Shown one piece after another: positions 1 through 64,000 of a stretch of 64,000 bases of DNA; position 1 is the first letter of the stretch, and each line of letters begins with the position of its first letter. The stretch covers positions 4,000,001 to 4,064,000 of the forward strand of contig NZ_CP065546.1 of the NCBI RefSeq assembly GCF_015999545.1, written 5' to 3'. This stretch comes from Lysinibacillus sp. JNUCC-52 (GTDB taxonomy: Bacteria > Bacillota > Bacilli > Bacillales_A > Planococcaceae). The notes beneath the pieces were generated by a model. That model was not told the DNA's origin. It saw only the letters and a program-made list of their open reading frames with translations, and made no database searches. Position numbers and translations under genes: made by a program.

Positions 1-3
1 TAA

Positions 4-44
4 AAGTATGCTAATATCAAAATAAATTGAATATTAGCATACTT
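4..44. repeat. Inverted repeat, terminator-like hairpin
   Basis: Two perfect 14-base arms (4-17 and 31-44) are separated by a 13-base AT-rich loop. No T-run follows on the plus strand. On the minus strand the hairpin is followed only by a short T-run, so it may end a gene lying left of the window. Confidence 0.4.
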
Positions 45-189
45 CACTTGTTGCATACAAAGTCCAATAAAAATGCTATGATTTGTAAGAAGTCAAAGAA
101 ATATACAATTTTAATACGTTTAAATATAATATGTAGGTAGAGTTACCTATCTATTTTGATTGTGTATATATTGATATGGAGGGTTAGTA

Positions 190-2337
190 TTGGAAAACGC
201 GTGTAATCATTTAGATAAAAGGGAGATATGGTATAGTGCGATACCACTGCTTCTATTGATTCCTCTTTTAATATTCAATAATCAGCTTATGTCTATTTTT
301 ACAGAAGGAAATATCCTCGGTTATTTAAGATTAATTATGAAAATATTAATTGTTGTATTCACGATGACAATTGCCATTCATTCTTGGCTTGTATTTTCGC
401 AGTTATTAATCAATCATACATTATACATAGGTAGTGTTTTCTTTCTTATCGCTTTGCTAGAGATTGCTAATATTGTCATATCAGTCCCACAAAGTGTAGA
501 CACAATATTAATAGGCGTCTGGATACAAATTTTTATGCGAATGGCTTTAGTAATAGGGATTCTACTTATTATTGCGAAGCCTAGAAAAAAGTTAACATTG
601 GCTCACCGGAGGGTAGCTTATGGAATAGCGATTTTGTCTGTTATGCTTATGCTTTTTAGTTTATATAAGGTACAGCCATTCCTTGAAGAGCATCAGCCAA
701 TAACTCCTCATACAGTACAATTATTGACTGGCGCTATACAAGGGGTTTCCATTTATTTTTTAAGCAAGCATTTTAAAAGTGCACGAAAACAGGTTTTGTG
801 GTTAATTAGTGGGTCCGTATATTTAATTTTGAGCGATGTTGTGTTTATTTTTAGCAAAGACGACAATGCTATTTGGATGTTTATTGCACTGTTTTACCAG
901 TTTTCAGCTTATTACGTTTTTTTAAAGGCGATTTACTATACATCAGTTGAGAAACCATATTTACAGCTATTAAAAATTAAGCAAGACCTGGAACAATCAC
1001 AACAGGAGCTTACTTTTCAAGCATATCATGATGATATTACCCAACTGCCAAATGAGCGTCTTTTATTAAAAACATTGAAAGAGGAGCTGCATAAGGATAG
1101 TAAACGAAAGGCGGTTATTTCTATTGAAATTGACCGACTTGCCACCATTAGTGATTCCTTAGGTATTAGCAATTCCAATAAAATGATGAAACTTGTAGCG
1201 GAAAGGATTCAAGCAATGCTACCGCCGCATTATTTTGCAACGAAGTTACGGGAAAGCCAATTTGTTATTTATATTAACCATGTACAAACACAAGAAGAAC
1301 TAATACAGTTTTGTTTGAACATTAAAAGTACGATGGAAAAACCTTTACAAGTTCAGCTTTTCTCATTAAAAGGGAATGTTAATATGGGTATTGCATTCAA
1401 TGAAAAAAATTGTTCTGCTGAAGAATTATTGATGCATGCACAGCTGGCAATGCGTGAAGCAAGCCAAATACCACAACGTTTCCTTTTCTATAAAGAGCAT
1501 ATGTCAACGGGCGTGACAGATCGTATATTGCTGGAGCAGGAATTACATAGAGCACTCGATCAACAGGAATTTTATTTGGATTACCAGCCCCAAATTAATT
1601 TGAAAACAGGGAAAATAGAATCGGTGGAGGCGCTTGTCCGTTGGCGACATCCAGTTCATGGTTTTGTGCCGCCTGATAAATTTATTGACATTGCCGAAGA
1701 GTCAGGGCTAATTATTCCTCTCGGTAAATGGATACTTGAAACAGCATGCTTGCAAGCAAAGGCATGGGAAGCACAAGGTCTACCTAAAATGAAGGTTGCT
1801 GTTAATTTATCGCTAGGACAATTATTCCAGCAAGATTTGGTGCAAATGGTGAAGGAGATTTTACAGCGAAGTAAGCTGGAACCAGCCTATCTACAGTTGG
1901 AAATAACCGAAAGTATGACAATGAATATTGATCAAATGACTCAATTACTACATGAGTTAAAGGCATTAGGAATTCAAATAGCAGTCGATGATTTTGGCAC
2001 AGGGTACTCGTCCTTGTCATATTTAAAAGAATTTCCAATTGATTGTTTAAAAATTGATCGCGCTTTTGTACATAATATTCAGCATGATGCTAATGATGAA
2101 GCACTCGTTTCTATGATTCTTTCCATGGCAAAGCATTTACGTTTAAAGGTTGTGGCTGAGGGGATAGAAGAAGTGGCTCAACTGGCTTTCCTTGTTGCAG
2201 GTGACTGCGATTATATTCAAGGCTATTTATTTAGTAAACCTATTACTGCCGAGCAGCTGACCGCGACTTTTTACGATTTACATGTACATGCTAATGAGAT
2301 TTTAGAGCAGTACAAATGCGGTAAAGAAAATAATTAA
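190..2337 (+). CDS. Membrane-bound EAL-domain protein with degenerate GGDEF (c-di-GMP phosphodiesterase)
   Basis: Predicted membrane enzyme that hydrolyses cyclic di-GMP. The N-terminal ~260 residues contain about eight hydrophobic segments, followed by a GGDEF-like domain (about 275-435) and an EAL domain (about 450-705). The GGDEF signature is lost: the expected GGDEF position reads RESQF, so cyclase activity is unlikely. The EAL residues look intact: EALVRW, NLS, EITES, DDFGTGYSS, LKIDRAF, AEGIE and the final QGYLFSKP. The start is TTG at 190 behind the GGAGGG at 179-184; no better ATG start lies in frame. It stands alone, transcribed toward the hairpin at 2366-2441. A diguanylate cyclase lies at 6911, so both halves of a c-di-GMP circuit are within 8 kb. 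Confidence 0.88.
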   Translation: MENACNHLDKREIWYSAIPLLLLIPLLIFNNQLMSIFTEGNILGYLRLIMKILIVVFTMTIAIHSWLVFSQLLINHTLYIGSVFFLIALLEIANIVISVPQSVDTILIGVWIQIFMRMALVIGILLIIAKPRKKLTLAHRRVAYGIAILSVMLMLFSLYKVQPFLEEHQPITPHTVQLLTGAIQGVSIYFLSKHFKSARKQVLWLISGSVYLILSDVVFIFSKDDNAIWMFIALFYQFSAYYVFLKAIYYTSVEKPYLQLLKIKQDLEQSQQELTFQAYHDDITQLPNERLLLKTLKEELHKDSKRKAVISIEIDRLATISDSLGISNSNKMMKLVAERIQAMLPPHYFATKLRESQFVIYINHVQTQEELIQFCLNIKSTMEKPLQVQLFSLKGNVNMGIAFNEKNCSAEELLMHAQLAMREASQIPQRFLFYKEHMSTGVTDRILLEQELHRALDQQEFYLDYQPQINLKTGKIESVEALVRWRHPVHGFVPPDKFIDIAEESGLIIPLGKWILETACLQAKAWEAQGLPKMKVAVNLSLGQLFQQDLVQMVKEILQRSKLEPAYLQLEITESMTMNIDQMTQLLHELKALGIQIAVDDFGTGYSSLSYLKEFPIDCLKIDRAFVHNIQHDANDEALVSMILSMAKHLRLKVVAEGIEEVAQLAFLVAGDCDYIQGYLFSKPITAEQLTATFYDLHVHANEILEQYKCGKENN

Positions 2338-2365
2338 TGAACCGAGTGAAAGCGAAATAAAAGGT

Positions 2366-2441
2366 AAATCCGCATTGACTTAAGTTGGACAGCTAATTTA
2401 GAAGTGATAAGCTGATCGACCTAAGTACAATGCGGATTTTT
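2366..2441 (+). terminator. Long imperfect hairpin terminator
   Basis: Arms AAATCCGCATTG (2366-2377) and CAATGCGGATTT (2428-2439) pair perfectly, with partial pairing inside the roughly 50-base loop and a T-run at the 3' end. It lies after the EAL gene and also downstream of the minus-strand spore genes. Confidence 0.55.
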
Positions 2442-2454
2442 TAAGTTGGGTTGT

Positions 2455-2646
2455 TTAATGAACGAGGTATTCTTCTTTTAGCTCGGAAATTGTGACTTCT
2501 GAGCGTTCTTCTAGTGAGCGACGTAAATGAACGGTAGCTGTTTTACCATCATCATGTAACTGATCAATCCAGACAGAAACGCCATTATAGCTCACTTCAT
2601 ATTCCTTTGGAGAGGCAACAATTTCTTGTGCGCGTAGATAATCCAA
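2455..2646 (-). CDS. sspH: H-type small acid-soluble spore protein
   Basis: A 63-residue protein resembling the SspH family of minor spore-core proteins. The family layout is visible: MDYLRAQEIVASP at the N-terminus, a central YNGVSVWI segment and an acidic C-terminus. The start is TTG at 2646, preceded by AAGGAGGGACA with good spacing. It follows a 52-residue spore-type gene by 13 bases and probably forms a forespore-expressed operon with it. No sigma-G promoter was assigned. Confidence 0.85.
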   Translation of the reverse strand: MDYLRAQEIVASPKEYEVSYNGVSVWIDQLHDDGKTATVHLRRSLEERSEVTISELKEEYLVH

Positions 2647-2659
2647 TTGATGTCCCTCC

Positions 2660-2818
2660 TTATTTTTTTTGCTTATTTTTCGTTACGGAATTAATAAGCT
2701 CTGTAAATTCTTGTGAAAATTCTTCTTTTACTTTATTCGGCGCAATTTTTTGGTTTTTTGGCGTTTGCGGTAATGAACCTTTGTTATTGCTTTGCCCTTG
2801 CTTATTATCTCTTCCCAT
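2660..2818 (-). CDS. Small YfhD-like protein, probably spore-associated
   Basis: A 52-residue hydrophilic protein starting MGRDNKQGQSNNKGSLPQTP and ending in a lysine-rich tail. The MGR start followed by a basic, Asn/Gln-rich stretch and LPQ-P resembles Bacillus YfhD. The ATG at 2818 has an AAAGGAGC ribosome site about 10 bases upstream. It ends 13 bases before sspH starts, which supports a shared transcript. The family match is from memory and tentative; the coding call is firmer because of the ribosome site, codon use and position. Confidence 0.62.
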   Translation of the reverse strand: MGRDNKQGQSNNKGSLPQTPKNQKIAPNKVKEEFSQEFTELINSVTKNKQKK

Positions 2819-2983
2819 AGTTGAGTGCTCCTTTCGCTTTAATATTTCTTAATATGGCTTTGAATTCATATTTTTATCAAGGGAAAAACTAGGGAAACAT
2901 AAGAATAACATGTAGCAATGCAAAAATATTTAGTGGTTCATTTGCTTATAAAATATCGTGCTGAGGATAAGGATAAAGTATGT

Positions 2984-4390
2984 TTATTTTTTGATTGAAA
3001 AATTATTATCTAACAGTGCCCAGTTTTGTGGGAAAGGAAAACCTAACGCCCAGTAACTAATACCACGTAGATGATATTCCTTAGTTAGGTCAAACTTAGC
3101 TTGAGCGCTTCTTGCATCTTCAAACCAAACTTCATGATTGCGTCCTTGCTTGTCAACATAGCGAAAATAAGGGGAATGTGTTGTTAGATCATATTGAATA
3201 GTTGCCCCATATTGTTGTGCTCTTGCAACCGCTTCTTGAGGGCTAAATGTTTCTGCTTCCTGACCTTTCACATGTGGAATGAGCCAATCGCGTGCATAAA
3301 TTTGGAAGCCTAAAAATATTTTATTAGCGGGTATTACTGTTAGCGCATATTCCACAACCTTCCTCATTTCATTAATTGGAGAGATTGCCTGTGGAGGTCC
3401 TAGTCGATAGCCCCATTCATATGTCATTAGCACGACAAAATCCACAATTCTGCCATGTGCCTCATAATCATATGCTTCATAAGTTGATCCTGCTGGAGAT
3501 GGCCCTGTTTTAGGAGCGAGTGCAGTTGAAACTAAAAAGCCTTTCGGATGAAGGCGATCAACGGCTAATTGAAGAAATTGGTTATAGTTTTCTCGATCTG
3601 CAGGTAGGACATTTTCGAAGTCTATATTTAGCACTTTATAGCCCTTATCTTCCATGACTTTTAATATATTATCGATGACTTTTTCTGATAATTGTTGATT
3701 TGACAATATCACGTGGGTTAAGTTGGACCCGCTTTCTGTAGAAGTGAAGTTCGTTAAGGTTAACATCGGAATAATATTTTGAGAGTTGGCAGCAGTTATC
3801 ATTGCTTTGTCGTTTAACGGTTCCAATGTTCCATCTTCGTTCATCAAATAAGCAAACGGGCTAAAATACGTAAGTAGAGAGCCTAATGCATTTAGTGACT
3901 GTACTGCTTTTTCAGGTGTTTCGTACGTATAGGCATTTATTTCAATAGTAGGTTTCATTCGTGGAATAATTAAATGCGAACCTACATAGATCATATTGGG
4001 GTTTGTAATATCGTTTTCCTCTATTATGGCCTGTACGGTTGTATTATAGTCCTTAGCGATTTGCGATAATGTCTCGCCACTTTCTACAACATGAATGATG
4101 GGAGGAATAATTAGTTTTGTTCCTGGTGTTAAAAGATCGGGGTTTGTAAGATGATTTACTTGGATAATGGATTGCAGTGACACGTGATATTGTTGGGCAA
4201 TAGACGACAACGTTTCTCCTTTTTTAACGGTATGTGTTGTAAAAGAAGAAGGTATAACGAGTGATTGTCCAATCACTAATTGATTTGGGTCAGGTAAAGC
4301 GTTTAATTGAATAATAGCGCTCATTGGTGCAGCATAGCGGTTCGCAATTTGCCATAGTGTTTCACCAGCGCTTACTACATGTATTAACAT
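2984..4390 (-). CDS. Spore cortex-lytic enzyme with three LysM domains and GH18 (SleL/YaaH type)
   Basis: Likely N-acetylglucosaminidase acting on spore cortex fragments during germination. Three LysM repeats (about 1-48, 52-97, 98-144) each carry the GETL...I..N...P...VG..L.IP pattern. A GH18 domain of roughly 310 residues follows. The GH18 catalytic segment reads LNIDFENV, keeping the essential Glu. B. subtilis YaaH has two LysM repeats as I recall, so three is a small expansion. There is no signal peptide, as expected for coat-located SleL proteins made in the mother cell. The ATG at 4390 has an AGGAGGAGA site just upstream. It is a single-gene unit, divergent from the next gene. Confidence 0.85.
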   Translation of the reverse strand: MLIHVVSAGETLWQIANRYAAPMSAIIQLNALPDPNQLVIGQSLVIPSSFTTHTVKKGETLSSIAQQYHVSLQSIIQVNHLTNPDLLTPGTKLIIPPIIHVVESGETLSQIAKDYNTTVQAIIEENDITNPNMIYVGSHLIIPRMKPTIEINAYTYETPEKAVQSLNALGSLLTYFSPFAYLMNEDGTLEPLNDKAMITAANSQNIIPMLTLTNFTSTESGSNLTHVILSNQQLSEKVIDNILKVMEDKGYKVLNIDFENVLPADRENYNQFLQLAVDRLHPKGFLVSTALAPKTGPSPAGSTYEAYDYEAHGRIVDFVVLMTYEWGYRLGPPQAISPINEMRKVVEYALTVIPANKIFLGFQIYARDWLIPHVKGQEAETFSPQEAVARAQQYGATIQYDLTTHSPYFRYVDKQGRNHEVWFEDARSAQAKFDLTKEYHLRGISYWALGFPFPQNWALLDNNFSIKK

Positions 4391-4567
4391 TCGGTCTCCT
4401 CCTAAATAGGTTTTGTTAATGCATCATATGTAACTAAATATCTACCTAATGATGAAATACAGTGTTATTTTTAAATGTTTAATCATTTCAATACTCATAT
4501 TTTTTTCTTATTAGTTATACATAGTATAGTAGATGCGAATTGTATCATTAGAGAAAGGAGCTGGACG

Positions 4568-5917
4568 TTGAAGAAAGTAAAGCTCACAGGAAGAATTGTT
4601 AGCCCAGGTGATCCAGATTATGATGAAGCGAGAACAAATAATAATTTAAGTGTGCCAAAATTCCCGAGTAAAATTGTTTTTTGTCAAAGAACTAAAGATG
4701 TAATCAATGCGTTAAAGTGGGTTAGGGAAAATAATGAAGATTTTCGAGTAAGGAGCGGACGACATCATTATGAAAACTACTCCTTAGTGAATCACGGTCT
4801 GATTATAGATGTCAGTGAAATGGATGATATCACCGTTAATGTGGAAAATGGAACTGCTCGAATTGAGGCTGGTGCAAATCTTGGAAAAGTGTACCGTACA
4901 TTATGGCAACATCGTATGACAATCCCTGCTGGTACCGAAAGTAGTGTTGGCATTGTGGGCTTGACATTAGGTGGTGGGATTGGGATGTTATCACGTCATT
5001 TTGGGCTTACTTGCGATCAATTAATTGAAATTGAAATGGTTAGAGCAAGTGAACATCAAGGAGCAGAGTTAATTCAAGCAAACCGACATGTAAATAGTGA
5101 CTTGTTTTGGGCTAGTTGTGGCGGTGGTGGGGGCAATTTCGGTGTTGTTACTGCCCTTACGTTCAAGCTTCAACCTATTTCAGACGTTACCCTTTTTGCT
5201 ATCGTGTGGGAGTGGGATGATTTTGAGATTGCATTTGATGCTTGGCAAAAATGGGCGCCATTTACCGATGAACGCATAACTTCACAAATAGAGCTAAAAT
5301 CACAGGAAGTGGGCGAAATTGTTGTGCAAGGTTTGTTTGTAGGTGAGGCGTCGGAATTAAAAAAGCTTTTACGCCCTTTAAGGAAAAGTGGTTCACCTAC
5401 GGAAGTGTGGATAAAAGAAGTACCGTACATAAAAGCGGTACGATTTTTTGATGTTGCAAGCGGCAATCAACCAGCATTCCGCAAACGATCAGGCTCTTTT
5501 ATTGAAAAACCGTTTCCACATGTGGCAATTGCAAGAATGAAACAATTTTTAGCAAATGCCCCTAATCGAAATGCGAGCATCTGGCAGCAGTCTCTAAGAG
5601 GGGCTGTAGGTCAAATTGGATCAAGCAAAACGGCTTTTTATTATAGAACAGCATTGATTGCTCAGGAATATATTACCTCATGGGAAAATCATGAAGCCGA
5701 AAATGAAAACGTTCAGTGGGTTGAGGATATAAGAAGAACATTATCTCCTTTTACTATGGGGGATTATGTGAATTTTCCAGATCAATCGATTCAAAATTGG
5801 CCTACTGCTTATTATGGACGTAATTTTAGACGTTTACGAGAAGTCAAAACCAAATACGACCCTTACAATGTTTTTACATTCCCTCAAAGTATTCCAACAA
5901 TTAAAAAGTGGATGTAG
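4568..5917 (+). CDS. FAD-dependent oxidase, berberine-bridge type
   Basis: A 450-residue flavoprotein oxidase. The FAD-binding PCMH domain spans about 30-215 and the berberine-bridge C-terminus ends in YYGRNFRRLREVKTKYDPYN and a proline-containing tail. RSGRHHYENYS matches the site of the covalent FAD-histidine. The segment that often carries the second FAD-linking Cys reads AGTESSVGIVGLTLGGG and has no Cys, so FAD is probably bound through His only. I chose TTG at 4568, eight bases after AGAAAGGAGCT; an upstream in-frame ATG (4475) would add a non-conserved extension lacking a ribosome site. The substrate is unknown. It is monocistronic, with a terminator at 5952. Confidence 0.8.
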   Translation: MKKVKLTGRIVSPGDPDYDEARTNNNLSVPKFPSKIVFCQRTKDVINALKWVRENNEDFRVRSGRHHYENYSLVNHGLIIDVSEMDDITVNVENGTARIEAGANLGKVYRTLWQHRMTIPAGTESSVGIVGLTLGGGIGMLSRHFGLTCDQLIEIEMVRASEHQGAELIQANRHVNSDLFWASCGGGGGNFGVVTALTFKLQPISDVTLFAIVWEWDDFEIAFDAWQKWAPFTDERITSQIELKSQEVGEIVVQGLFVGEASELKKLLRPLRKSGSPTEVWIKEVPYIKAVRFFDVASGNQPAFRKRSGSFIEKPFPHVAIARMKQFLANAPNRNASIWQQSLRGAVGQIGSSKTAFYYRTALIAQEYITSWENHEAENENVQWVEDIRRTLSPFTMGDYVNFPDQSIQNWPTAYYGRNFRRLREVKTKYDPYNVFTFPQSIPTIKKWM

Positions 5918-5951
5918 CATCAAACAAGTTTTTTAAAATGTCATGACATAA

Positions 5952-5991
5952 AGAGTAGAGTGCGATTGAAACTTAGCATTCTACTTTTTTT
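5952..5991 (+). terminator. Rho-independent terminator of the FAD oxidase gene
   Basis: Arms AGTAGAGTGC (5954-5963) and GCATTCTACT (5976-5985) pair with one G-U, followed by a seven-base T-run. It separates the oxidase from the rsbQ-like gene. Confidence 0.75.
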
Positions 5992-6081
5992 GTGAAGTTT
6001 ACTATTATTATTTCCTTGATAATTATTGAAAGCACAGTCAAAATGGAGATATTACATATATTTCTAAAAGGGGTAAATGCG

Positions 6082-6882
6082 ATGATGGATGTTGTTGTAC
6101 GCAATAATGTGAAAATTATTGGAAAAGGGCAGAAACCGATTCTTTTTGCACATGGATTTGGCTGCGATCAAAATATGTGGCGCTATATTACGCCTGCTTT
6201 CGAGGAGCAATACCAAATTATTTTGTTTGATTATGTTGGTTCTGGTAATTCAGATTTAAACGCTTATCAATCTGATAAATATCAGTCTCTACAAGGGTAC
6301 AAGCAAGATGTTTTAGACATAATTGAAGCGCTTGGGCTGCAACAGGTCATTTTTATTGGTCACTCTATTAGTTCAATGATTGGTTTACTTGCATCAATCG
6401 AACGCCCTGATTACTTTGAAAAACTAATTATGATTGGACCTTCGCCGCGGTATTTAAATGATGACAATGGCTATGTTGGTGGATTTGAGCTGAGTGATAT
6501 TACGGAAATATTAGATATGATGGAAATGAATTTTTCAGGTTGGGCTAGCTTTCTAGCACCGATTGCCATGAATAATCCTGACTCTCCTAAACTAACAAAA
6601 GAGCTTGAACAAACTTTTAATTCTGCTAACCCACTGATTGCAAGGGAGTTTGCGGAAGTAACGTTTTTATCAGATCATCGAGGCGACTTAACAAAGGCTA
6701 GTGTGAGTGTGCCTATTTTAATTATGCAATGTTCGGACGATAGTATCGTTCCAATTGAGGTTGGCGAATATTTGCACAATCATTTAAAAGCCAGTACGTT
6801 TCGATTAATGACTGCAAAAGGTCATTATCCTCATATTAGCCATCCTGAGGAAACGATTCAGTTAATTACACAATTTCTGTAA
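6082..6882 (+). CDS. rsbQ: RsbQ-like alpha/beta hydrolase (stress-signalling receptor)
   Basis: A 266-residue alpha/beta hydrolase that matches B. subtilis RsbQ along its length as I recall it: HGFGCDQNMW, the FDYVGSGNSDL segment, the nucleophile motif GHSIS, GPSPRYLND and SHPEETIQLI. The expected triad is present: Ser95, Asp219 and His248. RsbQ binds or cleaves a small hydrophobic ligand and is required by its partner RsbP in the energy-stress branch of the sigma-B pathway. The start is ATG 6082 after AAAAGGGG; an in-frame ATG at 5992 lacks a ribosome site. The next gene follows after 28 bases and carries an RsbP-like PAS region, so the pair is operonic and functionally linked. Confidence 0.88.
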   Translation: MMDVVVRNNVKIIGKGQKPILFAHGFGCDQNMWRYITPAFEEQYQIILFDYVGSGNSDLNAYQSDKYQSLQGYKQDVLDIIEALGLQQVIFIGHSISSMIGLLASIERPDYFEKLIMIGPSPRYLNDDNGYVGGFELSDITEILDMMEMNFSGWASFLAPIAMNNPDSPKLTKELEQTFNSANPLIAREFAEVTFLSDHRGDLTKASVSVPILIMQCSDDSIVPIEVGEYLHNHLKASTFRLMTAKGHYPHISHPEETIQLITQFL

Positions 6883-6910
6883 TGGAATAAGAAAGGATTA
6901 TGAATAATTC

Positions 6911-7900
6911 ATGGATAAACGATTGAACTATGCACCTTGTGGATTTATTGCCATTACGCATGATGGAATGATGATAGAGGTGAATCAGACCTTTCTTGAG
7001 TGGATAGGTTATGAACGGGTGGATTTATTACACCAGCATATTGAATTGCTAATGTCCAAGCCTAATAAGATGATTTTTCATTCTTATTTTTACCCAACAA
7101 TAAATCTGAACGATCATGTGGAAGAACTGTTTATCAGTTTAAAGCATCGCGATGGTACTGCGATTCCTTTTCTATTGAATGGTAGGAAGTATATGGTGGG
7201 AGAGGCTGAATGTATTGATTGTATTTTAGTGCCTATGAAAAAGCGCATTGATTATGAATTAGAGTTACGCTCAGCTAAAAAGCAATTAGAGGCTGCTTAT
7301 TTAGAAAAGGATCAGGCTTTAGCTAAATTAGAGCAACTGCATTTGGAAATTGAGCGAAAACAAAATGAGCTTTTAAGCATAAACGCCACATTAGTAGAAC
7401 TATCCGTTACTGATAAGCTAACAGGATTGAAGAACAGAAGGTTTTTTCAAGAGAAGCTTGAGGAGCAACTTGCTATATTCGATGAAACAGCACAACTATT
7501 CTCTCTTTTAATTTTGGATATCGATCATTTTAAAAAGGTAAATGATACATACGGACATCAAGTAGGTGATGAAGTTCTTGCCCAATTGGCACGAATTTTA
7601 AATGCGCATGCCCGACAAGATGATGTCGTCGCTCGTTATGGTGGAGAGGAATTTGTTATTATTTTACCTGAAACAGATGTAGATACGTCGAGGACGATTG
7701 CTGAGCAAATACGTCGGGTTGTTGAACAGGCGGAATGGCAAACTGGTAAAGTCACGATAAGTATCGGTATTGCGACCGTAACAGAAAAGGATACAGATGC
7801 AACGATTTTGAAAAAGGCAGATCAAGCATTATATGTATCGAAAGAGAACGGAAGAAATAGGGTAAGCACTTTTGAGTGCCTGACACCCAAACAATTCTGA
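6911..7900 (+). CDS. PAS-coiled-coil-GGDEF diguanylate cyclase with RsbP-like sensor region
   Basis: A soluble 329-residue diguanylate cyclase. The PAS domain covers about 1-110, a coiled coil about 115-165 and GGDEF about 165-325. The active-site signature is GGEEF (244-248), and an RxxD inhibitory site (R235-D238) sits exactly five residues before it, so both synthesis and product inhibition are expected. The N-terminus (MDKRLNYAPCGFIAI, later EELFISLKHRDG and IPFLLN) closely resembles B. subtilis RsbP as I recall it, but RsbP ends in a PP2C phosphatase and this protein does not. It lies 28 bases behind the rsbQ-like gene. I infer that RsbQ feeds a ligand-derived signal to the PAS domain, which drives c-di-GMP output. 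Confidence 0.9.
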   Translation: MDKRLNYAPCGFIAITHDGMMIEVNQTFLEWIGYERVDLLHQHIELLMSKPNKMIFHSYFYPTINLNDHVEELFISLKHRDGTAIPFLLNGRKYMVGEAECIDCILVPMKKRIDYELELRSAKKQLEAAYLEKDQALAKLEQLHLEIERKQNELLSINATLVELSVTDKLTGLKNRRFFQEKLEEQLAIFDETAQLFSLLILDIDHFKKVNDTYGHQVGDEVLAQLARILNAHARQDDVVARYGGEEFVIILPETDVDTSRTIAEQIRRVVEQAEWQTGKVTISIGIATVTEKDTDATILKKADQALYVSKENGRNRVSTFECLTPKQF

Positions 7901-7991
7901 CAATTGGCTACATTTTGCTGGACTATGTAATTTGTTGTTTTCTACTGTATAATAATGAACAGTAAATAGGAAAAAGGCGGTACGAAAGACG

Positions 7992-8756
7992 ATGAAGAGA
8001 ATAGAATCTACGCAAAATGCGTTGGTAAAATATTGGAAAAAATTAGCGACTACACGAAAAGAACGTGAGCGTTCAGGTGAGTTTTTAGTTGAGGGATTCC
8101 ATTTAGTAGAAGAAGCGCTGAAAAATAGTGGTCAAGTGTTACAGCTAATTGTGCGAGAGGGTGTTGACTTACCGATGCTATGGCCAATTGATGATGTGGC
8201 AATGGTAGAAGTAACGGCAGCTGTTGCAAAGGAATTTGCTGAGACCGAGACTTCACAAGGTGTGTTTGCTGTTTGTAAGCAAATGACGGTAGAGCAAGAT
8301 GTCATGGGTTCATGGCGCAAAGTCCTTTTAATCGATGCTGTACAAGATCCAGGTAACATTGGCACAATGATTCGAACAGCAGATGCAGCTGGTTTAGATG
8401 CGGTTATACTTGGCAAAGGCTGTGCAGATCTTTATAACCCGAAAACGTTGCGCTCTGCTCAAGGGTCACATTTCCATATTCCAGTGATTCGTGGGGAATT
8501 AGAGGATTGGATCGATATGCTTCAGGATAATGGTGTTCCAGTATTTGGAACGGCGCTTGATGAAGATGCTGTCATTTATCATGATATTCAGCATACAGGT
8601 GCTTTCGCTATTATGATGGGGAATGAAGGCAGTGGCATTAATCCACAGTTATTAGCAATGACCGATCAAAATATGATTATTCCTATTTTCGGACAAGCAG
8701 AATCATTAAATGTCGCTGTTGCAACGGGTATTGTTTTGTATGGATTTGTAAAATAG
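7992..8756 (+). CDS. ysgA: TrmH/SpoU-family RNA 2'-O-methyltransferase
   Basis: A 254-residue SPOUT methyltransferase that transfers a methyl group from S-adenosylmethionine to a ribose 2'-OH in tRNA or rRNA. An N-terminal substrate-binding region (about 1-95) precedes the SPOUT domain. All three motifs are visible: QDPGNIGTMIRTADAAG, IMMGNEGSGI and the knot-forming IPIFGQAESLNVAVATG. Its position directly before pheST matches B. subtilis ysgA. The exact target base is not known. The start is ATG 7992 behind AAAAGGCGG. Confidence 0.85.
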   Translation: MKRIESTQNALVKYWKKLATTRKERERSGEFLVEGFHLVEEALKNSGQVLQLIVREGVDLPMLWPIDDVAMVEVTAAVAKEFAETETSQGVFAVCKQMTVEQDVMGSWRKVLLIDAVQDPGNIGTMIRTADAAGLDAVILGKGCADLYNPKTLRSAQGSHFHIPVIRGELEDWIDMLQDNGVPVFGTALDEDAVIYHDIQHTGAFAIMMGNEGSGINPQLLAMTDQNMIIPIFGQAESLNVAVATGIVLYGFVK

Positions 8757-8781
8757 GTTTTGTTTTACGTGCGTAACACTA

Positions 8782-8900
8782 GTCAAAACGCCGATAATAA
8801 GCTGGCAATCGCCGATGAAACCAGGGCAATCGCCGATAGAATGTCAGGAATAGCCGATAAAACAATGGCAATCGCCGATAGAACGTCAGGAATCGCCGTT
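8782..8900. repeat. Six-unit 21-bp tandem repeat upstream of the pheS promoter
   Basis: The GCCGAT core recurs at 8790, 8811, 8832, 8853, 8874 and 8895, exactly 21 bases apart. In one frame this gives a heptad of the type IAD(K/R)xxx. An open frame of 61 codons (8760-8945, TTG start) spans it but has no ribosome site and begins one codon after the ysgA stop. I treat it as a repeat of doubtful coding status. It ends about 35 bases before the pheS promoter. Confidence 0.75.
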
Positions 8901-8936
8901 AAATCATGTCATACTGCTATAGGGAACAGATGCCCC

Positions 8937-8966
8937 TTGCTTTGAAGTGGCGTCATAATGTATAAT
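8937..8966 (+). promoter_or_regulatory. Candidate sigma-A promoter of the pheST leader
   Basis: TTGCTT (8937-8942) and a perfect TATAAT (8961-8966) are separated by 18 bases. The expected start near 8973 lies just before the T-box stem I. Confidence 0.6.
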
Positions 8967-8984
8967 CACATTTAAAATGTAATT

Positions 8985-9259
8985 AAGTATATTGAAATGC
9001 TTTGACCAGGAAGTAGTAAAGATTGTGAATGGACGACAGGGAGCGTAGGCCGAAGATTGAGAGCCAGCGCCGAGCCAATGCAATTTTGAATTCAGCCTGC
9101 GAGCAGCTACCGGGACCAGCAAGTGAAACGGCTGTAAAGGTATGCCGGCTTCAATCGAGTCGTTATGTCAATGAAGTGATTGTACGAAGTTGATCGTGCA
9201 ATAACTAGGGTGGTACCGCGAATATGTCCTCGTCCCTTTTTTGGGGGCGAGGTTTTTTT
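8985..9259 (+). promoter_or_regulatory. T-box riboswitch of pheST (phenylalanine)
   Basis: The leader senses uncharged tRNA-Phe and allows readthrough when phenylalanylation is low. The T-box sequence AGGGTGGTACCGCG lies at 9207-9220. The stem I specifier loop contains GAA-TTC-AGCC, giving a UUC (Phe) specifier at 9091-9093, consistent with the downstream genes. A terminator hairpin follows at 9228-9259. The fold was judged by eye. Confidence 0.9.
9228..9259 (+). terminator. T-box attenuator terminator
   Basis: The arm beginning CCTCGTCCC pairs with GGGGGCGAGG, followed by seven Ts. Its 5' side follows the T-box sequence that forms the alternative antiterminator. Confidence 0.8.
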
Positions 9260-9307
9260 GTGCCATTTGTGCAAGCGGGCACTTATATGAACAAGGAGGT
9301 TTTACAC

Positions 9308-10345
9308 ATGGAAGAGCAATTAAAGCAATTAGAGCAAGAAGCGCTAGCGAAAATTGAAGCAGCAGCAAATTTAAAAGAATTAAATGATGTACGTGTCGCT
9401 TATTTAGGAAAAAAGGGACCAATCACAGATTTATTAAAAGGCATGGGGAAACTATCGGCTGAAGAGCGTCCGAAAATGGGTGCTTTAGTTAATACGGTTC
9501 GTGAAAATGTCACTGCGGTGCTAGAAGCAAAAGTAACTGTTTTAGAAGAAGCAGCTATTGCCGAAAAATTAGCAAGTGAGTCGATTGATGTTACATTACC
9601 TGGTCGTGACATTAAAGTAGGGAACCGTCACCCATTAACACGCGTTATCGAAGAAATTGAAGATTTATTTATCGGGATGGGTTATGAAATTGCTGAAGGA
9701 CCAGAAGTAGAAAAGGATTACTATAACTTTGAAGCTTTAAACTTACCAAAAGGTCACCCTGCTCGTGATATGCAGGATTCGTTCTATATTTCCGAGGAAA
9801 TATTATTACGTACACATACATCGCCAGTACAGGCACGCACAATGGAAGAGAAAAAAGGCGAATCTATCCGTATCATTTGTCCAGGGAAAGTATTCCGTCG
9901 TGATAATGACGACGCAACACACTCTCACCAATTTATGCAAATTGAAGGTTTAGTCATTGGCGAAAATATTCGAATGAGCGACCTTAAAGGTACGTTAGAT
10001 ACGTTAGCGAAAAAAATGTTCGGTGCAGATCGTGAAATACGTTTACGCCCAAGCTTCTTCCCATTCACAGAGCCATCTGTTGAGATGGACATTTCTTGCT
10101 TTAAATGCGGCGGCTCAGGCTGTAACGTATGTAAAGGCACAGGTTGGATTGAAATTTTAGGTGCAGGTATGGTACACCCAAATGTGCTTGAAATGGCAGG
10201 CTACGATCCGAAGAAAGTTTCTGGTTTCGCATTTGGTATTGGTGCAGAACGTATTGCGATGTTGAAATATGGTGTCGACGATATTCGTCATTTCTATACA
10301 AGTGATACACGTTTCTTATCACAATTCGAGCGAACAGAGGCGTAA
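9308..10345 (+). CDS. pheS: Phenylalanyl-tRNA synthetase alpha subunit
   Basis: The 345-residue catalytic subunit of the alpha2-beta2 class II synthetase charging tRNA-Phe. An N-terminal coiled coil (about 1-85) precedes the class II core: motif 2 region [20 protein letters not shown] and motif 3 region [39 protein letters not shown] segment near 262-280 is a cysteine cluster seen in many Bacillales PheS. I chose ATG 9308 after ACAAGGAGGT; an upstream in-frame ATG (9224) lies inside the T-box terminator and cannot be the start. pheT follows after 12 bases. Expression is set by the T-box. Confidence 0.96.
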
Positions 10346-10357
10346 GGGGGACTATAA

Positions 10358-12775
10358 ATGTTAGTATCATTAGAATGGTTAAAAGATTATGTAAGTACAC
10401 AGGACTTAGCGCCTGAAGATTTAGCAGAAAAAATTACACGCTCAGGTATTGAAGTAGACGCAGTTATTGACCGTGCTAGCGGCATGGATAAAGTCGTTGT
10501 CGGCTATGTTGTGTCAAAGGAGAAGCACCCTGAAGCTGATAAATTAAACATTTGCCAAGTTGATGTTGGAGAAGCAGAGCCACAACAAATTATTTGTGGA
10601 GCGCCAAACGTAGATGCAGGGCAAAAAGTAATCGTTGCTCGTCCTGGTGCACATTTACCAGGAGGCATTAAAATTAAAAAAGCAAAACTTCGTGGGCACG
10701 AGTCAAACGGCATGATTTGTTCATTACAAGAGCTTGGTATTGAAGGTAAGTTAGTACCGAAAGCTTATGCTGAAGGCATTTATGTGTTGCCAGCAGATGC
10801 AGAGGTGGGCTCTGATGCACTAGCGGTTTTAGGTCTTCGTGATACTGTGCTTGAGCTTGGCTTAACACCAAACCGCTCCGATGCGCTTTCAATGCTAGGC
10901 GTGGCTTATGAGGTTGGTGCAATTCTGTCAGAAGAAGTAAAGTACCCAGAAATCGAATATCATACATCTTCCGAAAAAGCAGGGGACTTATTAAAGCTTC
11001 GCGTGGAAGATTTGCAAGCGAACCCAATGTACGTAGCGAAAGTTGTGAAAAACGTTAAAATTGCAGAGTCACCAATGTGGTTACAGCACCGATTAATGGC
11101 AGCTGGAGTACGTCCTCACAATAATGTAGTCGATGTGACAAACTATATTTTAATGGAATATGGTCAACCGCTTCATGCATTTGACTACGATAGCTTAGCT
11201 ACAGGTGAAATTGTTGTTCGTAAAGCAACAGAAGGTGAAAAAATTACGACTTTAGATGACCAAGAACGTACATTAAAGGCAACTGATTTAGTCATTACTA
11301 ATGGCAAGGAGCCAGTAGCGATTGCAGGTGTAATGGGTGGAGCAAATTCTGAGGTAACAGAAACGACAACAACTGTAGTTATTGAATCTGCCTATTTCGA
11401 TGGTTTAACAGTTCGCCAAACTTCACGTAATCTAGGTCTTCGCTCGGATGCATCAGCTCGCTTTGAAAAAGGCGTTGATCCAAACCGAGTAATTCCTGCA
11501 GCAGAACGTGCAGCAGCATTACTAGCTGAGTTAGCTGGCGGTGAAGTGTTAGAAGGTACTTGTATCGTTGATGAATTAGATAAAACACCAGCTCGTGTTG
11601 TTGTCTCTCCAGACTTTATTAACGAACGTCTTGGCATGAAAATTTCATTAGAAGATATGCTTTCTATTTTAGAGCGTTTAAAATTCGGTGTAGAAGCAGC
11701 GAATGGCTTATTAATTATTGATGCACCAACACGTCGACAAGATATTAAAATTGAAGAAGATATCGTTGAAGAAATTGCACGTTTATATGGTTATGATGAA
11801 ATTCCAATGACTTTACCAGAGGGTGCAAACCAAGTTGGGCAATTGACAGCTTACCAAGCGAATCGTCGTGTCGTGCGTGACTATTTAGAAGGTGCAGGCC
11901 TTTATCAGGCTGTTACTTATTCTTTAACATCTGAAGCACTATCACAACGCTTTGCACTAAAAGCTGAGCCTGTAACACGTTTATTAATGCCGATGAGTGA
12001 AGACCGTTCAACACTGCGCCAAAGCTTGATTCCACATTTAATTGAAGCAGCAGCCTATAACGTTGCGCGTAAAGCAGATAGCGTAGCATTATATGAAGTT
12101 GGTTCTGTGTTCCTTGGTCAAACAGAAGAGGGGCTACCTTTTGAAGAAGAGCATGTAGCTGCTGTTTTAACAGGTAAATGGTTAGATCATGCTTGGCAAG
12201 GTGAGAAAAAGGAAGTAGACTTCTTTGTACTAAAAGGAATTATTGAGGGTGTCATTGGCAAGCTTGGATTAACAGATCGCATTGCATTTGTTAAAACAGA
12301 GGTAGCTGGCTTACATCCTGGACGAACAGCAAGTATTTTATTAGACGGAGAACAAGTTGGTATTATCGGTGGCTTACATCCTGCAGAACAAAAGTCATGG
12401 GGTGTCAAAGATACGTATGTAATGGAAATGAATTTAGTAGCATTACTTCATGCGAATGCAAGTGAAGCACCACTTGGTTATAAAGCGGTTCCTCGTTTCC
12501 CTGCGATGTCTCGTGATATCGCGCTTGTTATGGACCGTGCAACAGCAGCAGGTGAAGTAATTACTGCGATACGTTCAGCGGGTGTGAAGCTGTTGAAGGA
12601 CATTCGCGTGTTTGATGTCTATGAAGGTGAAAAAATGGAAGCAGGTAAAAAATCTGTTGCCTTCTCATTAACATACTTCGATCCAGAACGAACATTAACA
12701 GATGATGAGGTAGTTGCAGCACATAACAAAGTGTTAAAAACAATTGCTACAATTGAAGGAACAGAAGTACGTTAA
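10358..12775 (+). CDS. pheT: Phenylalanyl-tRNA synthetase beta subunit
   Basis: The 805-residue beta subunit, standard for the bacterial enzyme. The order is an N-terminal tRNA-binding OB domain (about 40-150), the B3/B4 editing domain (about 205-400), B5 (about 405-475), the pseudo-catalytic class II domain (about 490-690) and the C-terminal ferredoxin-like anticodon-binding domain ending in FDPERTLTDDEV. It removes tyrosine mischarged onto tRNA-Phe and supports PheS. ATG 10358 follows a GGGGGA site 12 bases after pheS. The strong terminator at 12827 ends the operon. Confidence 0.96.
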   Translation: MLVSLEWLKDYVSTQDLAPEDLAEKITRSGIEVDAVIDRASGMDKVVVGYVVSKEKHPEADKLNICQVDVGEAEPQQIICGAPNVDAGQKVIVARPGAHLPGGIKIKKAKLRGHESNGMICSLQELGIEGKLVPKAYAEGIYVLPADAEVGSDALAVLGLRDTVLELGLTPNRSDALSMLGVAYEVGAILSEEVKYPEIEYHTSSEKAGDLLKLRVEDLQANPMYVAKVVKNVKIAESPMWLQHRLMAAGVRPHNNVVDVTNYILMEYGQPLHAFDYDSLATGEIVVRKATEGEKITTLDDQERTLKATDLVITNGKEPVAIAGVMGGANSEVTETTTTVVIESAYFDGLTVRQTSRNLGLRSDASARFEKGVDPNRVIPAAERAAALLAELAGGEVLEGTCIVDELDKTPARVVVSPDFINERLGMKISLEDMLSILERLKFGVEAANGLLIIDAPTRRQDIKIEEDIVEEIARLYGYDEIPMTLPEGANQVGQLTAYQANRRVVRDYLEGAGLYQAVTYSLTSEALSQRFALKAEPVTRLLMPMSEDRSTLRQSLIPHLIEAAAYNVARKADSVALYEVGSVFLGQTEEGLPFEEEHVAAVLTGKWLDHAWQGEKKEVDFFVLKGIIEGVIGKLGLTDRIAFVKTEVAGLHPGRTASILLDGEQVGIIGGLHPAEQKSWGVKDTYVMEMNLVALLHANASEAPLGYKAVPRFPAMSRDIALVMDRATAAGEVITAIRSAGVKLLKDIRVFDVYEGEKMEAGKKSVAFSLTYFDPERTLTDDEVVAAHNKVLKTIATIEGTEVR

Positions 12776-12826
12776 TTTATACTAATTTAACAAGCTGTTT
12801 CGAAATTAGAGACAGCTTAGAGTGTC

Positions 12827-12872
12827 GACAAAAGGCACCAAGAAATTACTCTTGGTGCCTTTTGTCTTTTTT
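12827..12872 (+). terminator. Rho-independent terminator of pheST
   Basis: A perfect 16-bp stem begins GACAAAAGGCACCAAG and ends with its complement at 12866, followed by six Ts. The outer GACAAAAGGCA arm also occurs in the yslB terminator near 31557. Confidence 0.92.
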
Positions 12873-12885
12873 AATACCTATTAAG

Positions 12886-12936
12886 TTAATTGGAGCGAAG
12901 GGCCCGCGGAAAGCGTCAGCCCGTAGCGGAAATCAA
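12886..12936. repeat. Internally deleted copy of a GC-rich interspersed repeat
   Basis: It contains both ends of the element at 13025-13153 (GGAGCGAAGGGC and CCCGCGGAAAGCGTCAGCCC) joined directly, so the middle ~80 bases are missing. The breakpoint is at a short GC-rich shared stretch. It lies 13 bases after the pheST terminator. Confidence 0.75.
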
Positions 12937-13024
12937 TGTAATAGTCCTAAATATATTGAGTGGTTGAAAAGAGCAACTATCGAATACATTTAATTTTTAT
13001 CTTTTGGAAAAGCATGCAATCTAG

Positions 13025-13153
13025 TTGATTGGAGCGAAGGGCTGGCGACTCCTGCGGGAACGCACGCCACGTAAGACGCAACAATCCGCGCGATAGCGAG
13101 GGTTGCGGCTTACGGTGTGCCCGCGGAAAGCGTCAGCCCGTAGCGGAAATCAA
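13025..13153. repeat. GC-rich interspersed repeat with imperfect terminal inverted repeats
   Basis: About 129 bases and far richer in GC than the surroundings. The ends TTGATTGGAGCGAAGGGCTG and, in reverse, TTGATTTCCGCTACGGGCTG form an imperfect inverted repeat. Related copies lie at 12886, 31388 (reverse) and 63788. There is no ORF of its own, so it is MITE-like. It sits between convergent pheT and rnhC. Confidence 0.75.
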
Positions 13154-13174
13154 CGTAATAAGACCTCTATATAT

Positions 13175-14101
13175 TTATTTTAACTTCCGAGCCTTTTCTG
13201 TATTAGCAAAATGCCATTTTGTGATGGAGCGCAAAAATTCCTCCCCTTGTCCACGCCAAATTCGGGCAGCTAGTGCATCAACTTTACTTGATGCCCCTTT
13301 TTGTAACTCTATGCCAGCAAGCTCACTTAGTCGATCCATTTCCTTTAAGAATGCAGCGCGAGCTAAAATCGAAGCAGTAGCAACTGAAACATGTAATTGT
13401 TCAGCTTTCGTTGAAAATAGTACATCCTCTTTTACAATGTCCCGCTCATTTTTTAAATAATTGTAATAGACGCCGCGTTCAGCAAACTGATCAATTAAAA
13501 TATGCGTAGGTTTTTCAGGTGCCATTTTTGACAGTGTATTGCCGAGCGCCTTATTATGCATCATTGCTTTCATTTTACCCTGAGAGTAGCCACGTGCTTG
13601 TAATACATTATATTTTTCATTGCGCAATACGAGTACGCTATGGATACATGCTGCACGTAAATCAGGTGCTATTTTGCGCATATAGTCATCAGTAAGCATT
13701 TTAGAATCTTTAACACCGAGCTCATTTATTAGTTCTATTTTTGTAGAAGGAACGTAAACTGCAGCGACTGTTATAGGACCAAAATAATCGCCTGTCCCCG
13801 TTTCATCGGAGCCTAACACAGACATTGAGGCAAAGCCTTCTGGAAGCGTATCGCCTTTTGCTCCAATGGTTGAGGACTTTTGAGTAGTTGCTACCCCAGT
13901 GGCACCCCAACGTGCGGCTTCTCGCTCAGCTCCCCCGCCTTGGAACATACATTTCCCTGATTTATACATCGTAATAGCTGTATCAGGAAGTTTTGCGGCA
14001 AACACCACACCTGGTGCTTTTCGCTCCACAAAATAACTTGCGTAATAAGACATCACCTCTTTTTGTGCATTTGTTGAAATTAATAGTACAATATTTGACA
14101 T
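13175..14101 (-). CDS. rnhC: Ribonuclease HIII
   Basis: A 308-residue endonuclease that cuts the RNA strand of RNA-DNA hybrids. The N-terminal ~90 residues match the TBP-like substrate-binding domain of RNase HIII, and the catalytic domain begins at [21 protein letters not shown], which contains the first acidic pair. A further acidic residue is in HILIDQF and the C-terminal part has SILARAAFL. It is divergent from zapA, as in B. subtilis. The start is ATG 14101 with a GAAAGGAACG site upstream. Confidence 0.93.
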
Positions 14102-14236
14102 TTAACCGTTCCTTTCTATCCTCATTGTTCACAATTTTATACCTTTCATGTTATGATAATATATAGCTTTTTTGTGTGGACGTTGCTCATTACTGTCAAA
14201 ATCGTGAGCAAAATGATTTTATTGGAGGGTGCGACT

Positions 14237-14497
14237 ATGGAAAATCAAGAAAAGAATAAAATTTCTGTGGAAATATATGGTCATACATATAAAATGGTCG
14301 GCTCCGAATCCATTGGACACATGCGACTTGTCGCTTCTATTGTTGATGACCGTATGCGCGAAATGAATTTACATAATCCCTCACTTGATAGCACAAAGCT
14401 TGCCGTCCTTACAGCCGTAAATACGGTGCACGATTATTTACTCTTAAAAGAGCAAATAGAATTACTAGAAGAAGAATTGAAAAAATTAAAGGGTTGA
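14237..14497 (+). CDS. zapA: Cell division protein ZapA
   Basis: An 86-residue FtsZ-bundling protein that stabilises the Z-ring. The N-terminal globular part starts [16 protein letters not shown], and a C-terminal coiled coil covers about 50-86. I chose ATG 14237 after TTGGAGGG; the in-frame upstream ATG (14153) would add a hydrophobic extension foreign to the family. cvpA follows after 5 bases. Confidence 0.9.
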
Positions 14498-14502
14498 AGT
14501 GA

Positions 14503-15048
14503 ATGCTAGATTTAATCATATTAGTAGTTCTATTAGTTGGACTGCTAGTGGGGGCAAAACGTGGCTTCATTGTACAAATGATGCATATTGTCAGCTTTGT
14601 CGTTGCCCTAATTGTTGCGTATATTTATTATAAGCCATTAGCACAGAAATTTGTGTTTTGGGTGCCATATCCAGGTGTAACGGATTCAGGAAGCCTCGGG
14701 GTTGTCATTGATAGCTTAGATTTAGACCGCACGTTTTACCGTGTTATTGCATTTGCGGTTATTTTCTTTGCAGTGAAAATTTCATTGCAAATTGTGGCGT
14801 CTATTTTTGACTTTATTGCCTATCTACCTGTGCTTAATACGGTGAACCGTTGGCTTGGTGCACTGCTTGGCGTAATTGAAAATTATTTAATTTTGTTTAT
14901 TGTGTTGTATGTTTTGGCATTAGTACCAATTGATTTAGTACAAAATTTAATGTCGAAGTCGTTCTTATCAGGCCTCATTTTGGAGCATACGCCGATTATT
15001 ACAAAGATGTTCCAAAATTGGTGGTATATTTATCTCCATGCTTCATAA
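14503..15048 (+). CDS. yshB: CvpA family membrane protein (YshB)
   Basis: A 181-residue membrane protein with four hydrophobic segments (about 2-45, 80-100, 105-120 and 125-145), characteristic of the CvpA family. The N-terminal LDLIILVVLLVGLLVGAKRGF fits the family consensus. Its role is not settled; family members are linked to colicin V production and envelope functions. It follows zapA by 5 bases, matching B. subtilis zapA-yshB, and is probably co-translated. Confidence 0.82.
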   Translation: MLDLIILVVLLVGLLVGAKRGFIVQMMHIVSFVVALIVAYIYYKPLAQKFVFWVPYPGVTDSGSLGVVIDSLDLDRTFYRVIAFAVIFFAVKISLQIVASIFDFIAYLPVLNTVNRWLGALLGVIENYLILFIVLYVLALVPIDLVQNLMSKSFLSGLILEHTPIITKMFQNWWYIYLHAS

Positions 15049-15189
15049 CAATTTGGCATCTACGCATGGAAAACTGAATGTAGTGTTCACTTGTTTGTCC
15101 GTAGAAATCTGCTGAAATGGCGAAGTTGTTGTTAAGGGCACAGCTGTTTTGTGCGCAGAGCCGCAATGAATAGGCAATAGTAATCGATG

Positions 15190-15220
15190 CACTTCTCTCG
15201 GACTAGAGGGAAGTGTTTTT
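15190..15220 (+). terminator. Terminator between yshB and polX
   Basis: Arms CACTTCTCTC (15190-15199) and GAGGGAAGTG (15206-15215) pair with one G-U, then five Ts. It lies 20 bases before polX, so it could also attenuate polX. The rest of the 190-base gap shows nothing else I can name. Confidence 0.55.
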
Positions 15221-15239
15221 ACGATAGGAGGAATTCTAA

Positions 15240-16949
15240 ATGAACAAAAAGACAATTATTCGAACACTAGAGAAAATTGCTTTATATATGGAGCTACAAG
15301 GTGAAAATCCCTTCAAGGTATCCGCCTTCCGAAAGGCAGCTGCCGCACTTGAAACAGACGAACGCTCCCTAAGTGAAATGGAAGATGTGACAAAGCTTAA
15401 AGGAATTGGGAAAGGCACAGCTGCTGTTATTGAAGATTTGATTGAGACTGGAGAATCTAGTCTTTTAAAAGAATTACAAGATATTGTGCCAAAAGGATTA
15501 CTACCGCTATTAAAGTTGCCAGGTTTAGGTGGCAAAAAAATTGCCAAGCTTCATCAAGAGCTAGGCATTGACTCTGCTGAAAGCTTACAAGCTGCATGTG
15601 AGGCTGGCAAAGTGCGCGAGCTAGCGGGCTTTGCAGCGAAAACAGAAGAAAAAATTTTAAAGGAACTTGCGAACTTTGCCAATCGTTCGGAACGTTTGCC
15701 AATTTGGCTGCTAGAGCCTGTTGTTTTACAAATTGAAGCACTTCTCGGTAGTATGGAGGAAGTGACACGTTTCTCAGTAGCTGGAAGCTTCCGTCGTGCT
15801 TCAGAAACGAGTAAAGATATCGATTTTATCGTTGTAACGGAAGCGATTGAAGTAGTCCGTGAAAAGTTATTGAGTGAACTTGCAATTCAGGAAGTCGTCG
15901 CTGCAGGCGATACAAAAATTTCAGTTGTTTTAGATTTAGATGAACCGATAAGTGTTGATTTTCGATTAGTGAAAGATGTTGAATATGCAACAGCTTTGCA
16001 CCATTTTACTGGCTCAAAGGATCATAATGTGCGTATGCGTCAGCTTGCAAAGACGCGTGGGGAGAAAATTAGTGAATATGGTGTAGAGCAAGCAGATGGC
16101 ACTGTACTGACATTTACAGATGAAGCGGCATTTTTTGACCATTTTGATATGCCATTTATTCCACCTAGCTTACGAACAGGATCAACAGAATTTGATCGCC
16201 AAAGTGAAGTGAAGGATTTAGTGAAGCTGGAGGATATTGTAGCTGATTTGCATATGCATACGACATGGTCAGATGGTGGATATGCCGTTGCTGAAATGGG
16301 AGAGGCATTAATTTCTCGTGGTTATCACTATGGCGTTATTACCGATCACTCCCAGTATTTAAAAGTGGCGAATGGTTTAACACCTGCACGTTTAGTGAAG
16401 CAACGAGCGGAAATTGAAGCATTTAACGAAACACATCCAGACTTTTATTTATATGCAGGAACAGAGATGGATATTTTACCAGATGGTTCGTTGGATTTTG
16501 ATGATGACGTACTAAAAAAATTAGATTTTGTAATAGCCTCAATTCACTCCAGTTTTACGCAGTCACAAGATAAAATTATGGCGCGTTTACACACGGCAAT
16601 GCAAAATCCGTATGTTCATATGATTGCCCATCCAACGGGTCGCATTATTGAGGATCGGGCTGGTTATAATCCAGATATTGCACAGTTAATTGAATGGGCG
16701 AAGGAATATGGTAAAATTTTAGAGTTAAACGCAAATCCATATCGTTTAGATTTATGTGTGGAGCACTTAGAAATGGCGGTTGCAGCAGGGGTACCTGTCG
16801 CGATTAATACCGATGCGCATGATATCGCTCATTTACGTTTTATGGATATAGGTGTGCGCTACGCAAATAAGGCATGGCTGAAAAAAGATATGATTGTCAA
16901 CACATGGACGCGCGAACAGTTTGAGGCGTTTATTCGACGAAATAAATAG
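15240..16949 (+). CDS. polX: DNA polymerase/3'-5' exonuclease PolX
   Basis: A 569-residue family X repair polymerase with a C-terminal PHP exonuclease. Helix-hairpin-helix motifs lie near 50-65 and 90-110 (LKGIGKGTAAVIED, LPGLGGKKIAKL). The nucleotidyltransferase signature GSFRRASETSKDIDFIV is near 182-198. The PHP domain starts at DLHMHTTWSDGGY (about 337) with further metal residues in TDHSQYL, EMDIL, IAHPTGR and NTDAHD. The role is gap filling and trimming in base excision repair. ATG 15240 follows AGGAGGAATTCTA. mutS2 starts 18 bases after the stop. Confidence 0.95.
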   Translation: MNKKTIIRTLEKIALYMELQGENPFKVSAFRKAAAALETDERSLSEMEDVTKLKGIGKGTAAVIEDLIETGESSLLKELQDIVPKGLLPLLKLPGLGGKKIAKLHQELGIDSAESLQAACEAGKVRELAGFAAKTEEKILKELANFANRSERLPIWLLEPVVLQIEALLGSMEEVTRFSVAGSFRRASETSKDIDFIVVTEAIEVVREKLLSELAIQEVVAAGDTKISVVLDLDEPISVDFRLVKDVEYATALHHFTGSKDHNVRMRQLAKTRGEKISEYGVEQADGTVLTFTDEAAFFDHFDMPFIPPSLRTGSTEFDRQSEVKDLVKLEDIVADLHMHTTWSDGGYAVAEMGEALISRGYHYGVITDHSQYLKVANGLTPARLVKQRAEIEAFNETHPDFYLYAGTEMDILPDGSLDFDDDVLKKLDFVIASIHSSFTQSQDKIMARLHTAMQNPYVHMIAHPTGRIIEDRAGYNPDIAQLIEWAKEYGKILELNANPYRLDLCVEHLEMAVAAGVPVAINTDAHDIAHLRFMDIGVRYANKAWLKKDMIVNTWTREQFEAFIRRNK

Positions 16950-16967
16950 GTTGAGGAGGTGTTCTCA

Positions 16968-19334
16968 GTGATCGCAAACCGCGCATTAAAAACACTAGAA
17001 TATGATAAAGTACGTCAACAAGTGGCTACATACTGTACTTCATCAATTGGCAAATCAGCCATTGATGAGCTTGTACCACAAACAGACTATGAAAAAGTAG
17101 TTCAGTTACTAGAAGAAATGGATGAAGGGCTATCCATTTTACGTGTAAAAGGTAATGTCCCAATGGGTGGTATTTTCGATGTTCGACCTGCTGCAAGACG
17201 TGCACAAATCGGCGGGATGCTTTCAGCGATGGAATTAATGGAAGTATCAAGTACGATTCGAGCTAGCCGTATTTTGCGCAATTTCCTAGAGGACTTAGAG
17301 TCAGAGGAAATCATTGAAATTCCTCATTTCATTGCTAAAAAGGAAATGATGCCCGTATTAACAGGATTACAGCATGAAATTAATAACTGTATTGACGATA
17401 ATGGTGCTGTTTTAGATTCAGCAAGTCCAACATTGCGTTCTATTCGTCAATCTTTGCGTGCTGAAGAGGCTAAAGTGCGTTCGAGACTAGAAAGTCTAAC
17501 TCGTGGTAGCAATGCATCAAAAATGCTGTCAGATGCCATTGTTACGATTCGAAACGACCGTTATGTAATTCCAGTTAAGCAAGAATATCGACATCATTAC
17601 GGTGGCATTGTGCACGATCAATCGTCATCTGGCCAAACGTTATTTATCGAACCAGATTCAGTTGTACAAGCAAATAATGAAATTCATCGACTTAAGATGA
17701 AAGAACAAACGGAAATTGATCGTATTTTACTTGCTTTAAGTGCGATGGTTGAGGAAGTTGCACCCGATTTATTTAACTTAGTGAAACTATTAGGTGAGAT
17801 TGATGTCATTTTAGCAAAAGGTAAATATGGCCAAGCCAATAAATGCACGATGCCAAAGATGAACAAGGACGGGTATATCCGACTTGTAAGAGCACGTCAT
17901 CCACTTTTACCTATTGAAACGGCAGTTGCTAATGATATCGAATTCGGTAGAGACATTACAGCAATTGTCATTACAGGGCCTAATACGGGTGGTAAGACTG
18001 TGACGTTAAAAACAGTTGGTCTTTGTACATTAATGGCGCAGGCAGGCTTACCAGTGCCCGCATTAGATGGTTCAGAGCTAGCGGTATTTGAGCAGCTTTT
18101 TGCTGATATCGGTGATGAACAATCAATTGAACAATCGCTTTCTACATTTTCATCTCATATGGTAAACATCGTCGACATTTTACAGCAATTCGATCACGAA
18201 TCATTGGTGTTATTTGATGAATTAGGTGCAGGAACAGACCCTCAAGAAGGTGCTGCCTTAGCTATTTCCATTTTGGATGAAGTGCATGGACGTGGTGCGC
18301 GTGTAATGGCAACAACGCACTATCCCGAATTAAAAGCATATGGCTACAATCGACCTGGCGTTGCCAATGCGAGTGTAGAATTTGATATCGAAACATTAAG
18401 TCCGACATATCGCCTACTTATTGGTGTACCAGGTCGTTCTAATGCATTTGAAATTTCTAGTCGTCTTGGCTTACCAGAGTCCATTATTGATCGTGCTAAA
18501 AGCTTCACAGGTACGGACCGTCATGAGGTGGAGTCTATGATTGCTTCCTTAGAAGAAACGAGACGCCAATCAGAGGATGATGCGGAGCGCTCCCATGATT
18601 TACTTTTAGAGTCTGAGGCACTGCGCAAAGAGCTACAAGATAAGCTGCAAGCATATGATGAGCGCAAAGAAGCACTCGATAAAAAAGCGAAAGAAAAAGC
18701 ACGTAAAATTGTGGAAGATGCAAAAAGAGAAGCAGAAACCATTATTACCGAGCTTCGTGAAATGCGCAAAAATGCCGATCAAGTAGTAAAAGAACATGAG
18801 TTAATTGAGGCGCGTAAACGTTTAGAAGAGGCGACACCCCTTGAGCATAACAAAGTATTGAAAAAAGCAGCGCAAGTGAAGGCGCGTGCGCAAAACTTGG
18901 TTGTAGGTGATGAGGTAAAGGTGTTAAGCTATGGACAACGAGGAACTTTACTTGAAAAAGTCTCTGATGCTGAATGGGTTGTCCAAATGGGCATTTTAAA
19001 AATGAAAATTGCCGATACAGATATAGAATACATTAAACCAGAGAAAGAGCCTGTTCAACGTGTTTCTGGTGTGAAAAATCGAGATAGCCATGTGAAATTA
19101 GAATTAGATTTACGTGGAGAGCGCTATGAGGATGCGATCATTCGCACTGAAAAATATATAGATGATGCGCTGCTTTCAAACTATGGTCGCGTGTCGATTA
19201 TTCACGGTGTTGGGACAGGAGCATTGCGTCAGGGCATACAAAGTTACCTGAAAAAACATAAACGGGTGAAGTCCTTCCGTTTTGGAGAAGCAGGCGAAGG
19301 TGGATTTGGCGTTACTGTTGTGGAATTGAAATAA
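16968..19334 (+). CDS. mutS2: MutS2 endonuclease/ATPase
   Basis: A 788-residue MutS paralogue, linked to ribosome rescue or to suppression of homologous recombination depending on species. The core and clamp region covers about 1-300, then the ATPase with Walker A GPNTGGKTVTLKT and Walker B LVLFDELGAGTDP. A long coiled coil (about 510-640) is followed by the C-terminal Smr nuclease domain starting LDLRGERYEDA, with HGVGTGALR. I place the start at GTG 16968: an in-frame GTG at 16959 overlaps the ribosome site GAGGAGGT. The neighbours polX and yshE match B. subtilis. Confidence 0.95.
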   Translation: MIANRALKTLEYDKVRQQVATYCTSSIGKSAIDELVPQTDYEKVVQLLEEMDEGLSILRVKGNVPMGGIFDVRPAARRAQIGGMLSAMELMEVSSTIRASRILRNFLEDLESEEIIEIPHFIAKKEMMPVLTGLQHEINNCIDDNGAVLDSASPTLRSIRQSLRAEEAKVRSRLESLTRGSNASKMLSDAIVTIRNDRYVIPVKQEYRHHYGGIVHDQSSSGQTLFIEPDSVVQANNEIHRLKMKEQTEIDRILLALSAMVEEVAPDLFNLVKLLGEIDVILAKGKYGQANKCTMPKMNKDGYIRLVRARHPLLPIETAVANDIEFGRDITAIVITGPNTGGKTVTLKTVGLCTLMAQAGLPVPALDGSELAVFEQLFADIGDEQSIEQSLSTFSSHMVNIVDILQQFDHESLVLFDELGAGTDPQEGAALAISILDEVHGRGARVMATTHYPELKAYGYNRPGVANASVEFDIETLSPTYRLLIGVPGRSNAFEISSRLGLPESIIDRAKSFTGTDRHEVESMIASLEETRRQSEDDAERSHDLLLESEALRKELQDKLQAYDERKEALDKKAKEKARKIVEDAKREAETIITELREMRKNADQVVKEHELIEARKRLEEATPLEHNKVLKKAAQVKARAQNLVVGDEVKVLSYGQRGTLLEKVSDAEWVVQMGILKMKIADTDIEYIKPEKEPVQRVSGVKNRDSHVKLELDLRGERYEDAIIRTEKYIDDALLSNYGRVSIIHGVGTGALRQGIQSYLKKHKRVKSFRFGEAGEGGFGVTVVELK

Positions 19335-19355
19335 GCTGTAAAGGGGACGGAGAAA

Positions 19356-19769
19356 ATGCTAAATTCTAGCTTTTGGCGATATCCAATTATCGAAACGGCA
19401 GGATATTTTAGTGTTGTTGTGTTATGTTTAGTCGTCTCGATGGCATTGTTCGAAGTCGTTACGAAATATAAAAACTGGGAAGAAATAAAAAATGGTAATG
19501 TAGCTGTGGCGCTTGCAACTGGCGGTAAAATATTAGGGATTTGCAATATTTTCCGTTATTCGATTGCACGTCATAGTACGCTGAGTGAAATGATTGGTTG
19601 GGGACTATTTGGCTTTACGTTACTCATCGTGGCGTATTTCTTATTTGAATTTATGACACCCCGTTTTAACGTGGATCAGGAAATTGCCAATGACAATCGC
19701 TCAGTAGGCTTTATTTCCTTTACGATTTCAGTCGGACTATCGTTCGTTATTGGGGCAAGTATTGCATAG
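19356..19769 (+). CDS. yshE: DUF350 family membrane protein (YshE)
   Basis: A 137-residue integral membrane protein with four hydrophobic segments, matching B. subtilis YshE by position and character. Family function is unknown. It starts 21 bases after mutS2 behind GGGGACGGAG and is followed 12 bases later by a 26-residue membrane peptide gene, so it sits in the mutS2 transcription unit. Confidence 0.8.
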   Translation: MLNSSFWRYPIIETAGYFSVVVLCLVVSMALFEVVTKYKNWEEIKNGNVAVALATGGKILGICNIFRYSIARHSTLSEMIGWGLFGFTLLIVAYFLFEFMTPRFNVDQEIANDNRSVGFISFTISVGLSFVIGASIA

Positions 19770-19781
19770 GAGTGTACTGAG

Positions 19782-19862
19782 ATGGAAAAATTAGCGAAAG
19801 TTCTAATCGTAGTCTGCATCGCATTTTTGGCAGTCGGTATTTACTATATGTTGACCGTATAA
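19782..19862 (+). CDS. 26-residue single-span membrane peptide
   Basis: A short reading frame encoding MEKLAKVLIVVCIAFLAVGI followed by YYMLTV. It has a lysine-containing start followed by one uninterrupted hydrophobic helix. The ATG follows ATAGGAGTG with a spacing of 8 bases, and the unit ends at a strong terminator 38 bases later. Ribosome site, position and composition support a real small protein. It could associate with the YshE membrane protein encoded just upstream; that is inference. Confidence 0.6.
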   Translation: MEKLAKVLIVVCIAFLAVGIYYMLTV

Positions 19863-19899
19863 TTTTATAATGTAGCCTCCATAATGTGAGGAAGTATCT

Positions 19900-19945
19900 A
19901 GCTTTAGAGAAACTTGAACTTTCAAGTTTTTCTAAAGCTTTTTTT
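19900..19945 (+). terminator. Terminator of the mutS2-yshE unit
   Basis: A 19-bp stem (19900-19918 with 19921-19939) has at most one mismatch and a seven-T tail. It closes the polX-mutS2-yshE group. Confidence 0.9.
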
Positions 19946-20072
19946 GTATAGAAAATCGTCAATCGCTAATAGAGGAAGTCTATTTTTTTTACAAGATGAT
20001 AGAAAAATTTTTATAAAATTATTTTTTAAATATAGGAATAGCAAGCGCATGAATTGAATAAAAAATGAAACA

Positions 20073-20088
20073 ATGAATGAGCATTCAT
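20073..20088. promoter_or_regulatory. Possible FadR half-site palindrome upstream of lcfA
   Basis: ATGAATGAGCATTCAT has the FadR half-sites ATGAATG and CATTCAT, but they are two bases apart rather than the usual spacing seen at 22002. It lies 98 bases before the -35 box of lcfA, so its function is uncertain. Confidence 0.4.
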
Positions 20089-20185
20089 AAGGAGAAGCGA
20101 CTAAAAACCCTTTATGTGGTAGTTATATAAATGTTGTTAAATGCATAATAATTAATCGAAAATACATTTATTTTCTATTTTGTGT

Positions 20186-20214
20186 TTGAAAGTACATTTC
20201 TTTTTCATTATAAT
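20186..20214 (+). promoter_or_regulatory. Candidate sigma-A promoter of lcfA
   Basis: TTGAAA (20186-20191) and a perfect TATAAT (20209-20214) are separated by 17 bases. The distance to the lcfA ATG at 20259 is about 40 bases. Confidence 0.65.
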
Positions 20215-20258
20215 TAAATTAAGAATTTACAAAGTTTGGGACAAAGGGGAGAGGACGT

Positions 20259-21950
20259 ATGACAGCAAAACCATGGCTAGCAAATTATCCTGAAGAAGTA
20301 CCACCGTCTTTAACGTTTGAGGAAATTCCTGTGCAAGAGTTTTTGACACGTGCCTATCAAAAGAAACCATCTAAAGTGGCCATTCATTTTATGGGTAAGG
20401 ATTTAACGTACACCGAGTTATATGAGTCCGCACTTAAGTTCGCGAACTATTTACAAGCACTTGGTGTAGAAAAGGGAGACCGTGTGGCAATTATGTTACC
20501 AAATACGCCACAAAGTGTAATCGCTTACTATGGGGCGATGTATGCTGGAGCGGTCGTAGTACAGACAAATCCACTTTACACTGAACGTGAATTGCAATAT
20601 CAATTGATGGATTCAGGTGCGAAGGTCATTTTAGTCATGGATATTTTATATCCGCGAGTGATGAAAATCATGAAAGAAACGGCTCTTGAAAATGTCATTG
20701 TAACCGCAATCAAAGACTACTTACCATTCCCAAAAAACTTAGTATATCCATTTATCCAAAAAAAGCAGTATGGCTTTAGTGTGAAAGTTGAGCATAGTGG
20801 ACAAAATCATTTATTTACAGAAATTATGAAATCCTCACCTGTAAAAATGATTGAAATGCCATTTGATTTTGAAGAAGATCTTGCATTACTTCAGTATACA
20901 GGCGGGACGACAGGGTATCCGAAAGGTGTTATGCTAACGCATAAAAACTTAATTGCCAATACGACAATGTGTGACGCTTGGATGTATAAATGTGTCCATG
21001 GTGAGGAAACGATAATGGGTGTGCTTCCATTTTTCCATGTTTATGGAATGACAACTGTCATGTTGCTTTCTGTTTTCACTCAAAATAGAATGGTATTATT
21101 ACCGAAGTTTGATGCTGAAACAGCTTTGAAAACGATTGATAAGCAAAAGCCAACGTTGTTTCCTGGTGCACCGACATTGTATATTGGTTTATTAAATCAT
21201 CCAGATATTGCGAAATATGATTTATCGTCTATTAAAGCATGTCTAAGTGGTTCGGCTTCGCTGCCTGTAGAAGTACAGGAGCAATTTGAGGCAGTAACAG
21301 GTGGGAAACTAGTAGAAGGTTACGGGTTAACCGAAACTTCTCCAGTAACGCACGCAACACCAATTTGGGGTAACCGTGTTATAGGTTCAGTAGGTTTACC
21401 GTGGCCGAATACTGATTCTGTCATATTACGTACAGGAGATACGGAACAGCTTGCCATAGGTGAAGTGGGCGAAATTGCTGTAAAAGGCCCGCAAGTTATG
21501 AAGGGCTATTGGAATCGTCCTGAAGATACGGCAGCAACGTTTGCAGATGGTTGGTTCTTAACGGGTGATTTAGGCTATATGGATGAAAAAGGTTACTTCT
21601 ATGTAGTTGACCGAAAGAAAGATTTAATTATAGCGGGTGGCTTTAATATTTATCCTCGTGAAGTCGAAGAAGTATTATATGAGCGTGAAGAAATTCAAGA
21701 ATGTGTAGTTGCAGGTATTCCTGATCCGTATCGAGGGGAAACAGTAAAAGCTTATATTGTTGTAAAAGAAGGATATTCGATTACGGAAGACGAATTAAAT
21801 AAATATTGCCGTCAACACTTAGCTGCTTTTAAAGTACCGCGCTATTATGAATTCCGTGACGAGTTACCAAAAACAGCAGTCGGAAAAATTTTACGCCGTA
21901 CTTTAGTAGAGGAAGAAAAAACAAAAATGGCGAATAAAGAAGCAAAATAA
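20259..21950 (+). CDS. lcfA: Long-chain fatty acid-CoA ligase
   Basis: A 563-residue acyl-adenylate-forming enzyme that activates long-chain fatty acids to acyl-CoA for beta-oxidation. The AMP-binding P-loop is LLQYTGGTTGYPKGVMLTHKN (near 209-229, first 20 shown in part), with later motifs GYGLTETSPV, GEIAVKGPQVMKGYW, DGWFLTGDLGYMDE and the C-terminal PKTAVGKILRR lysine. It begins the fad regulon of this locus: lcfA, fadR, fadB, etfB, etfA, in B. subtilis order. ATG 20259 follows AAAGGGGAGAGG. A hairpin with an embedded FadR-type site follows the stop. Confidence 0.93.
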   Translation: MTAKPWLANYPEEVPPSLTFEEIPVQEFLTRAYQKKPSKVAIHFMGKDLTYTELYESALKFANYLQALGVEKGDRVAIMLPNTPQSVIAYYGAMYAGAVVVQTNPLYTERELQYQLMDSGAKVILVMDILYPRVMKIMKETALENVIVTAIKDYLPFPKNLVYPFIQKKQYGFSVKVEHSGQNHLFTEIMKSSPVKMIEMPFDFEEDLALLQYTGGTTGYPKGVMLTHKNLIANTTMCDAWMYKCVHGEETIMGVLPFFHVYGMTTVMLLSVFTQNRMVLLPKFDAETALKTIDKQKPTLFPGAPTLYIGLLNHPDIAKYDLSSIKACLSGSASLPVEVQEQFEAVTGGKLVEGYGLTETSPVTHATPIWGNRVIGSVGLPWPNTDSVILRTGDTEQLAIGEVGEIAVKGPQVMKGYWNRPEDTAATFADGWFLTGDLGYMDEKGYFYVVDRKKDLIIAGGFNIYPREVEEVLYEREEIQECVVAGIPDPYRGETVKAYIVVKEGYSITEDELNKYCRQHLAAFKVPRYYEFRDELPKTAVGKILRRTLVEEEKTKMANKEAK

Positions 21951-21965
21951 CTACGTGGTAAAGTA

Positions 21966-21994
21966 TTGACAAGCGTGAATGTAAAATATAATAT
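21966..21994 (+). promoter_or_regulatory. Candidate promoter of fadR overlapping the hairpin
   Basis: A consensus TTGACA (21966-21971) pairs with TATAAT at 21987 (15-base spacing) or TAATAT at 21989 (17-base spacing). The predicted start near 22000 falls inside the 5' arm of the hairpin at 21990-22035 and immediately before the FadR-type site. Confidence 0.5.
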
Positions 21995-22035
21995 GAAAAT
22001 ATGAATGAATAACCATTCATATTTTCATATTTTTT
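21990..22035 (+). terminator. Perfect 18-bp hairpin terminator after lcfA
   Basis: Arms 21990-22007 and 22014-22031 are exact complements, separated by a six-base loop and followed by a T-run to 22035. The stem is AT-rich. The FadR-type operator forms its tip. Confidence 0.75.
22002..22019. promoter_or_regulatory. FadR operator
   Basis: TGAATGAATAACCATTCA matches the B. subtilis FadR (YsiA) consensus TGAATGAnTAnnCATTCA at almost every defined position. Placed just downstream of the candidate promoter, it would block transcription of fadR-fadB. Long-chain acyl-CoA is the known inducer for the family. Confidence 0.75.
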
Positions 22036-22218
22036 GTTTCTTGAAAACCACGCCATGTAAATCATGAAGAATCGGCTCAAAATTTTGTTTCGAAATTTCA
22101 GTGTTAAAAGAATTTCAAAGTGTCATATAAATAGGCAAATCATTCGCTTAACGATACGTCTAATATGTGACAAAAAATAATAAGGTGTGCGTATGTTTTT
22201 GTAGGTGGTGATTTAAAA

Positions 22219-22800
22219 ATGAAGCGAGATAAGCCGAAATATAAGCAAATTATTGATGCAGCTGTCTTCGTTATTGCAGAAAATGGTTATCACCAAGCGC
22301 AAGTATCGAAGATTGCTAAACAAGCTGGAGTAGCCGACGGAACAATCTATTTATATTTTAAAAATAAAGAAGATATATTAATTTCTGTCTTTAATGAAAA
22401 AATGGCTGTTTTTGTAGAGTCATTACAAGATATAATAGAAAATGGAAGTACGTCGAAAGACAAACTTTCACGAATGATTGAAAATCATTTTAGTGTTCTA
22501 GCTACAGATCGATCACTTGCGACCGTTACACAATTAGAACTTCGCCAATCAAATAAAGATTTACGACAGAAGATCAATGGTGTATTAAGAGATTATTTAC
22601 AATTACTTGATCAGATTCTAATTGAAGGTATGGTTTCAGGTGAGTTCAATCAAACGATGGATGTTCGCTTAGCGCGACAAATGGTATTTGGAACAATTGA
22701 CGAAACCATTACGTCTTGGGTTATGAATGACTATCGATATGATTTGATAGAACAAGTTCCGAAAGTTCAGGCATTGATTCTGAACGGCATTAAAGCATAA
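22219..22800 (+). CDS. fadR: Fatty acid degradation repressor FadR (TetR family)
   Basis: A 193-residue TetR-family repressor. The helix-turn-helix lies at about 20-50 ([21 protein letters not shown]), and the rest is a helical ligand domain ending in the [15 protein letters not shown] segment typical of YsiA. It is expected to repress the fad genes until bound by long-chain acyl-CoA. A matching operator lies at 22002. It starts at ATG 22219 behind GTAGGTGG, and fadB follows after 14 bases. Confidence 0.9.
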
Positions 22801-22814
22801 AAGGATGTGGAGAA

Positions 22815-23588
22815 ATGGAATTTCTAAGTTGGAAAGTAGAAGATGGAGTTGCAATTATTACGATTGCACGTCCACCAGCAAACGCATTATCTCGCGGAAT
22901 CATTGCTGAAGTCAATGCTGTACTAGATGCTGTAGAAAACGATGACGCAGTACGTGTCCTTGTACTTCATGGTGAAGGCCGTTTCTTCTCAGCAGGTGCA
23001 GACATTAAGGAATTTACAGAAGTTAATTCAGGGGAAGAGTTTACGAAACTTGCAGGCAATGGTCAACAAGTCTTTGAACGTGTTGAGTCGTTCTCTAAGC
23101 CTGTCATCGCCGCAATTCATGGTGCTGCACTTGGCGGTGGTCTAGAGCTAGCTATGAGCTGTCATATGCGTTTTGTAACGGAATCTGCGAAATTAGGATT
23201 GCCTGAACTACAACTAGGACTTATTCCAGGATTCGGTGGCACACAACGTTTACCACGCTATGTAGGGGTAGCTAAAGCAGCAGAAATGTTGTTTACAAGC
23301 GATCCTATTTCAGGTACAGAAGCTGTGCAATGGGGACTAGCAAACCGTGCTTTTACAGATGAAGTATTATTGGAGGAAACACTAAAGGTAGCGAAAAAAA
23401 TTGCGAAGAAAAGCCCAATTGCATTAAAAGAAGCAATTCAAGCATTGCAATATGCGAAACATGCTTCATTTTATGAGGGTATTCAAGCAGAGGCTAAATC
23501 ATTTGGTACAGTATTTGTATCAGAAGATGCGAAAGAAGGAATTCAAGCATTTATTGAAAAACGCGAGCCTGTGTTTACTGGCAAATAG
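22815..23588 (+). CDS. fadB: Enoyl-CoA hydratase
   Basis: A 257-residue crotonase-fold enzyme that hydrates trans-2-enoyl-CoA in beta-oxidation. The oxyanion-hole segments SAGADIKEF and [15 protein letters not shown] are present, with the acidic catalytic residues in [18 protein letters not shown]. It sits 14 bases behind fadR and before etfBA, as in B. subtilis. Confidence 0.92.
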
Positions 23589-23697
23589 TTTTCCATCAGT
23601 ATAGTTAACCACTTAAGGGGAGTTTATCTAGACTGAAAATATATAATATTTACAAGTTTACTTGGGAATTTAAAAAACGTTGCAGGGGGTATGAAAT

Positions 23698-24471
23698 ATG
23701 AATATTTTTGCATTAATTAAACGTACGTTTGATACAGAAGAAAAAATCGTAGTGTCGGGTGGTAAAATCCAAGAGGACGGCGCTGAATTCATTATTAATC
23801 CTTATGATGAGTATGCAATTGAAGAGGCAATCCAAGTTCGTGATGCAGCTGGTGGTAAAGTAACAGTTGTGACTATCGGTGGCGAGGATGCAGAAAAACA
23901 ATTGCGTACTGCGTTAGCAATGGGTGCAGATGAAGCGGTTCTTATTAATACTGAAGATGATCTAGATGAGTTAGATCAAAATGCAGCTGCTTATATTTTA
24001 GCTGAATACTTAAAAGATAAAGATGCTGATTTAATTTTAACAGGAAATGTGGCAATTGACGGTGGTTCTGGTCAAGTAGGTCCACGTGTTGCAGATTTAT
24101 TAGGCATCAACTACGTTACAACAATTACAAACCTTGAAATCGATGGCACAACTGCAAAAATCGTGCGCGATATCGAGGGTGATTCTGAAGTGATTGAAAC
24201 GTCTTTACCACTTTTAGTAACTGCTCAACAAGGTCTAAATGAGCCACGTTACCCATCATTACCAGGCATTATGAAAGCGAAGAAGAAACCGCTTGCAGAG
24301 CTGGAATTAGATGATTTAGATATCGATGAAGATGATGTTGAAGTAAAAGTAGAAACAGTCGACATTTACTTACCAGCTCAAAAAGCAGCAGGCCGTATTT
24401 TAGAAGGTGAGCTGTCTGATCAAGCAAAAGAGCTAGTCAACCTACTTCATTCAGAAGCGAAAGTTGTTTAA
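23698..24471 (+). CDS. etfB: Electron transfer flavoprotein beta subunit
   Basis: A 257-residue ETF small subunit that, with EtfA, takes electrons from acyl-CoA dehydrogenases. The family core is visible: NPYDEYAIEEA, the ALAMGADEAVLI region, and the recognition-loop area near GLNEPRYPSLPGIMKAKKKP. ATG 23698 has a GCAGGGGGT site. The 109-base gap behind fadB shows no operator. etfA follows after 46 bases. Confidence 0.94.
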   Translation: MNIFALIKRTFDTEEKIVVSGGKIQEDGAEFIINPYDEYAIEEAIQVRDAAGGKVTVVTIGGEDAEKQLRTALAMGADEAVLINTEDDLDELDQNAAAYILAEYLKDKDADLILTGNVAIDGGSGQVGPRVADLLGINYVTTITNLEIDGTTAKIVRDIEGDSEVIETSLPLLVTAQQGLNEPRYPSLPGIMKAKKKPLAELELDDLDIDEDDVEVKVETVDIYLPAQKAAGRILEGELSDQAKELVNLLHSEAKVV

Positions 24472-24517
24472 GTGTTAGCGCAAATCGAATCTTAAAGGGT
24501 AACGGAGGGAATATACT

Positions 24518-25495
24518 ATGTCAAAAAAAGTATTAGTATTAGGTGAAGTTCGTGAAGGAAGCTTACGTAATGTATCTTTCGAGGCAATTGCAGCAGCAAA
24601 ACAAATCGCTGATGGTGGCGAGGTTGTAGGCGTACTTTTAGGGGATGCGGTTGCAGGATTAACAGGTCCATTATTTGAGCATGGGGCAGATCGTGTTGTC
24701 ACTGTGGAACATCCACATTTAAAACAATATACATCAGATGGCTATGGACAAGCTTTATTAGCTGTTATCGAGCAAGAACAGCCAACGGGCATTGTATTCG
24801 GTCATACAGCAAATGGTAAAGATTTATCTCCTAAAATTGCGAGTAAATTACAAGCAGGCCTTGTTTCTGACGTAACGTCGATTGAAGGTGCTGGTGACGA
24901 TGTAGTATTCATTCGTCCAATCTACTCAGGTAAAGCTTTTGAGAAGGTAAAAGTAAAAGAGGGCATCGTGTTAGCTTCAATTCGTCCAAACAATATTGCA
25001 CCTTTAGAAAAAGCTGCGGGTAAATCAGGTGATGTTTCTTCTGTCACTGTTGATATTACAAACTTACGCTCAATTATTAAAGAGGTTGTACGTAAATCTT
25101 CAGAAGGTGTAGATCTTTCAGAAGCTAAAGTCGTTGTAGCTGGTGGTCGTGGTGTAAAATCAGAAGAAGGCTTTGAGCCATTAAAGGAATTAGCAGATTT
25201 ACTTGGCGGTGCAGTTGGTGCATCTCGTGGTGCATGTGATGCTGAGTACTGTGATTATTCTTTACAAATTGGTCAAACAGGGAAGGTTGTTACACCAGAC
25301 CTTTATATCGCAGCAGGTATTTCAGGTGCCATTCAACATTTAGCAGGTATGTCAAACTCTAAAGTAATTGTAGCAATCAATAAAGATCCTGAAGCAAATA
25401 TTTTCAAAGTAGCTGACTATGGTATTGTCGGCGATTTATTTGAAGTGATTCCGCTTCTAATCGAAGAATTTAAAGCATTAAAAGTAAACGCATAA
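24518..25495 (+). CDS. etfA: Electron transfer flavoprotein alpha subunit
   Basis: A 325-residue FAD-binding large subunit of ETF. The N-terminal domain (about 1-190) pairs with EtfB. The C-terminal FAD domain contains VVAGGRGVKSEEGF, GASRGACDAEYCDYSLQIGQTGKVV and the final SGAIQHLAGM and INKDPEANIFKVADYGIVGD. With lcfA and fadB it forms a fatty acid oxidation set. A terminator follows directly. Confidence 0.95.
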   Translation: MSKKVLVLGEVREGSLRNVSFEAIAAAKQIADGGEVVGVLLGDAVAGLTGPLFEHGADRVVTVEHPHLKQYTSDGYGQALLAVIEQEQPTGIVFGHTANGKDLSPKIASKLQAGLVSDVTSIEGAGDDVVFIRPIYSGKAFEKVKVKEGIVLASIRPNNIAPLEKAAGKSGDVSSVTVDITNLRSIIKEVVRKSSEGVDLSEAKVVVAGGRGVKSEEGFEPLKELADLLGGAVGASRGACDAEYCDYSLQIGQTGKVVTPDLYIAAGISGAIQHLAGMSNSKVIVAINKDPEANIFKVADYGIVGDLFEVIPLLIEEFKALKVNA

Positions 25496-25503
25496 TTAGT
25501 TGA

Positions 25504-25536
25504 AGCAGGAAGGATAAATCCTTCCTGCTTTTTTTA
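25504..25536 (+). terminator. Terminator of the fad-etf operon
   Basis: A perfect 11-bp stem AGCAGGAAGGA with its complement (25519-25529) and a seven-T tail. Confidence 0.92.
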
Positions 25537-25654
25537 TGGTTATATCTCGCGAGAAGTATAATGTGAAAATTATTGTAAAATAAAATATTGACATAACTAA
25601 CAAGAGACATTATAGTGGTGAATAATCATTAATTTTTCAATCATATTGTTTTGA

Positions 25655-25924
25655 AACGCAAAGATTAGGAGTAGTAAAAGCTCATTATTCGGTAAAGAGA
25701 GCTGCGGGGTGGTGCAACGCAGTCCAATAAGACTTTGAACTTGCCTAGGAGTGGTAAAATAAATAGAGTTATCAGATTATTCTATTTGTTTGACGATTAA
25801 CCTTCGTTATAAGGTTTTTAAGTTGGGTTCATAATGAACCAATTAGAGTGGTACCGCGGTAGCTTATGGCATATCGTCTCTTCTTTCATTTGATGATGAA
25901 GGAACAGACGATATGCCTTTTTTG
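25655..25924 (+). promoter_or_regulatory. T-box riboswitch upstream of the permease (leucine)
   Basis: The T-box sequence AGAGTGGTACCGCGG ends at 25859. By analogy with the pheS leader in this window (GAA-TTC-AGCC), the specifier loop GAA-CTT-GCC gives a CUU (Leu) codon at 25740-25742. A terminator follows at 25868-25924. Regulation by uncharged tRNA-Leu fits the YvbW-like permease downstream. The specifier assignment is by eye; TTG, also Leu, overlaps it. Confidence 0.88.
25868..25924 (+). terminator. T-box attenuator terminator of the permease gene
   Basis: Arms GGCATATCGTCT (25868) and AGACGATATGCC (25906-25917) pair perfectly with partial inner pairing, followed by a T-run. Confidence 0.85.
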
Positions 25925-25942
25925 ATTTTAGGAGGTAAGAAA

Positions 25943-27292
25943 GTGGAAAACAACAATCAACAATTAAAACGAACTATGACCTCGCGCCATATTACAATGA
26001 TGGCGTTAGGTGGTGCCATCGGTGCTGGGTTATTTAAAGGAAGTAGTGCAGCCATTGATATGGCAGGGCCGTCTGTGCTTATTGCGTATTTAGTAGGAGG
26101 CATTATTTTATTATTTGTCATGCAAGGTTTAGCCGAGATGGCTGTTCGAAATAAAGAGGCAAGAACATTTAGGGATTTAGTTGAATCCGTATTAGGTAAA
26201 TACCCTGCATATTTCCTTGATTGGATCTATTGGAAAATGTGGGTTTTAAATATTACAGCAGAATCAGTAGTTGCTGCTATTTTTATTCAATATTGGCTAC
26301 CTCAATATCCGATTTGGATACTTGCTCTATCTGTTTCTATATTAGTGACAGCTATTAACCTGTTATCCGTAAAACTATTTGCGGAAACTGAATACTGGCT
26401 AGCGATGATTAAAATTACTGTAATTATTGTATTTATTATTGCAGGACTTATTTTATTGTTTGGTACGTTTGGTAATCATACAGCAGTTGGCTTTGCAAAC
26501 TTAACTGAACACGGAGGCTTTTTCCCTAATGGATCAACGGGGTTAATCGCTGCAATGCTTGTCGTCATTTATTCGTATGGTGGTACAGAAATCATTGGGA
26601 TTACATTAGCTGAAACGAAAAATCCTGAAAAAGTAGTACCAAAAGCTGTTCGCAGTACATTAGTGCGTATTGTTACATTCTACCTTCTTCCTTTCTTTAT
26701 TATCGTTAGTTTAATTCCTTGGAATGAAGTAAATGGGGTACCTGAAAGTCCATTTGTTATGGTATTTAAAATGATTGGAATTCCAGGGGCAGACCATATT
26801 ATGAATGCTGTTGTTTTACTAGCTATTATTTCTTCCATGAATTCAGGGCTTTATGGTTCATCTCGCGTACTGTATACACAAGCGGTAGACGGTCGTGTTC
26901 CAAAAATCTTTGCGCATTTATCTAAACGAAAAGTTCCTGTATATGCCATTTTAATGTGTACGGCAGCTTTATACTTAGGTGTTATCTTTTCTTTATATGC
27001 TGGAAGCAAGACGTTTGATTTCTTAATGGGATCGCTTGGCTATACCGTATTATTTATTTGGTTAATTATTGCGATTGCCCATTTGAAATCACGAAAAAAA
27101 CAATCACAAAACACAAGCGCCTATGAAGTGAAATGGTTTCCGTATACAACTTGGATAGCCATAATTGCGTTAAGTGCCATACTCATTGGGATTATTTTTA
27201 CAACATCCATTATCGTGACAGGCATCACTTTAGCAATTTACATTTTTATTACATTAACGTATGTATTTAAAGGCCGACATCAAGTAAATTAA
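25943..27292 (+). CDS. yvbW: APC-family amino acid permease (YvbW-like, probably leucine)
   Basis: A 449-residue transporter of the amino acid-polyamine-cation family with about twelve membrane spans. The start of TM1 reads ALGGAIGAGLFKGSS, the substrate-coordinating glycine-rich stretch of the family. The later YGGTEIIGITLAET segment is TM6. Overall resemblance is to B. subtilis YvbW, which is also T-box(Leu)-controlled as I recall, so leucine uptake is the best guess. I place the start at GTG 25943 after AGGAGGT; ATG 25913 lies in the terminator stem. It stands between etfA and trxA. Confidence 0.85.
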   Translation: MENNNQQLKRTMTSRHITMMALGGAIGAGLFKGSSAAIDMAGPSVLIAYLVGGIILLFVMQGLAEMAVRNKEARTFRDLVESVLGKYPAYFLDWIYWKMWVLNITAESVVAAIFIQYWLPQYPIWILALSVSILVTAINLLSVKLFAETEYWLAMIKITVIIVFIIAGLILLFGTFGNHTAVGFANLTEHGGFFPNGSTGLIAAMLVVIYSYGGTEIIGITLAETKNPEKVVPKAVRSTLVRIVTFYLLPFFIIVSLIPWNEVNGVPESPFVMVFKMIGIPGADHIMNAVVLLAIISSMNSGLYGSSRVLYTQAVDGRVPKIFAHLSKRKVPVYAILMCTAALYLGVIFSLYAGSKTFDFLMGSLGYTVLFIWLIIAIAHLKSRKKQSQNTSAYEVKWFPYTTWIAIIALSAILIGIIFTTSIIVTGITLAIYIFITLTYVFKGRHQVN

Positions 27293-27413
27293 TTGGTGTC
27301 ATTTATGTATCCGACATGTTTTTCATAAAATATACATTGCAGGCAGATTGTTCGCTCAAGCTATTTTATCCATGCTATACTACAACCATAGTAAGATTTA
27401 AGGAGGATTTCAA

Positions 27414-27725
27414 ATGGCAATTGTACATGCAACAGATGCAACGTTTCAAGATGATATTAAAGAAGGCTTAGTATTAGTCGACTTTTGGGCTGCTTGGTGT
27501 GGACCATGTAAAATGATCGGACCAGTTCTTGAAGAAATGGATGCTGCAGGTAGTGCAGCTAAAATCGTAAAAGTAGATGTGGATAACAACCAAGGTACTG
27601 CAGCACAATACCAAATCATGTCTATCCCTTCATTGCTTTTATTCAAAAACGGTGAATTAGTAGATAAAACTGTTGGTTTCCAACCTAAAGAAGCATTAGA
27701 AGCTTTCATCGCAAAACATGCTTAA
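27414..27725 (+). CDS. trxA: Thioredoxin
   Basis: A 103-residue thioredoxin with the WCGPC redox centre near 28-32, the buried Asp in VDFWAAW and the cis-proline in MSIPSLLLF. It reduces cytoplasmic disulfides using thioredoxin reductase. ATG 27414 follows AAGGAGG. No clear promoter was found in the 120-base gap. It is monocistronic. Confidence 0.96.
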   Translation: MAIVHATDATFQDDIKEGLVLVDFWAAWCGPCKMIGPVLEEMDAAGSAAKIVKVDVDNNQGTAAQYQIMSIPSLLLFKNGELVDKTVGFQPKEALEAFIAKHA

Positions 27726-27737
27726 TTTGTAAAATAA

Positions 27738-27772
27738 AGAGCTGAGCCATCTTTAGATGTGCTTGGCTTTTT
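27738..27772 (+). terminator. Probable terminator of trxA
   Basis: An imperfect stem built from AGCTGAGCCATC and GATGTGCTTGGCT is followed by seven Ts. Confidence 0.6.
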
Positions 27773-27935
27773 TTCGTTATATAATAGATAGAGGAATTTC
27801 AATAAACGCTCGTTTATTAATAAATTTTCTTATTTTGTTGTAATATCTTTTGAGCGATTTACGATGAGAGACAAAAGAGAATGGAACGAAATGGCAATTA
27901 TTAGATAGGCATCAAAAAAGGGGGGCAGGTAGGCG

Positions 27936-29726
27936 ATGAATGATTTAATTAAACGTAAGCTTGATATTCTACCAGATCAGCCTGGCTGCTATTTGATGAA
28001 GGATCGACAAGGGACAATTATTTATGTAGGTAAGGCCAAGGTACTTAAAAACCGAGTGCGCTCGTATTTTACAGGAACACATGAAGGGAAAACACAGCGC
28101 CTTGTTGGTGAGATTGAGGATTTTGAGTACATTGTGACTTCTTCGAATTTAGAGGCACTTATTCTAGAGTTAAACCTTATTAAGCTACACGATCCTAAAT
28201 ACAATATCATGCTAACGGATGATAAAACGTATCCGTATATTAAAATTACGAACGAAAAATATCCACGGCTTATTACAACACGTAAAGTAAAAAAAGATAA
28301 AGCAAAATACTTTGGTCCTTATCCAAATGCGTATGCAGCAAGTGAAACAAAAAAGTTGCTCGATAGACTCTATCCGCTACGTAAATGTGTACAATTACCA
28401 TCAAAAGTTTGCTTGTATTACCATATGGGACAATGCTTAGCACCGTGTGTAAAAGAAATTGATGCTCAAGTATATCACGATATGATTGAAGATATGACGA
28501 AGTTTTTAAATGGTGGTGTGGAGTCAGTAAAAAAAGAGCTTGAACAGAAAATGTTAGCTGCCGCGGAGCAACTAGAGTTTGAGCGAGCGAAGGAGTTCCG
28601 CGATCAAATTGCACATATAGAAACGGTTATGCAAAAGCAAAAAATTGTGTCCAGTGATACAACGAACCGCGATGTATTCGGTTATGCAGTTGAAAAGGGT
28701 TGGATGTGTGTGCAAGTATTTTTCGTTCGTCAAGGTAAGTTGATTGAACGAGATGTTTCGATTTTCCCGATTTATCAGGATGTTGAAGAAGAATTTTTAA
28801 CATTTGTCGGACGCTTTTATGAAAAGCCTGAGCATATAAAGCCTAAGGAAATTTTTATTCCTCCGTCGATAGATACAGCAATTTTAACGGAATTATTAGC
28901 GGTTAAAGTGCTAACACCGAAGCGAGGGCAAAAAAAAGAATTAGTAGATTTAGCTATGAAAAATGCTGAAATTGCAGTGGCGGCGAAATTCCAGCTAATT
29001 GAGCGACAGGAAGAGCGTACAATAGGTGCTTGCGAGGCACTCGGGGAAGCGATGGGAATTTCAGCACCTCTCCGCATTGAAGCTTTTGATAATAGTCATA
29101 TGCATGGTGCTGATGCGGTATCAGCAATGGTTGTATTTATTGATGGTAAGCCTGCTAAGAAGGAATATCGTAAATATAAAACACGCACTGCCGCAAAACA
29201 TGATGATTATGGAGCAATGCAAGAAGTGATACGTCGCCGTTACACAAGAGTATTAAAAGAAGGCTTGCCATTGCCTGATTTAGTTCTAATAGATGGTGGT
29301 AAAGGACAGATGGAAGTCGCGCGAGAAGTGTTAGAGGACGAGCTTGGACTTGTTATCCCAATTGCTGGCTTAGCAAAAGATGAAAAACATAATACATCCC
29401 AGCTTTTATTTGGTGATCCACCTGAGGTCATTGCATTAAAGCGGACAAGTGACGGGTTTTATTTACTTCAGCGTATTCAGGACGAGGTACACCGTTTTGC
29501 GATTACATTTTTACGCCAACAGCATGAGAAAAATGCTATTCAATCTGTTCTCGATGGCATTGAAGGTGTTGGGCCAAAACGCAAGCAACAATTATTGAAG
29601 CACTTTGGTTCAGTTAAAAAGATTCGTGAAGCAAGTGAGCTTGCACTTCAAGAAGCGGGAATACCTGCGAACTTAGCGAACAGTATTTACAATTATTTTC
29701 AGCAACAGACGTTGTCAAAGGATTAG
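27936..29726 (+). CDS. uvrC: Excinuclease ABC subunit C
   Basis: A 596-residue dual-incision nuclease of nucleotide excision repair. The GIY-YIG domain is at about 10-95 ([26 protein letters not shown]), a cysteine cluster is near 160-180, the UVR motif near 200-235, the RNase H-like nuclease at about 375-540 ([19 protein letters not shown]), and HhH motifs at the C-terminus ([19 protein letters not shown]). ATG 27936 follows AAGGGGGGCAGG. The neighbours trxA and lysC match B. subtilis. Confidence 0.96.
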
Positions 29727-29860
29727 ACATGTGCTAAGGTTGTGATAGAACAAAGCAGTGAAAAACTGATATGTTCTATTACACTTTAGATGAAGAATAT
29801 GTGGGCAGAGCATATATTTTCATAAAGGTAAAAATGAATAATTTCACTATTTTAAGTGAT

Positions 29861-30036
29861 GATAGAGGTGCAAGATTCAATAGTAGCACATTGAAGGATG
29901 GACAAATCCAATGATGGTGTGTGAAAGGGGAGCTTGCCGAAGTGAAGTATCGTTGTTTCCGATACTTTGCTGGTTTTGCATTTAATAGATGTAAGACTGT
30001 CGAATCTTGACGTTTCGGAGAGCTATCACACATGCG
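29861..30036 (+). promoter_or_regulatory. Lysine riboswitch (L box) of lysC
   Basis: The aptamer shows the conserved blocks AGAGGTGC near 29864, AGTA near 29881, and GAAAGGGGAGCTTGCCGAAG at about 29923-29942, and closes at ATCACACATGCG. Lysine binding should favour the terminator at 30062 and shut off lysC. This is the only member of the aspartate pathway seen under this control here. Confidence 0.92.
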
Positions 30037-30061
30037 CAAGCTTTTTATTGTACATGTTGCA

Positions 30062-30095
30062 GGCAGCTTTCACGTTATGTGAAGGCTGCCTTTTT
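30062..30095 (+). terminator. Riboswitch terminator of lysC
   Basis: Arms GGCAGCTTTCAC and GTGAAGGCTGCC pair with one G-U, then a five-T run, 40 bases before the lysC start. Confidence 0.88.
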
Positions 30096-30135
30096 GCTGT
30101 TCTAGAGACGAATCGATAAAAGGAGAATGATAATA

Positions 30136-31362
30136 ATGGCGAGTATTGTATTAAAGTTTGGCGGACCAGCAATCGCTTCAACCGAGCAAATTCAAGAGGT
30201 CGCTAAAATAGCGATAGCCAAAAAAGAGCTTGGCTATGATGTTGTAGTAGTGACAGCTGCGATGGGACGCACAGCAAAAGACTTAGCAAAGATGGTACGT
30301 GATATATCAGACGATGCTTCTAAACGTGAAATGGATGTACTACTTTCGACGAGTTCACAACTCGCAAGTGCCCTTTTTGCAATTGCTTTACAGGAGGCGG
30401 GCTATGATGCAGTATCTTTGACTGGCTGGCAGGCTGGTGTGCAAACAGATGGGAAACACTTTCATGCACGTATCGACCATATCGATGTGTGCCGTATGAA
30501 AGAACATTTGATACAAGGACAAATTGTCGTTGTTGCGGGAGAGCAGGGCATTTCTAGTGCAAATAATATTACAACGCTTGGTAAAGGTGGAGCCGAAACA
30601 ACGGCAGTAGCCATTGCAGCTGCATTAGAAGCGGAACGTGTGGACATTTATACAAATGTAGATGGTGTTTATACAGCAGATCCTCGGTTTATAAAAAAAG
30701 CAAGAAAGCTAAAGGAGATTTCATATGATGAAATGCTTGAACTGTCCCATTTAGGTTCACATATTTTACATCCACGGGCAGTGGAGCTTGCTAAAAAGTT
30801 TCAAATGCCTGTCATTATTCGTTCAAGTGTAGAAGATATAGCAGGTACTTTATTGAAGGAGGAAGTTGAAATGGAGAAAAATTTAATCGTACGTGGTGTT
30901 GCTTATGAGTCTGATATCATTCGCTTAACTATCGGTTATGATACATACTCAACTGCATCGTTAGCAGATATGTTTGCTATCCTAGCAGAGAATCGCATTA
31001 ATGTTGATATTATTGTGCAAGCTATTATTGAAGGTGTGAGACCATCTGTATCATTTACCATTTTAAAAGAAGAGTTTGCTGATGCTTTACGTGTACTAGA
31101 GGATAGTAAATTATCACTTGGTTTTAGCTTTGCAGATTTTGAAATTGGACTAGCGAAAGTTTCGATTATTGGATCAGGCATGGCGTCAAATCCAGGTGTT
31201 GCAGCACGAATGTTTGATCGCTTACGTCGAGAAGAAATTGCAGTAAAAATGGTCAGTACTTCTGAGATTAAAGTTTCTGTTGTTGTCCCACAGGACGAAA
31301 TGATTCGCGCTGCAAACGCATTACATGATGAGTTTAATTTAGCAGAAGAGATTCACGAATAG
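30136..31362 (+). CDS. lysC: Aspartate kinase (lysine-regulated)
   Basis: A 408-residue aspartokinase, the first step from aspartate to lysine, threonine, methionine and diaminopimelate. The kinase domain covers about 1-240 and two ACT domains about 255-405. A lysine riboswitch precedes it. I place the start at ATG 30136 after AAAGGAGA; the in-frame ATG 30127 overlaps that site. Active-site motifs deviate from the usual: KFGGPAIAS where KFGGTSV is expected, and GKGGAETTA where GRGGSDTTA is expected; YTNVDGVYT replaces YTDVxGVFT. The length and ACT region are normal. Function as aspartokinase is likely but these substitutions deserve a test. Confidence 0.88.
   Translation: MASIVLKFGGPAIASTEQIQEVAKIAIAKKELGYDVVVVTAAMGRTAKDLAKMVRDISDDASKREMDVLLSTSSQLASALFAIALQEAGYDAVSLTGWQAGVQTDGKHFHARIDHIDVCRMKEHLIQGQIVVVAGEQGISSANNITTLGKGGAETTAVAIAAALEAERVDIYTNVDGVYTADPRFIKKARKLKEISYDEMLELSHLGSHILHPRAVELAKKFQMPVIIRSSVEDIAGTLLKEEVEMEKNLIVRGVAYESDIIRLTIGYDTYSTASLADMFAILAENRINVDIIVQAIIEGVRPSVSFTILKEEFADALRVLEDSKLSLGFSFADFEIGLAKVSIIGSGMASNPGVAARMFDRLRREEIAVKMVSTSEIKVSVVVPQDEMIRAANALHDEFNLAEEIHE
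30871..31362 (+). CDS. lysC: Internal translation start: aspartokinase beta subunit
   Basis: An in-frame ATG at 30871 inside lysC is preceded by AAGGAGG at 30856-30862 with 8-base spacing. It would produce a 163-residue protein made of the two ACT domains. B. subtilis aspartokinase II is known to make its beta subunit this way, and the start here (MEKNLIVRGVAYE) aligns with that beta N-terminus. Confidence 0.65.
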   Translation: MEKNLIVRGVAYESDIIRLTIGYDTYSTASLADMFAILAENRINVDIIVQAIIEGVRPSVSFTILKEEFADALRVLEDSKLSLGFSFADFEIGLAKVSIIGSGMASNPGVAARMFDRLRREEIAVKMVSTSEIKVSVVVPQDEMIRAANALHDEFNLAEEIHE

Positions 31363-31387
31363 TAGCTTTCTATAGATAACTACATAG

Positions 31388-31516
31388 GTTGATTTCCGCT
31401 ACGGGCGGGCGCTTTCCGCGGGCACAAACGTAAGCCGTCACCTTGGCTAACGCGAAATGCCCGCGTCTTACGTTTTGTACGTTCTCATCAGGAGTCGCCC
31501 GCCTCCGCTTATCAAC
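31388..31516. repeat. GC-rich interspersed repeat, reverse-oriented copy
   Basis: The ends GTTGATTTCCGCTACGGGCG and CGCCTCCGCTTATCAAC are an imperfect inverted repeat, related to the element at 13025 in reverse orientation. It is about 129 bases and GC-rich, between convergent lysC and yslB, next to the yslB terminator. Confidence 0.75.
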
Positions 31517-31549
31517 GCAACCAGGAATATGCCGATGGATACCTATAAT

Positions 31550-31581
31550 AAAAAAAGACAAAAGGCATGTTGCCTTTTGTC
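31550..31581 (-). terminator. Terminator of yslB
   Basis: An 11-bp stem GACAAAAGGCA with its complement and a three-base loop (31557-31581). On the minus strand a seven-T run follows (A-run at 31550-31556). Confidence 0.82.
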
Positions 31582-31630
31582 GACGCTGAAAAAGGATTGC
31601 TTTTCTAACAAAATCGCAATACTTACAAGC

Positions 31631-32065
31631 TTATCTATTTGGTATTGTATTCATAATACGCTCTTTAACATCCCATTTAACTGTAAACATGACTTGCTGT
31701 TGCTTTTCGCGCTTCTCATCATAACATTCCGTTAAGTATCCTTTTGATTGTTGGATTTGTTCAGCAATAAACCCTGCTTCCAATCTAAAGCTCCGATTTT
31801 GAATTTGCAAAAGGGTTGGCTCATTTGTTAAATGGAAAATACGTCCATCCTTAGACTCCTTTGTCAATTCAAGAGTACCCCAGCACGCATCCGCGAAAAA
31901 TGCGATAAGTTCATCTTGACTTTTACAAGGGAACTTCCGTGCAAGCTCTTTTCCAGCCCAATATAGTACGTCATCTTCATGTTTACCGAGAATAGATGAT
32001 AGAATATGATCACGGATTAACTCATATCCAAATGGTGAGATTGTATTAGATGGATTATTTAACAT
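31631..32065 (-). CDS. yslB: YslB family protein (DUF2507)
   Basis: A 144-residue soluble protein resembling B. subtilis YslB: SPFGYELIRDHILSSILGKH near the start, YWAGKELARKFP, and a central WGTLELT segment. The family fold relates to V4R-type domains; function is unknown. It lies between lysC and sdhC as in B. subtilis and is divergent from sdhC here. ATG 32065 follows an AAGAAGGAT site. Confidence 0.85.
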   Translation of the reverse strand: MLNNPSNTISPFGYELIRDHILSSILGKHEDDVLYWAGKELARKFPCKSQDELIAFFADACWGTLELTKESKDGRIFHLTNEPTLLQIQNRSFRLEAGFIAEQIQQSKGYLTECYDEKREKQQQVMFTVKWDVKERIMNTIPNR

Positions 32066-32197
32066 AGAAATCCTTCTTTCTTAGAATTTTCTTATAATTC
32101 AGCGTCAATAAAGTAAAGGTAGAATTTTCGAGAAGAAACGACACGTTATGTACTAGATTGCTTCTATAATGAGGGCTATTAAAAACTCTATGTTACC

Positions 32198-32226
32198 TTG
32201 ACGCTCGTAGCTCTTGAGAGTACAAT
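32198..32226 (+). promoter_or_regulatory. Candidate sigma-A promoter of sdhCAB
   Basis: TTGACG (32198-32203), a 17-base spacer and TACAAT (32221-32226). This predicts a leader of about 105 bases before sdhC. Nothing else was recognised in the yslB-sdhC gap. Confidence 0.55.
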
Positions 32227-32337
32227 AAACATGTCATAATATTGTACCATGATGAAATACACAGTCAATGGAGTATCATTTACAAAATGGTGACTTCTTT
32301 TGTTGTGCTATTTTAAGTACTAAGGGGGGTAACAGTC

Positions 32338-32946
32338 TTGTCGAAAGATCGAGAGTTTTTATGGCGTCGCTTACATTCTCTACTTGGTATCATTCCAGTA
32401 GGTCTGTTTTTAACGATGCACCTATTCATTAACTTTACAGCAGTAGGCGGAGCAGAGAGCTACAATGATGCAACCGCAGTAATGGAAAAGATTCCATTTC
32501 TTATCCTAGTAGAGTGGATTGTCATCTATATTCCATTAATGTTCCACGCATTTTATGGTGTGTACATCGCATTCACTGCTACACCAAATACAGGGCGTTT
32601 CAGCACATACCGTAACTGGATGTTCTCATTACAACGCTTCACAGGTGTATTTTTAGTAATCTTCATTGCATGGCATATTTTCCAAACTCGTATTCAAAAA
32701 GCGCTTGGTACACACGTTGATTACGACATGATGGCAAATATCGTAAATAATCCATTTATGCTTGGATTCTATATTGTTGGTATTATATCAGCAACTTTCC
32801 ACTTATCAAATGGCTTATGGGCATTCCTAGTAAGCTGGGGTATCACACAATCTCCTCAGTCTCAAAAGATTGCTACTTATGTAACAAACGTTCTTTTCGT
32901 AATTCTAAGTGTAGTTGGTGTGGCTGCTATTTTAGCTTTCGTTTAA
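32338..32946 (+). CDS. sdhC: Succinate dehydrogenase cytochrome b558 subunit
   Basis: A 202-residue, five-span membrane anchor that binds two b haems and passes electrons from SdhAB to menaquinone. Histidines expected to ligate haem lie in MHLFINF, HAFYGVYIA, WHIFQTRI and FHLSNGLWAF. The TTG start (32338) follows AAGGGGGGTAAC. sdhA follows after 67 bases. Confidence 0.94.
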   Translation: MSKDREFLWRRLHSLLGIIPVGLFLTMHLFINFTAVGGAESYNDATAVMEKIPFLILVEWIVIYIPLMFHAFYGVYIAFTATPNTGRFSTYRNWMFSLQRFTGVFLVIFIAWHIFQTRIQKALGTHVDYDMMANIVNNPFMLGFYIVGIISATFHLSNGLWAFLVSWGITQSPQSQKIATYVTNVLFVILSVVGVAAILAFV

Positions 32947-33013
32947 TTTAATAAAAGCTACTATAATAGTGCATGCAATCATTGCAATTTTTTAAGAGGA
33001 GTGAGAAATAATC

Positions 33014-34768
33014 ATGGCGAAAAGCAAAATAATTGTTGTCGGCGGCGGTTTAGCTGGTCTGATGGCAACGATTAAAGCAGCTGAAGTTGGTACTGAAGTT
33101 GATTTATTCTCATTAGTTCCTGTAAAACGCTCACACTCTGTATGTGCGCAAGGCGGAATTAATGGTGCCGTAAATACAAAAGGTGAAGGGGATTCTCCTT
33201 GGATTCACTTTGATGATACAGTATATGGTGGGGATTTCTTAGCAAACCAACCACCTGTTAAAGGTATGTGTGATGCAGCCCCTGGTATTATTCACTTAAT
33301 GGACCGTATGGGTGTAATGTTCAACCGTACGCCAGAAGGTTTACTTGATTTCCGTCGTTTCGGTGGTACGTTAATGCACCGTACAGCATTCTCAGGTGCA
33401 ACAACTGGTCAGCAATTACTATACGCGTTGGACGAGCAAGTTCGTTCTCACGAAGTAGCTGGATTAGTTAACAAATATGAGCACTGGGAATTCCTTGGTG
33501 TGGTTATTGATGATGACGGCGTTTGCCGCGGTATCGTAGCACAAAATATGCGTACAGAAGAAATTAAATCATTCCGTGCAGACGCTGTAATTATGGCGAC
33601 TGGTGGCCCTGGTATTATCTTCGGTAAAACAACAAACTCTGTTATTAACACAGGTTCTGCTGCTTCTATCGTATACCAACAAGGTGCTTCATACGCGAAT
33701 GGTGAGTTCATTCAAATTCACCCTACAGCGATTCCTGGGGACGACAAAAACCGTCTAATGTCAGAATCTGCACGTGGTGAAGGTGGACGTATTTGGACAT
33801 ACAAAGACGGTAAACCTTGGTATTTCTTAGAAGAAAAGTATCCTGCATATGGTAACTTAGTACCACGTGATATTGCTACACGTGAAATTTTCGACGTTTG
33901 TGTAAACCAAAAGCTTGGTATTAACGGCGAAAACATGGTATACCTAGATCTTTCTCATAAAGATCCACATGAGTTAGACGTTAAACTTGGTGGTATCATT
34001 GAAATCTACGAAAAATTCGTAGGTGATGACCCACGTAAATTACCAATGAAAATTTTCCCAGCAGTTCACTATTCAATGGGTGGATTATGGGTTGATTACA
34101 ACCAAATGACTGAAATTCCTGGTCTATTTGCAGCAGGTGAATGTGATTACTCACAACATGGCGCAAACCGTCTAGGTGCAAACTCATTGCTATCTGCTAT
34201 TTATGGTGGTATGGTTGCTGGACCAAATGCAGTTGATTATGTGAAACATCTTAAAAAGCATGCTGAAGATTTATCTCAAGATATTTTCGATGCACGTGTT
34301 AATGAAGAGCAAGCTAAATGGGATTCTATCATGAAAATGGACGGCACAGAAAACGCTTACCTACTTCATAAAGAACTTGGTGAGTTAATGACAGCTACAA
34401 TGACTGTTGTACGCTTTAACGACCAACTTGAAGAAACTTACAAAAAACTTGGCGAATTCCAAAAACGTTGGGAAAACATCAATATCAACGATACACAAAA
34501 ATGGAGTAACCAAGGTGCTCACTTTACTCGTCAGTTGAAAAACATGCTTTACTTAGCGAAAGTAATGACGAAAGGTGCTTTACTACGTAATGAATCTCGT
34601 GGTGCACACTATAAACCAGACTTCCCGCAACGTGATGATGAAAACTTCTTAAAAACAACGATGGCGAAATTCGACCCAGCTACGGGCGAGCCAATTATCA
34701 CTTATCAAGAAGTAGATGTATCATTAATCCCACCACGTAAACGTGACTACTCTGCGAAAGGAGACTAA
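33014..34768 (+). CDS. sdhA: Succinate dehydrogenase flavoprotein subunit
   Basis: A 584-residue catalytic subunit oxidising succinate to fumarate. The FAD-binding motif is VVGGGLAGLMATIKAAE at the N-terminus. SHSVCAQGGINGA contains the histidine usually linked to FAD, and HPTAIPGDD, SESARGEGGRIW and AGECDYSQHGANRLGANSLL line the active site. It is translated with sdhB, 5 bases apart. Confidence 0.97.
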   Translation: MAKSKIIVVGGGLAGLMATIKAAEVGTEVDLFSLVPVKRSHSVCAQGGINGAVNTKGEGDSPWIHFDDTVYGGDFLANQPPVKGMCDAAPGIIHLMDRMGVMFNRTPEGLLDFRRFGGTLMHRTAFSGATTGQQLLYALDEQVRSHEVAGLVNKYEHWEFLGVVIDDDGVCRGIVAQNMRTEEIKSFRADAVIMATGGPGIIFGKTTNSVINTGSAASIVYQQGASYANGEFIQIHPTAIPGDDKNRLMSESARGEGGRIWTYKDGKPWYFLEEKYPAYGNLVPRDIATREIFDVCVNQKLGINGENMVYLDLSHKDPHELDVKLGGIIEIYEKFVGDDPRKLPMKIFPAVHYSMGGLWVDYNQMTEIPGLFAAGECDYSQHGANRLGANSLLSAIYGGMVAGPNAVDYVKHLKKHAEDLSQDIFDARVNEEQAKWDSIMKMDGTENAYLLHKELGELMTATMTVVRFNDQLEETYKKLGEFQKRWENININDTQKWSNQGAHFTRQLKNMLYLAKVMTKGALLRNESRGAHYKPDFPQRDDENFLKTTMAKFDPATGEPIITYQEVDVSLIPPRKRDYSAKGD

Positions 34769-34773
34769 GAATT

Positions 34774-35553
34774 ATGGAAATCGCAGCTAATACTGGAAGA
34801 ATGGTAAAAGTTGAAATTTTACGTCAAGATACACAAGGTGGCCAAGGCTACTGGCAGAAATTCGAAGTTCCTTACCGTCATGGTATGAACGTTATTTCTG
34901 TGTTAATGGAGATTCAAAAAAATCCAGTAACAGCTACTGGAGAAAAAACAACACCAGTTTCATGGGACATGAACTGTCTTGAAGAAGTTTGTGGAGCATG
35001 TTCAATGGTAATCAATGGTCGTCCACGTCAATCATGTTCAACACTGATTGATCAATTGACTGAACCAGTTCGCCTTGAGCCAATGAAAACTTTCCCGGTT
35101 GTACGTGACTTACAAGTAGACCGTGATCGTATGTTCAATGCACTGAAAAAAGTAAAAGCATGGGTACCAATCGATGGTACTTATGATTTAGGTGAAGGTC
35201 CTCGTATGCCAGAAGGTAAACGTCAATGGGCTTATGAATTATCTAAATGTATGACTTGTGGTGTATGTATGGAAGCGTGTCCAAACGTGTCTGAAAAAGC
35301 TTCATTCATTGGACCAGCACCACTATCACAAGTACGTCTATTTAACACTCACCCAACAGGTGCAATGATTAAAGACGAACGTTTAAATGCAATTATGGGA
35401 GATGGCGGTCTTGCTAACTGCGGTAACTCTCAAAACTGTGTAGCTGCTTGTCCTAAAGGTATACCTTTAACAACATCTATCGCATCTTTAAACCGTGCAA
35501 CAACAGTGCAAATGTTCCGTAACTTCTTCGGTTCTGACCATTACGTTGACTAA
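34774..35553 (+). CDS. sdhB: Succinate dehydrogenase iron-sulfur subunit
   Basis: A 259-residue electron-transfer subunit. The [2Fe-2S] ligands lie in CLEEVCGACSM with the downstream RQSC, the [4Fe-4S] ligands in CMTCGVCMEACP, and the [3Fe-4S] ligands in CGNSQNCVAACPKG. It links SdhA to the SdhC haems. It closes the sdhCAB operon, with a strong terminator 12 bases later. Confidence 0.97.
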   Translation: MEIAANTGRMVKVEILRQDTQGGQGYWQKFEVPYRHGMNVISVLMEIQKNPVTATGEKTTPVSWDMNCLEEVCGACSMVINGRPRQSCSTLIDQLTEPVRLEPMKTFPVVRDLQVDRDRMFNALKKVKAWVPIDGTYDLGEGPRMPEGKRQWAYELSKCMTCGVCMEACPNVSEKASFIGPAPLSQVRLFNTHPTGAMIKDERLNAIMGDGGLANCGNSQNCVAACPKGIPLTTSIASLNRATTVQMFRNFFGSDHYVD

Positions 35554-35564
35554 TTGTACAATGC

Positions 35565-35598
35565 AAATCCCTTACACAATTGTGTAAGGGATTTTTTT
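35565..35598 (+). terminator. Terminator of sdhCAB
   Basis: A perfect 15-bp palindromic stem AAATCCCTTACACAA followed by a seven-T run. Confidence 0.93.
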
Positions 35599-35784
35599 AT
35601 AGACTGTTAGATATAAGATAATAGTTGATTCGGCAATAAAACACTAAAATTTCTGATTTTTCTATGATAAAATAGCATTTTCCTTTATAATGAATTTGTA
35701 TTCATTTTTTAACTATTAATACGGCTAGAATATCAACAGCTTCATAAAAACAGTAGCCGCATACAGACGAAGGGGATGGTTCAC

Positions 35785-36243
35785 ATGAAAGCAAGCTATA
35801 TTGGGGATTTTGAGAAATGGGCAAAAGATTTTTCGTTTTATATAGAAGTACGTGTTCGTTTTTCAGAAACGGATATGTATGGCCATATGAATAACACTGT
35901 TAGCTTTACATATTTTGAACAGGCGAGAATCGATTATTTTAATCATCTTGGCATATTAATGCCCTCTGCAATAGATGACCATGTAAATGGTATTCCAATC
36001 GTAGCAGATTTACAATGTGATTACCGAAAGCAAGTTTTCTTTGACGATGTCATCCGCGTGTATACGAAAGTAGCTAAAGTAGGAAATTCTTCAATGGATA
36101 TTCATTACTTGGCAAAAAATCAAAAAGATGAAGTATGCTTTACAGGACGTGGTACAGTTGTACAAATGGACCCACGAACAGGAAAAAGTGTGCCCATCAC
36201 AGAAGAGGAAAAGGCACATTTAGCAGCATTAGCTATTATTTAA
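35785..36243 (+). CDS. ysmA: Hot-dog fold acyl-CoA thioesterase (YsmA)
   Basis: A 152-residue 4-hydroxybenzoyl-CoA thioesterase-type protein. The family motif VRFSETDMYGHMNNTVSFTYFEQAR contains the catalytic Asp and the helix start (first residues near 26). The substrate is unknown. I chose ATG 35785, ten bases after AAGGGGA; the upstream ATG 35776 overlaps that site. Position between sdhB and gerE matches B. subtilis ysmA. Confidence 0.85.
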   Translation: MKASYIGDFEKWAKDFSFYIEVRVRFSETDMYGHMNNTVSFTYFEQARIDYFNHLGILMPSAIDDHVNGIPIVADLQCDYRKQVFFDDVIRVYTKVAKVGNSSMDIHYLAKNQKDEVCFTGRGTVVQMDPRTGKSVPITEEEKAHLAALAII

Positions 36244-36497
36244 CTGGCTTATCGTAAAAATCACCACTTTTCTAAGAGTGGGATGTATGTAACGATGTAC
36301 TTAATTAGTATGGATAATGTTGAATTATTATAAATGCGTAGAAGTCAAAAATGTATAGTAGAGTTTTTCGAGCAGGCTCAAAAAGCTGGACGTAAATTGC
36401 AGGGGCAATTCATGCATTTTTTATTTGCTTATTGCGCTTATATAGAAGAACTTCCGATTTTTTTGTGGAAACTACGTATATTAATGAAAATAGCCGT

Positions 36498-36526
36498 CAC
36501 CGCTCATCACTCCTTAACATAAGTTA
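36498..36526 (+). promoter_or_regulatory. Candidate sigma-K promoter of gerE
   Basis: CATAAGTTA (36518-36526) fits the sigma-K -10 consensus CATAnnnTA, and CACC (36498-36501) lies 16 bases upstream as a -35 element. gerE is sigma-K dependent in B. subtilis. The rest of the 316-base gap holds no supported gene; a 62-codon frame at 36334 lacks a ribosome site. Confidence 0.5.
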
Positions 36527-36559
36527 CAATACGTGCGGGGGAGGAGGGTGTGACTGAAA

Positions 36560-36781
36560 ATGAATGGCTCTCATCATCGTTCTCTTTTAACAAACCGAGA
36601 ACGTGAAATATTTGCGCTTTTATTAGCTGAAAAAACAACGAGGGATATTGCAGGGCAACTTGGTATTAGTGAAAAAACAGTGCGAAACCACATTTCCAAT
36701 ACAATTCAAAAGCTGGGTGTAACAAATCGATCTCAAGCGTTAATTGAGCTGTTACGCTTAGAAGAATTTAAATTAGACTAA
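36560..36781 (+). CDS. gerE: Spore germination/coat transcription factor GerE
   Basis: A 73-residue LuxR-type DNA-binding protein consisting almost entirely of the helix-turn-helix domain (LTNREREIFALLLAEKTTRD, then IAGQLGISEKTVRNHISN). GerE controls late mother-cell coat genes. The length equals that of known GerE proteins. ATG 36560 follows GGAGGGTG. Confidence 0.94.
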   Translation: MNGSHHRSLLTNREREIFALLLAEKTTRDIAGQLGISEKTVRNHISNTIQKLGVTNRSQALIELLRLEEFKLD

Positions 36782-36855
36782 TGGACACTTGCTATTTCGT
36801 GAAAAAAACGACAAAATAGAACTATTCAACGTATTTTTAGGAGTGGAATAGTTAT

Positions 36856-37308
36856 ATGTCGGATGAAGTAACAAAGCACTCACCTGAAACCGTTGCAACG
36901 GTTGAAAAGGAACTACGCTATATAGCGGCCATTGTGAAGCAAAAAGGAAGGGAAATTGTTTCACAATATGCGATTACGCCGCCACAATTTGTTGCATTAC
37001 AGTGGTTAGAAGAGCTTGGTGATATTACAATTGGCGATTTATCAAACCGTTTATACTTAGCTTTTAGTACGACAACAGATTTAGTGGACCGAATGGAGAA
37101 AAATGAATTAGTCAAGCGAATGCGTGATGAAAATGATCGTCGTGTCGTTGTCGTTCATCTTCTCGAAAAAGGCGAACGTATAATTCAAGAGGTTATAGAA
37201 AAAAGACAGCAATATTTGCAGGAAATGCTTGTTGGTTTTAATGAACAAGAAGTCGCGCAATTATCAAGCTATTTACAAAAACTACATGTACACATGAAAC
37301 AGGATTGA
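36856..37308 (+). CDS. ysmB: MarR family regulator (YsmB)
   Basis: A 150-residue MarR-type winged-helix regulator. The recognition helix region is ITIGDLSNRLYLAFSTTTDL and the wing is in RMRDENDRRVVVV. It lies between gerE and racE, as ysmB does in B. subtilis, with 10 bases to racE, so it may be co-transcribed with racE. Its target is unknown. Confidence 0.88.
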   Translation: MSDEVTKHSPETVATVEKELRYIAAIVKQKGREIVSQYAITPPQFVALQWLEELGDITIGDLSNRLYLAFSTTTDLVDRMEKNELVKRMRDENDRRVVVVHLLEKGERIIQEVIEKRQQYLQEMLVGFNEQEVAQLSSYLQKLHVHMKQD

Positions 37309-37318
37309 GGCGGAAAGT

Positions 37319-38116
37319 ATGAATGCCCCGATAGGCGTTATTGATTCAGGAGTAGGCGGTTTAACCGTAGCAAAGGAAATAATAAAACGATTACCAAATG
37401 AAACGATTTATTATATTGGTGATACAGCAAGATGTCCCTATGGTCCACGAACTCGACAAGAAGTACGAAATTTTACTTGGCAAATGGCAAAAGCGCTAGA
37501 GAAAATGAATATCAAGATGCTAGTCATTGCTTGTAATACAGCGACTGCAGTGGCACTCGAAAGTTTACAACGTAATATGCCTTTTCCGGTATTAGGCGTT
37601 ATTAATGCTGGCGCACGTGCAGCTGTAAAGAAAACGAAGCGACATGAAGTCGTTGTGCTTGCAACAGAAGGAACAATTAAAAGTGGGGCCTATGAAGAAG
37701 CATTATTGTCTCTTAATACGTCTACCCACATTATTCCATTGGCTTGTCCAACGTTCGTACCACTAGTAGAAAGTGGCGAATATAAAGGTGAATTTGCAAA
37801 TAATTTAATTGCTGATGGCTTAAAACCGTTAAAAAACGAACAATTTGATACGGTCATTTTAGGATGTACACATTATCCTATTTTGCAAAAACAAATTGAA
37901 GCTGTCGTCGGAGAAGATGTTTTCGTGCTATCTTCTGCGGAAGAAACAGCAAAGGATGTCGAGGAAATGCTTGCGTATAATGGCACTTTAGCAGAATCAA
38001 ATGCTAAGCCCGCACATAAATTTTTTGCATCGGGTTCTGTACCCATTTTCCGCTCGATTGCAGAAAGTTGGCTGGAGCAAGGTACGCTTGACATAAACCG
38101 TATTACATTAAAATAA
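37319..38116 (+). CDS. racE: Glutamate racemase
   Basis: A 265-residue enzyme converting L-glutamate to D-glutamate for peptidoglycan. Both catalytic cysteines are present, in VIACNTATA and LGCTHYP, and the N-terminal GVIDSGVGGLTVAKEI is characteristic. The GGCGGAAAG site precedes ATG 37319. It ends at a hairpin shared with the convergent hlyIII-type gene. Confidence 0.95.
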   Translation: MNAPIGVIDSGVGGLTVAKEIIKRLPNETIYYIGDTARCPYGPRTRQEVRNFTWQMAKALEKMNIKMLVIACNTATAVALESLQRNMPFPVLGVINAGARAAVKKTKRHEVVVLATEGTIKSGAYEEALLSLNTSTHIIPLACPTFVPLVESGEYKGEFANNLIADGLKPLKNEQFDTVILGCTHYPILQKQIEAVVGEDVFVLSSAEETAKDVEEMLAYNGTLAESNAKPAHKFFASGSVPIFRSIAESWLEQGTLDINRITLK

Positions 38117-38153
38117 AAATCAGCTTAGCTTAAGAGCTAGGCTGATTTTTTTT
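38116..38153. terminator. Bidirectional terminator between racE and the HlyIII gene
   Basis: Arms AAAATCAGCTTAGCT and AGCTAGGCTGATTTT (one G-U type mismatch) are flanked by T-runs for plus-strand and A-runs for minus-strand transcription. Confidence 0.82.
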
Positions 38154-38165
38154 ATTTTATGTGGT

Positions 38166-38807
38166 TTACATAAATAAATAGATCGTCACGAACATCCAAG
38201 CACTTCCAGCCATGACAAAGACATGCCAAATTGCATGGTTGTACTTAATCTTTTTATTTTTGTAAAAATAAGTACCAGCAGTATAAAAAATACCGCCGAT
38301 TAAAAGCGTCATAAAGCCTTTGAATGAGATGTAGTCAACTAATGGCTTATAGGCGAAGACAATGAGCCATCCCATGCCAATATAGACGATTAATGATATT
38401 TTTTTGAAGCGATATACGAAAAATTGTTTTAAAATAATGCCGATGAAGGCAAGCACCCATTCAATAATGAAAATGCTCCATCCAAGCTTTCCACCTACTG
38501 CAATTAAAGCAATCGGTGTATAAGTTCCTGCGATTAATAAGAATATGGAGCTATGATCTAATTTTTTTAACAGCACCTTATTTGTCGGAAGTGAATGATA
38601 CAAGGTGGATGCTATGTATAAACAAAACATCGATAAACCAAAAATAATGTAACTAATTAGCTCTGTGCTTGTACCAGTGGTTAACGCTTTATGCACTAAT
38701 AGAAGGGTAGCAGGAACTGTCAAAAATGCACCTATTCCATGTGTTAGCGCATTCCAAAATTCTTCCTTTATGGTATAACTACTATGCTCAATTGTTGGTT
38801 GAGACAT
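38166..38807 (-). CDS. Haemolysin III/PAQR family membrane protein
   Basis: A 213-residue protein with seven hydrophobic spans. PAQR signatures are present: NALTHGIGAFL with its His in the N-terminal loop, SLYHSL in TM2-3, HSSIFLLIAGTYTP, and a C-terminal HAIWHVFVMAGS. The conserved Ser/His/Asp set suggests a metal-dependent hydrolase like other PAQR proteins; true haemolysin activity is not implied. I chose ATG 38807 behind AGAGGTG. It interrupts the B. subtilis racE-rph order. Confidence 0.85.
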   Translation of the reverse strand: MSQPTIEHSSYTIKEEFWNALTHGIGAFLTVPATLLLVHKALTTGTSTELISYIIFGLSMFCLYIASTLYHSLPTNKVLLKKLDHSSIFLLIAGTYTPIALIAVGGKLGWSIFIIEWVLAFIGIILKQFFVYRFKKISLIVYIGMGWLIVFAYKPLVDYISFKGFMTLLIGGIFYTAGTYFYKNKKIKYNHAIWHVFVMAGSAWMFVTIYLFM

Positions 38808-38982
38808 GACCATCACCTCTTTCTTTGTTATATTACTATAACATGTTAACGTTTGTCATAGTAGATGAAAATGTAATGCATTTTATATGATAAATATCAT
38901 ATATTGCGCGTAGTAAATCGTCGCATCAATGTAAAATATGATAAAATAAGGGCGCGAAAGATTTGAGGAGGAACGAATAATT

Positions 38983-39732
38983 ATGACAAGATTTGATGGT
39001 AGAGATGCAGATGCATTACGCCCTGTAAAGTTGGATAGCGAGTATTTATTGCATCCAGAAGGCTCAGTATTGATCCAAGTTGGAAATACGAAAGTAATTT
39101 GTACAGCAACAGTTGAAGATAAAGTACCAGGTTTTTTACGTGGGCAAGGAAAAGGATGGATTACAGCTGAGTATTCTATGCTACCTCGTGCCACTGCACA
39201 ACGTACACCACGTGAATCGTCACGCGGGAAAGTAAACGGACGTACAATGGAAATCCAACGTCTTATTGGTCGTGCATTGCGTGCTATCGTCGATTTAGAA
39301 GCTTTAGGTGAACGTACTGTATGGATTGACTGTGACGTCATTCAAGCAGATGGTGGAACACGTACTGCGTCTATTACTGGTGCATTTGTAGCAATGACAC
39401 AGGCGATTGCTAAGCTTGCTGAAGAAAAACAACTAGAAAAATTCCCTATTACAGATTTCTTAGCTGCTACAAGTGTCGGCATTGTTGAAGAACAAGGTGC
39501 CGTTTTAGACTTAAACTATGTTGAAGATGTTGCCGCAGCAGTTGATATGAACATCGTTATGACTGGTGCTGGCCGTTTTGTTGAACTACAAGGTACAGGG
39601 GAAGAAGCAACCTTTTCTCGCGAAGAATTAAATGAATTGCTTGCATTAGGTGAAAAAGGAATCCAAGAATTAATTGAACTACAAAAACAAGCACTTGGAG
39701 AACTAGCTCATAAAGTAGGAGGAAACAACTAA
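38983..39732 (+). CDS. rph: Ribonuclease PH
   Basis: A 249-residue phosphorolytic 3'-exoribonuclease that trims tRNA 3' ends. Characteristic segments are [16 protein letters not shown], the phosphate-binding [20 protein letters not shown], and [21 protein letters not shown] 38983 follows GAGGAGGAACG. It overlaps the spacing of rdgB by one base (next start 39734). Confidence 0.96.
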
Positions 39733-39733
39733 T

Positions 39734-40327
39734 ATGAAACAAGTTGTAATAGCTACAAAAAACAAAGGCAAAGCCAAAGATTTTGAAGCGTTATTTGCAC
39801 CCCTTGGCTTTGAAGTGGTGACGATGTTTGATGTCGCGCCAAATATGGAAATAGAAGAAACAGGCACTACATTTGAAGAAAATGCGGTGTTAAAGGCGGA
39901 AGCATTGGCAAAAGAGCTAGATACAATAGTTATTGCAGATGATAGCGGCTTAGCTGTAGATGCACTAAATGGTGAGCCAGGCGTTTATTCGGCACGGTAT
40001 GCTGGAGATCATGATGATGAAGCAAATATGGTGAAGCTACTGCAAAATTTACAAGACGTTGAAGAAAACAAGCGTACGGCTCGTTTTTGTTGCTGTATTG
40101 CCATTGCAGGTCCTGATTTTGAAACAACAACTGTTTTTGGCACTTGTGAAGGTGTAATTGCGCGTGAAAAACGAGGTACAAATGGCTTTGGATATGATCC
40201 AGTCTTTTTTGTACCAAGCTTAAATCGAATGATGGCAGAGTTATCGCCAGAAGAAAAAGGGGCTATTTCTCACCGAGGAAATGCCATTCGTAAGCTAAAG
40301 GAACAATTGCCAAATCTTATTAAGTAA
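39734..40327 (+). CDS. rdgB: XTP/dITP diphosphatase (RdgB/HAM1)
   Basis: A 197-residue pyrophosphatase that removes non-canonical purine nucleotides such as dITP and XTP. Family motifs are ATKNKGKAKDFEALF, DDSGLAVDAL, GVYSARYAG, and the C-terminal SHRGNAIRKL. It is one base after rph with its ribosome site AGGAGG inside the rph end, as in B. subtilis rph-ysnA. Confidence 0.95.
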   Translation: MKQVVIATKNKGKAKDFEALFAPLGFEVVTMFDVAPNMEIEETGTTFEENAVLKAEALAKELDTIVIADDSGLAVDALNGEPGVYSARYAGDHDDEANMVKLLQNLQDVEENKRTARFCCCIAIAGPDFETTTVFGTCEGVIAREKRGTNGFGYDPVFFVPSLNRMMAELSPEEKGAISHRGNAIRKLKEQLPNLIK

Positions 40328-40338
40328 GAGGTGATTCT

Positions 40339-40842
40339 ATGCAAATATTAGTCATGAGTGATACACATGGAGATAGCAGTGTCATTGATAAAGTACGTAG
40401 CTTTTATCCAACTGTCGAAACTTTGATTCATTGTGGCGATAGTGAGCTACCCTTCTCCCATGATGCACTCAATGATATGAAGAAAGTACGAGGAAATTGT
40501 GATAGCGATCAAGCCTTTCCTGATGAAGTCATTATGGAAGTGGGCGACGTGACTCTTTTTGTGACACATGGTCATTTATTTAATGTGAAAACATCCATTT
40601 TGTCATTATCGTATCGTGCAAAGGAGGTCGATGCACAAATTGCCTGCTTCGGCCATTCTCATGTACTAGGTGCTGAAATGATTGATGATGTCCTTTTTAT
40701 TAATCCAGGAAGCTTATTAAAGCCAAGAGGTCGCAACGAAAAAAGCTTTGCAATTATAGATATTCAAGATGATTATTTTCAGGTCAATTTCTTAACAGAT
40801 GACAATGATTGTATTTCAACGCATAAGTTTATGCGGAAATAA
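40339..40842 (+). CDS. ysnB: YfcE-type metallophosphoesterase (YsnB)
   Basis: A 167-residue calcineurin-like phosphoesterase. Metal ligands are visible in SDTHGD, HCGDSE, GNCDSD, THGH and GHSH. The expected role is phosphodiester hydrolysis of an unknown substrate. It follows rdgB after 11 bases with AAGAGGTGA, completing an rph-rdgB-ysnB operon that ends at the hairpin 40864. Confidence 0.92.
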   Translation: MQILVMSDTHGDSSVIDKVRSFYPTVETLIHCGDSELPFSHDALNDMKKVRGNCDSDQAFPDEVIMEVGDVTLFVTHGHLFNVKTSILSLSYRAKEVDAQIACFGHSHVLGAEMIDDVLFINPGSLLKPRGRNEKSFAIIDIQDDYFQVNFLTDDNDCISTHKFMRK

Positions 40843-40863
40843 GTCATAAGAAATGGCTAATAT

Positions 40864-40908
40864 AAAAACGCTTAAGATTCTGCTAAAAGAGAGTTTAAGC
40901 GTTTTTAT
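40864..40908 (+). terminator. Terminator of rph-rdgB-ysnB
   Basis: Arms AAAAACGCTTAA and TTAAGCGTTTTT pair perfectly around a 19-base loop, with the T-run included. Confidence 0.85.
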
Positions 40909-40998
40909 ATTTATGTATAACTATATTGCTGGAAATCATGTCCACGAATTATTTGCATTAGAGTAGAAAAACTAAATGAAAAGAACAAGGGTGATTAT

Positions 40999-42468
40999 AT
41001 GACTATGGCAAACAACATAGGTTGGAATTTTGATAATAGCTACACTCGTCTACCGAGTTCATTTTATAGCCGCCTTCCATTGAATCGTGTACAAGCCCCA
41101 AAATTGGTGATTCTTAATGAGGCGGTGGCCGAGTCCCTCGGATTAGATACGAGTGCCCTTCAACGACCAGAAAGTATCGAAATACTTGCTGGTAATGAGG
41201 TGCCGAGTGGTGCAATACCGCTCGCACAAGCTTATGCAGGACATCAATTTGGGCATTTTAACATGTTAGGTGATGGCAGAGCGCTGCTTCTAGGTGAGCA
41301 AATGACACCTACAGGGGAGCGTTATGATATCGGGCTTAAGGGATCAGGGCGAACACCTTATTCGCGAGGAGGAGACGGTCGTGCGGCACTCGGTCCAATG
41401 CTCCGTGAATATATCATTAGTGAAGCGATGTACGCATTGGGCATTCCGACATCCCGTAGTTTAGCGGTGGTAACTACAGGAGAAACGATAATACGTGAAA
41501 CGGAACTGCCAGGTGCTATTTTGACGCGTGTTGCTAGCAGCCATTTACGTGTGGGAACATTTCAATATGTGGCGCAATGGGGGACAGATGAAGAGCTTCA
41601 AATTTTAGCTGATTATGCAATTGAACGTCATTTCCCAATGATAGATCAGACGCAACCTAATCGCTATTTAAGTCTGCTTCAGGAAGTTATGGAGAGACAG
41701 GCTAAGCTTATTGCCCAATGGCAGCTAGTTGGCTTTATTCATGGTGTGATGAATACGGATAATATGACCATTAGCGGTGAAACAATTGATTATGGTCCTT
41801 GTGCTTTCATGGATACGTATAATCCAGCAACAGTCTTTAGCTCAATCGATAGACAAGGTCGCTATGCATATGGAAACCAGCCACCTATTGGAGGATGGAA
41901 TATCAGCCGTTTTGCTGAAACATTACTTCCGCTCATTCATAACAACGAAGAAGAAGCTGTGATTTTAGCACAAGAAGTAATACAGCAATATCCTCAATTG
42001 TATTACACAAATTGGCTAGCAGGCATGCGAGCGAAACTAGGGATTTTTAATGAAGAAGAGCAAGATGCAAAGCTGGTAGAGGAACTGCTCACGTTAATGG
42101 AAAAGTACGATGCCGATTATACGAATACATTCCGTGCTTTAACTTTTACTAAATGTGAAGGAACGGACCTATTTAATAGTGCAGAATTTACAAATTGGTA
42201 TGAGCAGTGGCAAGCAAGACGTGAAAAACAAGAGGAAAGTGAAGCGGCATCACAACAATTAATGCGTGATAATAATCCAGCAATTATTCCACGAAATCAC
42301 CGAGTAGAAGAAGCATTAGAAGCTGCCGTTACACACGGAGATTATCGTGTAATGGAAAAGTTACTACAGGCACTTTCACAGCCTTTTGCCCATACAAGTA
42401 ACCAAGAAGAGTATGCAACGTTACCAGCACCATCCAACTGTCCTTATCAAACGTTTTGTGGCACATAA
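40999..42468 (+). CDS. selO: SelO/YdiU family protein adenylyltransferase
   Basis: A 489-residue pseudokinase-fold enzyme that transfers AMP to Ser/Thr/Tyr of proteins. The N-terminal signature [16 protein letters not shown] and the central segments [36 protein letters not shown] and [20 protein letters not shown] (metal-binding Asn and Asp) are present. The C-terminal end [10 protein letters not shown] lies at the usual position of the selenocysteine or Cys in SelO; this copy has Cys. ATG 40999 follows AAGGGTGA. Confidence 0.92.
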
Positions 42469-42474
42469 ATTTAG

Positions 42475-42508
42475 AAAAACGAAGGAATGCATATCCTTCG
42501 TTTTTTTT
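42475..42508 (+). terminator. Terminator of selO
   Basis: A stem of AAAAACGAAGGA with its complement around ATGCATA, ending in an eight-T run. Confidence 0.92.
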
Positions 42509-42591
42509 ATTGAAGTAAAAGAAAAGCAGTAACAGCACAAAACCTTTGAGCATACGTTATGTAGGAGTAACAGAAAAGGAGACTGTGCAAC

Positions 42592-42756
42592 GTGCATCGA
42601 TATTCTAAAGGTTGGTTTGTCAAAGAGCTACGTGCAAAGGGAATTTTAGTTCATCCTCAATTAAAGACACACCTTGGGCTTTTTAAGGAATCTGAACTAC
42701 GGAATTTATATTACCGCTATGTTGACAAGCAACCCGTCAATCCAGAGCAAACATAG
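42592..42756 (+). CDS. Small DUF2639-type protein
   Basis: A 54-residue protein (HRYSKGWFVKELRAKGI, later YYRYVDKQPVN) resembling the short DUF2639/YflJ proteins of Bacillales as I recall them. The GTG start at 42592 has AAAAGGAGA 10 bases upstream. It is flanked by the selO terminator and the hairpin at 42807. Function unknown. Confidence 0.62.
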   Translation: MHRYSKGWFVKELRAKGILVHPQLKTHLGLFKESELRNLYYRYVDKQPVNPEQT

Positions 42757-42806
42757 ATTAAGTGGGATATACTAGCGCAAAGGAAAATACTTTATAATGG
42801 AATACG

Positions 42807-42855
42807 AAAAACCAGATTGATGGACAAAAGATATTGTCGATGAATCTGGTTTTTT
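42807..42855. terminator. Terminator hairpin between the DUF2639 gene and the helical-protein gene
   Basis: Arms AAAACCAGATT and AATCTGGTTTT enclose a 25-base loop with weaker pairing; T- or A-runs on both strands allow bidirectional use. Confidence 0.78.
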
Positions 42856-42864
42856 ATTTATTCG

Positions 42865-43533
42865 TTATGAATAAAAGCGGTAGCAAAATTGCATAACAAT
42901 CGCCATTGCAATCATATCCGACATTTCGAGTACCTCTGCTTCAATCTCATCAAAAACTTGCACATCTGCTTGATAGTCTTTTTGAATCATTGTAACAGCT
43001 TCTTTTTTCGTTAAAGCTAAATGGCTATAAAACATTTGCTGTACGGCTTCCTTACTCAAATATGGATTAATTGTACTTAAAAATATCGCAATATCATCGG
43101 CATTACGATACCATTCTTTTTCCTTTGCTGCTGCGGTTGCGGCATCTCCTTTATTCGCTGCAGTCACGAGCTGCGCTGCAATAAGTAGATGCTCTTTAAT
43201 CAGCTCGGCGTATCGATCAGCTAGTTGATCTCCGTAAAAAGGACGGAGACAATTTCCTAAATCTGTCGCATTGCGTAAAAGACGTGTTTGTACAAATGGT
43301 AAATCAGGCAAACCAAAGACAATACTAATAATGGTCATTCTCGTCCAATTGACATGCTCCAACCACAACAATCGATTCATCGCCATATAATCAGATTCTG
43401 CTTTACTGATACACAGTCGAGTATCTCTCTGGGGTTTTAAAAAGTGCCGAATAGGTGCCGTATATTGGGTATAAGGGGTAGTATAAATAGCGCTTAATGA
43501 ATTGCCGTAATAGTCATTTATATACGGATACAA
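42865..43533 (-). CDS. Helical protein of unknown function
   Basis: A 222-residue soluble, mostly helical protein. Features are a Tyr-rich N-terminus (MYPYINDYYGN), the central LWLEHVNWTRMTI and FGLPDLPFVQTRLLRNATDL, and an Ala/Lys-rich stretch near 140. I do not recognise a named domain; I recall similar helical proteins only loosely from other Bacillaceae. The TTG start at 43533 sits about 10 bases after GAGGGAG. It is minus-strand, 84 bases after the SDR gene, possibly on the same transcript. Confidence 0.7.
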   Translation of the reverse strand: MYPYINDYYGNSLSAIYTTPYTQYTAPIRHFLKPQRDTRLCISKAESDYMAMNRLLWLEHVNWTRMTIISIVFGLPDLPFVQTRLLRNATDLGNCLRPFYGDQLADRYAELIKEHLLIAAQLVTAANKGDAATAAAKEKEWYRNADDIAIFLSTINPYLSKEAVQQMFYSHLALTKKEAVTMIQKDYQADVQVFDEIEAEVLEMSDMIAMAIVMQFCYRFYS

Positions 43534-43616
43534 TGCACGTTCACTCCCTCAAAAAATTCATTCTATTTTAGAATACTCGACAATATCCTTGGATGTGCAT
43601 AAATGAAGAGTGTTCA

Positions 43617-44363
43617 TTAATCTTCATACATCATTTTCTTGGTCATTCCACCATCGACAGTAAGATTGATACCTGTGACAAATCGATTCGCTGGATTTGT
43701 TAAATACAGACATGCTTGTGCAATATTTTCTGGCATGCCAACCCGCCCTGATAAATGTTGTGCATGATCGATTGAACGTAACTGACCATAATCCCCCGTC
43801 TCAATCCAACCAGGTGATATACAGTTGACCGTAATCTGATCTGGCCCTAAAGAGCGTGCTAGAGCGTGTGTTAAAGCGACAATACCACCCTTTGAAGCGG
43901 CATAAGCCTCAGTATTAGGTTCAGACATAAACGCCCGCGTAGAGGCTAAAGAAACGATCGAACCACCATGCTCATTCGTCCGCATTACTTTTGCCGCCTC
44001 TCTAGAACAAAATAAAACACTCGTTAAATTCGTCTGTAACATATCATGCCATTGTTCAAACGTAATGTCATAAGGTGAAAGATGTTGAAACTTACCCGCA
44101 TTATTAATTAAAATGCTGATTGTCCCAAAATGCTTTACCGTTTGTTGCATTAAAGAAACAATAGCTTGTTCCTGTGAAACATCTGTTTCTATAAACAATG
44201 CCGAATAACCTTGCTCATGCATTTCTTGCTCCAGCTGTTTACCGAGCGCTACATTGACATCGGCAATGACAACCTTTGCTCCACTCTTTGCGTATGCTAG
44301 CACAATGCCTTTACCAATGCCATGTGCACCCCCAGTCACTACAACAACAGCGTTCTTAAACAT
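43617..44363 (-). CDS. Short-chain dehydrogenase/reductase
   Basis: A 248-residue NAD(P)-dependent oxidoreductase. It has the Rossmann motif TGGAHGIGKG, the NNAG motif in LINNAGKF, the catalytic Ser in SLAST, and YAASK with the Tyr-Lys pair. The C-terminal NLTVDGGMTKKM is the usual ending. The substrate cannot be predicted. I chose ATG 44363 behind ATAGGAGGTATAGG; an in-frame upstream codon (44381) overlaps that site. Confidence 0.9.
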   Translation of the reverse strand: MFKNAVVVVTGGAHGIGKGIVLAYAKSGAKVVIADVNVALGKQLEQEMHEQGYSALFIETDVSQEQAIVSLMQQTVKHFGTISILINNAGKFQHLSPYDITFEQWHDMLQTNLTSVLFCSREAAKVMRTNEHGGSIVSLASTRAFMSEPNTEAYAASKGGIVALTHALARSLGPDQITVNCISPGWIETGDYGQLRSIDHAQHLSGRVGMPENIAQACLYLTNPANRFVTGINLTVDGGMTKKMMYED

Positions 44364-44514
44364 GCCTATACCTCCTATCATTTAGTTTTCATTATTTTAG
44401 CAAAAATAGGGCACTATAACGTATTAGAATGACATAAAGAAACCTATAGATTCATACAATAAATAGGTATATAATATTTTCAAGGCAAACCTTGCCTTCA
44501 TAGTAAAATTCATG

Positions 44515-44543
44515 TTGACATTATGTTATAAACGACATATAAT
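44515..44543 (+). promoter_or_regulatory. Consensus promoter of tRNA-Arg
   Basis: TTGACA (44515-44520), a 17-base spacer and TATAAT (44538-44543): an exact sigma-A consensus promoter about 47 bases before the tRNA. Confidence 0.75.
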
Positions 44544-44590
44544 AAATATTGTCTTTCCTAAGAGAAAAGTTAATTAGGAAAACACATCAT

Positions 44591-44664
<74 letters not shown>

Positions 44665-44699
44665 TCTAAAGGTTCAGATAGAACAAATTTGAACCAACT

Positions 44700-44757
44700 G
44701 AAAAGCGCTTCAAATCCTTTGTTGTCAAGGGTTTGAGGCGCTTTTCCTTTTTTTGAG
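44700..44757 (+). terminator. Terminator of tRNA-Arg
   Basis: A long stem (GAAAAGCGCTTCAAATCCTT with its near-complement ending at 44745) followed by seven Ts. Confidence 0.85.
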
Positions 44758-44987
44758 AATACGTTAGAAAAGGATAGAAAATGAAAAGTTTCTACACATT
44801 TTCTACACAAAATAAGGTGTTACTAAAACGTTTGGTGACTGTTATAGAACTAAGCCGCAATAAGGTAAATTGCATACAAATTGCCGAGCAGACTTCAAGA
44901 TAACCATTATTTCATTAATTTTTATTAATCAATCAATTCTTTTTTAAGCATTTAAATAGTACCCTTAGAAAATAAATGTAATTGATT

Positions 44988-45160
44988 TATTCAACAAACG
45001 GGCCAGATTGTGGAATAAGGGGTCTAGCCAAATTTATACGGATTCACAACGGTAAGCAAAGAAATATCCCCAAATGACGTTTTGGGTGTGTTTTCTTATT
45101 CAACAATCGGGCGCGTTTGTGAAGTGAAAAACTGGTCCAATTTCTTAATTTTAATGTTAA
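44988..45160. repeat. Interspersed repeat family copy 1 (CGGGCC / CGGGCGC type)
   Basis: It contains CAACAAACGGGCCAGATTGT near 44993 and CAACAATCGGGCGCGTTTGT at 45101. The same modules recur at 48478, 49130, 50925, 51098, 54403, 55581 and 56422, all in the accessory region. Confidence 0.6.
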
Positions 45161-45640
45161 GAGATTGGACTTTTTATATTTGTTCATGGTGCAAAATAGC
45201 ACTTAAAACAGGTTATTGGTAGTTAGTTTTTGTTTATATTTTTGGTCATGTATTTTAGTAGGTTTTTAACTTTTTAGAGAGTCTCCTTTTTGTTACCAAA
45301 AACGGTCGTTTATGGGGTGAACGGAGAAAAAACAGTGTATGTACAGCATCGCTCCTCGATGACGCGCTTCTTCTCATAAGGAAAAGAAAAGAAAAGAAAG
45401 TTGTATACTGAGAAATTATAGTGTTAGTCTGAGTTGGTAGTTTGCACCATTGAGTTAACTGGCAGTTATCTTCAATAACCACATAGTATAAAAGGAATAT
45501 GTCTGCATCTGAAACGCCTATATTTGGCGTTATTTTCGTTCCATTCCTCACCATCTCATGGAACTTGAAGCATGTATTATAAAATTGCTAATTGCAACTC
45601 AACTGCTTGCTTTTAAAGTCAGAGAATGTTGCGATACCTA

Positions 45641-45679
45641 GAGGGGGGCTTTTGCTTTTGGAAAGCAAAAGCCCCCTCC
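45641..45679. terminator. GC-rich hairpin next to the MarR gene
   Basis: An 18-bp stem starts GAGGGGGGCTTTTGCTTT and its complement ends at 45679. It lies downstream of the minus-strand MarR gene but lacks a T-run, so a terminator role is only possible. Confidence 0.4.
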
Positions 45680-45741
45680 ATCGTTTTGGTGGAAGGGACT
45701 TAAAAATATGTGGTCATGGCGTTGGGGCATTATAAGATGCG

Positions 45742-46185
45742 TCAGCTCCTTTTTTTTGTTCTTTCCGCCAACTTCGTAATCGACTCCACGTCTTGATCGG
45801 TTAATTGATCCAGAAAATGTTTGCGTATGGCCATGGTGACGATGGGACGGGCATCATTTAAGGCTGATTTGCCAATGGGAGTAATGATGACCTGAACACC
45901 GCGATTGTTGTCTAATGGCTTCCTCATCACCATCCTACGTTTCTCCATCCGCGTCAGATGATGTGACAATCGGCTCTTATCCCAGTCCATGGATTCGGCC
46001 AGTTCCTGTTGACGAAGGCTGCCGTTCCCCAGAAGGTCTAACCGATCCAGTACTCCATAATCGCCCTCTGATAGTCCCGTGTGATCGGACATCTCTTTGA
46101 TTACGCGACCGAAAATGCTGTGAAAGGAGCCTTTCCACTTATACCATAATTGAATTTCTTCTTCGTTCAGTTCGCTATTATTCAT
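45742..46185 (-). CDS. MarR family repressor of the hydrolase cassette
   Basis: A 147-residue winged-helix regulator. The DNA-binding part is SLRQQELAESMDWDKSRLSH with the wing near MRKPLDNNRGVQVII. I place the start at ATG 46185; an in-frame start at 46299 would run into the divergent gene. The ATG has no ribosome site and is six bases after a TATAAT (-10, 46192-46197), so translation may be leaderless. It is divergent from two hydrolases, and the shared gap holds two palindromes that probably serve as its operators. Base composition is richer in GC than the core genes. Confidence 0.85.
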   Translation of the reverse strand: MNNSELNEEEIQLWYKWKGSFHSIFGRVIKEMSDHTGLSEGDYGVLDRLDLLGNGSLRQQELAESMDWDKSRLSHHLTRMEKRRMVMRKPLDNNRGVQVIITPIGKSALNDARPIVTMAIRKHFLDQLTDQDVESITKLAERTKKRS

Positions 46186-46201
46186 GGAATCATTATAGCA
46201 T

Positions 46202-46217
46202 AGTTGACGTGTCAACT
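46202..46217. promoter_or_regulatory. MarR operator candidate 1
   Basis: AGTTGACGTGTCAACT is a palindrome apart from the central two bases. It overlaps the -35 to -10 region of the marR-type gene on the minus strand. Confidence 0.6.
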
Positions 46218-46237
46218 GCAATGTGATACAGTTGCGT

Positions 46238-46257
46238 AAGGTTGATATATCAACCTT
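46238..46257. promoter_or_regulatory. MarR operator candidate 2
   Basis: AAGGTTGATATATCAACCTT is a perfect 20-base palindrome, sharing GTTGAyrTrTCAAC with site 1, 36 bases before the hydrolase ATG. Confidence 0.65.
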
Positions 46258-46293
46258 GCTATTTCTGAGAAGACCAAGAAAGGAACATCCATT

Positions 46294-47214
46294 ATGCAAA
46301 TGAACGTAATTACGTCTACTCCAGTTATCTCTTTTAAGCCGGTAATACTATCGGCCCCGATGCGTGGCGAGGATTTGCAAGTGCGGGTATCAGCGCCAGC
46401 GACGGGTAGCCAATTGCCTATTATTATTTTCTCGCATGGCTTTGGTTGGTCGATGGACAGCTACGGTCCGTTAGTCGACTACTGGGCTGCTCAAGGCTTC
46501 GTGGTCATTCAACCCACCCATCTCGACTCGAGGACGCTGAATCTCCCTCCTGACGATCATCGTACACCACTGATTTGGCGTTTCCGAGTCGAAGACCTGA
46601 AGCTCATCCTTGACCAACTTGATTTTATTGAAGCTTCCGTACCAGTCCTCAGCGGACGTCTCGACCGAAGTCGTATTGCCGCAGCCGGACACTCCTGGGG
46701 AGGCCAAACGGTGAGCATGCTACTTGGCGCGCGAGTCCTCGATGCCAATGGCGAACCAGGAGAGGACATGTCCGACTCGCGGATCAAGGCGGGCGTATTG
46801 CTTTCCACGACTGGCCTTGGTGGAGCTGATTTGACTCAGTTCGCGGCAGAGCACTTTCCTTTCATGCATCCGAGCTTCTCTGAGATGAGGACGCCGACTC
46901 TTGTGGTCGCTGGGGATCAGGACCAATCCCACCTGTCCACTCGGGGGCCTGACTGGTTCACGGACCCCTACTTCCTGAGCCCTGGCAGCAAGAGCCTGCT
47001 CACCCTCTTCGGGGCAGAGCATATACTTGGCGGAATCTCCGGGTACAACGTCGCGGAGACGACGGACGAGAACCCCGAACGAGTTGCTTTGCTTAGGCAG
47101 CTCACGTGGTCGTACTTGCGCGATACGCTCGACCTCGACAATTCTAGCTGGATAGAAGCACGCAAAGACCTGGAGGAGAGTACCAATCCGTTAGGACGAA
47201 TTGAATCCAAGTAA
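46294..47214 (+). CDS. Alpha/beta hydrolase (PAF-acetylhydrolase/chlorophyllase-like), copy A
   Basis: A 306-residue alpha/beta hydrolase. The oxyanion motif is SHGFGW, the nucleophile AGHSWGGQ, the acid AGDQDQ and the histidine GAEHILGG, so the triad is complete. No signal peptide is visible. The codon use is GC-rich and unlike the core genes, suggesting acquisition from a higher-GC donor. ATG 46294 follows AAAGGAAC, and the start lies just behind two MarR-type palindromes. A closely related second copy follows after 76 bases. The substrate is unknown. Confidence 0.82.
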   Translation: MQMNVITSTPVISFKPVILSAPMRGEDLQVRVSAPATGSQLPIIIFSHGFGWSMDSYGPLVDYWAAQGFVVIQPTHLDSRTLNLPPDDHRTPLIWRFRVEDLKLILDQLDFIEASVPVLSGRLDRSRIAAAGHSWGGQTVSMLLGARVLDANGEPGEDMSDSRIKAGVLLSTTGLGGADLTQFAAEHFPFMHPSFSEMRTPTLVVAGDQDQSHLSTRGPDWFTDPYFLSPGSKSLLTLFGAEHILGGISGYNVAETTDENPERVALLRQLTWSYLRDTLDLDNSSWIEARKDLEESTNPLGRIESK

Positions 47215-47244
47215 GAATAATTGATCACAGCGATCTCAAAGAAT

Positions 47245-47270
47245 GGACCATCCTAAAAATAGGATGGTCC
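47245..47270. repeat. Hairpin between the two hydrolase genes
   Basis: GGACCATCCT and AGGATGGTCC pair around an AAAAAT loop. No T-run follows on the plus strand, so it may be an mRNA stability or processing element rather than a terminator. Confidence 0.55.
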
Positions 47271-47290
47271 AAAAAAGGAGAGTGTTACTA

Positions 47291-48304
47291 ATGCAGATTA
47301 ATCCAAAGAAAGAGCGTTCCATGAGCAAGCCGTTCACTGAAGTTGCCGGTCCTGTCAACGATTCTACACCTGTTATATCCTTCAGCCCCGTGGTGCTTTC
47401 GGTCCCAGGGCGGATTGTGGATTTGCAGATCAAGGTCTCTGCACCCTCGACGGGGAGCGACTTGCCCGTAATTCTTCTTTCGCACGGTCATGGGCCTTCG
47501 AACTTTGTATCATCTCTACACGGCTATGGACCCCTCGCAGACTTCTGGGCAGCTCACGGCTTTGTCGTTATCCAGCCCACTCACTTGGACTCCAAGGTCC
47601 TAGGTTTGCGTGAATCGGATAACCCAGAGGCACCGTTGTTTTGGCGGTCACGAGCAGAGGACATGCGCTACATTCTCGATCACCTCGAGCAGATTGAGGC
47701 TGCTGTTCCAGGGCTCGGTGGACGCCTAGACCGGAGCCGGATCGCCGCAGTCGGGCATTCAATGGGCGGGCATACGGTAGGCATGCTGTGTGGTCAGGGG
47801 GTTACTGATCTGGTCGATGGGACGGAAGTGAATCTAGGCGACTCTAGGATCAAGGCGGGTGTACTGTTGGCTGCGCCAGGCAAAGGTGAGGACCTCGCCA
47901 CATTCGCAACCGAGCACTACCCGGTATTGAAGACAACTAGCTTCGCCACAATGACAACACCAGCCCTCGTCGTCGTGGGCGATAACGACTGGAGCCCCGC
48001 GTTCTCCAATCGCAAGGATTGGCACTCTGATGCGTACTTCTTGAGCCCAGGCCCCAAAAGCCTGCTGACGCTGTTCGGAGCGGAGCATGGGCTAGGCGGG
48101 GTAGCCGCGTACGACGCGAAGGAAACGACTGACGAAAACCCCGAGCGCGTGGCTGCGCTGCGAGCGCTCGTCTGGTCCTATCTCCGTACCGCGCTCTACC
48201 CTGAAGACCCAGCCTGGTCTGCAGCGTGTGCCGCGTTGATGGATACACCTAATCTACTGGGTACTATCGAATGTAAAGGGAGCTCTAAGAAGGCGCACGC
48301 TTGA
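47291..48304 (+). CDS. Alpha/beta hydrolase, copy B
   Basis: A 337-residue paralogue of the preceding hydrolase. It has LSHGHGP, the nucleophile VGHSMGGH, the acid VVGDNDWS and the histidine GAEHGLGG. It shares long stretches with copy A, such as WAAHGFVVIQPTHLDS and ETTDENPERVAALR, so tandem duplication followed by divergence is likely. I chose ATG 47291 behind AAAAAGGAG; the upstream in-frame ATG (47243) lies in the hairpin. GC-rich like copy A. Probably co-transcribed and MarR-controlled. Confidence 0.82.
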   Translation: MQINPKKERSMSKPFTEVAGPVNDSTPVISFSPVVLSVPGRIVDLQIKVSAPSTGSDLPVILLSHGHGPSNFVSSLHGYGPLADFWAAHGFVVIQPTHLDSKVLGLRESDNPEAPLFWRSRAEDMRYILDHLEQIEAAVPGLGGRLDRSRIAAVGHSMGGHTVGMLCGQGVTDLVDGTEVNLGDSRIKAGVLLAAPGKGEDLATFATEHYPVLKTTSFATMTTPALVVVGDNDWSPAFSNRKDWHSDAYFLSPGPKSLLTLFGAEHGLGGVAAYDAKETTDENPERVAALRALVWSYLRTALYPEDPAWSAACAALMDTPNLLGTIECKGSSKKAHA

Positions 48305-48349
48305 TTGCGTCGTGATATTGTCGGGGGACAAGGACATTCATCCATTAGA

Positions 48350-48375
48350 AGCCGTGAATAGCCCACGGCTTTTTT
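48350..48375 (+). terminator. Terminator of the hydrolase cassette
   Basis: Stem AGCCGTG/CACGGCT with a six-T tail. A second hairpin (AAGACCTTGTC with its complement, 48389-48423) follows. The remaining ~200 bases to 48626 show only the repeat fragment at 48478. Confidence 0.8.
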
Positions 48376-48477
48376 ATTTTAATGATGCAAGACCTTGTCA
48401 AAGACTCAGGACAAGGTCTTTTATTCATTCCCGATTTAGGATAAGAACTTGCGTTGATTGTCTAAGTGGGAATTGGC

Positions 48478-48500
48478 ATTAAGCTAACGGGGAACAACAG
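48478..48500. repeat. Interspersed repeat family copy 2 (CTAACGGGG fragment)
   Basis: It begins CATTAAGCTAACGGGG, the same phrase as at 51098 and 56422. Confidence 0.5.
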
Positions 48501-48626
48501 TGAAATGATTATGACAGGAGCAGGCACCGCAACGACCTGCTCTTGGTCGTTGAAATAAACGGACAGAGTTTAGTAAATGTGAGGTGACCCCTAATACAAT
48601 AATAATAATTATCAGGGGGTATTATT

Positions 48627-49121
48627 ATGAAAAAAATTTTATTATGTATAACCATCTTATTCTGTTTGTTTACAGTAGTAGGTTGCAGTGAACAATAGAA
48701 GGCTGTAACAGGTGATTTCCTTTTAGGAAATTTTGGATTTGACCTTAAATCAAATGAAACTTACCATCTTGTTGTTCCAATTGAATGGACAGGTGAATCA
48801 TCTGTGACAATAGAGTCGATTGAGTTGGTTAAAAGCGATGGAATTCCTGTTACATACGAGTAAGATGGTATTAAGTATGAAATTTTCGGTGTTGACCCAT
48901 TAAAGAAATCGGGAGTTTATGGAGATAGAGATATAGGAGATATAAAAAGTATTAATAACTTTGAAATCAACGGTAAAGGAAAAATTGTTCTTAAACTTTC
49001 AACTGAGAACGTAAAGAACGATATTGACCGAAGAGTAAAAATCAGTTTTAAAGTTAACGGAGAAAAAAGTGAGAAAATTATTAAGTGGAAGACTCTTGAA
49101 CAATTTTCTGCGGTTCAATAA
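48627..49121 (+). pseudogene. Lipoprotein gene with two in-frame stop codons
   Basis: A 165-codon frame, intact in phase, interrupted by TAG at 48696 and TAA at 48861. The first part is a lipoprotein signal peptide (MKKILLCITILFCLFTVVGC) with the lipobox cysteine. Later parts (LLGNFGFDLKSNETYHLVV, WTGESSVTIESIELVK, VKISFKVNGEKSEKIIKWK) look like an immunoglobulin-like or DUF-type lipoprotein. The GGGGGT at 48615-48620 precedes the ATG. No frameshift exists, so either a recently dead gene or recoding; decay is the simpler view. Confidence 0.7.
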
Positions 49122-49129
49122 TTAAAGGC

Positions 49130-49296
49130 ATTTCCTTTATTTAACTAACGGATGTTTTAGTGCAACAATGATTTATAAAGCATACATAATAAATATTAAT
49201 AACGTTCCTAAATGTAAGTTCGGGACACTGAAAAATGAACTTCAACAATCGGGCGCTTTCCTGGAAATAGGGGAAGGCCCCTTTTCTATTTTCTGG
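49130..49296. repeat. Interspersed repeat family copy 3
   Basis: TTTAACTAACGGATGTTTTA near 49138 and CAACAATCGGGCGCTTTCCT at 49243, closing with AAGGCCCCTTTTC. Its C/G-rich arms can pair, and the end resembles a terminator. Confidence 0.6.
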
Positions 49297-49421
49297 TTAA
49301 CAATACTTCAGAAATTATTAATATATTAGCTTATTGAATAATCTCTGTATGAAACAGCCTCTCTCTGAACATAATAAAATATAGAATACTAGATTTAACT
49401 TAGTAGGAGAGTGAAAGACAC

Positions 49422-50262
49422 ATGTTATTATCCGAAGCGTGGAAAAAGTATCAACAGGATAAAAAAATCGAAGGATATTCATCCTTACATTAAAAACATA
49501 TTGTTTTCAATACAATGTATTATTACGATTTTTTGGTGATATTGATATGAACGAATTTAATACAGATAGATTAAAAGAATATTTAATACGATCAGGAGAC
49601 CCCTTAAAGCCTTCCAGTTTAGGAAATAGGATTCGTTGTGTTAAATCATTATTTAGATGGTCACATGAAGAAGGTTATACTCAAAAAAATCCTGTAGCTA
49701 AATTAAAAGAGCCGAAATTAAGTAAAAGGATTCCTAAATTTCTCTCAGAATTAGAGATAGAACTTCTAAGGGAAGCTTGTCAAACAACAATGGAGAAAGC
49801 ACTATTTGAGTTATGTATTCAACCGGCTACCGTATTGGTGAAATTGTAAAATTAGATCGAGAAGATATCGATTTTCAATCGAATTCAGTAATTGTACAAG
49901 GGAAAGGTGATAAAGAAAAGGAAGTGTACTTTAATACCCGCTGTTCTATTTGATTAAAAAGGTATTTAGATGAACGAGAGGATAAAGAACCTTGTTTATT
50001 TATTACGGACAGACGGCCGAAAAGGCGAATGAGCATTGATAATTTAAGCTATATTATCAAGCGCATATTAAATTGTGCTAGTATAAAAAAGAGTATACAT
50101 CCGCATCAATTACGACACAGCTATGCAACGCATATGATTAATAACGGTGCACCAATTGATGTCATTCAAAGTTTACTGGGTCATGAAAAGAGTAAGACTA
50201 CAAAGATATACGCTCTACTAAGCGGAAAGCTAAGACAAGATTTATACAGTAAATACTTTTAA
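49422..50262 (+). pseudogene. Decayed tyrosine recombinase/integrase
   Basis: The remains of a XerC/D-like recombinase of about 280 residues in several frames. There is a frameshift near 49485, another near 49815, and an in-frame TGA at 49951. The N-terminal core-binding part is visible (LKTYCFQYNVLLRFFGDID). The catalytic domain keeps STGYRIGEI (Arg), QGKGDKEKEVYF (Lys), HQLRHSYATHM, LLGHEKS and KIYALLS (Tyr). It cannot yield a full protein without repair. It may be the former recombinase of an element in this region. Confidence 0.8.
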
Positions 50263-50326
50263 AAAACTTTCATTCAATCAAGACACTCATGTAGAATTAC
50301 AATACTTTCTAAAAGGAGGATATATA

Positions 50327-50881
50327 ATGAAAGCAACGAAACTCGTATCATTAGCAATACCTATTCTATTATTAGTAGGTTGTGCGGTAGAAAATAAAGA
50401 GTCTACTCCTAAGACTGAGCAGTTAAGCAAATCAACAATGAAAACAGTAATATCAGAGAAACAGTATCCCTATTATATTTGTGAACAATTAGTAGAGTTT
50501 CAATACATGAAGGATTTATTCATAGTAAACTCGATGAAAGCTATGGAAGACAAAGAAAAAGAAAAAGATCTTTTAAAAACAGCAAACAAGATGGATAAGA
50601 TATTAGACAATATGGAATATGTAAAAGTTCCTGATAAATACAAAGACATTCACAAAGACATACAAGTAGGGGTAACAGATGCAAGAAAAGCAACAAAGCT
50701 TATTAAAGACGCTAGTAAAGAGGATAAACCGAATATGCAAGAAGCTGTACTAAAAAGTACTCCACATTTATCAGGTGTAGATGGAGATAATTGGAAAAAC
50801 GCACTTTATGAATTAAGTAAGGAAAACAAAGATGCTTATGGTAAAGCACTTGATAAATTAATGAAAGAACATGCGGAATAA
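50327..50881 (+). CDS. Putative lipoprotein
   Basis: A 184-residue protein with a lipoprotein signal peptide (lipobox LLVGC, Cys at about 19), then a charged, helical, Lys/Asp/Glu-rich domain. It begins behind AAAGGAGG. No family was recognised. It lies 64 bases after the recombinase remnant and has no partner gene. Confidence 0.75.
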   Translation: MKATKLVSLAIPILLLVGCAVENKESTPKTEQLSKSTMKTVISEKQYPYYICEQLVEFQYMKDLFIVNSMKAMEDKEKEKDLLKTANKMDKILDNMEYVKVPDKYKDIHKDIQVGVTDARKATKLIKDASKEDKPNMQEAVLKSTPHLSGVDGDNWKNALYELSKENKDAYGKALDKLMKEHAE

Positions 50882-50924
50882 TATAGTACCATACAAATTA
50901 TAAGGGAGTTAAGCGTAAAATTAG

Positions 50925-51034
50925 TTCTTCAACTAACGGGCTGCTTTAGTTTAACAAGAATTATGGTTATAATCTTCCACAAGCGGGCGCATTTCTTTAA
51001 TAAGGAATGCGTCTTCCTCTATTAAAGGGCCATT
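50925..51034. repeat. Interspersed repeat family copy 4
   Basis: CAACTAACGGGCTGCTTTAG at the left and CCACAAGCGGGCGCATTTCT in the middle, ending ATTAAAGGGCCATT. The same left-middle-right order is seen at 56422. Confidence 0.65.
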
Positions 51035-51097
51035 AAATTGATTAACACTTCTAAATTAATTTTATATTAATCTTGATGTGAGACTGTGAAACAATGT

Positions 51098-51125
51098 ACT
51101 TAAGCTAACGGGGCAGTTTATAATT
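51098..51125. repeat. Interspersed repeat family copy 5 (left part only)
   Basis: ACTTAAGCTAACGGGGCAGT, matching the left phrase of the family. Nothing else is recognised between 51125 and the gene at 51300. Confidence 0.5.
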
Positions 51126-51299
51126 AACTAGATTGCAATAGTGAGAATTGTGCAATTTAGAACTTTAAAAGAACAGACTTTGCTAAATTCAAAGGCAATA
51201 CGGGAACAGGAACTGAAGTGATAATTACCATCTGATAAACATGGTTTTTCAAAAACATTGGAAGTATGGACTAATATGATTTAAAAGGAGAGAGACAGG

Positions 51300-53564
51300 A
51301 TGAAAAAAACGCGAGTGTTATCTCTCGGCAATTTGGTGTTTATGATTCCAGTTATATTGTTGAGTTTTTACTTGTGGAAAGATTACATGAGGTATATTGA
51401 TGTCTCAACACCAGCTCTGGAAAGTGGTTATATGCTGGAAGAGGGAAAGAAGTTGATTGGTTTTTCAAAAGATGACCAATTTAGTGAACAATACGATGTT
51501 TATCTTTTTGATACTAATACGGAAAACACCATTAGTAAGACTACTGTACATACCAATTTCCAAGACGGACTGGGGCCAGCGACTTATCAGCAGGATGGAA
51601 TCATAGTACCAACCTACGACGACTCATATGGGTTGCAATTAAACTACTTCCACCCAACAGGAGAGGTTGAAGAGTTGGCACAGGGAACGATCGAAATTCC
51701 TTCCGCATGGAGTCAAAGCGTTAAATCCTGGCGAGGTAGACTCATTGTAGCATGGGAATCGCCACATTCATTTTTTGTAGCGCAAGTGAAAGATGGAAAG
51801 CTGGATAAAGTGAATTTAGCCGAAGAGGGTTTACTTCCCGCCAGACCTGTTCGGATAGATGAAGTGCATGGGAGTTTTGAGAACGACCAGGCAGTTCCAG
51901 TTTTTTCGGTAAGTTTAAAGGATGATAGAACTGCATTTGTTAGCGGGATACTAGACAAAAATGGCAATTTATCCGTGCTGCTTCAAAACAAGGATGAAGG
52001 AACATTTGCTGCACAGGATCGGGCTGGTGCTCACTTCGCCAACAACTTCGGCTTCAATAATGCTAAGTTGATACGCGAAAATGGGAACTACCCTGAACCA
52101 GCATCATTTTATGACGCTAACGAGAATCGTTGGGGAGCTGCGATCCCTACGCCAAAGCCAGTTTATCAAGCTCGTGTATTCTTATTGAATGACGAGGAAG
52201 TTCTGATCGCCGGATCTACTGTAGAAGATGAATTAAAAGGAACTGTTATTGGATTTGTATTCAATGAAAAATCCGGTGAATTTCAAGATGCCACTGGTCT
52301 TCTAGATCAGTTACCTTACGAGAATTTGAAAAAAAACGAGACGGAGTTTTACAAGCAATTGGATAGTGATATCCTTTACTATCGCGGTGGAGATCTTGCA
52401 TCAGGCTATGTCAATATGGAAAACCAAGAGGCTAAGGTACTTTCAAGTGATCAGATCGAAGGATGGATGCTCAAAGAAGATGAAAACAAGGTCTCAATTC
52501 AAAGCTTCTGGAATTATTTAAAACAAGGCGGAGCGATCGTTATTAACTGGGGTATTTGGGTCTTTCTCGTTTTATTCTTATTCATCGGCCTCGCGTTCGC
52601 CCCTCGCATGTTGGCGAGATCAAGCATGAAAAAAGTGAGAGATGGTCAGCATATTAAGGGCAAGATTATTAATATGGAAGAAACAGGTTTATATGTGAAT
52701 GAACGTCCGCAGGTCCGGTTTATCGTTCAGTTTGAGGATGAAGGACAAATGAAAGAGGTTGAAATCAAGCAGGTCATCACCTATCTAAACCCTATTCACA
52801 TCGGCGATCCGGTAATGATCAGTTACAACAGAAAGAAACACAAGGCTGTGTTCATCACAGAAGAGGATCATAAACAAATGGAACAGGACGCTAAACCGGT
52901 ATATATTAATGATGCGGTCCTCACCCGTATCGAACGTTATGGAAATGTAAATCGGGGACAAGCCCTTCTGCTTCGCTTTACAGCCGAAGGACGCGATTAT
53001 ACAATACCTGTCGTCCAGCCTTTCGGATTTGAATATCGCACTGGTGAACAAGCTAACCTTATTCTGATTCAGGGAATGTCGAGAATATTATGGTACGGTA
53101 ATGGAAGAACAGTTAAGGCATCGGATCAACTCTCTCTAAAGGGTGAAGTGATCCATGTGCAGAAAATGCCGATCATTATTGAACATAAACAGCTTATGCT
53201 TATGGAAGTCATGATTACTAGCGGGGCGAATAGAATCCTTAAAGTCAATAGTATTTTTGCGCCAGAAAAGCTATCTGTAAATGTGGGAACAGTCATTCCA
53301 GTCAACATGGAAATAGACGATTTACAGAAGGAGGCCCGATTACTTCGAGGTAAACAAGGGGCTGCTAAAGTGCTCTCCGTTCATTTTGATGGAACAAAGG
53401 GAGAACGACCATTAGCCAATATTATCGTAGAAAAAGAAGGGGTTTCCTACCATATCAAGCAGACAATTGAACCTGTATTTGGTGTAGTTGTTGGAGATGA
53501 GTTGTGGATTGCTTACGATGAAGGTACGAGAGAAGCCATAATTATTAATTATTCTATAAGGTAA
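51300..53564 (+). CDS. Large two-span membrane protein with tandem C-terminal beta repeats
   Basis: A 754-residue protein, probably membrane-anchored. A membrane segment at about 8-27 precedes a long extracytoplasmic region (about 30-410), which I cannot assign to a family. A second span is near 420-440. After it come four modules of 60-75 residues with a common layout (GKI or GEV start, then a central VRFIVQFED/IIVEKEG-type strand, then a GDxxxISYN/IAYDE-type end), resembling DUF3592-like domains. The start ATG 51300 follows AAAGGAGAGAG. It stands alone with a terminator at 53594. GC content appears higher than that of its neighbours. Function unknown. Confidence 0.8.
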   Translation: MKKTRVLSLGNLVFMIPVILLSFYLWKDYMRYIDVSTPALESGYMLEEGKKLIGFSKDDQFSEQYDVYLFDTNTENTISKTTVHTNFQDGLGPATYQQDGIIVPTYDDSYGLQLNYFHPTGEVEELAQGTIEIPSAWSQSVKSWRGRLIVAWESPHSFFVAQVKDGKLDKVNLAEEGLLPARPVRIDEVHGSFENDQAVPVFSVSLKDDRTAFVSGILDKNGNLSVLLQNKDEGTFAAQDRAGAHFANNFGFNNAKLIRENGNYPEPASFYDANENRWGAAIPTPKPVYQARVFLLNDEEVLIAGSTVEDELKGTVIGFVFNEKSGEFQDATGLLDQLPYENLKKNETEFYKQLDSDILYYRGGDLASGYVNMENQEAKVLSSDQIEGWMLKEDENKVSIQSFWNYLKQGGAIVINWGIWVFLVLFLFIGLAFAPRMLARSSMKKVRDGQHIKGKIINMEETGLYVNERPQVRFIVQFEDEGQMKEVEIKQVITYLNPIHIGDPVMISYNRKKHKAVFITEEDHKQMEQDAKPVYINDAVLTRIERYGNVNRGQALLLRFTAEGRDYTIPVVQPFGFEYRTGEQANLILIQGMSRILWYGNGRTVKASDQLSLKGEVIHVQKMPIIIEHKQLMLMEVMITSGANRILKVNSIFAPEKLSVNVGTVIPVNMEIDDLQKEARLLRGKQGAAKVLSVHFDGTKGERPLANIIVEKEGVSYHIKQTIEPVFGVVVGDELWIAYDEGTREAIIINYSIR

Positions 53565-53593
53565 CTTGAAAACTAGAGTTATAATGGAGTCAT

Positions 53594-53622
53594 AAAAGCC
53601 TGTCGCTTCGGCAGGCTTTTCG
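53594..53622 (+). terminator. Terminator of the large membrane protein gene
   Basis: Stem AAAAGCCTG/CAGGCTTTT around a short loop. The T-run is weak (CTTTTCG). Confidence 0.7.
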
Positions 53623-53629
53623 ATTTGTT

Positions 53630-54136
53630 TGAGTTTCAAAGCTATTGTTGCTTGTATGAACTTCATAAAACTTTTCATTGAGTCGATTCGTGTTTAAATG
53701 AAATGGTATGGGTTGATACGATATAACATCAATATTGTAAGAATGGCTGTTTTGATATTCTACAAGTATTCATCTCAAATCCTGCTTTCGATACTTAAAT
53801 AGAGTTGTTTGTATTTTATCATCTGTTAAATGTTGAAATGTGAAGGGTATTCTCTGTTACATACTGTCGAATTTTTGATAGTCTGGTTATAAAGATTAGC
53901 TAGCTACTACATATGGAATTATATTTGAAGTTCGTCAATACCTGAACGATGGGAATCTATGAAAGATGATTGCGCCTAAAAGAAATAATAAAGGTGATTT
54001 TAATACTTCGATCACAAAAGATATTGTTCCATATAATAAGCTGAACATTGAAGGCAAGTTACATTCGTGATTTCATCAAATGATTTCAATAATCTATAAA
54101 ATGAAAAAGCTGATTTGTGAAGAATATCAGGACTAA
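53630..54136. other. Stretch without a supported gene
   Basis: AT-rich and stop-rich in all frames. Near 53945 a short frame reads IPERWESMKD, possibly part of the GNAT remnant that follows. Nothing else is recognised. Confidence 0.4.
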
Positions 54137-54345
54137 GACACTGTAGAGATTGGTTATGGTTTTTCTAATGAAGTAGCTGGAAAAGGTTTGGCAACAGAAG
54201 CGGTTAGTACTTTGGTTAATAAATTATTTAGTGAATTAATGTACATCGTATACAAGCCAATCTTGATGCACGGAATACAGCTTCACAAAAATTGTGTGAA
54301 CGAATAGGTATGTTTGTATATGGAATGTTATCCTCCGATTTGTAG
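54137..54345 (+). pseudogene. GNAT acetyltransferase remnant
   Basis: The C-terminal part of a RimJ-type N-acetyltransferase in two frames: TVEIGYGFSNEVAGKGLATE, which contains the acetyl-CoA binding loop, then VHRIQANLDARNTASQKLCE after a frameshift near 54238. A stop lies at 54343. The N-terminal half is missing or unrecognisable. Confidence 0.7.
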
Positions 54346-54402
54346 TAATAGAATTACATCATCTCACCTTTACTTTTAAAAAAGCTTCATAAGCTTTACA
54401 GT

Positions 54403-54450
54403 TATTTCATTCACGGGCGCTTTCTTTGAATTAGAAAAGGCCCTTTTTTC
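54403..54450. repeat. Interspersed repeat family copy 6
   Basis: TTCATTCACGGGCGCTTTCT followed by AAAAGGCCCTTTTTTC. A further fragment, AGGGCCAGATTGCAG, lies near 54501. No gene is seen in 54346-54669. Confidence 0.55.
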
Positions 54451-54640
54451 TTTTAAAGTGCGCAATTCATGAAGATGAATTGTGCCTTTTTCAGTAATAG
54501 GGCCAGATTGCAGACGAAAGGAAGTCATTATTTATATATAATGGGTTTCTGGTTTTAAAGAATTACACATTAACTAAAGTGAAAGTTTTGTGGTAAAGGG
54601 ATTCAAAAAATATTAAGAGAATCTACAGCATTTTTTGATT

Positions 54641-54660
54641 TTTTTGTACGAGTGTACTAA
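54641..54660. promoter_or_regulatory. Possible TetR operator
   Basis: GTACGAGTGTAC near 54648-54659 has palindromic ends and lies about 11 bases before the TetR ATG, consistent with autoregulation. Confidence 0.4.
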
Positions 54661-54669
54661 AATAAAAAC

Positions 54670-55299
54670 ATGAGTAAAAAAAATAAACTAACTAACCAAA
54701 AAGAATTATCATTTATTGAAAAAGCCCGTAGAACTCAAATTGTTGAATATGCAATAGAAACAATCGCAGAACTTGGTTATTCTCAAGCCTCTTTAGGTCA
54801 AATTGCAAAACGTGCAAAAATCAGTAAGGGGGTTATTTCATATCACTTTGCAAATAAAGAGGAATTATTGGAGCAAATAGCTATTGAATATTATATGGCT
54901 TGGCAAGCCTATACTGTTCCCCTTATAGAAGCTCAAAAATCGCCTAAAGAAATGCTTCGAGTTTATATTGAAACCAATCTTAAATTCATATATGAAAATC
55001 AACAACATGTTTTCGCTATTATAGAAATAGGTTCGAATTTGAGAACTGCTGACGGGAAACTTCGGTTTGCAAAAGAGCATGATGAAACTGTATTACTTCC
55101 AATTGAAAATATTCTCACACTCGGAATGCAAGAAGGAATTTTCCGAGAATTCACCAAACTATCGGCAAGGGTTATGGCATTAACAATAAGAAATGCTATT
55201 GACGGATTTACCATTGAATTAATGAGAAATTCCCAGTTTGATGTGCAGGAATATACTAACGAACTGGTTGCAAACTTTGAGAGATCAACTAAAAAGTAA
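54670..55299 (+). CDS. TetR/AcrR family regulator
   Basis: A 209-residue TetR-type regulator. The helix-turn-helix is ASLGQIAKRAKISKGVISYH (about 37-56). The C-terminal ligand domain includes FIYENQQHVFAIIEIGSNLR. Ligand and targets are unknown. There is no clear Shine-Dalgarno before the ATG. The next gene, a Cys-pair small protein, starts 22 bases later with a good ribosome site, so the two are probably co-transcribed. Confidence 0.88.
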   Translation: MSKKNKLTNQKELSFIEKARRTQIVEYAIETIAELGYSQASLGQIAKRAKISKGVISYHFANKEELLEQIAIEYYMAWQAYTVPLIEAQKSPKEMLRVYIETNLKFIYENQQHVFAIIEIGSNLRTADGKLRFAKEHDETVLLPIENILTLGMQEGIFREFTKLSARVMALTIRNAIDGFTIELMRNSQFDVQEYTNELVANFERSTKK

Positions 55300-55320
55300 T
55301 GTGTCAGCAGGAGGAGAACT

Positions 55321-55485
55321 ATGTTTTTCTATGAGATAGTTTGTAGTAGTTGTAGACAAAAATTCAGAGTGTATGAGGATTCACTAAGATATAGATTATT
55401 CAAGGAAAGAACGAATAAGATTTTCCGTTGCGAAGTATGTGAATCTAAAATACGCATGGATGCTATAAAAAACTTCTTTAGATAG
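55321..55485 (+). CDS. 54-residue zinc-ribbon-like protein
   Basis: A small basic protein with two Cys pairs, CSSC at residues 8-11 and CEVC at 37-40, spaced as in a zinc ribbon. The ATG at 55321 follows CAGGAGGAGAACT. It is the second gene behind the TetR regulator. Function unknown; a DNA- or protein-binding role is inferred from the motif only. Confidence 0.72.
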   Translation: MFFYEIVCSSCRQKFRVYEDSLRYRLFKERTNKIFRCEVCESKIRMDAIKNFFR

Positions 55486-55580
55486 TTTTTTTGAGTGTCC
55501 TTAATAGATTGAGTAAAATTGCACTCAAAGTAAACGGTGCTTTGTATAGAAAAATGAAGGTACAAATCACTATCTCGATT

Positions 55581-55730
55581 CTCAACAATCGGGCGCGATT
55601 CTGTAACAAGAATCAGCGTTCGTTTTTATTAAAGGGCCATATAATGGAACACCACTTTTATAAGATTTGGATATTTATGTTAACATATAGGGCAGATTGT
55701 GAAGAATTACACTTTAACTAATGGTGCAGG
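55581..55730. repeat. Interspersed repeat family copy 7
   Basis: TCAACAATCGGGCGCGATTC followed by AATCAGCGTTCG and ATTAAAGGGCCAT; a second fragment, TAGGGCAGATTGTGAAGAAT, is near 55687, then CTTTAACTAATGGTGCAGG. The middle block is nearly identical to that at 56422. Confidence 0.65.
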
Positions 55731-55881
55731 TTAGTACAATAAGGAAAAAAATACATATATAAATTAAGGGAATATATTGTTAAAATTTGAGAAGTCAAAA
55801 ATTCGAAAGATGTGCTTCATTATAATTTTTCTTAACGGAGGATTGAAGTGTGAATAAGAATTTAAGGTGAAATATTACATA

Positions 55882-56007
55882 ATGGGAGTTTGGAGGTATT
55901 TTATAGAATCACTCATTTATGCTTTGTTTGGATTTGTATTGGTTCGATACTTAATATACTGCTTAAGACGATTGAAAAACGAGATTGTCTTATCACATTC
56001 TTTGTAA
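55882..56007 (+). CDS. Possible 41-residue single-span membrane protein
   Basis: An ORF reading GVWRYFIESLIYALFGFVLV, then RYLIYCLRRLKNEIVLSHSL. One hydrophobic span is followed by a basic tail. An AAGGTGA lies 11 bases upstream, which is weak. Codon use is plausible. No homologue known to me. Confidence 0.4.
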   Translation: MGVWRYFIESLIYALFGFVLVRYLIYCLRRLKNEIVLSHSL

Positions 56008-56045
56008 AGTAATGAACAAACGAAAACAATTTTAAATAGTAATTT

Positions 56046-56243
56046 TTAAAAATTGATGAAGAAACATCCGAGTGAAACAGCAATGAAAATTATGGCAAAT
56101 ACTAAACTATTCCAAAGGCCTAGCATAATAAAAGGAGAAGTACTTTTATCTCCGTCTTTCTTGAGAACTGTGAATGTTCGCCAGGTTATTATTATCTGCC
56201 AAATACCTATTAATAAAAAAATGAATCCAAATAAATATCCCAC
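56046..56243 (-). CDS. Small two-span membrane protein
   Basis: A 65-residue protein with two hydrophobic helices (about 2-22 and 42-63) joined by a charged loop (LKKDGDKSTSP). I chose GTG 56243, six bases after AAAGGAGGT; an in-frame upstream codon at 56273 overlaps the ribosome site. Function unknown. Confidence 0.65.
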   Translation of the reverse strand: MGYLFGFIFLLIGIWQIIITWRTFTVLKKDGDKSTSPFIMLGLWNSLVFAIIFIAVSLGCFFINF

Positions 56244-56315
56244 ATAATTACCTCCTTTATACAAAAATATCACTTTTGTAAATAATTGTCAATAAGATAT
56301 AAATATAATGAAAAA

Positions 56316-56414
56316 ATGCTTTATATTGTAAGTTGTGAATTAAGTTTAGGTTTAGCAATAATAGTAGCACCACTATTAAATTTATCCACTGCAACTTTTT
56401 TTGATGAAGACTAA
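56316..56414 (+). CDS. Doubtful 32-residue hydrophobic ORF
   Basis: The frame reads LYIVSCELSLGLAIIVAPLL then NLSTATFFDED. It is hydrophobic but lacks a ribosome site. It could be a fragment of a decayed membrane gene. Confidence 0.2.
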   Translation: MLYIVSCELSLGLAIIVAPLLNLSTATFFDED

Positions 56415-56421
56415 CAGATGT

Positions 56422-56536
56422 TTATTAAGCTAACGGGTACTTTATCTTCAATAAGGTATTGAACAATTGGGTGCAGTACCTTATGTAATAAGAATCAGCG
56501 CTCGTTTTCATTAAAGGGCCATTTTGTGGAATAACA
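56422..56536. repeat. Interspersed repeat family copy 8 (full form)
   Basis: TATTAAGCTAACGGGTACTT, then CAATTGGGTGCAGTACCTTA, then AATCAGCGCTCG and ATTAAAGGGCCATTTTGTGG. It has all three modules. Confidence 0.65.
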
Positions 56537-56635
56537 TTCTTGGAAAAGGTAATCAATTGACGCTACGTTTACTTAAAAGAAAAGGCACTAAATAAACCGA
56601 TGCTCTGAGTTAAAAAGGATAACCGATTTTATGCT

Positions 56636-56932
56636 TCATATATTATATACCCCACGATGGTTTTGTAGAATGGGAACACCCCTGGATGCTGCTTGCAAGT
56701 TTTTAAGGGAATACCAAATTAGTGCATCATCAAACTTAGCATCCTCCGAATCATGGCGGGACATAATCGCTATGACGATGGGTTCTTTGTTTGGTGTCCA
56801 AACAATTTTCCGTAAAATCCGGCTCCACTCTTAACACCGACCTTCCAACCTTCAGGTGCTCCCTTACGAATGAGCATATCTCCTGTAGTATTGTCTAGTT
56901 ATTCCACAGGGCGATTATTAAGTTTATCAGTC
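56636..56932 (-). pseudogene. Class A beta-lactamase C-terminal remnant
   Basis: Minus-strand frames give LDNTTGDMLIRKGAPEGWKV GVKSGAGFYG-type sequence and, after a deletion and frameshift near 56800, IVWTPNKEPIVIAIMSRHDS and EDAKFDDALIW. These match the class A beta-lactamase end: NTTGDxLIRxGxPxGWxVGxKSG contains the KSG/KTG box, and the last helix follows. The N-terminal half with the SxxK serine is absent and an in-frame stop interrupts the upstream part, so it is inactive. Function is inferred from the recalled family consensus. Confidence 0.75.
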
Positions 56933-56971
56933 TAATTCCTCGGTAAAAGTGCGGGGTATTAGACTTTTTTT
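56929..56971 (+). terminator. Hairpin with T-run near the beta-lactamase remnant
   Basis: AGTCTAATTCC (56929-56939) pairs with GGTATTAGACT (ending near 56965), followed by seven Ts. No plus-strand gene is recognised just upstream. Confidence 0.5.
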
Positions 56972-57131
56972 ATCTCTAAAAATAATTTTCTTATTGAAGA
57001 AGGCATCCCATCAATCATGTTAAGTAAAAGAAACATTGACTATTAACCTTTCTCAAATATTGGGATTATGATACCATATATTTGAATCTTTTAACTTTAA
57101 AAAATAGGAAAGGAAGTGTAATAATCCTCAC

Positions 57132-58646
57132 ATGAAGAAGATATTGAAACCATTGATTAGTGTTATTGCCATTGGTGCCTTCTCTCTATCAATAAACATA
57201 GATAAAAATGTATTAGCTAATAATCTTGCAAATACATGTAAGTATGATGCGGCATCGAAAGTAAACCCTGATTACTCCACAATGAACTGTTTGTTAACCG
57301 AAACTGCACTGAGTTATGATGTTCCTCCTGAAATTGTGAAGGCGATAGCGGAAGGTGAAAGTGGAAATTGGCGTCATTTTGATAAGAATGGTGAAGTGAT
57401 TGTGACAGCTGATAATGGAATTGGCATTATGCAAATTACAAATCAAGCAGGCTACAATCAAGATAGACTAAAAAACGATATTGTCTATAATATTCAAGCT
57501 GGTGTAGCGACGCTAGATGCTATGTTTAAGCGAAAGGATTTACCTCGCATCAACGGTGGGGAAAGAGATGTCCTGGAACATTGGTACTTCGCTATCATGG
57601 CGTATAACGGTACTAAGCCAGTAAATAGTCCAATTGTGCAAGCAACTGGTGAAAGAAATACCAATGCCTATCAAGAAAGAATTCTTGGAATTATTAATAA
57701 AATGGAATTAATAGACTTAACAGAGCTGCCTTTTTCACGTGAACATTTTCAATATGACTCTAACAGCAAAGAGAATATGAAATTTTCAACGATGAACTAT
57801 GATTTTGATTTACCATTGACAAAATCTAAGTATTATTTTAAATCAAATCAAAAAGTTAGTGCAAAAACGAATGTAACATTTAGGACAAGACCTACTACGG
57901 ATAGTCCTTCTTTGGGTACTTTACGTGAAGGTGAAATTGTTACCATTACGGGTCCTTTTGAATATGAAAAAGTATCAACGAAGAAAAACCATTTTGTTTG
58001 GTATCCTGTGAAAAGAAGTGATGGGACAGAGGGGTATGTAGCATCAAGTTATTTAAACTACTCAGCTTCTACACCAACGCCAACACCTCCAGTAACACCG
58101 CCAACAACGGGAAACGTTGATGTATCAAAGTTTGCTGATTACAATGCCAACCAATACTGGGCTGAGGATTTTAAGTGGGCAGTCAACATCGGTATTATCA
58201 GTGGATACCCGAACGTGAAAAACCCATCAACAGGTAAGTACGAAAGCTTACTAAAACCGTACACGAACTTAACGGAAAACCAAATGTTATCGATCCTATT
58301 ACGTTACTTCAAACCAACAGAACTAGCTTTAACGGTAGCTAAAACTTCATGGTACGGAGACGTAAATTACCAACTGGCTACAAAATACGCTCTACCAGTT
58401 CTAGGTGCAAACACTGCTTCTAAACAAGCCATTGCAGGTAAGGATATTACACGGGGTAACTTTGCTCGTATCTTAGCTTCAATGCATTATGGTAAGACTA
58501 TATCTCAGTCAGAAGCTATTAAATTTCTTCGTGATAATGGTTTAACAACTACTAAAACAAATGAAGAGTTTAAACCAGATGATTCTTTAGCAAGAGCGCA
58601 CACAGTGGCATTCTTCCACCGTTACGAACAAATATTCAATAACTAA
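57132..58646 (+). CDS. Secreted SLT lytic transglycosylase with SH3b and SLH domains
   Basis: A 504-residue secreted cell-wall enzyme. A signal peptide covers about 1-30 (LKPLISVIAIGAFSLSINID region, cleavage after VLA). The SLT domain at about 55-180 has the catalytic Glu in AIAEGESGNW, and GIMQITNQAGYN. An SH3b domain (about 247-316) is followed by a Thr/Pro linker (STPTPTPPVTPPTTG) and SLH repeats (WAEDFKWAVNIGIISGYP, ITRGNFARILASMHYGK). It probably cleaves peptidoglycan while held on the surface by SLH. The ATG lies about 14 bases after GGAAAGGAAG. It is a single gene with a terminator at 58665. Confidence 0.87.
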   Translation: MKKILKPLISVIAIGAFSLSINIDKNVLANNLANTCKYDAASKVNPDYSTMNCLLTETALSYDVPPEIVKAIAEGESGNWRHFDKNGEVIVTADNGIGIMQITNQAGYNQDRLKNDIVYNIQAGVATLDAMFKRKDLPRINGGERDVLEHWYFAIMAYNGTKPVNSPIVQATGERNTNAYQERILGIINKMELIDLTELPFSREHFQYDSNSKENMKFSTMNYDFDLPLTKSKYYFKSNQKVSAKTNVTFRTRPTTDSPSLGTLREGEIVTITGPFEYEKVSTKKNHFVWYPVKRSDGTEGYVASSYLNYSASTPTPTPPVTPPTTGNVDVSKFADYNANQYWAEDFKWAVNIGIISGYPNVKNPSTGKYESLLKPYTNLTENQMLSILLRYFKPTELALTVAKTSWYGDVNYQLATKYALPVLGANTASKQAIAGKDITRGNFARILASMHYGKTISQSEAIKFLRDNGLTTTKTNEEFKPDDSLARAHTVAFFHRYEQIFNN

Positions 58647-58664
58647 ATAGCTAGTTTCAACTGC

Positions 58665-58696
58665 AAAGGTGACTATAAAAGTCATCTTTCTTTTTC
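58665..58696 (+). terminator. Terminator of the SLT-SLH gene
   Basis: AAAGGTGACT pairs with AGTCATCTTT (one G-U) around five bases, followed by a T-rich tail. No gene is seen from 58700 to 58902. Confidence 0.7.
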
Positions 58697-58902
58697 TATA
58701 TTTAATAAATCCTTTCTTGACACTCCTTGAGCCTTTCATCACTAAATTCATTGACACAGATTACCTGATTGGATTTACAAAGTCCTTTTCTGAAGCTACT
58801 GGAGTGATTTAGAAAGCATAATAAAAGGACTTGTGTGTAATTTTAAGCACAAGCCCACAGATTGTTGTATGATTTATTTCAATGTTTATCCTCAGAGGTT
58901 CT

Positions 58903-59097
58903 TCAACCCGAAATAGGTGCTGAGAGTAGTTTTACTATCTTCATATTAGGATGTTCACTAGCCTGAATGAATAAAGTTGCTGAAGTAGATCGTAAATCAT
59001 GGAAACGTATCCGAGATAAATCAAGATTCCTTTCCATAAAGCAATCCCACCATGGACTTATTAAATCGGGGCAATAAGGTTTCCTAATTTTTAAAAA
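58903..59097 (-). pseudogene. Phage integrase C-terminal remnant
   Basis: A minus-strand frame of about 65 codons reads PYCPDLISPWWDCFMERNLD then LSRIRFHDLRSTSATLFIQA. HDLRxTxATLxIQAxxHP is the HxxR box of tyrosine integrases. The frame stops (58903) within the region where LGHSS and the catalytic Tyr should follow: KLLSAPISG. It is truncated at both ends. In intact phages the integrase lies in this position next to immA and the repressor. Confidence 0.72.
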
Positions 59098-59178
59098 AAG
59101 AAAAATATATTCATCTCATTCTCAAGCTCTACTCCAGCATCATCTACAATTAGTTTAAAATTTTTTCAATTCATCTTC

Positions 59179-59682
59179 TTAACGTACCTCACAATAATGA
59201 CTCCCTTCGGTAAGTTTATGACCATCAAAATAATGATTATTAAGATAGTGATATAATCTTTTCTTCGCAAAATCGTAATCTACATTAAAGAACGCTTGAA
59301 TTGTAATAATTGCTTTTTCCTCATTTACAGGTAGTTTAAGCTTATTTAGCATAAAAGTGGGTACACAGGCTTGGAGAGCAAAACTATTTGCTTTCCATTC
59401 TTGATACTCTCTAAAAAGTGGAATAGATTTTGCTTGATTACCAGAGTGTACCATGGCATGACACAATTCATGTCCGAAATCCTGCCACTGCCTTTGTTCA
59501 GACAATCTAGAATCAATAAAAATTACATTTCCTGTATTGGTAGAATCGTAAGGTAAAAAGTATAGTGTAAAACCAAGGCGTGAGGCGATTAATCCTGGAT
59601 TTAGTTGTTTAGGTGTTGTTACATCAATACTTGTATATAATTCACGAATATAATCTTCTAGATGAGTATAAATAAAATTCAT
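59179..59682 (-). CDS. ImmA/IrrE family metallopeptidase
   Basis: A 167-residue zinc-dependent peptidase with HELCHAMVH (HExxH, about residues 87-95). The family is known to cleave XRE repressors, allowing phage or ICE induction, so the adjacent repressor at 59793 is its likely substrate. ATG 59682 has an AAGAGGGATA site. It is minus-strand, 110 bases from the repressor gene, in the usual int-immA-repressor order. Confidence 0.88.
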   Translation of the reverse strand: MNFIYTHLEDYIRELYTSIDVTTPKQLNPGLIASRLGFTLYFLPYDSTNTGNVIFIDSRLSEQRQWQDFGHELCHAMVHSGNQAKSIPLFREYQEWKANSFALQACVPTFMLNKLKLPVNEEKAIITIQAFFNVDYDFAKKRLYHYLNNHYFDGHKLTEGSHYCEVR

Positions 59683-59792
59683 AATATCCCTCTTTTATCA
59701 AACGTATGTTCTGTTTATGGTAACAAAAAAATTCACCAAAGAAAAGGCGAATTTTTATAATGTTTGGAAATGTTACAAATTATTGTGTTTTT

Positions 59793-60191
59793 TTACTTTT
59801 TGTTTTCTTGTTGACGTTTCAAAACTTCATAGAAAACTTCAAAATGTTCTAGCGCATCTAATAAATTTTCTGGCTGGTTTTTAAAAAATAAATCTTCTCT
59901 AGTTAAAAAGAAATCAATTACCTCTTTTTGATATGAACTTAGATTGTTGTATTCATTATCAGAGATGCCAGCTTGGGTATGTAAAGCTCCTTTATTATCT
60001 GTTCTTCCTAAAAGATAATCTATAGACACATTGTAGTAGTCCGCAATTTTTTCTAAAATTTCATAATCGGGATTTCTCTTACCTTGTTCATAAGCAGTAT
60101 AAGCTGGTCTAGTAATGCCTAGAATGTCTGCTATATCTTGTTGTGTTTTGTTATTTGATTTTCGTAGATATTTCAAGCGTACACCTAGCAT
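59793..60191 (-). CDS. XRE family phage repressor (CI-like)
   Basis: A 132-residue repressor with an N-terminal helix-turn-helix (LRKSNNKTQQDIADILGITR, about 8-27) and a C-terminal helical domain (about 85-125), which may be used in dimerisation or ImmA recognition. It reads away from the Cro-like gene across a 150-base switch region with three operators. ATG 60191 follows GCGAGGTGA. It is the probable maintenance repressor of the prophage. Confidence 0.9.
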   Translation of the reverse strand: MLGVRLKYLRKSNNKTQQDIADILGITRPAYTAYEQGKRNPDYEILEKIADYYNVSIDYLLGRTDNKGALHTQAGISDNEYNNLSSYQKEVIDFFLTREDLFFKNQPENLLDALEHFEVFYEVLKRQQENKK

Positions 60192-60224
60192 AATTTCACC
60201 TCGCGTTTCTAAATATAATTATAT

Positions 60225-60239
60225 GTAACAATTTGTTAC
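60225..60239. promoter_or_regulatory. Phage operator O1
   Basis: GTAACAATTTGTTAC, a palindrome. It lies inside the spacer of the minus-strand repressor promoter (TTGGAT, 18 bases, TATAAT on the minus strand). Confidence 0.75.
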
Positions 60240-60261
60240 TAATCCAATGAAAAATAAAAAT

Positions 60262-60276
60262 GTAACGAAATGATAC
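60262..60276. promoter_or_regulatory. Phage operator O2
   Basis: GTAACGAAATGATAC, 12 of 15 bases shared with O1 and 14 of 15 with O3. It lies between the divergent promoters. Confidence 0.75.
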
Positions 60277-60284
60277 AATTAATG

Positions 60285-60313
60285 TTGACTAAGTAACGAA
60301 GTGATACTATATT
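60285..60313 (+). promoter_or_regulatory. Rightward early phage promoter
   Basis: TTGACT (60285-60290), a 17-base spacer and TATATT (60308-60313). O3 (60293-60307) fills the spacer, so repressor binding must exclude RNA polymerase. Confidence 0.6.
60293..60307. promoter_or_regulatory. Phage operator O3
   Basis: GTAACGAAGTGATAC, in the spacer of the rightward promoter. Confidence 0.75.
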
Positions 60314-60343
60314 ATAATTAAGCTATTGAAAGGTGGTCAATAA

Positions 60344-60592
60344 TTGGAAAATCGAACTTGGTTAAAGACAAGACGTTTAGAAAATAAACTGACTCATGAT
60401 GAGGTCGCTAAAGCATCTGGAATTAAACGAGCATATTATACCATGATTGAACAAGGTAAACGCAGGCCTTCTGTAAATGTTGCTAAATCTATTGCGGTAG
60501 TACTAGATTTTGATTGGGTTCTTTTTTTTGATGACGAAAGTAACGATTCGTTACAAAATAACTGTATAAAATGTATTTATGTAGCGATATGA
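60344..60592 (+). CDS. XRE family Cro-like regulator
   Basis: An 82-residue HTH protein. The motif LTHDEVAKASGIKRAYYTMI lies near 14-33, followed by GKRRPSVNVAKSIA. The C-terminus is hydrophobic and acidic. TTG 60344 follows AAAGGTGG. It is the first gene transcribed rightward from the phage switch and shares the operator region with the repressor. Two further operator-like sites lie at its 3' end. Confidence 0.85.
   Translation: MENRTWLKTRRLENKLTHDEVAKASGIKRAYYTMIEQGKRRPSVNVAKSIAVVLDFDWVLFFDDESNDSLQNNCIKCIYVAI
60540..60554. promoter_or_regulatory. Phage operator O4 (inside the Cro-like gene)
   Basis: GTAACGATTCGTTAC, an almost perfect palindrome near the 3' end of the Cro-like gene. Confidence 0.65.
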
Positions 60593-60595
60593 TAC
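60581..60595. promoter_or_regulatory. Phage operator O5
   Basis: GTAGCGATATGATAC, overlapping the stop codon of the Cro-like gene and 29 bases before the antirepressor start. Confidence 0.6.
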
Positions 60596-60623
60596 AACAT
60601 ACATTTTTTATTAGGGAGGTTAT

Positions 60624-61331
60624 ATGGACATGAAATTATTACAAATTATCTTATATAAAAATCGTCGCGTACTAACGACAGCACAAATTGCCGAACGTTA
60701 TGGAACAAACAGTGACCATATTTCTAAGAACTTTTCACAAAATAAAGATCGATTTAAGGAATATAAACACTATATCAAATTAGAGGGTGAGGAATTATTG
60801 TATTTCCGAAAAGCGCAGCAACAATTACAAATTTCCAGTATAGCTAGAGTGTTATACCTATGGACTGAAAAAGGAGCGTGGCTTCATGCAAAATTTCTTA
60901 ATACAGAGGAAGCTTGGGACGCCTACGAAATTTTAGTAGACGAATACTACATGGTTAATGAAGATGTAGTTCCGTTAACTAAAAATCAAGCACTTGTGAC
61001 CGTCCTTCGTACAACAGCTGATTTAGTAGAAAATACTCAAGCAATTAAACAAGAACAGTATGAAATAAGAAAGGAACTTTCAATGATTAACGAAAAAGTG
61101 GATGAACAAATAACATTAACTTCTGGTGAACAACGCGCTGTACAAAAAGAAGTTGCCATAAAAGTTTATGAGATTGAAGTTAATACAACAATCCAATCGA
61201 AATTATTTCGAGAATTGCATCGTGAAATTAAGAATCGTTTTGCGGTAGCTAGTTATAAAGATATTCGTAGGCAAGATTTGCAAAGTGTACTTAATTACAT
61301 TCGGTCTTGGGTTCCTCTAAAAATATCTTAG
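60624..61331 (+). CDS. Phage antirepressor (ORF6N/ORF6C domains)
   Basis: A 235-residue protein with an N-terminal ORF6N-type DNA-binding domain (VLTTAQIAERYGTNSDHISK, then FRKAQQQLQISSIARVLYLW) and a C-terminal ORF6C-like domain starting near 115 (TLTSGEQRAVQKEVAIKVYE, INYIRSW-type end). Such antirepressors antagonise the phage repressor during induction. ATG 60624 follows GGGAGGTTAT. It lies directly behind O4 and O5, which fits repression of this gene by the CI-like protein. Confidence 0.83.
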   Translation: MDMKLLQIILYKNRRVLTTAQIAERYGTNSDHISKNFSQNKDRFKEYKHYIKLEGEELLYFRKAQQQLQISSIARVLYLWTEKGAWLHAKFLNTEEAWDAYEILVDEYYMVNEDVVPLTKNQALVTVLRTTADLVENTQAIKQEQYEIRKELSMINEKVDEQITLTSGEQRAVQKEVAIKVYEIEVNTTIQSKLFRELHREIKNRFAVASYKDIRRQDLQSVLNYIRSWVPLKIS

Positions 61332-61405
61332 CTGTCGTTTGTGAGATGAACATGGACATTAGAAAACGACAAGTATTGATTGTTATTCTGGAGGAGGGAA
61401 GAGGC

Positions 61406-62164
61406 ATGCGCGAAACACACAACCGAGGATTTAAGGGTGTTTGGATACCGAAAGAGATTTGGCTAGCCAACGACTTGGGCTGGTCAGAAAAATTCCTTCT
61501 TGTAGAAATCGAGAGCTTAGACGGTGAACAAGGGTGTTGGGCATCGAACGAATATTTAGCAACATTCTTTAGTCTTAGTAAAGGGCGAATATCAAAGTTA
61601 ATTTCAAGTCTAAAAGATAAGGGCTATGTGACAGTTGACCTAATCTATAAACCTGGCACAAAAGTAATTGACCGACGTATTATCAAAACGACTAGAGGGT
61701 ATGGTTGGAAACGACTAGGGGGTATGGTCGAAAGTGTTGATACCCTTATAGATATAAACAGTCAGGAGAATAATACAGTTTTTAATAATACATTGAATAA
61801 TAAAAGAAACAATTGCAGTCAGTCGTCTAGTTTCCACTTTAATCCAAATTTTAATTTTATTAAAAAACTATTCGAAAGCAATGTTCGTATCGCAACATTA
61901 GCGGATTGCAACAATATTAATGAAGCACTAAAGTTTTATGACCCATTACTAATTCAAGAAGCAATATACGCTGGTACTCATAGTGCACAAAGCTTTAAGT
62001 ACATTCTTTCAATTTTAGATAACTGGCGTAAAGAGCTTGGTGTAAAAACATATGCAGATTGGCAGGTGAAAATAGATGCAAAAATCGGGCGACAGAATGG
62101 CAGCAGTAATGGAGGAGCTACAAGCACGAAGCCAACTGTATTCGGAAACTACTGTAGCGATTGA
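61406..62164 (+). CDS. Phage replication initiation protein (DnaD-like)
   Basis: A 252-residue protein. The N-terminal winged-helix part (KGVWIPKEIWLANDLGWSEK and WASNEYLATFFSLSKGRISK) is typical of phage replication initiators. The C-terminal 80 residues (ATLADCNNINEALKFYDPLL, then KYILSILDNWRKEL) look like the DnaB_2/DnaD fold, used for helicase loading. I chose ATG 61406 behind GGAGGAGGG; a longer in-frame ORF starts at 61307 with no ribosome site. It overlaps the DnaC-like gene by 89 bases. Confidence 0.82.
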   Translation: MRETHNRGFKGVWIPKEIWLANDLGWSEKFLLVEIESLDGEQGCWASNEYLATFFSLSKGRISKLISSLKDKGYVTVDLIYKPGTKVIDRRIIKTTRGYGWKRLGGMVESVDTLIDINSQENNTVFNNTLNNKRNNCSQSSSFHFNPNFNFIKKLFESNVRIATLADCNNINEALKFYDPLLIQEAIYAGTHSAQSFKYILSILDNWRKELGVKTYADWQVKIDAKIGRQNGSSNGGATSTKPTVFGNYCSD

Positions 62165-62918
62165 AGAACCCAACTACAACTGTCCAAAGTGTAAAGATAC
62201 TGGCAGTTACTTAATCCGTAAAAAGAATGGTTACTATATTCTAGGTGTGGAAGTTGAGCAAGATTATTATGTCGTCTGTGAATGCAGCAGGATACTCAAG
62301 ATTAACAAACTTATTAAATCTAGCGCAATTACAAAAGCGTTTCAGAAAATGAGCCTTAAAAACTTCTCGACGGATAATGTTCATCCCAAAGTAGTTGAAA
62401 TGAAAAGTAAGGCAAAACAGTATTACGCAGCCTTTGAAGAAATTAGAGGTTTCAGACAGAACAGCATCATGCTGATCGGACAACCTGGTTGTGGCAAGAC
62501 ACATTTATTAACCGCCATATCTAATTACCTGATGCATACAAAGCAAGTACCTGTTCTGTACTTTCCATACAAAGATGGTTTAAACAATATCGCAGTTAAC
62601 AACTTTGAACGTAAAAACGAAATTATGGATCGGATGAAAGAAGTGGATGTACTGTTTATTGACGATTTATTTAAGCCAATTGGTGGGAAAGTTAATGTCA
62701 AGTCGTGGCAAACGGAAATCATCTTCGAAGTGGTCAACTCTCGCTATTTGAGCAACAAACCTTTATTAATATCTAGCGAATTGTCTCTTGATGACATGCT
62801 TTATATCGATGAAGCGTTAACTAGTCGACTGTTTGAAATGTCTCAAGATTTCATAGTTACTATTGAAAAAGACAAGAAAGCGAACTATCGATTGCGCAAG
62901 ATATTTGAAAAAAGATAG
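62076..62918 (+). CDS. Phage DnaC/DnaI-like helicase loader
   Basis: A 280-residue AAA+ ATPase that loads the replicative helicase at the phage origin. An N-terminal zinc-ribbon-like part contains CPKCKDTG and CECS (about 36-71). Walker A is GQPGCGKTHL (near 134-143), and Walker B is VDVLFIDDLF. The final EALTSRLFEMSQDF contains the sensor region. ATG 62076 follows AGGTGAAAA inside the preceding gene, an 89-base out-of-frame overlap suggesting coupled translation. Confidence 0.9.
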   Translation: MQKSGDRMAAVMEELQARSQLYSETTVAIEEPNYNCPKCKDTGSYLIRKKNGYYILGVEVEQDYYVVCECSRILKINKLIKSSAITKAFQKMSLKNFSTDNVHPKVVEMKSKAKQYYAAFEEIRGFRQNSIMLIGQPGCGKTHLLTAISNYLMHTKQVPVLYFPYKDGLNNIAVNNFERKNEIMDRMKEVDVLFIDDLFKPIGGKVNVKSWQTEIIFEVVNSRYLSNKPLLISSELSLDDMLYIDEALTSRLFEMSQDFIVTIEKDKKANYRLRKIFEKR

Positions 62919-62951
62919 AGAGACGCACATCCCCAAAATGAGGGGAAATGG

Positions 62952-62996
62952 ATGACGAAAAGACAGAGATATGGATATGAAACATTTAGGAACTGA
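62952..62996 (+). CDS. Possible 14-residue phage peptide
   Basis: An ORF reading TKRQRYGYETFRN. The ATG follows GAGGGGAAATGG, which is a good ribosome site. It is very short and could be a leader peptide or meaningless. Confidence 0.25.
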   Translation: MTKRQRYGYETFRN

Positions 62997-63038
62997 GTAT
63001 TAACAGTTAGTTATTAATGGGATATAGGAGGTAGCAGC

Positions 63039-63266
63039 TTGAATCCAATATTTTTAGGTTTTGGAGTAAAACCTTACGCAGTCATCATATGGCGCAATGG
63101 GGATGAGAATAAGTCGAAAACAATTTGCTTTGACGAGCGTGAATTACAAGTAGCATTAGCAATGCATGTTAATCCCAATGGCTTCTATCATCGATATGAG
63201 CCAAAAATTTACTACTCTGCACAAAGAGAGAATAAGATTGCACTTAGGAGGGAAAATCTATGTTAA
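63039..63266 (+). CDS. Small phage protein of unknown function
   Basis: A 75-residue protein without a recognised domain; a beta-rich start (FLGFGVKPYAVIIWRNG) and a basic end. TTG 63039 follows ATAGGAGGT. Its last seven bases overlap the ArpU-like gene start, so they form one transcript. In phages such genes often lie in this early-middle position. Confidence 0.7.
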   Translation: MNPIFLGFGVKPYAVIIWRNGDENKSKTICFDERELQVALAMHVNPNGFYHRYEPKIYYSAQRENKIALRRENLC

Positions 63267-63673
63267 AAGAGAGAGTATTAGTTCTTACACCAGATGTTTT
63301 AGATTCAATGATTACAGACTACCACTGGATGGTTAACGCCATCAAAGAAATGCGAGCTGAAATGGTGATAGGGGCAAAGACAGCACAATATGGTATTGAG
63401 GCTTCATTACCAAAGGCGGCAGGCGGGATAGGTGACCCAATTATGCAAGAGGCTATTAGACGTTCGAAAAATAATAAACGTGTTGCAGATTACGAGAAAA
63501 AGATATTGGCGGTTCAGAAACTTCTAGAAAAGGTTACAGGCGAAAGGGAGGTGCAAGTCTTAAACTGGATGTTAGATGGAAAATCGAAGCGTTGGATAGC
63601 AAAGAAAATGGAAGTGAGTCACACACAAATACAAAATATTAAAGAAAATATATTAATCAAAATGTTAGCTTAA
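63260..63673 (+). CDS. ArpU-like phage late transcription regulator
   Basis: A 137-residue protein with a helix-turn-helix near the C-terminus (WMLDGKSKRWIAKKMEVSHT), preceded by a helical region, resembling sigma-70 region 4 and ArpU-type late regulators. In intact phages it activates late genes such as terminase; none are visible before the terminator at 63704. ATG 63260 follows AGGAGGGAAAATC. Family assignment is tentative. Confidence 0.65.
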   Translation: MLKERVLVLTPDVLDSMITDYHWMVNAIKEMRAEMVIGAKTAQYGIEASLPKAAGGIGDPIMQEAIRRSKNNKRVADYEKKILAVQKLLEKVTGEREVQVLNWMLDGKSKRWIAKKMEVSHTQIQNIKENILIKMLA

Positions 63674-63703
63674 ATAGGATCCCTGATATATTGAGGAATT
63701 CTC

Positions 63704-63755
63704 AGACTGTAGACAAACTCGAAGTTTTTTTCCAATTTGTCTACAGTCTTTTTTT
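63704..63755 (+). terminator. Terminator after the phage early operon
   Basis: Perfect 14-bp stem AGACTGTAGACAAA (63704-63717) with TTTGTCTACAGTCT (63736-63749), then a T-run. Confidence 0.9.
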
Positions 63756-63787
63756 ATTTAAAATTAATTTAGATGATGACTACTGTC

Positions 63788-63903
63788 GTTGATTCCTGCT
63801 ACGGACGGTCGCAATCGGCGAGCACATCGTACCCTCGCTAACGCGCGGTCTGTTGCATCTTACGTTCTGTGATGTTCCCACAGGTTACGATTGCTAGCAG
63901 TCT
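63788..63903. repeat. Degenerate copy of the GC-rich interspersed repeat
   Basis: GTTGATTCCTGCTACGGACG at the left matches the start of the copy at 31388 with several changes; CTAACGCG in the middle and CACAGG near the right also match. It lies 33 bases after the phage terminator. No gene is seen after it to the window end. Confidence 0.6.
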
Positions 63904-64000
63904 ACTATACCTAAATTAGTCTATTAAGGCAGAAATATTCCATACTTGCCAGAGTTGCCATACTTTAAACATTATGTGAGTTAGAAATAATAATGTAAAC

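Follow-up and report, generated by a model that had tools for sequence, protein, structure and literature searches.

An RsbQ-type hydrolase next to an RsbP-class PAS diguanylate cyclase in Lysinibacillus sp. JNUCC-52, and the outputs attached to RsbQ in related genomes

The RsbQ-RsbP pair of Bacillus subtilis is the energy-stress pathway to sigma-B. The hydrolase RsbQ binds RsbP through its PAS domain, where residues F55 and Y59 of the F-alpha helix matter; the catalytic triad is required, and signal transfer has been proposed to run through the coiled coil (PMC3183031; this and the other papers cited are represented here by the available parts of their texts). The same report (Nadezhdin, Brody and Price, 2011) described RsbQ-PAS modules on three outputs, namely PPM phosphatase, histidine kinase, and diguanylate cyclase. 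The finding was restated in PMC12143880, where a common coiled-coil switch is proposed for phosphatases, kinases, and cyclases, and the RsbQ-PAS cyclase case is cited. Since such modules were reported in PMC3183031, the concept is not new, and the gene pair of Lysinibacillus sp. JNUCC-52 is a well-supported new example of one known since 2011. An open literature search found no study of an RsbQ-PAS cyclase module in Lysinibacillus. What is added here is scale, as within the order the cyclase form turns out to be the rule. A preliminary description, made from the sequence alone, had seen in this locus an RsbQ with an RsbP-type PAS domain that drives a cyclase; the pairing and the class of the PAS domain stand, whereas the novelty is forestalled by PMC3183031 and the rewiring from sigma-B is not supported.

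The features of the locus are listed in Table 1, with coordinates in the window, that is, the analyzed 64,000-nucleotide stretch of the single 4.68-Mb contig of this genome. Closest among named proteins are those of Lysinibacillus.

Table 1. Features of the rsbQ-cyclase locus in the window, and RsbR-type examples from Planococcus
Feature	Position	Strand	Basis
RsbQ-type alpha/beta hydrolase, 266 aa	6082..6882	+	1wom E 7.5e-100, residues 2-266; PF00561 3.1e-20
Catalytic Ser95 codon (GHS)	6364..6366	+	Aligned with RsbQ nucleophile
Catalytic Asp220 codon	6739..6741	+	Column is Asp in 147/149 cyclase-linked relatives
Catalytic His248 codon	6823..6825	+	Column is His in 147/149 cyclase-linked relatives
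Intergenic gap, 28 bases	6883..6910	+	Between ORFs; no terminator-like site found on + strand
PAS-coil-GGDEF diguanylate cyclase, 329 aa	6911..7900	+	ORF; Pfam domains
RsbP-type PAS, residues 1-109	6911..7237	+	PF13426/PF00989; class tree; five strands in model
Helical linker, residues 115-165, heptad pattern	7253..7405	+	Model helix 115-193; a/d positions 60% L/I/V/M, best frame
GGDEF domain, residues 166-317	7406..7861	+	PF00990 6e-50
RxxD (R235-D238)	7613-7624	+	Read in sequence
GGEEF motif	7640-7654	+	Read in sequence
Planococcus RsbR-type examples	L303-L308; L146:729-1583; L150:1085-1945

The best solved relative of the hydrolase is B. subtilis RsbQ (PDB 1wom), matched over the full length, followed by Olei00960 (2.6e-72) and then by the plant KAI2/D14 receptors. 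Together with the triad S95, D220, and H248, read off the 1wom alignment, this match bears out the RsbQ-like hydrolase with an intact triad that had been recognized earlier. Residues are counted from the ATG at 6082, and the open frame extends upstream to a GTG at 5992. The serine is present in all 149 cyclase-linked relatives. Cyclase-linked and phosphatase-linked RsbQ proteins have 54 near-invariant columns in common, the triad among them, and differ at columns 23, 139, 148, and 157 (numbering of the 1wom segment). Column 23, beside the GFG motif, is His in 89% of the cyclase-linked and Pro in 73% of the phosphatase-linked proteins, and column 157 is mostly Leu in the former and mostly Phe in the latter; ligand or catalysis may vary accordingly by output class. 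Because RsbQ proteins of the two output classes differ at these four columns, the identical ligand assumed in the preliminary description is only plausible.

In the downstream protein, Pfam finds PF13426 (2.3e-7) and PF00989 (2.1e-6) in the most N-terminal domain, and a GGDEF domain that is full length, covering positions 2-161 of the 161 in the PF00990 profile. The output is thus GGDEF, as had been proposed, rather than the PP2C domain of the RsbQ-RsbP sigma-B pathway, and the protein should synthesize c-di-GMP. The C-terminus carries both motifs noted at first reading, GGEEF and RxxD. The GG(D/E)EF motif is present in 119 of the 121 cyclase partners of RsbQ, and RxxD in 49 of them, too few for an RxxD I-site to be a module feature. 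In the AlphaFold2 model (mean pLDDT 81.3), residues 11-108 include five PAS strands, residues 115-193 form a helix, and a GGDEF fold is present; the arrangement of the domains is not trustworthy because pTM is 0.48. Among PDB entries, the model best matches PAS-GGDEF-EAL, a cyclase linked to a LOV domain, and isolated GGDEF domains. The heptad pattern in the sequence coincides with the model helix, consistent with a coiled-coil linker.

One branch of the PAS tree separates 99 RsbQ-linked PAS domains from 19 other JNUCC-52 PAS domains (SH-aLRT 99.8, in a quick search on 116 columns that gave long outgroup branches). The tree includes 99 of the 100 PAS-bearing representatives, one being too short, and its outgroup omits L269 (the PAS domain of the locus itself) and L275. 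Grouping with the PAS domains of RsbP had been set in advance as a test, which came out positive, and the JNUCC-52 domain can be assigned to the RsbP type by class. Nine residues define this class (PMC3183031). Compared with B. inaquosorum RsbP (L192), C10, Y59, E72, and P86 are identical, four positions are substituted (JNUCC-52 has I13, M48, K53, and F56), and the F55 position is occupied by Ile. The F55A change in B. subtilis is null, with RsbQ binding inhibited (PMC3183031). This column is variable in the 149 cyclase-linked PAS domains (Y 52, F 39, I 35, L 11, M 6, V 5, other 1), and hence part of the cyclase lineage has probably remodelled the F55 contact.

The two genes indeed lie on the same strand, 28 bases apart, as first described. 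A search for RsbQ in 250 genomes of the order (E ≤ 1e-40) gave 150 rows from 129 genomes, and a search of the same set with cyclase residues 1-130 (E ≤ 1e-12) gave 133 PAS rows from 120 genomes; the latter threshold misses some distant cyclase-linked PAS domains, five such loci being found by reading frames. A PAS match follows on the same strand in 132 of the 150 RsbQ rows, at a spacing of 14-246 bases (median 28), and RsbQ precedes 132 of the 133 PAS rows, the lone exception being an RsbP-like protein in genome G089. The pairing is beyond chance, and co-occurrence is near-strict. Within the genus of JNUCC-52, 15 of 31 genomes have both genes and 16 have neither. One genome of the genus (G123, L165) has stops in both rsbQ and the cyclase gene, which fits joint decay. 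For 688 of the 807 comparisons made across 11 genomes with at least two intact modules, the similarities of RsbQ and of PAS had the same sign; two of the three module pairs of G175 disagree (19/53 and 23/63). Neither these comparisons nor the genus counts are independent events, and no p-value is attached to them. An argument for a shared transcript from promoters was discarded, with 5 promoter-like sites observed against 8.5 expected.

Partners of RsbQ were classified by the downstream frame at 149 places, the two rows of G123 being merged, using HMMs built in this analysis (that for histidine kinases from five sequences); a Pfam check covered five proteins, four of them partners, and the kinase-like calls L188 and L189 are by the built HMM only. 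Comparison of PAS-PP2C with PAS-GGDEF neighbors, suggested in the preliminary description, gave 14 versus 121 places; 9 others have a STAS protein of the RsbR type without a PAS domain, 3 a PAS domain without readable output, and 2 no partner. Counted per genome (n = 129), 102 have GGDEF only, 10 PP2C only, 3 GGDEF and PP2C, 5 GGDEF and RsbR, 4 RsbR only, and 5 other combinations. The cyclase is the usual partner in the order, and therefore conclusions on sigma-B drawn from B. subtilis cover the rarer form there. A class-wide search found such an RsbQ in 48 of 398 genomes. Of its 52 rows, 28 fall outside the order set, and 23 of these were classified, as 20 GGDEF, 2 kinase-like, and 1 PAS only, the unclassified ones being G274:C30, G373:C9, G549, G467, and G510. 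Among 62 named loci retrieved with B. subtilis RsbQ, a query that favors Bacillus so that counts are not frequencies, there are 37 PP2C (33 Bacillota, 4 Actinomycetota), 8 GGDEF, 6 kinase, 2 PAS only, and 9 loci without a classifiable downstream frame. The exceptional G089 has an RsbP-like PAS-PP2C protein (L166:2001-3212) without an adjoining RsbQ match and two cyclase-linked RsbQ genes elsewhere; a single RsbQ may serve several partners.

The sigB operon, which the preliminary description proposed to look for, was found in JNUCC-52: SigB scores 393.7 bits (cut-off 315), and its gene directly follows rsbV-like and rsbW-like genes (G000 3.22 Mb, L007). No rsbRSTU genes adjoin them within the stretch seen, and no RsbU was seen in the genome. 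The three PF07228 matches of the genome are a receiver-PP2C protein, a frame that at 802 aa has the size of SpoIIE, and a PP2C_2 protein. The first adjoins CheR and receiver frames (2.89 Mb, L015), far from sigB, and by architecture only it resembles the RsbKY system with the methyltransferase RsbM (PMC9847131). The module is present in G103, which has no SigB match at E ≤ 1e-80. The idea that module presence tracks sigB was dropped, as 243 of the 250 genomes have SigB at this threshold.

With 21 GGDEF matches, the JNUCC-52 genome encodes many proteins of the cyclase type besides this one; its two PilZ matches are possible c-di-GMP receptors. One other protein of this kind, MASE3-GGDEF-EAL, is encoded at 190-2337, 3.7 kb upstream of rsbQ. 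No c-di-GMP riboswitch was found in the 64-kb window at Rfam gathering thresholds; the only Rfam matches were Lysine (29855-30033), T-box (a leader at 25652-25884), and tRNA. With a cyclase as output, c-di-GMP would give a direct readout in the search for the RsbQ ligand.

We consider it probable that the pair is a Lysinibacillus-type bipartite RsbQ-PAS sensing module whose output is a diguanylate cyclase, with RsbQ expected to signal via the coil to c-di-GMP. Most likely, the hydrolase would bind, and perhaps hydrolyze, a small molecule and would contact a dimeric PAS-coil-GGDEF partner at its PAS domain; the resulting change would travel along the coiled coil to set the activity of the GGDEF dimer and hence c-di-GMP. 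By analogy with B. subtilis RsbQ-RsbP (PMC3183031), we infer that the contact involves the PAS F-alpha helix and requires the triad; the coiled-coil switch and the change in c-di-GMP are likewise proposed from analogy. This reading is favored by the RsbQ homology and triad, the PAS-GGDEF architecture, adjacency in both directions, the PAS branch with its four identical class residues, the retained GG(D/E)EF motif, the agreement of RsbQ and PAS similarities, the double stops in G123, the lack of an RsbP match in the genome, and the two PilZ matches; Ile at F55, the four RsbQ columns that follow output class, G175, and the 9 unclassifiable loci among the 62 count against it. How RsbQ would act is a more evenly balanced matter. 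It might be mainly an enzyme that hands its product to the pocket of the PAS domain, with the actual sensing done by PAS (Model 1 of PMC3183031); to this we give somewhat less than an even chance. Whatever the output, almost all relatives keep the triad, and the available text of that report leaves both of its models standing, but kinship with plant receptors makes Model 2, in which a receptor like KAI2/D14 signals its occupancy through contact, equally natural.

The evolutionary reading of the preliminary description, that an ancestor in the JNUCC-52 lineage exchanged an RsbP-type PP2C phosphatase for a cyclase, appears unlikely to us. PP2C and GGDEF forms do share one PAS class, and the RsbQ tree (quick search; 102 representatives standing for the 213 rows that have one of four outputs, more than 240 aa, and no stop) shows only 6 changes of output, versus a mean of 31.5 under shuffled labels. 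The tree is unrooted, however, and GGDEF-linked RsbQ proteins occupy both sides of its deepest drawn split, so that it gives no direction for the output exchange and rewiring from sigma-B finds no support. The JNUCC-52 protein falls within an all-GGDEF set of 33 rows (SH-aLRT 95); GGDEF-linked proteins are not one group, as 7 such rows are sister to a 23-row PP2C block of Bacillota and further ones are placed among distant phyla. Three genomes (G019, G151, and G170) have one PP2C and one GGDEF module each, and the PP2C-linked RsbQ proteins of G019 and G151 lie inside the PP2C block, apart from the cyclase-linked RsbQ of their own family. That the PP2C-linked RsbQ proteins of Bacillota form one block, and that GGDEF is the commoner output both in the order and among the new class loci, also speaks against an origin from RsbP. 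Equally directed at sigma-B, though far less probable, is the possibility that the JNUCC-52 RsbQ still serves sigma-B in trans, the cyclase being incidental. The presence of sigB with its rsbV-like and rsbW-like genes and the arrangement in G089 would allow it; however, no second RsbP-type PAS domain scores in the genome (the next match has E 0.008), the three PF07228 matches all lack the PAS-PP2C architecture of RsbP, and no RsbR relative is detected at E ≤ 0.001. As neither RsbP, RsbU, nor an RsbR relative was detected, sequence searches give this RsbQ no RsbQ-type PAS client other than the cyclase.

A different arrangement was observed in Planococcus (g5), where an RsbR-type STAS gene occurs in the flank after rsbQ in 21 of the 26 RsbQ-bearing genomes, at 9 loci directly after rsbQ and at 12 after rsbQ-cyclase; outside this genus, no RsbR-type gene follows rsbQ in the 149-locus set. 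Six loci show the gene orders rsbQ-cyclase-rsbR, rsbQ-cyclase-rsbQ2-rsbR, and rsbQ-rsbR. The encoded protein matches solved RsbR (E 1.3e-25, residues 134-279). In 11 Planococcus genomes searched, the rsbQ-linked RsbR is the one match at E ≤ 1e-100 among the matches listed, which also include further RsbR-like and RsbS-sized proteins elsewhere in these genomes. RsbR is not among the three outputs in the available text of PMC3183031, and a literature search, covering parts of the texts, found no mention of it as an RsbQ partner. Since the RsbR-type gene follows rsbQ or rsbQ-cyclase, and rsbQ-rsbR is the only RsbQ arrangement found in G008, G030, G031, and G033, RsbQ may act directly on a stressosome sensor. 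We tentatively suggest that the RsbR-type protein could be a fourth RsbQ partner, by which the signal would reach both c-di-GMP and sigma-B. The JNUCC-52 locus has the cyclase arm only, with no RsbR arm.

Compared with known systems, the locus shares with B. subtilis RsbQ-RsbP the RsbQ homolog, the RsbP-class PAS domain, and the coiled coil, and differs in having GGDEF in place of PP2C in a genome where no RsbP was found. The plant KAI2/D14 receptors are homologous hydrolases with a triad, but have plant signalling partners, and no common ligand is known. To our knowledge, SiaC of Pseudomonas aeruginosa is not an alpha/beta hydrolase. The SiaC-SiaD system (PDB 7e6g; PMC8457831) is similar in that a separate protein activates a coiled-coil GGDEF enzyme, whereas the JNUCC-52 cyclase scores 183.6 bits on the NCBIfam SiaD model NF038266, below the cut-off of 290. 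In the stressosome-controlled cyclase of Moorella (cited in PMC12143880), a sigma-B-type input module is likewise set on a GGDEF output. The closest counterpart is the cyclase module of PMC3183031: although the available main text of that report does not include Lysinibacillus or discuss the RxxD I-site, and F55 is Ile in JNUCC-52, both have rsbQ followed by PAS-coil-GGDEF in unchanged gene order, with an N-terminal RsbP-class PAS domain and a coiled-coil linker.
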